A model generated the notes under the pieces. The model made no database searches and had not been told where the DNA came from. It worked only from the letters and a program-made list of their open reading frames with translations. From positions 1 through 36,719 of the forward strand of contig CANJMO010000021.1 in assembly GCA_947475845.1 (NCBI GenBank): DNA of 36,719 nt, written 5' to 3'. Made by a program: the position numbers and the translations under genes. The DNA comes from Caulobacteraceae bacterium (GTDB lineage: Bacteria > Pseudomonadota > Alphaproteobacteria > Caulobacterales > Caulobacteraceae). Positions 1-36,719 of this stretch are shown in pieces (the stretch's first letter is position 1; every line of letters starts with the position of its first letter).

Positions 1-143
1 CCGCGCCATCAGCGGACCCGCCGGCGACCGCGCTGCGCAGCCTGGGGGCTCCGCGCGGACGCCTCTTGCCACCCACCTAAACCCAGGCTCAGATCAACCC
101 AGGACTCTCGTTATGACTGGATGATAAATTGGGGGTCACGTCA
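1..143 (+). mobile_element. Insertion sequence end (IS3-like), left copy, partial
   Basis: Positions 31-143 are an exact inverted copy of 36607-36719. The outer boundary, where the two copies diverge from their flanks, reads TGACGTGACCCCC (on the minus strand here). A terminus starting with TGA next to a C-rich run is typical of IS3-family elements. A frame at 5-124 on the plus strand ends in ...RTLVMTG-stop only 19 bases before the IS boundary, as expected for the C-terminus of an IS3-type transposase (OrfB). The rest of the element lies outside the window. The IS boundary falls 4 bases from the terminator of the next gene. Family assignment is by pattern only. Confidence 0.75.
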
Positions 144-147
144 ACAG

Positions 148-178
148 AAAAGCCCCCGCCTCGCAACGGGGGCTTTTT
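148..178 (-). terminator. Rho-independent terminator after the DUF6491 gene
   Basis: A perfect 11-bp stem (AAAAGCCCCCG at 148-158 and its complement at 167-177) with an 8-base loop. On the minus strand it ends in a short T run, about 20 bases after the stop codon of the DUF6491 gene. It is symmetric enough to act in both directions. Confidence 0.8.
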
Positions 179-196
179 GTATTTGCGAATACTTGA

Positions 197-586
197 TCAG
201 GGCTGTTCGCGCTTGGGCAGGGCGCTGATCTGGTCCTTGGTCATGGGGACGATCTTGTCGACGATGCAGGGTGTTTTGAAGCCCGAGGGGCCGGCGGCCA
301 GGTCCATGTCGATCGGCCGGCAGATCAGGTCGCCGCCGCTGCGGACGGTCAGGACATAGGGCTCCGTGCCGATGCTGGTGAAGCACACGCCCTTGGTCTG
401 GATTTGGTAGTAGCGGTTGCCGCGGGTCTTGATGTTCAGCTGGGTCCGGTTGGCCTGGACCGAACTGTCGATGTCGGAGCTGCGGAAGCACTGCTCGCGC
501 GGCTGATCAGCGGGCGCGGCCTGGACGGAAGCCTGGCCGGCGGCCAGGGTGGCGAAGGCGGCTAGAACAATCGAATATCGGCGCAT
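197..586 (-). CDS. DUF6491 family secreted protein
   Basis: A 129-residue protein with an N-terminal signal peptide (hydrophobic residues 5-20, likely cleavage near Ala24). It has four cysteines in the mature part (C33, C68, C89, C107), enough for two disulphides in the periplasm. The block around EQCFRSSDIDS followed by a conserved NIKTRGNRYYQI segment resembles DUF6491 proteins common in Caulobacterales. Function is unknown. It is a single gene, followed by a strong terminator. An AAAGGAA purine run just before the ATG at 586 supports this start. Family call is by recognition, not by search. Confidence 0.7.
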   Translation of the reverse strand: MRRYSIVLAAFATLAAGQASVQAAPADQPREQCFRSSDIDSSVQANRTQLNIKTRGNRYYQIQTKGVCFTSIGTEPYVLTVRSGGDLICRPIDMDLAAGPSGFKTPCIVDKIVPMTKDQISALPKREQP

Positions 587-650
587 GGCCGTTCCTTTCC
601 GATCGAAACAACTCCCCTGAGCCGAAAGGTAGTCCTTTCGCGGGTCCGCG

Positions 651-1679
651 TCAGCAGTGCTTGAGAAAGCGCAGCAGGGCCGCTTCCAGCTTATCCCGGG
701 CTGCGTCCGGATGGCGGAAGGCGTCGGCCAGCCGATCCTCAGCGTAGGCTGTCAGTACGCCAGGATGGATATAGCTCCTGCGGCACACCGTGGGGGTATT
801 GCCGAGCCGCTGAGAGACCTGACGCACGCACTCCGCGATGACCCGCTTGGCGTGGCTGTCGCTGGTCCGGCGCTCGGACAGAGCCAGGGCTTCCGCCGCC
901 AGCACGGTGGCGTTCCAGGTGCGGAAGTCCTTGGCGGTGAAGTGATCCCCCGTGGCCTGGCGGATGTAGGCATTGACGTGGTTGGACTCCACCGCGTGGG
1001 TATGGCCATCGGCATCGAGGTATTGGAACAGCTTCTGGCCGCGCAGCTCTTCGCAGCGATGGACGATGCGGGCCAAGCGGCGGTCACGGATGCCGGTACG
1101 ATGCATCTTGCCGCTCTTGCCGCGGAATTCGAAGACGACGCCTTCGCCAGTGACGTCGACGTGGCGTTTGCGCAGTGTGGTCAGGCCGAAGCTCTTGTTG
1201 CTGCGTGCGTACTCATCGTTGCCGATGCGTATCAGGGTCAGTTCGAGCAGGCGCACCACCGCCGCCAGCACCTTTTCGCGGGGCATTCCGTGGCGGGCGA
1301 GGTCGGCTTCGACGGCGGCGCGGAGGCGGGGCAGGGCGCGGCCGAAAGCGGCCATGCGGCCGTACTTGTCGCCGTCGCGGTGCTCGCGCCATTGCGGATG
1401 ATAGCGATACTGCTTGCGTCCCCGCGCATCGCGGCCGGTGGCCTGAATATGGCCGTCCGGGTCGGGGCAGATCCAGACGTCGGTGTAGGCGGGCGGAATG
1501 ACGAGGGCGCGGATGCGGTCGAGGGTGGCGGCGTCACGCACCTCTCCGCCCGATGGCCTGTGATAGGCAAACCCCTTGCCGTCGCGGGTGCGGCTGATGC
1601 CGGGATCGTGGTCGTTGACGTAGGCGAGGCCCGCCGCCTCGGCCTGGAGCGGTCCATCCGCATGGCAATCGCGCGGCAT
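651..1679 (-). CDS. DNA topoisomerase IB (eukaryotic/poxvirus type)
   Basis: Relaxes supercoiled DNA by nicking one strand through a 3'-phosphotyrosine link. The 342-residue length fits the bacterial type IB family. The active-site set can be read and spaced as in the Deinococcus enzyme: R151 (RIGNDEYAR), K188 (RGKSGK), R253 (KDFRTW), N294 (GNTP) and the nucleophile Y303 (SYIHPG). The asparagine in place of the vaccinia histidine is the usual bacterial variant. A GGAGGGG ribosome site precedes the ATG at 1679. It is divergent from rlmJ with 68 bases between the starts. Such enzymes are accessory in bacteria and often act in repair or stress; that role here is inference. Confidence 0.93.
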   Translation of the reverse strand: MPRDCHADGPLQAEAAGLAYVNDHDPGISRTRDGKGFAYHRPSGGEVRDAATLDRIRALVIPPAYTDVWICPDPDGHIQATGRDARGRKQYRYHPQWREHRDGDKYGRMAAFGRALPRLRAAVEADLARHGMPREKVLAAVVRLLELTLIRIGNDEYARSNKSFGLTTLRKRHVDVTGEGVVFEFRGKSGKMHRTGIRDRRLARIVHRCEELRGQKLFQYLDADGHTHAVESNHVNAYIRQATGDHFTAKDFRTWNATVLAAEALALSERRTSDSHAKRVIAECVRQVSQRLGNTPTVCRRSYIHPGVLTAYAEDRLADAFRHPDAARDKLEAALLRFLKHC

Positions 1680-1747
1680 GATCCGCCCCTCCCTCTGAAC
1701 TCGATGGGCGAACGTGCTAGAGCAAGGCCCGTTCCGAGGAGAAACCA

Positions 1748-2581
1748 GTGAACTACCGACACGCCTTCCACGCCGGGAATTTCGCCGACCTGGTCAAGCA
1801 TGCGGCGGTCACCCTGATCATGGATCGCCTGACGCGCGCGGCGCAGCCGCTGCTGGTGGTGGATTCCCACGCCGGAGCGGGAGCCTACGATCTGGAAGGC
1901 GAACTGGCGCGCAAGTCCAAGGAAGCGGACGCGGGCATCGGCCGGCTGATGGCGGAGGGCCTCGCGCCCCCGGCGTTCGACGCGCTGAAGGCGGCGGTGC
2001 ACAAGGTCAATGCCAAGGGCGGCCTGCGGATCTATCCCGGCTCTCCCGTACTGATTTCCGACCGGCTTCGGCGAGAGGACGAGTATGTCGGCGCCGAACT
2101 GAGACCCGACGATTTCGAGACCCTGGGGGGCAGCCTGAAGGCGTCGCGTGGGCTGGCGCGAGCGGTGAATACGGACGGCTTCGAGCTGGTGCGCAGCCGG
2201 GCCGCGGATCGCCGCAACCTGTTCGTCCTGATCGACCCGCCATACGAACGGCCTGACGACTACGCGCGGATCGTGGAGGCGGTCACGCCGCTGCTGGCGC
2301 GCAAGACGCCGACGACAACGCTGATCTGGCTGCCGCTGAAGGACCTGGAGACCTTCGATGCATTCCTGAGGCGGCTGGAGGCCGTAGGGGCAAAATCGGT
2401 GCTGGTGGCCGAGACGCGGCTGCAGCCCCTGACCGATCCGATGCGAATGAACGGTTGCGCCCTGGTGATGCTGGGGGCGCCGGACGGACTGGAGTCCGAT
2501 CTGCAGGCAGTGATTGACTGGGTGGTGGCGGCCTCGGGCGGGCCCGGGGGCCTCGCCAAGCTGTGGCGGCTGGACACTTGA
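1748..2581 (+). CDS. rlmJ: 23S rRNA (adenine(2030)-N6)-methyltransferase RlmJ
   Basis: Transfers a methyl group from S-adenosylmethionine to the N6 of A2030 in 23S rRNA. The 277-residue protein starts with the family signature MNYRHAFHAGNFADLVKH, has the SAM-binding segment DSHAGAGAYDL (residues 39-49) and the catalytic DPPY motif at 163-166, typical of N6-adenine methyltransferases. Length matches the E. coli protein (about 280). A GAGGAG ribosome site lies just before the ATG. It is divergently transcribed from the topoisomerase IB gene. RlmJ is not essential in E. coli. Confidence 0.93.
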   Translation: MNYRHAFHAGNFADLVKHAAVTLIMDRLTRAAQPLLVVDSHAGAGAYDLEGELARKSKEADAGIGRLMAEGLAPPAFDALKAAVHKVNAKGGLRIYPGSPVLISDRLRREDEYVGAELRPDDFETLGGSLKASRGLARAVNTDGFELVRSRAADRRNLFVLIDPPYERPDDYARIVEAVTPLLARKTPTTTLIWLPLKDLETFDAFLRRLEAVGAKSVLVAETRLQPLTDPMRMNGCALVMLGAPDGLESDLQAVIDWVVAASGGPGGLAKLWRLDT

Positions 2582-2671
2582 AGGGCGAGGTTTGCGCCCG
2601 CGTCCGAATGATGTATGTTGCACTGCACAATAGCGCAGCGCCTCTCCGGCGCCCGGTGCGGGAGCCATTGA

Positions 2672-3394
2672 ATGTCCTGGTTCGAGAGCGTTTCCTTCAA
2701 GACCCCTCTGTCCGATACGGGCAAGCCGCTCGACGCCGCCACCATGGTGCAACTGGGCGCGATGTCTCCGCTATGGATGATGTTCCTCGGCGCATCGACC
2801 GCCGGCATCGCCTACTGGAGCATGACCCGCTGGATGGCCCTGGCCACTCCGGAGCGGATCAAGGAAAACGTGGTCAAGCTGCGGCTGGTCAAGCCTGAGC
2901 CCGCGCCCGCCCCGGTGATCGAGCCGATCGCCCTGGCGCCGATTCCTGAACCCGAAATCGTCCTGCCCGAGCCGGTCGTGGCCGAAGTCGCTTCGGTTGC
3001 AGTCGTGATGCCGGAGCCGGTGGCCGAGGTCGCCGCCGCTGTTGCTCCTGAAATCGTCAAGATCGCGCCTGCGCCCAAGCCCAAGGCGTTGGCCAAGCCC
3101 GCCCTCGCGATCAAGGCCGCCGTGAAAGCCGCGCCCAAGCCCGCGCCGGTGATCAAGGCGGCCCCGGCCAAGCCTGTCGCCAAGAAAGCCGTCGCCAAGA
3201 AGCGCGTGGTGAAGGCCAAGGCCAAGCCTGAGGTGAAGGCGGCCCCCGTGACGGTGAAGCCCGTCGTGGTCACGGCGCCGATCGCGCCCAAGGCTATCGC
3301 GCCCAAGCTTGTCGCAGCCAAGGTTGTCGTCAAGAAGCCCGCCGCTAAGAAGCCGGCCGCGCGTAAGGCCGTGAAGGCCAAACCGAAGGCCTAA
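2672..3394 (+). CDS. Ala/Pro/Lys-rich single-pass membrane protein, unknown function
   Basis: 240 residues in three parts. Residues 1-25 are polar. One membrane-like segment follows at about 28-50 (PLWMMFLGASTAGIAYW). A long low-complexity tail (about 70-240) shifts from Pro/Glu/Val repeats to histone-H1-like Ala/Lys repeats (KKAVAKKRVVKAKAKP, KKPAAKKPAARK), giving a very basic C-terminus. Such tails can bind DNA or polyanions, as in PHA-granule protein PhaF or H1-like proteins. There is a TTGCACTGCACAA element upstream at 2618-2630. I do not recognise the N-terminal domain, and a granule or nucleoid role is speculation. The gene is convergent with the next one, with 6 bases between stops. 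Confidence 0.75.
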   Translation: MSWFESVSFKTPLSDTGKPLDAATMVQLGAMSPLWMMFLGASTAGIAYWSMTRWMALATPERIKENVVKLRLVKPEPAPAPVIEPIALAPIPEPEIVLPEPVVAEVASVAVVMPEPVAEVAAAVAPEIVKIAPAPKPKALAKPALAIKAAVKAAPKPAPVIKAAPAKPVAKKAVAKKRVVKAKAKPEVKAAPVTVKPVVVTAPIAPKAIAPKLVAAKVVVKKPAAKKPAARKAVKAKPKA

Positions 3395-3400
3395 GACCGC

Positions 3401-3838
3401 CTAGCGGTCGTCTTCCGCATCGGTGATGTCGACGCCGGCCCATTCGGCGCCGTCTTCCTGCTCGTCGTCATCGTCTTCGCTGTCGGCTTCCAACAGGGCC
3501 TGCCAGACTGGATCGCTGTCCTCAACGAACTCCAGATCGTCGGCGAACACCACGGCGGTCTCACCGGTGGGCAGCAGCAGGCCAAGGAATTCGTGGACCT
3601 CGTCGTCTTCCTCGGTCTCGTGCACCTCGGCCTGAACGACCAGGGCGGCGAATTCCTCATCGTCCGAATACCAGATCACCGGCGCGGGCTTGGCCAGATC
3701 CATGGGCCGTCCGTTGAAGGTGTCGGCCAGGGCGAATACGGCGGACGCGCCCTCGACATCCGACGGCGTGGCGCAGTGGCCGCCGAAGGTGGGCGCCTTG
3801 CGCCAGTTGGACAGAGTGAAGCCAGGGCGAACAGTCAT
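3401..3838 (-). CDS. Conserved hypothetical acidic protein
   Basis: 145 residues from the ATG at 3838, which has a GGAGG ribosome site 5 bases upstream; an ATG four codons earlier (3850) has none. The N-terminal half (MTVRPGFTLSNWRKAPTF, then a segment ending PAPVIWYSDDEEFAAL) looks folded. The C-terminal third is highly acidic, with runs of Asp and Glu (SEDDDDEQEDGAEW). No catalytic motif or membrane segment is visible and I do not recognise the family. Transcription starts toward the putative small RNA region and ends against the basic-tailed gene at 2672. The opposite charge of the two convergent neighbours is noted without a functional claim. Confidence 0.7.
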   Translation of the reverse strand: MTVRPGFTLSNWRKAPTFGGHCATPSDVEGASAVFALADTFNGRPMDLAKPAPVIWYSDDEEFAALVVQAEVHETEEDDEVHEFLGLLLPTGETAVVFADDLEFVEDSDPVWQALLEADSEDDDDEQEDGAEWAGVDITDAEDDR

Positions 3839-3913
3839 GACGGCCTCCATCGCTCAAGCAGACGCCTGCGCGGCAGTGAGGTCAAGCTGCGTGGAGGCGA
3901 AGTTGGGGAAATG

Positions 3914-3955
3914 AAAAGGCCCGAACCTTCTCCCTCGACGGAGGCGGTCCGGGCC
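3914..3955 (-). terminator. Intrinsic terminator of the putative small RNA
   Basis: Stem GGCCCGGACC/GGTTCGGGCC (3946-3955 with 3918-3927 on the plus coordinates), followed on the minus strand by TTTT. No annotated minus-strand gene lies close enough upstream to need it. Confidence 0.75.
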
Positions 3956-3992
3956 CGGCGCCGACCGCATCGCGATGAATTCCGGTTGGCGA
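3914..3992 (-). ncRNA. Putative general-stress small RNA (GsrN-like candidate)
   Basis: No protein-coding frame explains this strand, yet it has a complete transcription unit. A sigma-T/EcfG-type promoter lies at 3999-4023, the predicted start is near 3992, and a strong intrinsic terminator sits at 3914-3955. The transcript would be about 80 nucleotides. The terminator hairpin is a 10-bp stem with one G-U pair. Its apical region carries CCUCC, which could pair with ribosome-binding sites, although it can also partly pair with GGAG in the same loop. In Caulobacter the sigma-T-dependent small RNA GsrN has this general design (short, C-rich loop). Identity with GsrN is inference, because I cannot align it here. 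The start site is estimated from the promoter. Confidence 0.5.
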
Positions 3993-3998
3993 ATGTCC

Positions 3999-4023
3999 AA
4001 CTGAGAAGGCGCGCGGTTGTTCC
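3999..4023 (-). promoter_or_regulatory. Sigma-T (EcfG-type) promoter of the putative small RNA
   Basis: On the minus strand GGAAC (4019-4023), a spacer of exactly 16 bases, then AGTT (3999-4002). The alphaproteobacterial general-stress consensus is GGAAC-N16/17-CGTT, so only the first, weaker base of the -10 differs. It points toward the terminator at 3914-3955. Confidence 0.6.
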
Positions 4024-4156
4024 CAGAGGCGCCAAGATGTTTTGCAGGGCGGGCGGGCTGTGATAGCGCCAGACATACGGTGCGCGCGGTCATAAGCGCG
4101 CCGGATTCGCCGCGCTTTTATCAGCCAGCGAATGAGAGGCTTCGGAGGTCTTGATC

Positions 4157-4810
4157 ATGGGTCTGCTCAAGTTGGAGGCTTTGGCCAAGACGCCGCTCCA
4201 GACCGACCCCTTCGACTATGTGGTCGCGACGGGCTTCCTGGACGCGGCGTCCAAGGACGAGGTGCTGGGCGGGTTCCCGGAAATGCCGGACCCGGGCTCG
4301 TTCCCGCTGTCGGAGGTGCAGATCGGTTCAGGTTTCCGGGCGCTGTTCGACGAGCTTGACGGCCCGGAATTTCGCGCCGTCATCGAGAAGAAATTCAAGG
4401 TCGAGCTGGCCGGAAAGCCGACCATGTTCACCGTGCGAGGGCGCTGCGATGCGCGCGACGGGCGTATCCACACGGACTCCAAGAAGAAGATCATCACCGT
4501 CCTGATCTACCTTAACGATGACTGGAACGAGGAGGGCGGGCGTCTGCGCCTGCTGCGTGACGGCGAGGACCTGAACTCCACGGTGGCCGAAGTGTCGCCG
4601 GCCTACGGGTCGTTGCTGGCGTTCCGCCGCTCGGATCGGTCATTCCATGGCCATGAGACCTATGTCGGCCCGCGCAAGGTGGTGCAGATGAACTGGGTGG
4701 TGTCCGATCAGGTCGCCGCCTGGGAGCAACTGCGCCACCGGATTTCCGCCGCCGCCAAACGCTTACGGGGCAGGCGGGGCGAAGGCAAACGGGGCGTGCG
4801 CGCGGCCTAG
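4157..4810 (+). CDS. 2-oxoglutarate/Fe(II)-dependent oxygenase family protein
   Basis: 217 residues from the ATG at 4157, with GGAGG at 4144-4148; a TTG at 4151 is too close to that site. The double-stranded beta-helix iron triad reads H105-x-D107 (IHTDS) and a distal histidine in SFHGHET (H164), with R173 (GPRKVV) for 2-oxoglutarate binding. The profile fits the prolyl-hydroxylase-like 2OG-Fe(II) oxygenase superfamily. The Arg-rich tail (AAKRLRGRRGEGKR) may contact membrane or nucleic acid. Substrate is unknown. Its position just before a glycosyltransferase/ligase fusion and near a second oxygenase (9027-9728) suggests a role in envelope carbohydrate modification, which is inference. Confidence 0.85.
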   Translation: MGLLKLEALAKTPLQTDPFDYVVATGFLDAASKDEVLGGFPEMPDPGSFPLSEVQIGSGFRALFDELDGPEFRAVIEKKFKVELAGKPTMFTVRGRCDARDGRIHTDSKKKIITVLIYLNDDWNEEGGRLRLLRDGEDLNSTVAEVSPAYGSLLAFRRSDRSFHGHETYVGPRKVVQMNWVVSDQVAAWEQLRHRISAAAKRLRGRRGEGKRGVRAA

Positions 4811-4844
4811 GCTTCTGCCGCGCCCGCGTGAGAGGGGACTGAGT

Positions 4845-7592
4845 TTGGACAGCAAGGCGGGCAGCCAGCGGTTTTTGCTGGGCGTATGGATCGCCATGGG
4901 CGTGCTGACGCCGATCATCGGCTGGGCCGGGTCGCGCGGGTTCGCGCCGGCGGTGGCCTTCATGGGGCTGTTGTGCCTGTGGCAGGCCAAGCCCAGCGAC
5001 AAGGATTGCATAGGACTGGGGCTTTTGGCCGCGATCGCCATTTGGGCGGGCGTGACGGGCTTGTGGAGCCCGGCCTCGCCGGCGCCGCTGCAGGGGTTGG
5101 CCCTGGCCAATCTGGAGCAGCTGGAGCGTTTCACCGCCGTTCACATGGCGTTGGAGGTCGTGGTGGCGGGCGGCTTCGTCCTGGCCGCCGCGCAGATGCA
5201 GGAACGCACTGCCGAGCGGGCGCTGGATTGGCTGGGCTATGGCCTGATGACCTTGGCCGCAATCCTGGTGGTGGAGGGGGTGACCCACGCCAGGCTGTAT
5301 CTGGCCATCAAAATCTGGCTCAGGGAGCCAGTACGGCCCGACATCGCGGTACGCAATGTGGCGGTGGCCGGATATGCGGTGGCGACCCTGCTGTGGCCGG
5401 TGGCGGTGTCGCTGTGGCGCCAGAACAAGCGCGCGTGGGTCGGCGCCCTGGCGCTGGCAGTGGTGTTTTCGACCTTCTTCCTGCGCGGCGACAGCCCGAG
5501 CATCGCGCTGGCCATCAGCGCCTTGGTGTTCTTCGCGGTCTACAGGCTGGGCAGGCCGGCGGTGCTGGGCATGGCCGTGCTGGCGGCGGTCTATTTCCTG
5601 GCGACGCCCTGGCTGATGATCGCGATGAAGAAGGCGGGACTGTTCGCGGCCATGAGCGAGCATCTGCCGCTGTCATGGGTCGCACGGCTGAACATCTGGG
5701 GTTTCACCACCAACGGCATCACCCAGGCGCCCTGGGCCGGATGGGGCATGGACGCCAGCCGCAGTTTCCCGGGCTTCATCCCCCTGCACCCGCATAATGG
5801 GGCGGTGCAGATCTGGTTCGAATTGGGCCTGGTGGGAGCGGCCCTGGCGGCGGCGTTCTGGGCCTTCCTGTTCTGGCGCATCAGCGAGGACGCCAACAAG
5901 CAGCGTCTGTTCGCGGCCACGGCCTGCGCCACGGCTACGGTGTTCCTGGTCATCGGGGCGATCAGCTTCAGCCTGTGGCAGGAGTGGTGGATCGCCCTTG
6001 GCGCCTTCGCCATGGCGGCCTGCGTGGCGCTGAAACGCTTCGTGAGCCAGCCCTTCGTGCAAAGCCGCGTGGCGTGGACGCCGTGGCCAGCCGACCGCAC
6101 CGTGCTGGCGATCATTACCGCGCTGGTGCTGGCGCGGCTGGCGACCTCGGCGGCGATGGGGTTGGGGATGGACGAGTCCTACTCCACCGCCATCTCGCGT
6201 GACCTCCACCTGTCCTATTTCGATCATCCGCCGCTGCACCAGTGGATCGCCCACCTTGGCGGAGAAATCCTGGGTTACGGCCGCTGGACGCGGACGCCGT
6301 TCATCGCCCTGTTCGCCGGCTCCACCTGGCTAATGTATCGCCTGACGGCGAGGCTGTTCGGCGAGCAGGCGGGGGTGTGGGCGGTCATAGCCCTGAATCT
6401 GTCGGCGTTCTTCACCCTGGCGGTCGGGCAATGGGTGCTGCCGGATGGGCCGCTGGTCTTCTGCGAGCTAGCGGCGGCGGCGACGTTGGCGCGGCTGTTC
6501 TTTCCCAAGCCCGGAGAGGGTCAGCAGCCATGGCTGCTATGGCCGCTGGCGGGCTTGTGGCTGGGGCTGGCGGCGCTGTCCAAGTACCAGGCGGCTCCGG
6601 TGGCCTTGGGGTTGGCTCTGTTCGTCCTGGGCCTGCCTGCCGGACGGCGATGGCTGAAACATCCGGCCCCCTATGTCGGCGCCGTGGTCGCGCTGATCGT
6701 GGCATCGCCCGTCGTGGTGTGGAACGCGCAGCACGACTGGGCGTCGTTCGCCTTCCAGAGCGGACGCGGCGCGCCGCACAGGTTCAACCCGATGGGGCCG
6801 CTGGAGTCCCTGGCCGGGCAGATCGCTCTGCTGCTGCCCTGGGTGGCCGTACCGCTGATCTGGGCCGGCGTGGGCGCGGTGCGGCAGGGGCGTAAGGACC
6901 CGCGCGGCTGGTTCTGCCTGATGGCGGCGGCGCCGACGATTCTTCTGTTCGCTCTGCTGCCCTTGCTGGGCAATCGGGGGCTGCCGCACTGGCCGATGCC
7001 GGGGTGGCTGCTGCTGTTTCCGGTGCTGGGTGATCGGCTGGCGCGTCGGGCGAGCGAAGGCCGGCGCTGGCCCGTGCGCTGGGCGACGATCTCGGCCGGG
7101 GTGCTGGCGGTCCTTTGGGGCGCGGCGGCGAGCGATGCGGCGACATCGTGGATGCGGGACGCCTTTCCCAAGGTGTTCCCCAAAACCTCGCCGACCTACG
7201 AGGCGATCGAATGGAAGCGGCTGCGGACCGACCTGGACCGTCGAGGCGTGCTGAAGGCCGGCATGTTCGTGGTGGCGGCGGAATGGAACGAGGCCGGCAA
7301 GATCGACCAGGCGGTGGGTGACAAGGCGCTGGTGCTGGTGTTCTCGCAGGACCCGCGCCAATACGCCATGCGCACCGACAACCGGAATCTGATGGGACAT
7401 GACGCCCTGATCATCGGGCGGGGTCCGACGGTGGCGCAGGAGCTGCAGGACCTGCGGCCCCATTTCGCGTCGCTGACGCCTTTGCCGGGGTTCTCGGTCG
7501 GCCGGGGGGGACGGGCGGAGATTCCGTTGACCGTGATCCTGGCGAAGGACCTGGTGATCCCCTATCCCGTCCCCGCATGGGCCAAACGGTGA
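4845..7592 (+). CDS. Fusion of O-antigen-ligase-like (Wzy_C/WaaL) and GT39-like glycosyltransferase domains
   Basis: A 915-residue polytopic inner-membrane protein. Residues 1-400 have about ten hydrophobic segments, the RGDSPS segment near 211 and the HPHN motif near 315-318 (IPLHPHNGAVQIWFELG), as in O-antigen ligases and polymerases. Residues 425-915 resemble the ArnT/PMT_2 (GT39) family: MDESYS near 442 in the first periplasmic loop, YFDHPPLHQW near 458, further membrane helices, and a soluble tail from about 770. Both halves use undecaprenyl-linked sugar donors in related families. The start is a TTG at 4845 with AGAGGGGA upstream. The two halves are normally separate proteins. The next gene overlaps by 16 bases, so they are co-expressed. 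Confidence 0.85.
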   Translation: MDSKAGSQRFLLGVWIAMGVLTPIIGWAGSRGFAPAVAFMGLLCLWQAKPSDKDCIGLGLLAAIAIWAGVTGLWSPASPAPLQGLALANLEQLERFTAVHMALEVVVAGGFVLAAAQMQERTAERALDWLGYGLMTLAAILVVEGVTHARLYLAIKIWLREPVRPDIAVRNVAVAGYAVATLLWPVAVSLWRQNKRAWVGALALAVVFSTFFLRGDSPSIALAISALVFFAVYRLGRPAVLGMAVLAAVYFLATPWLMIAMKKAGLFAAMSEHLPLSWVARLNIWGFTTNGITQAPWAGWGMDASRSFPGFIPLHPHNGAVQIWFELGLVGAALAAAFWAFLFWRISEDANKQRLFAATACATATVFLVIGAISFSLWQEWWIALGAFAMAACVALKRFVSQPFVQSRVAWTPWPADRTVLAIITALVLARLATSAAMGLGMDESYSTAISRDLHLSYFDHPPLHQWIAHLGGEILGYGRWTRTPFIALFAGSTWLMYRLTARLFGEQAGVWAVIALNLSAFFTLAVGQWVLPDGPLVFCELAAAATLARLFFPKPGEGQQPWLLWPLAGLWLGLAALSKYQAAPVALGLALFVLGLPAGRRWLKHPAPYVGAVVALIVASPVVVWNAQHDWASFAFQSGRGAPHRFNPMGPLESLAGQIALLLPWVAVPLIWAGVGAVRQGRKDPRGWFCLMAAAPTILLFALLPLLGNRGLPHWPMPGWLLLFPVLGDRLARRASEGRRWPVRWATISAGVLAVLWGAAASDAATSWMRDAFPKVFPKTSPTYEAIEWKRLRTDLDRRGVLKAGMFVVAAEWNEAGKIDQAVGDKALVLVFSQDPRQYAMRTDNRNLMGHDALIIGRGPTVAQELQDLRPHFASLTPLPGFSVGRGGRAEIPLTVILAKDLVIPYPVPAWAKR

Positions 7593-8527
7593 GGGCCTGG
7601 TGGATCACCACGGGGGAAGCCGGTTTCCGCACCCAGGCGCGCGGACTGGCCGAAGCGGTGGCGCCGGGCTCGGAGGAAAAGACCATCGGGCTGAAGGCCC
7701 CGTGGTCGCTGATGCCGCCCGCCCTGTGGCGGCTGACGCTGATGGGGCTGGACAAGCGTAAGGACCTCCTGGGGCCGCCATGGCCTGACTTGGTGGTCAG
7801 CTGCGGGCGGCGGGCGGCCAAGGCGGCGATCGCGGTCAAGCGGGCCAGCGGCGGGCGGACCCTGGCCGTGCATATCCAGAACCCGCTGGCGTCGCTGGAT
7901 GAGTTCGACCTGGTGATCGCCATGCGTCACGACGGGATCGAGGGGCCCAATGTGATGCAGATCGATACCGCGCTGCACGACGTCGACCCGGTGGTGCTGG
8001 CGGGAGCAGCAAAGGCTTGGCGGCGGCGTTTCGCCGATCTGCCGAGGCCCCTCACCGGAGTGCTGCTGGGCGGGTCGACTCGGCGGCATCCGTTTGGCGC
8101 GGCGCAGGCGCGGGATCTGGTGGAGCTGCTGAATGCGGTGCGGGACGGCGGCGGCCTGGCGATCACGCCGTCGCGGCGGACGCCCAGGGACGTGAAGGCG
8201 GTTCTGCACGAGGCGTTCGGCGACGATCCGGGCGTCTATCTGTGGAACGAGCAGGGCGACAATCCCTATCGCGGGATCCTGGCGCTGAGCGACCGGATCG
8301 TGGCGACGGGGGACAGCGTGTCCATGGTGTCGGAGGCGGCGGCCACGGGCCGGCCCGTGGCGATCTTCGACCTCGGCGGCGGCAAGCGGCACGCGCACTT
8401 CATCGAGAACCTGGTGGAGCGGAAGTTGGCGGTGCGGCTGGGCGAGGCGCCATTCCTGGCCCCGGCGGCCGAAGGGCCCAATGCGACGCCGGGGGCGATC
8501 GCCGCGGTGCGGCGGCTGATCGGCTAG
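7577..8527 (+). CDS. ELM1/DUF1022 family protein, predicted GT-B-like
   Basis: 316 residues; resembles the 'mitochondrial fission ELM1' family (PF06258). The name comes from plants; the bacterial proteins have unknown function and a predicted GT-B glycosyltransferase-like fold. Visible family features are WWITTGEAGFRTQARGLAEA at the start, PDLVVSCGRRAA near 75, VHIQNP near 97, the LLGGSTRRHPF loop near 168 and TGDSVSMVSEAAATGRPV near 245, the last being a donor-binding-like segment. It overlaps the end of the ligase-GT39 fusion by 16 bases, so translation is probably coupled. It likely works on the same lipid-linked sugar or surface polymer; that is inference from context. Confidence 0.85.
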   Translation: MGQTVRAWWITTGEAGFRTQARGLAEAVAPGSEEKTIGLKAPWSLMPPALWRLTLMGLDKRKDLLGPPWPDLVVSCGRRAAKAAIAVKRASGGRTLAVHIQNPLASLDEFDLVIAMRHDGIEGPNVMQIDTALHDVDPVVLAGAAKAWRRRFADLPRPLTGVLLGGSTRRHPFGAAQARDLVELLNAVRDGGGLAITPSRRTPRDVKAVLHEAFGDDPGVYLWNEQGDNPYRGILALSDRIVATGDSVSMVSEAAATGRPVAIFDLGGGKRHAHFIENLVERKLAVRLGEAPFLAPAAEGPNATPGAIAAVRRLIG

Positions 8528-8530
8528 GAC

Positions 8531-9004
8531 CTAGTCCTGGGCCAACATTCCCACCAGCTTGACCTTGAACACCAGGGTGCTGTTGGGCGGGATCGGACCC
8601 GCGCCGCGCGGACCGTAGCCGAGGGAAGCGGGGACGTAGAGAACCCATTCATCGCCGACATGCATCTTGGGAATGGCTTCCATCCAGCCTGGGACGAGAC
8701 TTTCCAGGGGCATGATGGCGCTCTTGCCGGCAGGCGTGGAGTCGAAGACCTTGCCCGACGTCAACTGCCCCTCGTACTGGACCTTGATGACGTCGCCTTC
8801 CTTGGGCGAAGGGCCGGCCGGGCCGGACTGCAAGATCTTGTACTGCAGACCAGACGGCAGGGAGACCACGCCAGGAAGCTTGGCGTTGGTGGCCAGGAAC
8901 TCTTCGCCCGTAGCCACAGCCGGAGCCGGCGCGCCGGTTTGGGCATGAGCGGCGGCGCTAAGAGCCAAAGAGGCGGCGAGAAGGACGGCGGATGCGGTTT
9001 TCAA
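8531..9004 (-). CDS. FKBP-type peptidyl-prolyl cis-trans isomerase, exported
   Basis: Catalyses prolyl isomerisation during folding in the periplasm. From the TTG at 9004 the protein is 157 residues, beginning with a signal peptide (LKTASAVLLAASLALSAAAHA). The FKBP domain fills about residues 45-157, with the core motifs VQYEGQLTSGKVFDST, GWMEAIPKM, GDEWVLYVPASLGYG and STLVFKVKLV. A TTG at 9058 would extend the frame but overlaps the upstream gene and puts charged residues before the signal peptide, so I prefer 9004; no strong ribosome site marks either. It is convergent with the ELM1-family gene (3 bases between stops) and follows the oxygenase gene on the same strand. Confidence 0.87.
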   Translation of the reverse strand: MKTASAVLLAASLALSAAAHAQTGAPAPAVATGEEFLATNAKLPGVVSLPSGLQYKILQSGPAGPSPKEGDVIKVQYEGQLTSGKVFDSTPAGKSAIMPLESLVPGWMEAIPKMHVGDEWVLYVPASLGYGPRGAGPIPPNSTLVFKVKLVGMLAQD

Positions 9005-9026
9005 CGGATGAGGCTCGCTGTTGGGG

Positions 9027-9728
9027 TCAGGCGGTGACCGGCGTGGTCGGATAGGCAAGCTGGTCGCGGGCGATCCAGGCCTGGGTGACGTAGTTGATGA
9101 TCACCGAGCGGCGCACGCGCGGGATGTCGCGGCGTTCGAAGCCGTGAAAGGTGTGGTCGTTGGGCACGAACACCAGGGCGGTGTTCCACTTGAACGGCGC
9201 GCGGGCGGCCCAGGTCTTCTCATCGAGATAGAGGTCGGTGCCGAGACTCTCCTGATCCGGACCGTCGGGCAGGTAGTAGAGGATGGTGATGCGCTTAACG
9301 CCGAGGTCGGTGTGGGGCTGCAGCCAGAAGCAATCGGTATCCAGCGCATATTCGATGCGGACGTTGGTGTCCGACAGGTCGCAGCCGGTGGCGTCCTGTA
9401 GGGCGCGCACGGTCTCGGGCGCCTGGAAGAAGCGGGCCAGCTGGCCGCAGACCGGATAGCGGGCGTTGTTGGACGCGTCGAAATACTGGCGGCTGTCGTT
9501 GTGCAGCTCGCGCTTGCCGGAGACGCCGTGCAGATCGGGCGCCTGGAAGGGCAGGGCGTGCAGAGCCTTGGCGGTGGCGTCGGGCAGCATCTGCTCGAGG
9601 AACCAGTGCCTGTAAGGCGTGGCCGCGGGCGGCTTCGTCAGGCTTTGGGTCAGGGCGTCCAGCAGGGGCTGCAGATCGGCGTCCAGGCCGGCGGCGGCCG
9701 GTGCGGAAGCGACAGTCTGTTGCGACAT
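9027..9728 (-). CDS. 2-oxoglutarate/Fe(II)-dependent oxygenase family protein (second)
   Basis: 233 residues from the ATG at 9728 (GAGGAG upstream); a longer frame to 9779 has no such site. The iron ligands are H139-x-D141 (LQPHTDLG) and H195 (HTFHGFE), with arginines R206/R207 (RVRRSVIINYV) placed to bind 2-oxoglutarate. Similar enzymes occur in polysaccharide and LPS gene sets, where their substrates are mostly unknown. It differs clearly in sequence from the oxygenase at 4157. It lies directly upstream of the FKBP isomerase on the same strand, probably one transcript. The 325 bases between its start and the TadG-like gene contain divergent promoters. Confidence 0.87.
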   Translation of the reverse strand: MSQQTVASAPAAAGLDADLQPLLDALTQSLTKPPAATPYRHWFLEQMLPDATAKALHALPFQAPDLHGVSGKRELHNDSRQYFDASNNARYPVCGQLARFFQAPETVRALQDATGCDLSDTNVRIEYALDTDCFWLQPHTDLGVKRITILYYLPDGPDQESLGTDLYLDEKTWAARAPFKWNTALVFVPNDHTFHGFERRDIPRVRRSVIINYVTQAWIARDQLAYPTTPVTA

Positions 9729-10053
9729 GGATGGCTCCTCAAGTCGCGCCGGCCGCCCCGTCGACGCATGTCGGCCCAAGTCGACCGACCAGGGACCTTA
9801 GCACTTTTCATTCCCTAGAGGGCGTCGGCGTGCGCCGCAAGGGACGCGGCCGCTTAGCGGGCGGCGCGGCCCCGTGCGACCCAGGGCGCCAATTGTTACT
9901 GTTCAGGTTAAAGGCTGTTATTCATAACCGATATTAACAAGTATTGGGAAAATAGTTTCTGTAATCTATTTATTAAACGCGCCCGTTTATTGAGTTCGGC
10001 AACGCAAAGCTTGGGGGCTTTAGCGATTGCTGAATTGAGATGGGCGGGCTGCC
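9729..10053. other. Intergenic region with AT-rich promoter-like stretch
   Basis: No convincing reading frame. The part nearer the TadG-like gene (about 9890-9990) is clearly richer in A+T than its surroundings, with TTAA-type motifs and a small palindrome (TAAACG-CGCC-CGTTTA near 9973-9988). It probably holds the promoter and operator for the TadG-like gene, and the GC-rich left part that of the oxygenase. I cannot assign a regulator. Confidence 0.45.
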
Positions 10054-11574
10054 ATGAAATTCCGTTGGCCGAAGGTGGATTTCTGGTCTTTCCTGACCGA
10101 CAGGCGCGGGTCGATCACGCCCGCGTTCGCGGTGATGATGTTGCCCCTGACCATGGTGGCGGGGTTCTCGATCGACCTGGCGCGGGCCCACGAGGGGCGG
10201 GCCAAATTGCAGGACGCGGTGGACGCCGCGGCCCTGGCCCTGGCGCACCAGCCGGCGACGGCGACCTTGGATACTCTGCAGCAAGCGGCTCAGCTCTGGA
10301 TCAACGCCGATCTGCATGACAGCGACGTGGTCAAGCCGGTGTCGGTGAGCATCACGCCGTCAAAGGGGCAACTGCTGCTGGCGGCGCATACGACCGAGCC
10401 GGCTCTGGTGTCGGGTCTGGCGGGGATGTCCGAATTTCATCTGGCGGCCAATTCCACGGTCAAGTGGGGCCTGAACCACGTCGAGGCGGCGCTGGTGCTG
10501 GACAACACCGGCTCGATGGCCGGGACCAAGATCTCGACCCTGACATCGGCGGCGCAGACCCTGGTCACCACCCTGCTGGCCCAGGCCGGCAGCGACGTCA
10601 ACGCGGTGAAGATCGCGGTGGTGCCGTTCAGCATGACGGTAAACGTGTTCGGCCAGACCACGATCGGCGCGGGCTATACGCCGCCGGCCGGGGTGACCGG
10701 CGTGCAGCCGAGCGCCTATGGCTCCGACGTGTTCACGACGGCCAACACCAACCGCTTCACCCTGATGAAGAACATGAGCCAGAAGTGGGGCGGGTGCGTT
10801 GAGAGCCGGCCCTATCCCTATGACACCCAGGACACCGCGCCGAGCGCGGCGACCCCGGCCTCGATGTTCGTGCCGTTCTTCGCGCCGGACGAACCGGACA
10901 CGCCGACCAACACCGGCTTCCTCAACAACTATGTGGCGGACGGCGTGAGCGGTACGCCGACCTGGCAGCAGCGCCAGGGCAATGTGGCCAAATACACCGG
11001 GACGGTGCGCTCGGGCTCCAACAGCAACGGCTACACCTATGGGCCGAACGCGGGGTGCTCGCTGGCGCAGATGGTGCGGCTGACCAACAACGCGTCGACG
11101 TTGAGCACCGTGCTGACCAAGATGACCGCGATCGGCGACACCAACCTGGCGGTGGGGCTGCAGTGGGGCTGGCTGGCGCTGTCGCCGACAGCGCCGTTCT
11201 CGGACGGGGTGGCCTACAACACGCCCAACACGACCAAGATCATGGTGTTCCTGACCGACGGCTACAACACAAACACCGACACCAACAACTCCGACGACAG
11301 CTACTATTCCAGCGCCGGCTACATCTGGCAGAACCGCTGGGGGATCACCTCAGGCAGCGCGGCCCAGCGCACGACGGCGATCTGCAGCCATATGAAGACG
11401 GCCGGGATCACGGTCTACACGGTGCGGATCGACGTCAGTGGAGTGTCGCCGGCGGTGCTGCAGGCCTGCGCCTCGACGCCGGCGCAGTTCTACGACGTGC
11501 CGAACGTGGCCAACCTGCCGGCGGCGTTCACCGCCATCGCTGGGCAGATCGGCAAGCTGAGGTTGGCGCAGTAG
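10054..11574 (+). CDS. TadG-like pilus-associated protein with von Willebrand factor A domain
   Basis: 506 residues. The N-terminus (DRRGSITPAFAVMMLPLTMVAGFSIDLARA, about 17-46) is a TadE/TadG-like hydrophobic segment with a processing-like Gly-Ser, anchoring the protein in the inner membrane. The vWA domain starts near 145 with the metal-binding D150-NTGS (DxGxS), has the threonine-loop-like GDTNLAVGLQWG near 360 and the MVFLTDGYN strand near 398. A long Thr/Asn/Pro-rich insert lies between these motifs. Such proteins belong to Tad (Flp) pilus systems or secreted surface complexes, but no tad ATPase or pilin gene is nearby, so it is an orphan here. A serial set of paralogues is common in Caulobacterales. 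Confidence 0.85.
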   Translation: MKFRWPKVDFWSFLTDRRGSITPAFAVMMLPLTMVAGFSIDLARAHEGRAKLQDAVDAAALALAHQPATATLDTLQQAAQLWINADLHDSDVVKPVSVSITPSKGQLLLAAHTTEPALVSGLAGMSEFHLAANSTVKWGLNHVEAALVLDNTGSMAGTKISTLTSAAQTLVTTLLAQAGSDVNAVKIAVVPFSMTVNVFGQTTIGAGYTPPAGVTGVQPSAYGSDVFTTANTNRFTLMKNMSQKWGGCVESRPYPYDTQDTAPSAATPASMFVPFFAPDEPDTPTNTGFLNNYVADGVSGTPTWQQRQGNVAKYTGTVRSGSNSNGYTYGPNAGCSLAQMVRLTNNASTLSTVLTKMTAIGDTNLAVGLQWGWLALSPTAPFSDGVAYNTPNTTKIMVFLTDGYNTNTDTNNSDDSYYSSAGYIWQNRWGITSGSAAQRTTAICSHMKTAGITVYTVRIDVSGVSPAVLQACASTPAQFYDVPNVANLPAAFTAIAGQIGKLRLAQ

Positions 11575-11575
11575 C

Positions 11576-11983
11576 TTAGGTGGTCGAACGTTTGCGGCGC
11601 GCGGCGATGCCCAGCAGCAGGGACGAGCCGGCGATGGCGATCAGGGGCGCGCCGATCATGGCGGCCTTGGCCCGGCGGCGCAGGCCGCGCAGTTTGCTGA
11701 GGTCGCCCTTGGACCATAGCAGCCAGCGCTTGATGCGCCCGGTCTGCGGGGCGGGGCCATCGTAGAGCTCGGCGATGGGATCGGCCTCGATCGCCTGATC
11801 GATGACTTCGCGGCTCTTGCGGTAGGTGAGGGCGCTGTCCAGCGCCACAAAACCCCACAGGGCGATCCACGGCACCAGGGCCGCCTTAGCGACGCTCTGG
11901 ATCAGGCCGGGGGCTTCCACCGCCGCGTCGTCCGTGTTGGCCATATTCTTCGACAAGGCTTGCTTCCTCATACAGGGGATCAT
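11576..11983 (-). CDS. Small membrane protein of unknown function
   Basis: 135 residues with two hydrophobic segments, about 29-50 (ALVPWIALWGFVALDSAL) and 104-128 (AMIGAPLIAIAGSSLLLGIAA), separated by a charged middle part that is rich in Arg and Lys near the second segment. A topology with the loop in the cytoplasm fits the positive charges. The start is not certain: ATG at 11983 has AGGGA four bases upstream, and ATGs at codons 5 and 14 are possible. No family recognised. It is convergent with the TadG-like gene with one base between the stop codons. Confidence 0.6.
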   Translation of the reverse strand: MIPCMRKQALSKNMANTDDAAVEAPGLIQSVAKAALVPWIALWGFVALDSALTYRKSREVIDQAIEADPIAELYDGPAPQTGRIKRWLLWSKGDLSKLRGLRRRAKAAMIGAPLIAIAGSSLLLGIAARRKRSTT

Positions 11984-12045
11984 CCGTCCCTTTTGACAAT
12001 ATAGGGTTATTTTGCGCGGTCACCTCGTTGCGCGAGGCAAAACGA

Positions 12046-12083
12046 AAAGCCCCGCCCTGCGTGGTGAACGCAGAGCGGGGCCA
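12046..12083 (-). terminator. Intrinsic terminator
   Basis: Hairpin GCCCCGCCCTGCG ... CGCAGAGCGGGGC with a short loop, ending in TTTT on the minus strand. It lies downstream of the truncated Tyr/Gly/Arg-rich gene end (stop at 12128) and is probably the original terminator of that gene. Confidence 0.7.
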
Positions 12084-12127
12084 TTTGGTCGAGAGGAGCA
12101 GTCGAACTGCTCCGCTATCGGAGGGGC

Positions 12128-12190
12128 TTAACGCCCGTAGTAGCCGCGATCGTAGCTGCGATTGTCGTAGCCGTAGTCGCGGCGAGCTGA
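12128..12190 (-). pseudogene. 3' end of a Tyr/Gly/Arg-rich protein gene, 5' part lost
   Basis: The minus strand encodes a short tail RRDYGYDNRSYDRGYYGR followed by TAA and then a good terminator. This composition is typical of the ends of small exported Caulobacterales proteins. Upstream of about 12190 the sequence no longer looks coding on this strand; instead strong coding bias begins on the plus strand. No start codon with a ribosome site can be found for this tail, so I read it as the remnant of a gene whose 5' part was deleted. Confidence 0.45.
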
Positions 12191-12191
12191 T

Positions 12192-12425
12192 TTTAGCTGT
12201 GTGCTGCCCGTGGGTCTTGTGCGCCTGTTCAACGCCGCAGCCCTTGGGGTCGATCCCAGCGCCGTTCCCGCGCCCGCCGGCCTCGCTGACGACGCGCCCT
12301 CCGGCGTTGAGTGCTCTGCCCTGGCGAGCGTTTTCATCGACAACTTCGGCAAGTACCACGCCGTCGCCAGCCAACTGAACGCCCATATCGACTGGGACGA
12401 GGAGCAGGAAGCCGCCGCGCCCTAA
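12192..12425 (+). pseudogene. 3' end of an unidentified gene, 5' part lost
   Basis: This frame shows very strong G/C bias at third codon positions and reads ...GLVRLFNAAALGVDPSAVP... to ...NAHIDWDEEQEAAAP-stop. It lacks a proper start: the first possible codon (GTG at 12201) has no ribosome site, and the reading frame seems to begin abruptly near 12190, where the opposite-strand remnant ends. The stretch LASVFIDNFGKY is weakly like the end of PEP carboxykinases (FIxNFxKY), but the rest does not match and I do not claim that identity. Most likely a C-terminal fragment of a deleted gene. Confidence 0.4.
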
Positions 12426-12464
12426 GGCGGGGTTGCCCCCAGTTGGGGGTATGCTTTGAGGAGC

Positions 12465-12539
<75 letters not shown>

Positions 12540-12637
12540 GAAGGCCGGGGTTCTAGCGAATGCCGGCGGGCAGGTGAAGCCCAAATCGGCGGCCGGTGTC
12601 GCTTGACGCCAATCGACGGCGCTTGCACTGAAGCCGA

Positions 12638-12787
12638 ATGGCGAAGCCGACCGGCAAACCCGAGCAGTCAGATGCTGCAAAGACCGAGCGCGAACAGCGG
12701 CTGGCCAAGGCGCTGAGGGCCAATCTGCGACGACGTAAAGCGCCGGCGCCCATCGAATCGCCGCCGGACGACAGCGGCGCGAAATAA
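12638..12787 (+). CDS. Small basic conserved protein upstream of murA
   Basis: A 49-residue frame starting MAKPTGKPEQSDAAK, with a central helix-like segment (TEREQRLAKALRANLRRRKA) and an acidic-Pro tail ending SGAK. The central motif REQRLAxALRxNLxRRKAQ occurs in small alphaproteobacterial proteins, many of them encoded close to murA; that statement is from memory. It has good third-position G/C bias and sits between tRNA-Thr and murA. No obvious ribosome site precedes the ATG (GAAGCCGA at -8). The amphipathic basic helix could bind nucleic acid, but function is unknown. It is easily missed because of its length. Confidence 0.65.
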   Translation: MAKPTGKPEQSDAAKTEREQRLAKALRANLRRRKAPAPIESPPDDSGAK

Positions 12788-12923
12788 CCCCTCTTTCACA
12801 AGGCTTTGCCTTAGCGCCTGCACGCGCTTTGCGTAGGGGCTTGCGTCCTATAGAACCGCGCCTCCACATGGGCGTACCGGGCGCGGCTTGTCGCCGGTTC
12901 GGGCGTCTGGGCGCGAGGGCTTC

Positions 12924-14213
12924 ATGGATCGCATCGCCATCGTCGGCGGAGCGCGGCTGGAGGGAGAAATCCCGATCAGCGGCGCCAAGAACTCGGCCAT
13001 CAAGCTGATGGCGGCGAGTCTTCTGACCGATCAGCCCTTGCGGCTGACCAATATGCCGCGTCTGGCCGACACCCGTTTTCTGGGCCGGCTGCTGAAGCGG
13101 CTCGGCGCCGAGGTGATCGAGCGCGACGGCGATGACGGCGCCGAAACCGTCCTGCGCACCTCCGAGATCGTCAGCGCCATCGCGCCTTATGACCTGGTTC
13201 GCCAGATGCGGGCCTCCTTCAATGTGCTGGGGCCCCTGGTTGCGCGTGCGGGGCACGCCAAGGTGTCGCTGCCGGGAGGATGCACGATCGGTGCGCGCCC
13301 AGTCGATCTGCACTTGAAAGCGCTGGAGGCCCTGGGGGCTTCGATCGATCTGCACGAGGGCTATGTCTACGCCCAGGCCCCGCGCGGCCTGAAAGGCGCA
13401 GAGATCGAGTTTCCCTTTGTTTCCGTGGGTGCGACGGAGCACACGCTGCTCGCCGCCGTGCTGGCGGACGGTGAAACCATCATCCGCAAGGCCGCCTGCG
13501 AGCCGGAGATCGGCGATCTTGCCGATTGCCTGATCGCCATGGGCGCGAAGATCGAAGGCGCCGGCACGCCCACCATCCGCATCAAGGGCGTAGCCCGGCT
13601 GGGCGGGACGACGCACTCGGTAATCCCCGACCGAATCGAAACCGGCACGTTCGCCCTGGCGGCGGCCATGGCCGGCGGAGAGGTGCGTCTGGTCAAGACG
13701 CGTAGCGATTTCATCGAAGCCCTGTTGGTGAAGATGGAAGAGGCCGGGGTTCAGGTGACCCGCGCCGCCGATTCCGTGACCATCAAGCGTGACGGAGCCC
13801 GTCGCCTGAAGGCGGTGGATATCGACACCCAGCCCTATCCGGCGTTCGCCACCGATCTGCAGGCGCAGTTCATGGCGCTGATGACCCTGGCCGACGGCGA
13901 AAGCGTGATCCGCGAGAGCATCTTCGAAAACCGCTTCATGCACGCGCCGGAACTGGCCCGTCTGGGCGCCGACATCACGGTGCAGGGCGGCGAGGCGCGG
14001 GTGAAGGGTGTCGACAAGCTGTTCGGCGCTCAGGTCATGGCGACGGATTTGCGCGCATCGGTCAGCCTAGTGGTCGCCGGGCTGGCGGCGAGGGGCGAGA
14101 CCGTGGTCAACCGGGTGTATCACCTAGACCGAGGTTTCGAGCGCCTGGAAGCCAAGCTGAGCGCCTGCGGCGCCAATATACGGCGCATCAGCGACAGCAG
14201 TGAGGAGTTGTAG
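12924..14213 (+). CDS. murA: UDP-N-acetylglucosamine 1-carboxyvinyltransferase MurA
   Basis: First committed step of peptidoglycan synthesis: transfers enolpyruvate from PEP to UDP-GlcNAc in the cytoplasm; target of fosfomycin. 429 residues from the ATG at 12924 (GCGAGGG upstream), the usual length. The start [25 protein letters not shown] is the family N-terminus; an earlier ATG at 12888 would add 12 unrelated residues. The active-site loop has the PEP-reactive cysteine C120 ([13 protein letters not shown]), so fosfomycin sensitivity at the target is expected. K22-type lysine lies in SGAKNSA. First gene of a long operon; the next gene starts 3 bases after the stop. Confidence 0.97.
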
Positions 14214-14216
14214 GCG

Positions 14217-14672
14217 ATGGCGTCCGAAGCCCTGTCCGGGGCCGCGCTAACTGTGTTGGCGGACGACGTCGAGGATCTGAGGGTGATCTCGGCGGCGCTG
14301 CAAGACGCCGTCTGCGCGATCGCCGATATTCAGGTCGAAAAGGCTGCGCGCCGAGTAACCGTTTCGTTCAATCGCTTCCGCTGGGAGGGCGCCGCCAAGC
14401 GAGGCGGAGAGCGGGTCAGATCTGGTCTGCAACTGGGCGGCGTGCTCGACGTGAAGGCCAAGCGCCTGCGCCGCGATGCGCCCAAGGCGATCCTGTCGCT
14501 TTTGGCGGTTTCGTTTGAAGCGGGAGAGGCCCCCGGCGGCGCGATCACCCTGTCATTCGCCGGCGGCGGCGAACTGAAAATCGAGGTGGAATGCATCGAT
14601 GCCGTCCTGGCCGATGTTTCGCCTCCCTGGCCGACTCCGCGCCGCCCCTCGCACAACCTGTCGGAGGGGTGA
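14217..14672 (+). CDS. DUF2948 family protein
   Basis: 151 residues. DUF2948 proteins are found almost only in Alphaproteobacteria and usually sit between murA and hisD, as here. Recognisable parts are LTVLADDVEDLRVISAALQDAV (about 11-32) and FNRFRWE (about 51-57), then a beta-rich half ending with LKIEVECIDAVLADVSPPWPTPRRPSH. Function unknown. No membrane segment or catalytic motif is seen. It starts 3 bases after murA and ends 5 bases before hisD, so it is co-transcribed with both. Confidence 0.88.
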   Translation: MASEALSGAALTVLADDVEDLRVISAALQDAVCAIADIQVEKAARRVTVSFNRFRWEGAAKRGGERVRSGLQLGGVLDVKAKRLRRDAPKAILSLLAVSFEAGEAPGGAITLSFAGGGELKIEVECIDAVLADVSPPWPTPRRPSHNLSEG

Positions 14673-14677
14673 TCTGC

Positions 14678-15958
14678 ATGCGCCGTTTCGACAGCAGTGA
14701 CTCCAATTTCGATTCTGACTTCAAGACCTTCCTCGATGAGCCGCGCGGTTCGCCCGCCGACGTGGATTTGGCGGTTGCCGACATCCTGGGGCGGGTCAAG
14801 GCCGAGGGGCTACCGGCCGTGCTCGACTACGCCGAGCGGTTCGACAGGGTGAAGCTCGACGCTCAGAGCCTGCGGGTCACGCGTGAGCAGATCGAGGAGG
14901 GCGTGGCCCGCACGCCGACGGCAGTGCGCGAGGCCATCGGGTTCGCCGCCGCCCGCATCCGCGCCTATCACGAACGGCAAAGGCCCGCGGACCAGCGCTT
15001 CACGGATGATGCCGGGGTTGAGCTGGGTTGGCGCTGGACGCCTCTGGAATCCGTCGGAATCTACGTTCCAGGCGGCCGCGCCGCCTATCCTTCAACCGTG
15101 CTGATGAATGCGGTGCCCGCAGCTGCGGCCGGTGTCGATCGCATCGCCATGATCACGCCGCCCGGCCGGTTGGAGCCGGCGGTTCTGGCCGCCGCCGCGG
15201 CGGCAGGGGTCAGCGAAATTTGGCGGGTCGGCGGCGCCCACGGCGTGGCGGCCCTGGCCTACGGCGCAGGACCGATCCTGCCGGTCGACAAGATCGTCGG
15301 CCCGGGCAACGCCTATGTCACGGCGGCCAAGCGGCGACTGTACGGGGTGGTCGGCATCGACGCCCTGGCCGGACCGTCGGAAATCGTGGTGGTGGCCGAC
15401 GGTAAGAACAATCCCGACTGGATCGCCGCCGATCTGCTGTCGCAGGCCGAACACGACCCGGACGCACAATCGATCCTGATCACCGACGACGCCGCCTTCG
15501 GCGCCGCGGTGGCGACGTCGGTGGAGCGCCAGCTGGAGCTGCTGGCGACAGGAGTCGACGCGCGGGCGTCGTGGACGGCGCACGGCGCGATCATTCTGGC
15601 GCCGTTGGAAGACTCTCCGCGCCTAGTCAATCTGATCGCGCCTGAGCACGTTGAATTTGCGGTCGATCATCCTGAGCGCCTATCCGACGGTGTGCGGCAT
15701 GCCGGCGCGATTTTCCTGGGGCGATATGCACCCGAAGCGATCGGCGACTATGTGGCGGGCTCAAATCATGTGCTGCCCACCAGCCGTTCGGCGCGGTTCT
15801 CCTCGGGCCTGTCGCTCTATGACTTCATCAAGCGCACTTCGATCATCCGTTGCGACGTGGAGGCGTTCGGCCGCTTAGCCGGGCATACCGTGGCTCTGGC
15901 CGAAGCGGAGGGCCTGCCGGCCCACGCGCGTTCCGCCTCGATCCGACTGAACCGATGA
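14678..15958 (+). CDS. hisD: Histidinol dehydrogenase HisD
   Basis: Last two steps of histidine synthesis: oxidises L-histidinol to L-histidine with two NAD+, zinc-dependent, in the cytoplasm. 426 residues from the ATG at 14678, which has GGAGGGG 8 bases upstream; a longer frame would overlap DUF2948. Family motifs are PGGRAAYPSTVLMN, the NAD-binding VGGAHGVAALAYG, VDKIVGPGNAYV, the zinc-binding QAEHDP and the catalytic E323-H324 (IAPEH). The C-terminal GSNHVLPT is also intact. Its stop overlaps the next start (ATGA at 15955-15958). Confidence 0.96.
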   Translation: MRRFDSSDSNFDSDFKTFLDEPRGSPADVDLAVADILGRVKAEGLPAVLDYAERFDRVKLDAQSLRVTREQIEEGVARTPTAVREAIGFAAARIRAYHERQRPADQRFTDDAGVELGWRWTPLESVGIYVPGGRAAYPSTVLMNAVPAAAAGVDRIAMITPPGRLEPAVLAAAAAAGVSEIWRVGGAHGVAALAYGAGPILPVDKIVGPGNAYVTAAKRRLYGVVGIDALAGPSEIVVVADGKNNPDWIAADLLSQAEHDPDAQSILITDDAAFGAAVATSVERQLELLATGVDARASWTAHGAIILAPLEDSPRLVNLIAPEHVEFAVDHPERLSDGVRHAGAIFLGRYAPEAIGDYVAGSNHVLPTSRSARFSSGLSLYDFIKRTSIIRCDVEAFGRLAGHTVALAEAEGLPAHARSASIRLNR

Positions 15959-16434
15959 CGACCGGCGAGGGCAGCCACCGTCTTGTCCAGATCGAACTGG
16001 ACGAAGGGTCGCTCGCCTCGCTGTCGCCCGAGCAGGACGATGAGCGCAAGGTCGCCATCCTTGACCTGTTGAACAGCAACCGTTTCGAGCCGGAAGACGG
16101 TGGCGGGGGCCCCTATCGCCTGAAACTTTCTGTGGTCGATAGCCGCCTGGTGCTGGACATCGCCGGGCCCGATTTTGAGCGTCGGCTGCTGCTGTCGATG
16201 TCGCCCCTGCGCAGCGTGATCAAGGACTACTTCATGCTGTGCGACAGTTACTATTCGGCGATCCGCAGCGCCACCACGCCGGCCCAGGTCGAGGTGCTGG
16301 ATATGGGCCGCCGCGGCGTCCACGACGAGGCGGCAGGGATCCTCCGGTCTCGTCTGCGTGGCAAGGTGGAAGTGGACGCGGAAACCGCTCGGCGTCTGTT
16401 CACCCTGGTCTGCGCCCTGAGATGGCGGGGATAG
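15955..16434 (+). CDS. UPF0262 family protein
   Basis: 159 residues; the start overlaps the hisD stop (ATGA), indicating translational coupling. UPF0262 proteins are alphaproteobacterial and nearly always follow hisD. Recognisable parts are ILDLLNSNRFEPE near 36, PYRLKLSVVDSRLVLDI near 53, LLLSMSPLRSVIKDYFMLCDSYYSAI near 78-103 and VEVLDMGRRGVHDEAAGILRSRL near 112-134. Function is unknown and no catalytic motif stands out. The next gene starts with the base after its stop codon. Confidence 0.9.
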   Translation: MTTGEGSHRLVQIELDEGSLASLSPEQDDERKVAILDLLNSNRFEPEDGGGGPYRLKLSVVDSRLVLDIAGPDFERRLLLSMSPLRSVIKDYFMLCDSYYSAIRSATTPAQVEVLDMGRRGVHDEAAGILRSRLRGKVEVDAETARRLFTLVCALRWRG

Positions 16435-16878
16435 ATGTCGCGCCCGCCTGCATCGGTGCTGTTCGTCTGCAACCTGAACCGGGTGCGTTCGCCGATGGCG
16501 GCGGGGCTCACGCGGAAGCTCTACGGCAACGCCGTCAAGGTGGAGAGTTGCGGCCTGCAGCCGTCCGACGCCATCGACCCGATGGTGGCGGTGGTAATGC
16601 AGGAGGTCGGCGTCGACTTGTTCGACTATCAGCCGAAAAGTTTCGCTGAGATGCCGGTTGGGGTGTTCGAGGTCGTCGTGGCCCTGAGCGATGAAACCTG
16701 GGTGCCGGTGCAGGCCGAGGCAGCCCGTGGCGGTACGGAAGCCGATCGCTGGACCACCGAAGATCCGACCTTGGGGGAGGGGCCCCGCGAAATGCGGCTG
16801 GAAGCCTACCGCATGGTCCGCCGCAGTCTGGAGCAGCGTATCCTCGACAGGTTCGGTCCGCCTCTGGAATGGGAATAG
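16435..16878 (+). CDS. Low-molecular-weight protein-tyrosine-phosphatase-like protein
   Basis: 147 residues with the signature C-x5-R near the N-terminus (C12-NLNRV-R18-SPM), the phosphate-binding loop of LMW phosphatases and arsenate reductases. The usual glycine in the loop (CxGNxCRS) is replaced: here it is CNLNRVRS, as in the operon-linked alphaproteobacterial subgroup. An Asp-Pro pair in WTTEDPTLGEG (about 107) fits the general-acid loop. Substrate unknown. It starts directly after the UPF0262 stop. In Rhizobiales infA commonly lies between this gene and maf; here only 6 bases separate them. Confidence 0.82.
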   Translation: MSRPPASVLFVCNLNRVRSPMAAGLTRKLYGNAVKVESCGLQPSDAIDPMVAVVMQEVGVDLFDYQPKSFAEMPVGVFEVVVALSDETWVPVQAEAARGGTEADRWTTEDPTLGEGPREMRLEAYRMVRRSLEQRILDRFGPPLEWE

Positions 16879-16884
16879 CCACTC

Positions 16885-17484
16885 TTGTCTCGTGACAACG
16901 CCGCTGCGCGTCCCTTGCTGGTGCTGGCCAGCGCCAGCCCACGGCGGCTGGACCTGCTGCGCCAGGTCGGCATCGAGCCGGATCGTGTCTTGGCCGCCGA
17001 TATCGACGAAACCCCCAGATTGCGCGAGACGCCGCGCTTGCTGGCTTTGCGGCTGGCGCGGGAAAAGGCGATTGCGGTAGCCGCCGGCTCGCCCGGAACC
17101 TTCGTGATCGGCGCCGACACCATCGTCACTCTTGGCCGCCGCATTTTCGGCAAGCCCAAAGACGAAGCTGACGCGCGGCGGACACTGACTCTGCTATCGG
17201 GCCGCGCGCATCGTGTGTTGACGGCGGTGGCGATCCAGGCGCCGGACGGCCGGGTGTCGATGAGGCTGTCGGAAACACGACTGCACTGGAAAAGGCTGAC
17301 GCCGCTTGAGTTGTCGGCGTTCATCGAGAGTGGAGAATGGCGGGACGTGGCCGGAGCCTATCGCATCCAGGGGAAAGCGGCAGCCTTCACCATAGAGATG
17401 CAGGGCTCCTATTCCGGCGTGGTCGGCCTGCCGCTGTATGAGACGCTGGCCCTGCTGCAGGGGCTGGGCTACCCGGTCAGCTGA
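16885..17484 (+). CDS. Maf family nucleoside triphosphate pyrophosphatase
   Basis: 199 residues. Maf proteins hydrolyse non-canonical or excess nucleoside triphosphates (dTTP/UTP or 7-methyl-GTP, depending on subgroup) to monophosphates and pyrophosphate, and slow cell division when overproduced. The motifs are SASPRR (16-21), the metal/base D78 in GADTIV, GKPKDEADARRTLTLLSG, and the substrate loop WRDVAGAYRIQGKAA near 152-166. The AYRIQG form fits the dTTP/UTP (YhdE-like) subgroup better than YceF, an inference. The start is a TTG at 16885 without a strong ribosome site, probably re-initiated from the phosphatase gene. Confidence 0.9.
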   Translation: MSRDNAAARPLLVLASASPRRLDLLRQVGIEPDRVLAADIDETPRLRETPRLLALRLAREKAIAVAAGSPGTFVIGADTIVTLGRRIFGKPKDEADARRTLTLLSGRAHRVLTAVAIQAPDGRVSMRLSETRLHWKRLTPLELSAFIESGEWRDVAGAYRIQGKAAAFTIEMQGSYSGVVGLPLYETLALLQGLGYPVS

Positions 17485-18524
17485 TGGCTCAGCGGCGCAT
17501 ATATATAGATGAGAGCGTCGGTGAAACCCGAGGCGTGGTCACCGTGTCGGGGCGACCGGAGCGGCTGCTATTGAGCCGCGTGGGCCATAGCTATCCGCAA
17601 CTTGGCGCCCGTTACGCCGGACGGGTGCTGAAGGTCGAAAAGGGGACCGGCCTCGCCATGATCAACCTCGGTCCGGATGGCCAGGCGGCGCTGCGCCTAA
17701 AGCCGGATAGGCCGCTACCCGTCGAAGGGCAATTGCTCGACGTCGAGATATCGATCGAGCCTCAAGGGGTGAAGACGGCGGTGGTCCGCGTATTGGGAAC
17801 CGCGGCCGGTCAACCCGGCCGCTCAGGCGACCCCATGACCTTGCAGGCACGGCTGGAGGCCTTTGCGCCGGACACCGCCGTGATCCGAGGAGCCGAGGCC
17901 CGCGCCGCCGCCGATCAGGCCGAGGACGAGGCCCTGGCGGTCGAACATCCCTTGTCCGGCGGCGGCTCGCTCGCCATTGAGACAACCCGCGCCCTGACGG
18001 CGGTGGATGTGGACCTGGGCTCGGGCGGCGCGCGCGATGCGAAACGGGCTGCGCGCGAGACGAACCTCAATGCGATCGCCGAGACAGCACGCCTGCTGCG
18101 GCTAAAGGCGCTGGGCGGCCTGGTGGTCATCGATCTGGTCGGGCGCGGCCATGACGGGCAAGCCCTGGCGCATGCGGTCCAAAGCGCGTTCGGGCCGGAA
18201 CAACCCGGTGTGATCATCGGGCCCATCACCAAGTTCGGCACATTGGAACTGGCCCTGCCGCGCCGCTTGAGGCCCGTCCAGGACACGCTGTGGGATGCGC
18301 GAGGCGGACTTTCCCTGGACACTCTGGCCCTGCGCCTGGTCCGCATGATCGAGCGCGAGGGCAGGGCGGATGGCGGCGGACGCATCACCGCGCGTTGCTC
18401 GCTCGAGGTGGCGGCCGCCTTTCAGGCTCATTCAGCGGCGTTGGCGGGGACCTTGGGCGCCCGGTTTGAAGTTATGGGAGAGCCCGGCCTGGCCAGGGAG
18501 ATGATGCAGGTGAGTGTCCGATGA
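17484..18524 (+). CDS. Ribonuclease E/G family protein, short form
   Basis: 346 residues, shorter than E. coli RNase G (489). It has the S1-like segment (YAGRVLKVEKGTGLAMINLG, about 43-62) and the DNase-I-like core with GGLVVIDLVG and ITKFGTLEL. The zinc-link cysteines and the C-terminal small domain of RNase E/G are missing. Against E. coli RNase E the first metal aspartate (D303) is kept in VVIDLV, but the position of D346 appears to be Glu (FGPEQPG) by counting back from KFG. So activity may be altered. The start overlaps the maf stop and the end overlaps yacG by 4 bases, so it is tightly co-translated. A role in RNA processing is inference from the family. Confidence 0.85.
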   Translation: MAQRRIYIDESVGETRGVVTVSGRPERLLLSRVGHSYPQLGARYAGRVLKVEKGTGLAMINLGPDGQAALRLKPDRPLPVEGQLLDVEISIEPQGVKTAVVRVLGTAAGQPGRSGDPMTLQARLEAFAPDTAVIRGAEARAAADQAEDEALAVEHPLSGGGSLAIETTRALTAVDVDLGSGGARDAKRAARETNLNAIAETARLLRLKALGGLVVIDLVGRGHDGQALAHAVQSAFGPEQPGVIIGPITKFGTLELALPRRLRPVQDTLWDARGGLSLDTLALRLVRMIEREGRADGGGRITARCSLEVAAAFQAHSAALAGTLGARFEVMGEPGLAREMMQVSVR

Positions 18525-18718
18525 GCAGCCCTTCCGAACTCGCAGGCCGGTGCGCCGTCTGCGGCAAGTCGCGTGAAACCCAGGCCTATCGGCCTTTCTG
18601 TTCCAAACGCTGCGCGGACGTTGATCTGCAACGGTGGCTTTCCAACGGCTATGTCGTTCCTGGCGAGCCTGCCGCGGAGGGCGCGGCAGGGATCTTCGAC
18701 GAGGATCAGGATGCCTGA
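18521..18718 (+). CDS. yacG: DNA gyrase inhibitor YacG-like zinc protein
   Basis: 65 residues with a single zinc finger, C-x2-C (CAVC) and C-x3-C (FCSKRC), followed by the family hallmark ADVDLQRWLSNGYVVPG. In E. coli YacG binds GyrB and inhibits gyrase. It overlaps the RNase E/G-like gene by 4 bases and closes the murA-hisD operon. A tRNA-Phe gene follows after 85 bases, the common order in Alphaproteobacteria. Confidence 0.92.
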   Translation: MSSPSELAGRCAVCGKSRETQAYRPFCSKRCADVDLQRWLSNGYVVPGEPAAEGAAGIFDEDQDA

Positions 18719-18803
18719 CGAGAGCGTCTGGACAGGCCAGTCACCCTTTCGTATAGACGGCCCTCCGCGACGGGCGCCCAGCCCGCGGCGGCCGGTTTTC
18801 CGG

Positions 18804-18879
18804 GCCTGGGTAGCTCAGTTGGTAGAGCAGCGGATTGAAAATCCGCGTGTCGGTGGTTCGAATCCGCCCCCAGGCACCA
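18804..18879 (+). tRNA. tRNA-Phe (GAA)
   Basis: A perfect cloverleaf with encoded CCA: acceptor GCCTGGG/CCCAGGC, D-arm GCTC...GAGC, anticodon stem GCGGA/TCCGC with loop TTGAAAA (anticodon GAA, phenylalanine), T-arm GGTGG-TTCGAAT-CCGCC. Confidence 0.98.
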
Positions 18880-19512
18880 TTCCGCCGTTCTGCCCTGGAT
18901 CGAACGGCACCAGCCCTCCCTTATTCAGAGCCCCCCGTTCGCCCTCCGGGGAAGGTCTATCCTCCCGCTCAGACCCCGTCTAATCCACGCGCCAGGGTAA
19001 CCGTGCTCACGGATACCGCACACGGCGCCTGTTGACTGATCAAGTGTCTGCGCAATTCTGTTGAAAGTTTATCCGGCCGCGCCGGCAAACGGGTTGCAGC
19101 CTTGTCGGACGGCCTATGGCATAGATGTGCGTCACCTGGCCGCTAAGGCCGGTTATCGCGCGCTAAAATCAGAAATGCTGCGCCGCCGCATAGAAAAGCG
19201 GCGTTCTAATGAGATTATTTCTCTGTCCGCGCGATTTTCTTGTGCGATGCACAATTAAGCGCGGCGCTTGATTGGCCCATGAATGCATAATTGCTTTCGA
19301 CGCCCCTTGACGTTGCGGTACGGGGTTGTCAAAGGACGGTTGCCGTAAGTTTTGTTGACGGTAAGACTTTTCCCTCGGAAGAGGGCGATGTCGCGGAATG
19401 AGGTCCGGGGGTTTCCCCACCGAACTCCGGATGAGATGAGTTAGTGGGGTGGAACCGCTCTAGCGCGCCGACCCTTCACACAGGTGCTAGACCAACCAGG
19501 AACTGGCGAAAG
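18880..19512. other. Long intergenic leader region upstream of exbB
   Basis: 633 bases without a convincing gene; short frames here lack ribosome sites and codon bias. The middle (about 19150-19280) is locally A+T-richer. It holds an imperfect palindrome at 19253-19273 (AATTAAGCGC-G-GCGCTTGATT), a possible regulator site. Two TTGACG boxes lie near 19309 and 19353 as -35 candidates. Downstream, between about 19370 and 19445, are a stable hairpin CCCTC-GGAA-GAGGG and a G/C-rich inverted segment (CCGGGGG...CCCC). These would lie in a structured 5' leader of exbB. I cannot match it to a known riboswitch. Confidence 0.4.
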
Positions 19513-20412
19513 ATGCTCGATATTAAACGAACCAATTCAATTGCGGCTCTTATCGGCGCGATGGCGCTGATGACGGGTGCTCCGGCTCTCGCGCAAACTC
19601 CGGCTCCGGCTCCTGCCGCCGCTTCCGACGCCGCTCCGGCTTCCGACGCTGCCGCCGCTCCGGCCTCTTCCGCAGGCATCGCCAATGGCGGCGCTGAAGC
19701 AGCTCCCACGGAAATTAAGAACGCGGGCAAGCTGACCCCGATCCAGATGTTCCTCGACGCCGAACCGGTCGTTAAGGTCGTCATGATCGGTCTGCTGATC
19801 TGCTCGGTCTTCTCCTGGACCCTGCTGGTTACCAAGCTCCTCGAGTTCCGCTCGCTCAACAAGTCCTCGGACAGCTTCCTTGAAGCCTTCCGCGGCGCTC
19901 GTTCGATCAGCGACATGGCTCGCATCGCTACCTCCGAAGAGTTCGAAGGCAACCCGATGGCCGACATGGCCGCCGCGGCTGCTCAAGAAGTCGAGATGTC
20001 CCGCCAAGCGGGCCTGCAAGTCGGCGGTGAACACCGTGACTCGACGATCGGTCGCGCCGCTTCTGCGGTGTCGGCGGTTCAAGCCGGCCTGGCCAAGCGC
20101 CTGTCCTCCGGCATGACCTTCCTGGCCTCCGTCGGTTCGTCCGGTCCGTTCATCGGTCTGTTCGGCACGGTTTACGGGATCATGAACTCGTTCATCGGTA
20201 TCGCGAACACCAACACGACCAACCTCGCCGTCGTGGCGCCCGGCATCGCCGAAGCGCTTCTGGCGACTGGTCTGGGCCTGTTCGCCGCCATTCCGGCGGT
20301 TATCTTCTACAACTACTTCCAGACGCGCATCTCCGCTTACGGCACGCGTTCGGAAGGGTTTGTCGCCGAGCTGATGAACGCGATCTCGCGTCAGCTCGAC
20401 AAGGGAGCGTAA
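19513..20412 (+). CDS. exbB: TonB-system proton channel protein ExbB
   Basis: 299 residues from the ATG at 19513. An N-terminal signal-like segment (ALIGAMALMTGAPALAQ) and an Ala/Pro-rich linker precede the MotA/TolQ/ExbB domain. Three membrane helices lie at about 86-110, 200-224 and 246-270 (motifs GPFIGLFGTVYGIM and ATGLGLFAAIPAVIFYN). With ExbD it forms the inner-membrane proton channel that energises TonB for outer-membrane uptake. The extended N-terminus is the long ExbB form. TolQ is the main alternative, but exbD and tonB follow directly. First gene of the operon; exbD starts 6 bases after. Confidence 0.93.
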   Translation: MLDIKRTNSIAALIGAMALMTGAPALAQTPAPAPAAASDAAPASDAAAAPASSAGIANGGAEAAPTEIKNAGKLTPIQMFLDAEPVVKVVMIGLLICSVFSWTLLVTKLLEFRSLNKSSDSFLEAFRGARSISDMARIATSEEFEGNPMADMAAAAAQEVEMSRQAGLQVGGEHRDSTIGRAASAVSAVQAGLAKRLSSGMTFLASVGSSGPFIGLFGTVYGIMNSFIGIANTNTTNLAVVAPGIAEALLATGLGLFAAIPAVIFYNYFQTRISAYGTRSEGFVAELMNAISRQLDKGA

Positions 20413-20418
20413 CCTCCA

Positions 20419-20868
20419 ATGGCCGCCAAACTTGCAGGTGGCGGGGGCTCGTCGAGATTCTCGATCGAGCAGAACAGTGAGATCAACGTCACGCCTTTCG
20501 TGGACGTGATGTTGGTCCTACTGATCATCTTCATGGTGGCGGCTCCGCTGGCCACCGTGTCGATCCACGTCGATCTTCCGCCGGCGGTGGCTCAAGCATC
20601 GCCTAATCCGCCGAAGCCGGTGTATATTTCGATCCAGACCAACGGGAGCACCTTCATCGGCGACTCTCCGACTGATCTGGCCTCGATTGGCGACGACCTG
20701 CGTAAGCTCGTCGGCAAGCGGGACCCGACCAAGGAACGGATTTTCATCCGGGGTGACGGGAACGCCATGTACAAGGACTTCATGGGCGTCATGAACGCGC
20801 TGCAGGACAACGGCTTCTACAGCGTTGCCTTGATCGGCACGGATGATAGCCGTCCGGGAACCTCGTAA
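20419..20868 (+). CDS. exbD: ExbD biopolymer transport protein
   Basis: 149 residues. A short cytoplasmic N-terminus, one membrane helix at about 28-48 (VDVMLVLLIIFMVAAPLATVSI) and a periplasmic domain. D29 in TPFVDVML corresponds to the essential proton-binding aspartate of ExbD/TolR. It works with ExbB to drive TonB. It lies between exbB and tonB with 6 bases before it and one base after its stop, so it is co-expressed with both. Confidence 0.93.
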   Translation: MAAKLAGGGGSSRFSIEQNSEINVTPFVDVMLVLLIIFMVAAPLATVSIHVDLPPAVAQASPNPPKPVYISIQTNGSTFIGDSPTDLASIGDDLRKLVGKRDPTKERIFIRGDGNAMYKDFMGVMNALQDNGFYSVALIGTDDSRPGTS

Positions 20869-20869
20869 C

Positions 20870-21571
20870 ATGTCAGAAGCACCCGCTCCTCACCGCTACG
20901 ATCCCCTCGTCGATGCGCCGCCTAAGCGCAAGGGCAAGGGTGGCGCCAGCACCGCGATCATCGTCTCCATGGTCGTCCACAGCCTTGTCGGCGTGTACAT
21001 CTGGAAGTCGAAGTTCGAGCCTAAGTACAAGGAGTATTCGGACGAAGCTGTGAAGGTGGACATCGTTAAGCCGCCTCCGCCGCCGCCTCCGCCGCCTCCG
21101 CCTCCGCCGAACACGCCTCCGCCGCCGCCGCCGCCTGTGCAGCCGCGTCCGCCGGTCGCGCCGCCGCCGGATATTTCGCCTCCGCCTCCGCTGCCGATCC
21201 CGCCGGTCGAAAAGCCCATCCAGGCTCCTCCGCCGCCGGCTCCGCCGCCTCCGCCTGCCCCGCCGCACGTTGCGGTGATCAGCAATCCCGACTGGCTGCG
21301 TAAGCCGAGTGGGGACGACATGGCCCGTTACTATCCGGTGCGCGCAATGGATCTGGGCAAGGAAGGCCGCGCCATGATCAAGTGCGCGGTCAAGGCGAAC
21401 GGTACGGTCGACAGCTGCACGGTTCTTTCCGAAGATCCGGCCAGCCTGGGCTTCGGCGACGCTGCTCTGCGGATGTCGAAGCTGTTCAAGATGAAGCCGA
21501 AGACCACCGACGGTCAGTCCGTCGATGGCGCCGAGGTCTCCATCCCGATCGCCTTCAAGCTCGCTGGCTGA
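20870..21571 (+). CDS. tonB: Energy transducer TonB
   Basis: 233 residues from the ATG at 20870; an earlier frame start would overlap exbD. A membrane anchor lies at about 27-46 (STAIIVSMVVHSLVGVYIW) with the histidine of the SxxxH motif in it. A proline-rich spacer follows (about 68-133, runs of up to 13 Pro) to span the periplasm. The C-terminal TonB domain (about 137-233, YPVRAMDLGKEGRAMIKCAVKANG) binds the TonB box of outer-membrane receptors. The two cysteines in IKCAV and DSCTV may form a disulphide. Third gene of the operon, followed by a strong terminator. Confidence 0.95.
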   Translation: MSEAPAPHRYDPLVDAPPKRKGKGGASTAIIVSMVVHSLVGVYIWKSKFEPKYKEYSDEAVKVDIVKPPPPPPPPPPPPPNTPPPPPPPVQPRPPVAPPPDISPPPPLPIPPVEKPIQAPPPPAPPPPPAPPHVAVISNPDWLRKPSGDDMARYYPVRAMDLGKEGRAMIKCAVKANGTVDSCTVLSEDPASLGFGDAALRMSKLFKMKPKTTDGQSVDGAEVSIPIAFKLAG

Positions 21572-21598
21572 CGATCGACCGAACCGCGACCAAAGATC

Positions 21599-21632
21599 GG
21601 CCCCGGGGGGAAACCTCCGGGGCTTTTCTTTT
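21599..21632 (+). terminator. Rho-independent terminator after tonB
   Basis: Stem GCCCCGG/CCGGGGC with a G/A-rich loop, then TTTTCTTTT. It closes the exbB-exbD-tonB operon 28 bases after the tonB stop. Confidence 0.85.
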
Positions 21633-21717
21633 ATGTGTTGAGCAGAATTTAGAGCGCGGGGGCAGCGAAAGCGGCTTCCACTTTCAGTTGGCCCGCTCTA
21701 GAACCCTCTTCCGAAAT

Positions 21718-21794
21718 GCCGCCTTAGCTCAGTTGGTTAGAGCGCTAGATTGTGGATCTAGAGGTCCTCGGTTCGAGCCCGAGAGGTGGTACCA
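21718..21794 (+). tRNA. tRNA-His (GTG), alphaproteobacterial type without G-1
   Basis: Cloverleaf with encoded CCA: acceptor GCCGCCT/AGGTGGT, D-arm GCTC...GAGC, anticodon stem CTAGA/TCTAG with loop TTGTGGA (GTG, histidine), T-arm CTCGG-TTCGAGC-CCGAG. The discriminator base is A73 and the first pair is G1-U72. The base before G1 is T, so no G-1 is encoded opposite C73 as in most bacteria. This is the known divergent identity set of Caulobacter-type tRNA-His. Confidence 0.97.
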
Positions 21795-21975
21795 TTCGGA
21801 AGACGCCGCGCTGCCGGCGCGTCATTGGCGCGGTCTTGCGCTACCTTCAGACGCGGCTGGATAATCTTCGGACGCTTCGGCGTTCAATGACGCTTTACTT
21901 CCGCGCGCAACCGCGCCAAACGTTTTCCAAATAGCACTGTAACCCGCCTGGCGGGTGCGAACGGGAGAGTACCGA

Positions 21976-22416
21976 ATGGCAGCTAAGCTGGCTGGTGGCG
22001 GCAAGGGCCGATACGAACTGGGTCAGAACGCCGACATCAACGTGACGCCCTTCGTCGACGTGATGCTCGTGCTGCTGATCGTCTTCATGGTGTCCGCGCC
22101 GATGGCGACTGTGGCCATCAAGATCGACTTGCCCCCCGCGGTAGCCCCCAAGGAGCCCACCGACAAGAAGCCCACCTTCCTGTCCGTGCGCCGCGGCGGC
22201 GAGGTGTATGTGATCGCCCAAGAAGCCACCACCAAGGTCGGCCTGCCTGGTCTGGCGGCCTTGCTGAACACGACCCTGGGCGCCAACGCCACGCAGCAGA
22301 GCGTGCTGGTCCGTGCGGACCGCGATGTGCGCTACAGCGAATTCATGGCTGTGGTGAACCAGCTTCAGAAGGACGGCTTCTACAAGGTCGGCCTGATCAG
22401 CGAAAACCTCGGCTAA
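21976..22416 (+). CDS. Second ExbD/TolR-family protein
   Basis: 146 residues from the ATG at 21976 (GGGAG ribosome site). Very similar to the first ExbD over the N-terminal 45 residues (MAAKLAGGG, INVTPFVDVMLVLLI), with the essential aspartate D28 and one membrane helix; the periplasmic half is divergent. It is separated from tonB by a terminator and tRNA-His, so it has its own promoter. A second exbD next to a TonB system is common in Caulobacter and Xanthomonas types, where it can be needed for particular substrates. It ends with its own terminator. Confidence 0.9.
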   Translation: MAAKLAGGGKGRYELGQNADINVTPFVDVMLVLLIVFMVSAPMATVAIKIDLPPAVAPKEPTDKKPTFLSVRRGGEVYVIAQEATTKVGLPGLAALLNTTLGANATQQSVLVRADRDVRYSEFMAVVNQLQKDGFYKVGLISENLG

Positions 22417-22444
22417 GGCTTCTCGGCATAGCCGAAACGGAACA

Positions 22445-22475
22445 GGGCGGTCCTTCGGGGCCGCCCTTTTTCTTT
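22445..22475 (+). terminator. Rho-independent terminator after the second exbD
   Basis: Stem GGGCGG/CCGCCC with a CTTCGG-type loop, then TTTTTCTTT. It lies 29 bases after the stop codon. Confidence 0.85.
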
Positions 22476-22579
22476 GCTCGGTCGGTGGCGCAGTCCTGTA
22501 GCGCAGGGAGGCAAATGCCCCCGTTTCGCGCAGGACACGTTTTCTTGACGGCGATGTTGCAGTGCGAAGTATTTTGCTC

Positions 22580-22604
22580 GGAACCCGGTCCGGCCCAGAG
22601 GGTT
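22580..22604 (+). promoter_or_regulatory. Sigma-T (EcfG-type) promoter
   Basis: GGAAC at 22580-22584, a 16-base spacer, then GGTT at 22601-22604; consensus GGAAC-N16/17-CGTT. The predicted start near 22612 lies about 25 bases before the ATG of the next gene. A TTGACG box at 22545 could belong to a second, housekeeping promoter. Confidence 0.55.
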
Positions 22605-22637
22605 GGCCTTGCGTCACAGTCAGTAGATGGACCCTTC

Positions 22638-22916
22638 ATGGGCGACGTCATCGTCAAGTTACCTGTCCACCAGGGCGAAGAGGCCGAACTGTTCGGCAGT
22701 TTCCTCAGCAGTTTCATGCAGCGCTGCAGCCCGAGGGCCGATCTGTGCGCCGCCGACAGCGACGCGCCCTATCTGATGATCCGTTCCGATCCTCAACCCG
22801 GTGTCGATCTGAAGGTGCTTATTTTCCAGGAAGCCCGGGCTGCCCGCGAATTCGCGCGAGGCTGGGCTGAGGCCCTGACCGATCTGGCCGGTAAGGTCAC
22901 CTATCTGATCACCTAG
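22638..22916 (+). CDS. Small hypothetical protein, putative general-stress regulon member
   Basis: 92 residues from the ATG at 22638; a longer frame from 22485 runs over the promoter. The fold looks alpha/beta, with LPVHQGEEAELFGSFLSSFMQRC, YLMIRSDPQPGVDLKVLIFQEARAAREFARGWAEAL and KVTYLIT. No signal peptide, membrane helix or known catalytic motif is visible and I do not recognise the family. Its interest lies in the GGAAC-N16-GGTT element just upstream, which suggests control by the general stress sigma factor. The downstream gene starts 41 bases later on the same strand and may be read through. Confidence 0.65.
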   Translation: MGDVIVKLPVHQGEEAELFGSFLSSFMQRCSPRADLCAADSDAPYLMIRSDPQPGVDLKVLIFQEARAAREFARGWAEALTDLAGKVTYLIT

Positions 22917-22957
22917 GCATGCTCGACAGCGGCTGCTGCGGCGGTTAACCCAAGCCC

Positions 22958-23998
22958 ATGAGCGATCTGAAAGGCCTGCGCCTGGTTGTCGCCGGCGCCG
23001 GGGCGATCGGCTCCGTTCTGGCCCTCCAGCTGGCGCGCGGCGGAGCGCAGGTGGTGCTGGCCGATCCCGCCGCGGCCGGAGACAACGCGTCCGGTGTCGC
23101 CGCCGGTATGCTGGCGCCCCTGTTCGAGGCCCTGCTGGACCCGCTCGCCACGCCTCTCTATCCGCTTTTGCTGCATGCCCGTGACGGCTGGTCGGATGTC
23201 CTGCCTGTGGGTCTGATCGATCGCTCGGGCGCTCTGTTTGGGGCGCAGTCGGCGGATGCCGCGAGGCGTTTCGCGGAGAGGGCCGCAAGTCTGGGCGGCC
23301 AGGCTGAACCGATCGACGACGCCCGCGCCACCATCATGGTTCCTGGTCTGCAGCCCCACGGGGGTTGGGTTTTCACCACAGAAGACTGGCGCCTCGATCC
23401 CCGGGCCGCACTGACGGCGCTACATGCCGCCTTCGCGGACCATGGCGGTCGCCGCCTGGCCGTAGCCGCCCTCACGTTCAAGGACGGCTTTGTCGGCCTT
23501 GGCGATGGTTCCAGCTTGCCGGCTGACGGCTTGATCTTGGCCACCGGCCTGGGGACCGACAGCCGTCTGTCCCCAATCAAGGGGCAGATACTGCGCTTTC
23601 CCGGCCTCGGCCCGGTCACCGGCCCGGTGGTGCGGGCGCCCGGTGTCTATGTGGTTCCCAGCCAGGGTGGCCTGATTGTGGGCGCGACCATGGAGGAGGG
23701 GGTCGGTGACCGATCTATCGACCCCGCCGCGGTCGCCGCGCTGCGGGCCGCTGCGGCGACCCTTTTCCCTCATCTCGCCGAGGCTCGAGCCGTGGCCTAT
23801 GCGGGGGTTCGCGCCGCGACCGTCGACGGCGCGCCCCTGGTGGGAGCGGGTGAGCAACCCGGCGTTTGGCTGGCTCAGGGCGCGCGGCGCAACGGCTGGC
23901 TGCTGGCGCCGCTGATCGCAGAGGTCTTGATCGACCGCCTGCTAGGAAGCCCGCCAAGCTCGGCCGCATCCGCGTTCGATCCGGCCCGGTTCGGGTGA
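22958..23998 (+). CDS. FAD-dependent oxidoreductase, ThiO/glycine-oxidase-like
   Basis: 346 residues of the D-amino-acid oxidase superfamily. The FAD-binding Rossmann motif is at 10-17 (VVAGAGAIGS). The middle is a substrate domain. The C-terminal FAD block is AYAGVRAATVDGAPLVGAG plus WLAQGARRNGWLLAPLIAEVL. The extent and the 'SGVAAGMLAP' segment near 42 match ThiO, which oxidises glycine to the imine used for the thiazole of thiamine. No thi genes are in the window, so the assignment to thiamine synthesis is probable, not proven. Other amino-acid oxidases of this fold are possible. Confidence 0.7.
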   Translation: MSDLKGLRLVVAGAGAIGSVLALQLARGGAQVVLADPAAAGDNASGVAAGMLAPLFEALLDPLATPLYPLLLHARDGWSDVLPVGLIDRSGALFGAQSADAARRFAERAASLGGQAEPIDDARATIMVPGLQPHGGWVFTTEDWRLDPRAALTALHAAFADHGGRRLAVAALTFKDGFVGLGDGSSLPADGLILATGLGTDSRLSPIKGQILRFPGLGPVTGPVVRAPGVYVVPSQGGLIVGATMEEGVGDRSIDPAAVAALRAAAATLFPHLAEARAVAYAGVRAATVDGAPLVGAGEQPGVWLAQGARRNGWLLAPLIAEVLIDRLLGSPPSSAASAFDPARFG

Positions 23999-24012
23999 AT
24001 ATCCGTTAACTT

Positions 24013-24028
24013 TTAAGGCGCCGTTAAC
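24013..24028 (+). promoter_or_regulatory. CtrA-type binding site
   Basis: TTAA-N7-TTAAC, a perfect match to the CtrA consensus, 24 bases before the ATG of the transglycosylase gene. A second TTAA lies at 24006-24009 in the same stretch. CtrA is the cell-cycle regulator of Caulobacterales. Confidence 0.6.
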
Positions 24029-24051
24029 CATAACCGACGACCGTCGGTCCC

Positions 24052-24761
24052 ATGGCTATCGACTCGATCAAGGAAGCGGTCGGCGCGGCGATCGAACGCG
24101 CTTCGCGCGCCACCGGCGTGGACTTCGGGTTCATGATGCGCACGGCCGGGCGCGAGAGCAGCTACAACCCCACCGCCAAGGCGCGTGGCTCGTCCGCCGC
24201 GGGTCTGTTCCAGTTCGTCGAGCAGACTTGGCTCGGTGCGCTGAAGAAGCATGGCGCCAAGCACGGCTACTCCGCCTTCGCCGACCTGATTCATACCTCC
24301 GCAGCCGGACGCTTGGCGGTGCCGTCTTGTGACGCTCATAAGGCCGTGATGGCCTTGCGCCTGGACCCCAAGGCCTCGTCGCTGATGGCGGGGGAGCTGG
24401 CCTCCGACAACGCCGCCTATCTGCGCGGGCGGGTAGGGCGCGAGCCCACCTCTGGTGAGCTCTATGTCGCCCACTTCCTGGGTCCCAAGGCCAGGCTGGA
24501 GCGATCCCCGCGGTCGCCGCTCCCGCGCCCCAGAACTATCTGCACTACGATACTGAAGCCCGCCTGGCGAAGCTGGAGCAGGAGCGCCAGATCACCCAGA
24601 TGATCCTTGGGACCACCAACCAGAACGGCGGCTTCCCCGGCTTCAGCGGGAAGGACCAGAGCTCGACCCGCGGGCTGACCACGTCGCTGTTCTCTACCGA
24701 GATGCTGAGCTTGCTGTCCGAAGCGCGCCAATCCGGCCAAAGGGATCGGCAAAAGGGGTGA
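24052..24761 (+). pseudogene. Lytic transglycosylase-like gene, frameshifted near 24490
   Basis: Residues 1-145 of the first frame form an SLT-type lysozyme-like domain, with catalytic E35 in GRESSYNP, the SSAAGLFQFVEQTWL motif and GELYVAHFLGP near the end. After GPK (about 24490) this frame turns into an arginine-rich run. A neighbouring frame, offset by -1, continues with clear coding bias from 24501 (AIPAVAAPAPQNYLHYDTEARLAKLEQERQ in part) to TGA at 24761. The joined product would be about 236 residues. So either a small indel inactivates the gene or it is a sequencing error. The catalytic domain is intact in the first frame, so a truncated product might still work. No strong ribosome site; CtrA-type box upstream. 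Confidence 0.75.
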
Positions 24762-24853
24762 CGGAGACCGCCGTTAACGTTTGGAAACCATAAGCCCCGC
24801 CCTTAGCCTACGTCTTGTTGTCGACAGATTCGCAGACCCAACGGAGCAGGCCC

Positions 24854-26008
24854 ATGGCGACCGCGCGCGCCTTCACAGGCGAAGACCTGCGGATGCTGGT
24901 GAAGGGCGAAACGGCGGATCTGCGGACCCTGGCCGCGCACAAGTTGTGCCGCGCCATCGACCGTGACGATCTCACACGCGAGGAACTCGGCCGCGCCCAG
25001 GAGATCCTGCGCCTGATGGCCAGGGACGCCACCGAACTGGTGCGCAGGGCCCTGGCGGTGACGCTCAAGGCCTCGCCGGTCCTGCCGCACGACGTCGCCA
25101 TGCAACTGGCCCGCGACCTCGACTCCATCGCCATCCCGGTGCTGAATTTCTCGCCCGCCTTCAGAGAGGAAGATCTGCTGGAGATCGCCCGCTATGGCAG
25201 CCCCGCGCGTCAAAGCGCCATCGCCAAGCGCCATAACCTGGCTCCGCGGATCGCCGGCGTGCTGATCGAGGTCGGCTGCGAGGAGGCTGTGGCCTCGGTC
25301 TGCGCCAACGACAATACCGACCTGACCGAGAGCGACCTATCCACTGCGATCAGCCGTTTCGACCAGTCGCAGCCGGTGCTGAGCGCCATCGCCTATCGCA
25401 AAGTTCTGCCGCTGTCCGTCAGCGAACGCCTGATCGCCCTGGTCGACGACACCCTGCGTGACCACCTGATCGCCCATCACGCGGTCGATCCGGACCTGGC
25501 CCGGCAGATCACCTCCGGCGCCCGCGAACGCGCCACCGTCGATCTGGTCGACCAGGCCGAGCGCGCCAGCGACATCGGCGCTTTCGTCGCCCACCTGAAC
25601 CGCAACGGCCGCCTGACCGCGTCCCTGCTGTTGCGGGCCCTGGCGCAAGGGCAGATGGGCCTGTTCGAATGGGGTATCGCGGAGCTGGCGGGGGTGCCGC
25701 ACCACCGCACCTGGCTGATGATCCACGACGCCGGCGCCTTGGGGCTTAAAGCCATCTACGAGCGGGCAGGGCTGCCGTCCCGTCTGTTCCCCGCCTTCAG
25801 GAGCGGCGTGGACACCTTCCACGCAATGAACGTCGATGGCGGCCTGCGCGACCGCGAGCGCTTCCAGGAGCGCATGCTGCAGCGGTTCCTGACCCAGCCG
25901 CAGGCGCTGCCGCGCGAGGATGTCGACTATCTGCTGGATAAGATGGACCGGATGGCCGCTACCAGCACGCCGCCGCCCAAGCGGGCCGGGGGCCGGCTGT
26001 TGAACTAG
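24854..26008 (+). CDS. DUF2336 domain-containing protein (first copy)
   Basis: 384 residues from the ATG at 24854 (GGAG 6 bases upstream). It consists mostly of HEAT-like helical pairs: ELGRAQEILRLMARDATELVRRALAVTLKAS, LLEIARYGSPARQSAIAKR and LLLRALAQGQMGLFEWGIAELAGV are typical. The DUF2336 family is widespread in Alphaproteobacteria, with no known biochemical function. Paralogue of the gene at 27357-28490. The stop overlaps the stop of the convergent Hpt gene inside a CTAG palindrome (26005-26008). The upstream GTTAAC near 24775 is a half-site of CtrA type. Confidence 0.85.
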   Translation: MATARAFTGEDLRMLVKGETADLRTLAAHKLCRAIDRDDLTREELGRAQEILRLMARDATELVRRALAVTLKASPVLPHDVAMQLARDLDSIAIPVLNFSPAFREEDLLEIARYGSPARQSAIAKRHNLAPRIAGVLIEVGCEEAVASVCANDNTDLTESDLSTAISRFDQSQPVLSAIAYRKVLPLSVSERLIALVDDTLRDHLIAHHAVDPDLARQITSGARERATVDLVDQAERASDIGAFVAHLNRNGRLTASLLLRALAQGQMGLFEWGIAELAGVPHHRTWLMIHDAGALGLKAIYERAGLPSRLFPAFRSGVDTFHAMNVDGGLRDRERFQERMLQRFLTQPQALPREDVDYLLDKMDRMAATSTPPPKRAGGRLLN

Positions 26009-26463
26009 CGCGCCGTGTGGACCTGGTTTTCCAGGGCGGCGGCAATGGCCCCACCCTTGGGATGCAGCTCTTCGCGGATATCCTCGCGCACCATGGTCTT
26101 GATCGCTTCGATATGGCTGTCGATCAGGGCCAGGGCTACGCCGGGCCGCCGGCCAGGGTCTTCCACCAGCGCGCACAGCGAACCGGCCATGCGGGTGACG
26201 ATGGGGAAGCCGTAGGTTCCGCCCAGTCCCTTCAGATCGTGCGCGTGGGTGTAGAAGATATCGCCGGCCTCGCCCGCCATGCCTTCGGCGGCGACACGGT
26301 CGCGGGCGGCGTCGAGCTTATCGATTTCGTCCTGCAGCCAGCGGGCAAACTGCCCTGCCAGGGTCTGTAGCGCCGCCTCGGCGCGCGCGACGACGTCCGA
26401 GCCAAGATTGGGCTGTGATGCCCTGGCTTCATTCGACGGCCAGGTCTTGTTGGCTTGGCTCAA
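26005..26463 (-). CDS. Hpt domain phosphotransfer protein
   Basis: 152 residues. A histidine phosphotransfer domain with the phosphorylatable H75 in HAHDLKGLGGTYGFP (HxxKG motif), flanked by helices (LQDEIDKLDAARDRVAA before, MAGSLCALVEDPGRRPG after). It would pass phosphate between a hybrid sensor kinase and a response regulator; no partner is encoded in the window. The N-terminal 25 residues are polar and probably flexible. It lies between two DUF2336 genes and upstream of nadK on the minus strand, and shares its stop with the first DUF2336 gene. CtrA-pathway ChpT is a different family. Confidence 0.87.
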   Translation of the reverse strand: MSQANKTWPSNEARASQPNLGSDVVARAEAALQTLAGQFARWLQDEIDKLDAARDRVAAEGMAGEAGDIFYTHAHDLKGLGGTYGFPIVTRMAGSLCALVEDPGRRPGVALALIDSHIEAIKTMVREDIREELHPKGGAIAAALENQVHTAR

Positions 26464-26545
26464 GGCGGGCTCCCGTTCGATGCCCAGGATTACTTATCCC
26501 CAACCTTAGCCGCGGCAGGCTTAACAACTGGTGCGTCTGGAGGTC

Positions 26546-27322
26546 CTAAACCGCGAATTGTTCGGTCAGTATCCGCTCGTCCAGGCTGCGGCCCGCATCG
26601 AACATCATTACCAGGGGCTGGCTGCGGTCCTCGGCGATGTGCACCTGGGCCACATGGCGCACTTCGACGTTGTCGGCCACGGCGCTGACCGGGCGCTTCA
26701 CCGGGTTGAGCACTTCGAAGGTGACCTTGGCCGTCTGTGGCAGCAGCGCCCCGCGCCAGCGGCGAGGGCGGAAGGCGCTGATCGGAGTCAGGGCCAGCAC
26801 CTGCGAGCCGATCGGGATGATCGGGCCGTGCGCCGACAGATTGTAGGCGGTCGAGCCCGCCGGCGTGGCCACCAGCGCCCCGTCGCAGACCAACTCCTCC
26901 AGGCGGACCTTGCCGTCGATGATGATCTTCAGCTTGGCGGTCTGGTGGGTCTGGCGCAGCAGCGACACCTCGTTGATGGCCATGGCCCGCACTTCCTGCC
27001 CGTCGCGGCAGATGGCGTGCATGATCAGGGGATAGATCACCGCCTGCTCGGCGACGTTGATCCGCTCGATCAGCCCATCCTCGCCGAACTCGTTCATCAG
27101 AAAGCCGACCGAGCCCAGGTTCATGCCGTAGATCGGCCGCGAGGAGGGCAGGTTACGATGCAGGGTTTCCAGCATGAAACCATCGCCGCCCAGGGCGACG
27201 ATCACATCGGCCTCGGCCTCCGGAACGCCGCCATAGCGCGTCTCGAGACGGGCGCGGGCCTCCATTGCGTCGGGGCGGTCGTCAGCGACGAAGCATAGCC
27301 GGCGGATCAGGTCGGGAGTCAT
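26546..27322 (-). CDS. nadK: NAD kinase
   Basis: Phosphorylates NAD+ to NADP+ in the cytoplasm. 258 residues from the ATG at 27322; a longer frame to 27457 adds unrelated Arg-rich sequence. The family motifs are all present: GGDGFML (45-51), AINEVSLLR (NE motif) and the glycine-rich loop [16 protein letters not shown]. The weak ribosome site (CCGAG) suggests coupling to the upstream DUF2336 gene, whose stop lies 35 bases before. On the same strand as both the DUF2336 copy and the Hpt gene. Confidence 0.94.
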
Positions 27323-27356
27323 CACTCGGCGTAGAAGCCCCCGAGCCGCCGTCTTG

Positions 27357-28490
27357 TCAAATGATCGGCGAGAGGATCTGCGCCATGCGCGAGAAGGCGA
27401 TCGGCGCCTCCTCGATGCTGACCGCTTGGAATACGGCCACGGCGCGGGCATCGCCATCCGGTCCGCCGCCCGGCAGGTTGCGATTCAGTTCGCGCACTCG
27501 CGTCAGCAGGGTGGGGAACACGCTGCGGTCGATACCGGCGGCCAGGCAGGCCAGAGCCAGGATATCTGGACGGTCGCAGGACATCACCGCGTGCAGGTCA
27601 TGCTGGTTCACCTTCGCCAGCCGCGCCAGAGCAGTCTCGAGCAGCGACAGCTTGCCCTCACGCAACGCGCGCATCAGATAGTCGGGGCGCAGCTGGCCCG
27701 CGGTGTCGAGCTTCTCCACCAGCCGTCGTTCGGTGGCGGCGCGTTCCTCGATCCGCTCGGAAGAGAGCGGCGCGCCGAACGGATGGGCGATGACGTCGTC
27801 CACGGCCTCGTCCAGTACCGGATCGAGCAGCGCGGGGTCGAGCCTGAACCGGCCCACCAGGGTTTCGCGGAGCGCCTCGCCGACCCAGGCATACAGGGTG
27901 ACGGCCAGATCGTTGGTCAGGTTCGGGTGACGGCTGAGCGGCGCGCGCAGGCCGGGCATCAGGCGCGAGGCGTCCACCAGCCGCGCCATGCCCTCGGACG
28001 GCAGGTTGGCGGACGCGTTGCCCGCCAGAGCGGCCATCACGGCGGGATCGCCCTTGTCCAGAATGGCCTCGGCCACCACCGCTCCGATATCCGGGCGCCG
28101 GGCCACTTCTATCTGATGCTCCAGAGTGGCTTCCACCAAAAGCCGGATCAGGTCGGAGTCGTTCAGAAGGGGGCTGGCGGCGATGATCGGACGGGCGATT
28201 TCGATGTCGTCCAGGGCCAGCACATGGATCAGCGCCCGCGGCGCCCAATCGACGTCGGCGATGCGCTCGGCAAGGCGGCGGCGCACCTCGCGCTCGGCCT
28301 CGACCACCAGTGTCATGAAGACATCGTCGATCAGGGCTTTCGCCCGGATCGCCTCGGCGTCTCCGCCAGGTCCAGCCAGTTCGCAAAGGCTGACGATATT
28401 CATCAACAGCCGTTCGCGGTCTGCAGGTTCGCGACTCTTCGTCAAGCTGAGCAAGGCGGCAGATTGTTCGCCGACCAAGGGATTCTCCAC
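27357..28490 (-). CDS. DUF2336 domain-containing protein (second copy)
   Basis: 377 residues of helical repeats; aligns by eye with the first copy near the C-terminus ([28 protein letters not shown] against LLLRALAQGQMGLFEWGIAELAGV). The N-terminal half ([42 protein letters not shown]) shows the same HEAT-like pattern. The best start is GTG at 28490, which lacks a clear ribosome site; a TTG four codons in is possible. It is probably co-transcribed with nadK, 34 bases downstream. Function unknown; two copies around an Hpt gene suggest a link to signalling, an inference. Confidence 0.82.
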
Positions 28491-28566
28491 TTTTCGGTGG
28501 CCCGAACTTGCCTGCCGCCTATGAAAACGACGTTAAGGCGGAGAAAATTAGTCGGCTGTCCGACAG

Positions 28567-28920
28567 TTAGTTCGAGATTCTGGGCAGCAGGACGTAGTGG
28601 CCGTCCTTGAAACCGCCAAAGATCACCGAGGCCTGCGGATGGCCCACGGGCCCTCCGGTACGGTCCGGCAGCAGGTTCTGCTCGGACACATAGGCGACGT
28701 AGCTGTCCTCCTCGTTTTCGGCCAGCAGGTGATAAAACGGCTGGTCGCGGCGTGGGCGGATCGCCTCGGGGATGGCGGCGTACCATTCCTCGGTGTTGGC
28801 GAACTGCGCATCGACGTCGAACACCACTCCGCGGAACGGGAACAGGCGATGGCGCACGATGTCGCCGATCGCGAACTTGGCCAGGCTGATGCTCTCGGTC
28901 GGGGTGTCCATGGAGGCCAT
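28567..28920 (-). CDS. hspQ: Heat shock protein HspQ (YccV-like)
   Basis: 117 residues. HspQ in Enterobacteria binds hemimethylated DNA in vitro and is a specificity enhancer of the Lon protease. The conserved parts are KFAIGDIVRHRLFPFRGVVFDVDAQF (about 15-40), PFYHLLAENEEDSYVAYVSEQNLLPD (about 61-86), and the C-terminal FGGFKDGHYVLLPR. Alphaproteobacterial copies carry this slightly longer form. No sigma-32 consensus is evident upstream. It is divergent from ppx/gppA, with 137 bases between starts. Confidence 0.92.
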   Translation of the reverse strand: MASMDTPTESISLAKFAIGDIVRHRLFPFRGVVFDVDAQFANTEEWYAAIPEAIRPRRDQPFYHLLAENEEDSYVAYVSEQNLLPDRTGGPVGHPQASVIFGGFKDGHYVLLPRISN

Positions 28921-29057
28921 GATGTCCAGGCCTAGCTGACCCGCAGGTGAATAGAAACGGCAAACAGCCGTCAGGCGCTTTCAGCCCAGGCCCTGCCTTG
29001 TTACAGTCAGCGCGAAAAGCGAGCTCCCGAGCTGTGGCTGCCCCGCGTGGATTGAGT

Positions 29058-30203
29058 ATGTCTGAGGCGTTCGACACGCCCGCGGGGCCGTCGCTGGGCG
29101 TGTCCCCGGCGACGGCCGACGAGCGCCGGGTCCAACCCGGCGAGGGGCAGACCTTTGCCGCGCTCGACCTCGGCACCAACAATTGCCGCCTGCTGATCGC
29201 GCGTCCGTCCGCCGATGGCTTCCGCATCGTCGAGGCCTTTTCCAACATCGTGCGTCTGGGCGAGGGCCTTTCGCAGACCGGCCGTCTGCAGGACCGCGCC
29301 ATGGATCGGGCCCTGGGCGCCCTAAAGACCTGCGCCGACAAGATCGCGCGCCGCCGCTGCGTGAAGATTCGCGCGGTCGCCACCCAGGCCTGCCGGGCCG
29401 CCGAAAACGGGGCGGAGTTCATCGAACGCGTCCGCCGCGAGACCGGACTTCAACTTCAGATCATCACCCCTCAGGAAGAAGCCCACCTGTCGGTCGCCGG
29501 CTGCCTCAACCTGCTCGACCGCAAGGCCGATGCTGCCCTGGTGGTGGATGTCGGCGGCGGCTCCACCGAATTGTCCTGGGTCGATCTGAAGGGGCCGGGG
29601 CTGGACGCCGGCCCGCGCCGCTTCGCCCCCGGCAAGCTGCCGATCAAGGCCTGGATGTCAGCCCCCATCGGCGTGGTCACCTTGGCCGAGCGCTATCCCG
29701 AAGATCCCGCCGATCGCCAGGGCTGGTACCGTCTGATGGTCGAGGCGATGAAGACCGCCATATCCGACTGCCCAGGAGCCGAGGCTGTCCGCCCCGCCTT
29801 CGACGCCGGCCGCGCCCAGATCGTCGGCACCTCTGGGGCCATCACCAGCCTGGCCGGTATCCACCTGGGCTTGAAGCGCTACGACCGCACCCGTGTCGAC
29901 GGCCTGTGGGTGACCCGCGAGCAGTGCGAAGAGACCGCGCAGAAGCTGCTGGCGCTCGATCTGGAAGGCCGCGCCCGCCAGCCCTGCATCGGCCCCGAGC
30001 GCGCCGATTTGGTGCTCGCCGGCGCCGCGATCCTGCAGGCTGTGCAAGAGTTGTGGCCCTGCGAACGCGTCTGCGTGGCCGACCGAGGCCTGCGTGAAGG
30101 CCTTCTATTGTCCCTGATGGCCGCACCGTCGCGCCGCCGGCGGCGGGGCCGTGGACGGTGCAAGGGCGGCGCGCGCACAACTACGGCAGAGGCCGCCCAA
30201 TGA
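29058..30203 (+). CDS. Ppx/GppA family exopolyphosphatase/pppGpp phosphohydrolase
   Basis: 381 residues from the ATG at 29058. It removes phosphate from polyphosphate ends or converts pppGpp to ppGpp; sequence alone does not decide which. The actin-like ATPase fold motifs are AALDLGTNNCRLLIA (about 34-48), TPQEEAHLSVAG, VVDVGGGSTELSW and GTSGAITSLAGI. An Arg-rich tail (SRRRRRGRGRCKGG) may bind polyphosphate or RNA. Its stop overlaps the start of rlmE, so the two are co-translated; this pairing is common in Alphaproteobacteria. Confidence 0.92.
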   Translation: MSEAFDTPAGPSLGVSPATADERRVQPGEGQTFAALDLGTNNCRLLIARPSADGFRIVEAFSNIVRLGEGLSQTGRLQDRAMDRALGALKTCADKIARRRCVKIRAVATQACRAAENGAEFIERVRRETGLQLQIITPQEEAHLSVAGCLNLLDRKADAALVVDVGGGSTELSWVDLKGPGLDAGPRRFAPGKLPIKAWMSAPIGVVTLAERYPEDPADRQGWYRLMVEAMKTAISDCPGAEAVRPAFDAGRAQIVGTSGAITSLAGIHLGLKRYDRTRVDGLWVTREQCEETAQKLLALDLEGRARQPCIGPERADLVLAGAAILQAVQELWPCERVCVADRGLREGLLLSLMAAPSRRRRRGRGRCKGGARTTTAEAAQ

Positions 30204-30931
30204 GTGAAGACGGTCCCTTCAAGCCGCCCGAGGACAACGAGCGCAAGCGCATGGTCAAGGCGCCCACGCGCGGCGGCAACGCGGGGCGCGGCGAGTCCGT
30301 GAAAGTCAAAACCTCGAAACGCCGGACCATATCGTCCAACAGCTGGCTCGCCCGCCAGCTCAACGACCCGTTCGTCGCCCTGGCCCGGGCCGAAGGCTTC
30401 CGCGCCCGCGCCGCCTTCAAGCTGACCGAGATCGACGACCGCTTCCACCTGCTCCACAAGGGCGTGCGCGTGGTCGACCTCGGCTGCGCGCCCGGCAGCT
30501 GGCTCGAAGTGGCGATCAAGCGCGGGGTGACCGACATCGTCGGCGTGGACCTGCTGGCCATCGACGCCGTGCCCCCGGCCACCATCCTGCAAATGGACTT
30601 CACCGACCCGAGTTGCGGCGAGCTGTTGCTCTCTCACCTCGGCGGCCCGCCCGACCTGATCCTGTCGGACATGGCGCCCAACACTACCGGCCACCGCGAG
30701 ACCGATCACCTGCGCATCGTCGGCTTGATCGACGCCGCCATCGACTTCACCCTCGGCAGCCTCAAGCCCGGCGGATCGTTCGTGGCCAAGGCCTTCCAGG
30801 GCGCGGGCACCAACGAAGTCCTCGAGCGCCTGCGCACCCACTTCGACAAGGTCCAGCACGTCAAACCCAAGGCCAGCCGCCAGGACTCCTCGGAGCTCTT
30901 CTTGGTGGCGACCGGCTTCAAGGGAGGCTAG
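30200..30931 (+). CDS. rlmE: 23S rRNA 2'-O-methyltransferase RlmE (FtsJ)
   Basis: Methylates the 2'-OH of U2552 in 23S rRNA, helping 50S subunit assembly. 243 residues; the catalytic tetrad is K74 (AAFKLTEID), D157 (LSDMAPNTTG), K197 (FVAKAFQG) and E232 (DSSELFLVA), and the SAM-binding DLGCAPGSWLEVA is at 93-105. A basic N-terminal extension of about 45 residues (MVKAPTRGGNAGRG...KTSKRRT) precedes the catalytic part. The start overlaps the ppx/gppA stop by 4 bases. Confidence 0.95.
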   Translation: MSEDGPFKPPEDNERKRMVKAPTRGGNAGRGESVKVKTSKRRTISSNSWLARQLNDPFVALARAEGFRARAAFKLTEIDDRFHLLHKGVRVVDLGCAPGSWLEVAIKRGVTDIVGVDLLAIDAVPPATILQMDFTDPSCGELLLSHLGGPPDLILSDMAPNTTGHRETDHLRIVGLIDAAIDFTLGSLKPGGSFVAKAFQGAGTNEVLERLRTHFDKVQHVKPKASRQDSSELFLVATGFKGG

Positions 30932-30959
30932 CTGTAAGGCTCCACTCAGGAGCGCTGCG

Positions 30960-34889
<3,930 letters not shown>

Positions 34890-34893
<4 letters not shown>

Positions 34894-36431
34894 GCCTTGC
34901 CAACCACGAGCGTCTCCTGATCATCGACTTCGGCAGTCAGGTGACCCAGCTGATCGCCCGCCGGGTGCGCGAGAGCGGCGTCTATTGCGAAGTGATCCCG
35001 TACGACAAGGCGGCGGCCCATATCGCCGCCAACCCGCCCAAGGCGGTGATCCTGTCCGGCGGCCCCGAAAGCGTGCACGAGGAAGGCAGCCCCCGCGCGC
35101 CCCAGGCGGTGTTCGAGATGGGCGTGCCGGTGCTCGGCATCTGCTACGGCGAGATGGCCATCTGCCATCAGCTCGGCGGTCAGGTGCAAAGCGGTCACAG
35201 CCGCGAGTTCGGCCGCGCAGAGATCGACATCGTTGGCGACAGCCCCCTGTTCGCCGGGCTCGACCCCCGCGAGCCGGTGTGGATGAGTCACGGCGACAAG
35301 ATCACCGCCATCCCCGAGGGCTTCTCGGTCATCGCCACCTCCGCCGGCTCGCCCTACGCCGCCATCGCCGACGAGGCGCGCCGCTTCTACGGCCTGCAGT
35401 TCCACGCCGAGGTCGCCCACACCCCGCGCGGCGCCGCCATGCTGCGCAACTTCACCCACACCATCGCCGGGTTCAAAGGCGACTGGACCATGGCCTCCTT
35501 CCGCCAGGAGATGGTCGGCAAGATCCGCGAGCAGGTCGGCGAGGGCAGGGTGATCTGCGGCCTGTCCGGCGGGGTCGATTCCTCTGTCGCGGCCGTGCTG
35601 ATCCACGAGGCCATCGGTGAGCAGCTTACCTGCGTGTTTGTCGACACCGGCCTGCTGCGCCTGAACGAGGCCGAGCAGGTCGTCACCCTGTTCCGCAATC
35701 ACTACAACATCCCGCTCGTACATGTTGATGCGTCTAAGGAATTCCTGGGTCAGCTCGACGGCGTTTCCGACCCCGAAACCAAGCGCAAGACCATCGGCCG
35801 CGTGTTCGTCGAGATCTTCGACCGCGAGGCCGCCAAAGTGCAGGGCGCGGCTTTCCTCGCCCAGGGCACCCTCTATCCCGACGTGATCGAGAGCGTCGGC
35901 GGCACGTCGCACGTCATCAAGAGCCACCACAATGTCGGCGGCCTGCCCGAGCACATGAAGCTGAAACTGGTCGAGCCGTTGCGCGACCTGTTCAAGGACG
36001 AGGTCCGCGCCCTCGGCGTCGAGCTCGGCCTTCCGCCGGCCTTCGTCGGCCGCCACCCATTCCCCGGCCCCGGCCTCGGCATCCGCATCCCCGGCGAAGT
36101 CACCGCCGAGAAGGTCGCCATCCTGCAGCAGGCCGACGCCATCTACTTAGAGGAAATCCGCGCCGCCGGTCTCTACGACAAGATCTGGCAGGCCTTCGCC
36201 GTCCTGCTTCCGGTCAAGACCGTGGGCGTGATGGGCGATGCGCGCACCTACGAGGCGGTCTGCGCCCTGCGCGCCGTCACCTCCACCGACGGCATGACCG
36301 CCGACTTCTACGAATTCCCCTGGGCCGTCCTCGGCCGCGTCGCCACTCGCATCATCAACGAGGTGCGCGGCATCAACCGGGTCGTCTACGACGTCACGTC
36401 CAAGCCGCCCGGCACCATCGAGTGGGAATAA
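34890..36431 (+). CDS. guaA: GMP synthase (glutamine-hydrolysing) GuaA
   Basis: Converts XMP to GMP using ATP and glutamine. 513 residues. The class I glutaminase domain is at 1-200 with nucleophile C85 ([15 protein letters not shown]) and the partners H172 and E174 (FHAEVAHT). The ATP-pyrophosphatase P-loop is at 225-232 (LSGGVDSS), followed by the C-terminal dimerisation domain ending with the family signature PPGTIEWE. The residue four positions after C85 is Met rather than the usual Gln (CxGxQ). The start overlaps the upstream stop. No terminator is visible; AT-rich DNA begins right after the stop. Confidence 0.96.
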
Positions 36432-36471
36432 TAAAACGACACTAAGTCATTGATTTATAACAACTAATAAT

Positions 36472-36555
36472 TTACAAAGTAGTTACCAACTTTGTAAGAA
36501 CGCATTGATTTTCTTACGGTTTGTGTTTCAATGAACAAAGTTTCTTACAAAGAAA
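36472..36555. repeat. Cluster of CTTACAAAG palindromes
   Basis: A 9-bp inverted repeat TTACAAAGT / ACTTTGTAA (36472-36480 and 36489-36497, 8-base spacer) and a second hairpin TTTCTT-ACA-AAGAAA (36541-36555). A related TTCTTACGG lies at 36511. The shared CTTACAAAG half-sites look like operators of one repressor, just before the truncated gene. Confidence 0.55.
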
Positions 36556-36557
36556 CG

Positions 36558-36606
36558 ATGGTCACGATGAATCGTAAGGAAAAGCGAGCATGGCAACAGC
36601 GCGGCC
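36558..36606 (+). pseudogene. 5' end of an unknown gene, interrupted by the IS
   Basis: Starting at ATG 36558 (or 36567), the frame reads MVTMNRKEKRAWQQRG, then enters the IS terminus at 36607 and stops at TGA 36612-36614. It is basic and A-rich in codon use, unlike neighbouring genes, so it is probably foreign. The remainder of the gene, if it exists, lies beyond the IS. The family cannot be told from 16 residues. The palindromes upstream may regulate it. Confidence 0.4.
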
Positions 36607-36719
36607 TGACGTGACCCCCAATTTATCATCCAGTCATAACGAGAGTCCTGGGTTGATCTGAGCCTGGGTTTAGGTGGGTGGCAAGAGGCGTCCGCGCGGA
36701 GCCCCCAGGCTGCGCAGCG
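36607..36719 (-). mobile_element. Insertion sequence end (IS3-like), right copy, partial
   Basis: Exact inverted copy of 31-143. It begins with TGACGTGACCCCC and includes the C-terminus of the putative transposase on the minus strand (stop at 36626-36628). The element body continues to the right, outside the window. The two copies point away from each other. Confidence 0.75.

Follow-up and report, generated by a model that had tools for sequence, protein, structure and literature searches.

A candidate small RNA with an EcfG-type promoter, distinct from GsrN, in one genus of Caulobacteraceae

In Caulobacter, the RNA GsrN (gsrN, CCNA_R0081) depends on sigma-T and exposes six tandem cytosines in a 5′ loop (PMC5869019). 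That paper describes gsrN homologues of Caulobacteraceae as typically lying near ecfG-nepR-phyR, with C. crescentus as an exception, and its section 14 gives predicted GsrN-like RNAs of Rhizobiales, likewise near ecfG-nepR-phyR and with an exposed C-rich loop. A full-text literature search found no second EcfG-type small RNA in Caulobacteraceae, although this does not prove that such an RNA is unreported. The DNA analyzed here (the window, 36,719 nucleotides) is contig C21 of a Caulobacteraceae genome, in which an earlier note had proposed a stress RNA on the minus strand. We compared this region with the other two genomes available for the genus, G001 and G002, and with more distant relatives. 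It appears rather probable that the minus strand from 3992 to 3914 encodes a stand-alone, non-coding, genus-specific trans-acting RNA of ~78 nt that is preceded by an EcfG-type promoter.

Locus, promoter and predicted fold

The elements discussed below, in the order of their coordinates in the window, are as follows.

3401..3838, minus strand: downstream neighbour gene without a Pfam family (open reading frame listed as 3401-3850)
3857..3885, minus strand: promoter-like site of the downstream gene, TTGACC-N17-TCTGCT, with equal spacing in all three species
3914-4023, minus strand: predicted RNA region, between the divergent 2OG-Fe(II) oxygenase gene and the same-strand gene without a Pfam family
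3914..3992, minus strand: predicted small RNA of ~78 nt, with a start placed near 3992 from the promoter and a model match at 3989-3913
3914..3956, minus strand: hairpin 2, with the fixed tip CTCC-GTCGA(A)G-GGAG and a short U tract, predicted from covariation and folds
3961..3989, minus strand: hairpin 1, with invariant TCATCGCGA in the loop region, aligned across three species (95.2% of the cells of the outer helix paired)
3999..4002, minus strand: putative −10 element AGTT, read from the sequence 16 bases after GGAAC (compare AGTT after N17 in G002 and GGTT after N16 in G001)
4019..4023, minus strand: putative −35 element GGAAC of an EcfG-type ECF promoter, read from the sequence, kept in the two congeners and the same at 17 of 17 gsrN loci read
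4040..4066, plus strand: divergent promoter-like block TTTTGC-N15-TGATAG, 5′ of the oxygenase gene, with equal spacing in all three species
4157..4810, plus strand: 2OG-Fe(II) oxygenase gene, the divergent neighbour (PF13640, E 1.6e-10; open reading frame listed from TTG 4151)

Reading of the minus strand confirmed the GGAAC-N16-AGTT that the earlier note had reported, with GGAAC at 4023-4019, a spacer of 16 and AGTT at 4002-3999. The block TTTTGC-N15-TGATAG stands back to back with this site on the plus strand. Both GGAAC and GTT recur in each of the three congeners; they precede the invariant TCATCGCGA by 16-20 bases, and the distance from GGAAC to the −10 element is 16-17. Across the three genomes, the promoter columns were identical at 8/8 positions versus 3/16 in the spacer (p = 0.0002); when the variable first base of the −10 element was counted as well, the promoter columns reached 8/9 (p = 0.001). 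Since the motif is conserved in the congeners while the spacer varies, the site appears to be more than a chance occurrence. By itself the motif is not rare, and four GGAAC-N16/17-NGTT sites were found on the two strands of the window. Genome-wide counts say nothing either way for this genome, where no excess over the reversed pattern was seen for the RGTT form (36 sites vs 62), the CGTT form (32 vs 40) or the N17-only form (7 vs 11). CGTT-form sites numbered 43 in G002, compared to 25 for the reversed pattern.

The canonical C as first base of the −10 element was present at the window RNA in none of the three congeners, and the site of G001 is part of a GGAACC...GGTTCC inverted repeat that reads on both strands. 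The −10 elements at 17 gsrN loci (L125-L141, counted by hand; L142, a weak second match in G009, was left out) were CGTT (6), GGTT (6), AGTT (2), TGTT (2) and CATT (1), hence NGTT in 16/17. With AGTT and other NGTT forms among them, the AGTT of the window RNA falls within the range of gsrN promoters. Indeed, the gsrN promoter of this genome is GGAAC-N16-AGTT, the very form found at the window RNA. G001 carries GGAAC-N16-GGTT at both gsrN and the new RNA; G002 has GGTT (N16) at gsrN and AGTT (N17) at the new RNA. It is thus plausible to read GGAAC-N16-AGTT as an EcfG-type promoter.

Downstream of this site, a small and a long hairpin were predicted in all three species. The stem with TTTT of the earlier note was also found on reading: hairpin 2 is rich in G+C, and its arms, GGGCCCGGACC and GGTTCGGGCC(T), form ~11 outer pairs and an inner CUCC/GGAG helix, followed by TTTT (3917-3914). 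The outer stem varies with covariation, while the tip CUCC-GUCGA(A)G-GGAG is constant. The final covariation count was made on three sequences, leaving out the palindromic other strand of G001 (the fourth row of the alignment). It gave 97.3% of cells paired and three pairs changed on both sides; no such pair was seen in six slid controls, whereas 14/500 shuffles reached the covariation score and 34/500 the number of both-side-changed pairs. Folding was only slightly to moderately better than that of shuffles for the window copy (z −2.3 in one run, −1.7 in another), and the congeners gave −3.4 and −7.1. Folds of the minus strand had lower z values than those of the plus strand in all three species (−1.72, −3.43 and −7.09 vs −1.10, −1.59 and −6.08). 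Furthermore, the minus-strand fold has G-U pairs in 6 of its 73 paired cells; read on the plus strand, these would become C-A mismatches. Identity between species was 71-82% for the RNA and 77-82% for the adjacent coding sequence. MAFFT places one gap wrongly in this genome's RNA in several alignments, whereas the model-based alignment does not. The U tract consists of four U in this genome and three in the congeners, and a terminator scan requiring 5 T in 8 listed no terminator. Hairpin 2 is probably a weak intrinsic terminator.

The earlier note had seen a CCUCC in the hairpin loop and had suggested that it could pair with ribosome sites. Neither part was borne out by the predicted folds: the CUCC of hairpin 2 is paired, with a mean unpaired probability of 0.00 in all three species, and blocking of ribosome sites by this element is thus unlikely. 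G001 carries one further CUCC, unpaired, near the 5′ end of the RNA. Among the conserved bases, AUCGC of hairpin 1 and GUCGA of hairpin 2 are predicted to be exposed.

Neighbouring genes and open reading frames

The gene at 3401 is kept 3′ of the RNA in G001 and G002. Its start is more likely at ATG 3838 than at 3850, judging from a start MT[VA]RPGF that is readable in all three species. The oxygenase gene is kept in G001; the contig of G002 ends before reaching it. Synteny was sampled at 30 of 61 places with homologues of gene 3401, up to ~1.5 kb on each side: rlmJ was found nearby in 3/30 loci, all of them from the genus, and the oxygenase in 2/30 (this genome and G001).

This arrangement would also be compatible with a 5′ leader whose terminator (attenuator) controls the downstream gene 3401-3838. 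The RNA lies on the same strand as the gene, hairpin 2 ends ~75 bases before ATG 3838, and the gene follows the RNA in 3/3 species. Moreover, the gene's promoter-like site is a weak one, its −10 element TCTGCT matching TATAAT at 3/6 positions, and a consensus scan for sigma-70 promoters over 3300-4700 listed no site, not even that at 3857..3885. However, each of the three species has TTGACC-N17-TNTGCT in the interval that separates the hairpin from the gene, and the RNA thus probably forms an independent unit. In addition, a competing pairing recognized by eye in the window copy, GCGGUC/GACCGC, has no counterpart at the same place in the congeners. We consider control of the gene by such a leader to be quite unlikely.

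The hairpins could alternatively be a mere terminator-like or insulating structure between transcription units, next to a fortuitous promoter-like site and without any regulatory RNA. The frequency of GGAAC-type sites by chance, as judged from the four in the window, speaks for this explanation. Yet, in contrast to the covarying outer stem, neither the tip of hairpin 2 nor the UCAUCGCGA stretch varies in sequence, and a fixed loop is not required by a plain terminator. Furthermore, there is no evident minus-strand gene to terminate, since the upstream oxygenase gene lies on the other strand. We regard a structure without an RNA product as improbable.

The earlier note had also described about 80 bases without a protein frame. 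Taken literally this does not hold, because open reading frames obtained by mechanical listing cross the region, with lengths of 64-79 aa for the minus strand and 156 aa for a single plus-strand frame. None of them looks conserved, however, since single-base length differences between the species shift the reading frames. A small protein, encoded for instance from an ATG inside hairpin 1, would draw on these frames and on the fact that no stop codon interrupts any of the three minus frames within the short RNA. The ATG of hairpin 1 is absent from G001, though, and together with the frame shifts this makes a coding function very improbable.

Distribution and comparison with gsrN

A DNA search of 60 related genomes returned 11 with matches at E 0.01, the own genome included. 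The only strong matches besides that genome were in G001 and G002, all others having E values of 0.0016 or worse. The earlier note had asked for conserved structure in relatives, and a two-hairpin RNA was indeed found in both congeners: a covariance model (R1) built from these two alone, with the window copy excluded, recovered the window copy at 3989-3913 with 71.8 bits (rough E 1.4e-13 over 42 kb). Over 390 genomes of the family, R1 scored the three genus members at 72, 94 and 103 bits and the best other genome at 36.3 bits. Matches at E 0.1 occurred in 22 genomes, and those outside the genus had at most 36.3 bits; weak distant copies could be missed by this search, which used stricter filters and scored 12 candidates per genome. 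Four conserved cores were sought on both strands of 22 weaker loci (L084-L105) and were absent from 21 of them. The sole exception, L103, turned out to be G001's own locus on the other strand. An exact pattern scan of genome_contigs returned two records, both of them the congeners (Caulobacteraceae MAGs); the own genome was possibly outside the scan. Rfam 15 revealed nothing in the region at gathering score, and the best entry at E 10 was ctRNA_p42d with 13.4 bits against a gathering score of 50.

The closest described candidate was gsrN. A promoter-plus-CCCCCC pattern matched in 7/10 genomes. Three alike gsrN copies from three genera (G006, G008 and G010) were aligned, two of which lie on the contig of their genome's best NepR match, and a GsrN covariance model (R2) was built from them. 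R2 finds gsrN in 17/40 relatives, including all three genus members. The copy of this genome (G000:C49:5730-5808) is clear, has a C-rich loop and lies beside a stress-locus remnant on contig C49, while the window is contig C21. Identity of the gsrN of this genome to the others is 81-83%; that between G001 and G002 is 92%. At 3914-4023, R2 gave no match up to E 10 with default filters, and the six-C loop, sought by reading 3914-3992, was absent.

The earlier note had left the choice between a GsrN homologue and another stress RNA. The promoter motif is of the same type, the RNA falls into a similar size class and a hairpin stands at its end. Nevertheless, the separate gsrN on C49 with its C-rich loop, the lack of an R2 match and the missing six-C loop make it extremely unlikely that the window RNA is this species' GsrN homologue, and we consider this identity ruled out. 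With the genome's own gsrN elsewhere and R2 silent in the region, the window RNA represents a second, different RNA. The other option of the note, a further stress RNA, remains plausible in view of the conserved EcfG-type promoter and the two-hairpin fold.

Among the aligned gsrN copies, a 3′ stretch, TTCTCGATGATGC, was kept in 7/8 copies other than that of this genome (L139), where it is altered. Between the loop stretch AUCAUCG/UCAUCG of the new RNA and the 3′ part of GsrN, complementarity extends over 6-7 bases in G001 and G002 and over 4 within this genome; the match may be due to chance. Duplex energies of the whole-length RNA with GsrN were matched or beaten by mononucleotide shuffles in 2/200 (G001), 0/200 (G002) and 43/200 cases (this genome); because these energies ignore internal structure, we did not rely on them.

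The stress locus on C49 and the place of the new RNA

The genome, with a listed completeness of 98.67% (79% for G001), showed no NepR at E 0.001, with NepR identified by Pfam, no PhyR at E 1e-10 and no EcfG orthologue, its four ECF matches having 27-30% identity. G002 has an ecfG-nepR-phyR locus. G001 gave no NepR or PhyR match but three EcfG-like ones; the best reached 63% over 76 residues at a contig end, the other two 47% and 42%. Comparison with G002 revealed that ~4 kb lack a counterpart on C49, comprising the end of cheR, a small ORF, a histidine kinase-like ORF, ecfG, nepR and nearly all of phyR. At ~6788-7300 of C49 (L119 2289-2801, minus strand), a 170-codon open frame leads from a CheR-like start to the last PhyR residues, ending in QALFFHPSSRRQAA. 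We assigned the names cheR, histidine kinase, EcfG, PhyR and DUF1328 by recognition of sequence or position rather than by family search. The fused frame is apparently the scar of a ~4 kb deletion that removed ecfG, nepR and most of phyR, which suggests why the EcfG regulators are missing. The cheR-phyR junction, near 6824-6838 of C49, may instead be a misassembly; the BLAST matches of the two C49 flanks, however, overlap by only 15 bases. A canonical GGAAC-N16-CGTT precedes a DUF1328-like gene of G002 and is absent there in this genome, while gsrN and the window RNA still carry GGAAC-N16-AGTT. Dependence on sigma-T, as implied by the earlier note, cannot hold in the genome as assembled, given the deletion scar and the missing NepR, PhyR and EcfG orthologues. 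In a related genome (G003, genus g2), NepR and gsrN gave no match and the ECF matches were all distant (best 29% identity); the general stress response may have been lost there as well.

Beyond the observed sequence, conservation, covariation, promoter-like sites and non-identity with gsrN, we infer transcription, start site, sigma factor and mode of action of the stand-alone RNA as follows. Transcription would start at the ECF promoter of EcfG type (GGAAC-N16-AGTT) and end at the short U tract. Two hairpins would form in the transcript: a small 5′ one, whose loop region bears the invariant UCAUCGCGA, and a long 3′ one, capped by the fixed tip CUCC-GUCGA(A)G-GGAG. The exposed loop bases AUCGC and GUCGA would most likely pair in trans with mRNAs. 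The RNA would thus join gsrN as a second one with this type of promoter, and it is seen in this genus only. Since the EcfG regulators are missing from the assembly, the RNA of this species would today be either orphaned or read by another sigma factor. The small number of sequences (three), the short U tract (3-4) and the short exposed loops count against this stand-alone RNA, as do the shuffles that reach the covariation counts, the non-canonical first −10 base, the inverted repeat of G001 and the missing EcfG.

A more far-reaching idea is that gsrN and the new RNA outlived their sigma factor: ecfG-nepR-phyR would have been removed by one deletion, GGAAC-N16-AGTT would have been kept, and a remaining ECF sigma factor would read both RNAs, while in relatives the new RNA might pair with the exposed 3′ part of GsrN. 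We consider this combined scenario speculative and rather unlikely. If the stand-alone RNA is real, Caulobacteraceae would possess a second small RNA behind a gsrN-like promoter, and this genome would provide a natural test of the fate of stress small RNAs once the alphaproteobacterial general stress response has lost its core regulators.

GsrN (PMC5869019) resembles the window RNA in its GGAAC-type promoter with the same −10 range, its intergenic position and its nature as a small structured RNA with a terminal hairpin. The window RNA differs from it by the lack of a six-C loop and of a GsrN-model match, by its other locus, by its restriction to one genus and by the separate presence of gsrN. 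The predicted GsrN-like RNAs of Rhizobiales (section 14 of the same source) are likewise small intergenic RNAs behind an EcfG-type promoter, which is putative in the window RNA. They are located near ecfG-nepR-phyR and have an exposed C-rich loop, whereas the window RNA, compared with them by description, lies between the oxygenase gene and the gene without a Pfam family.
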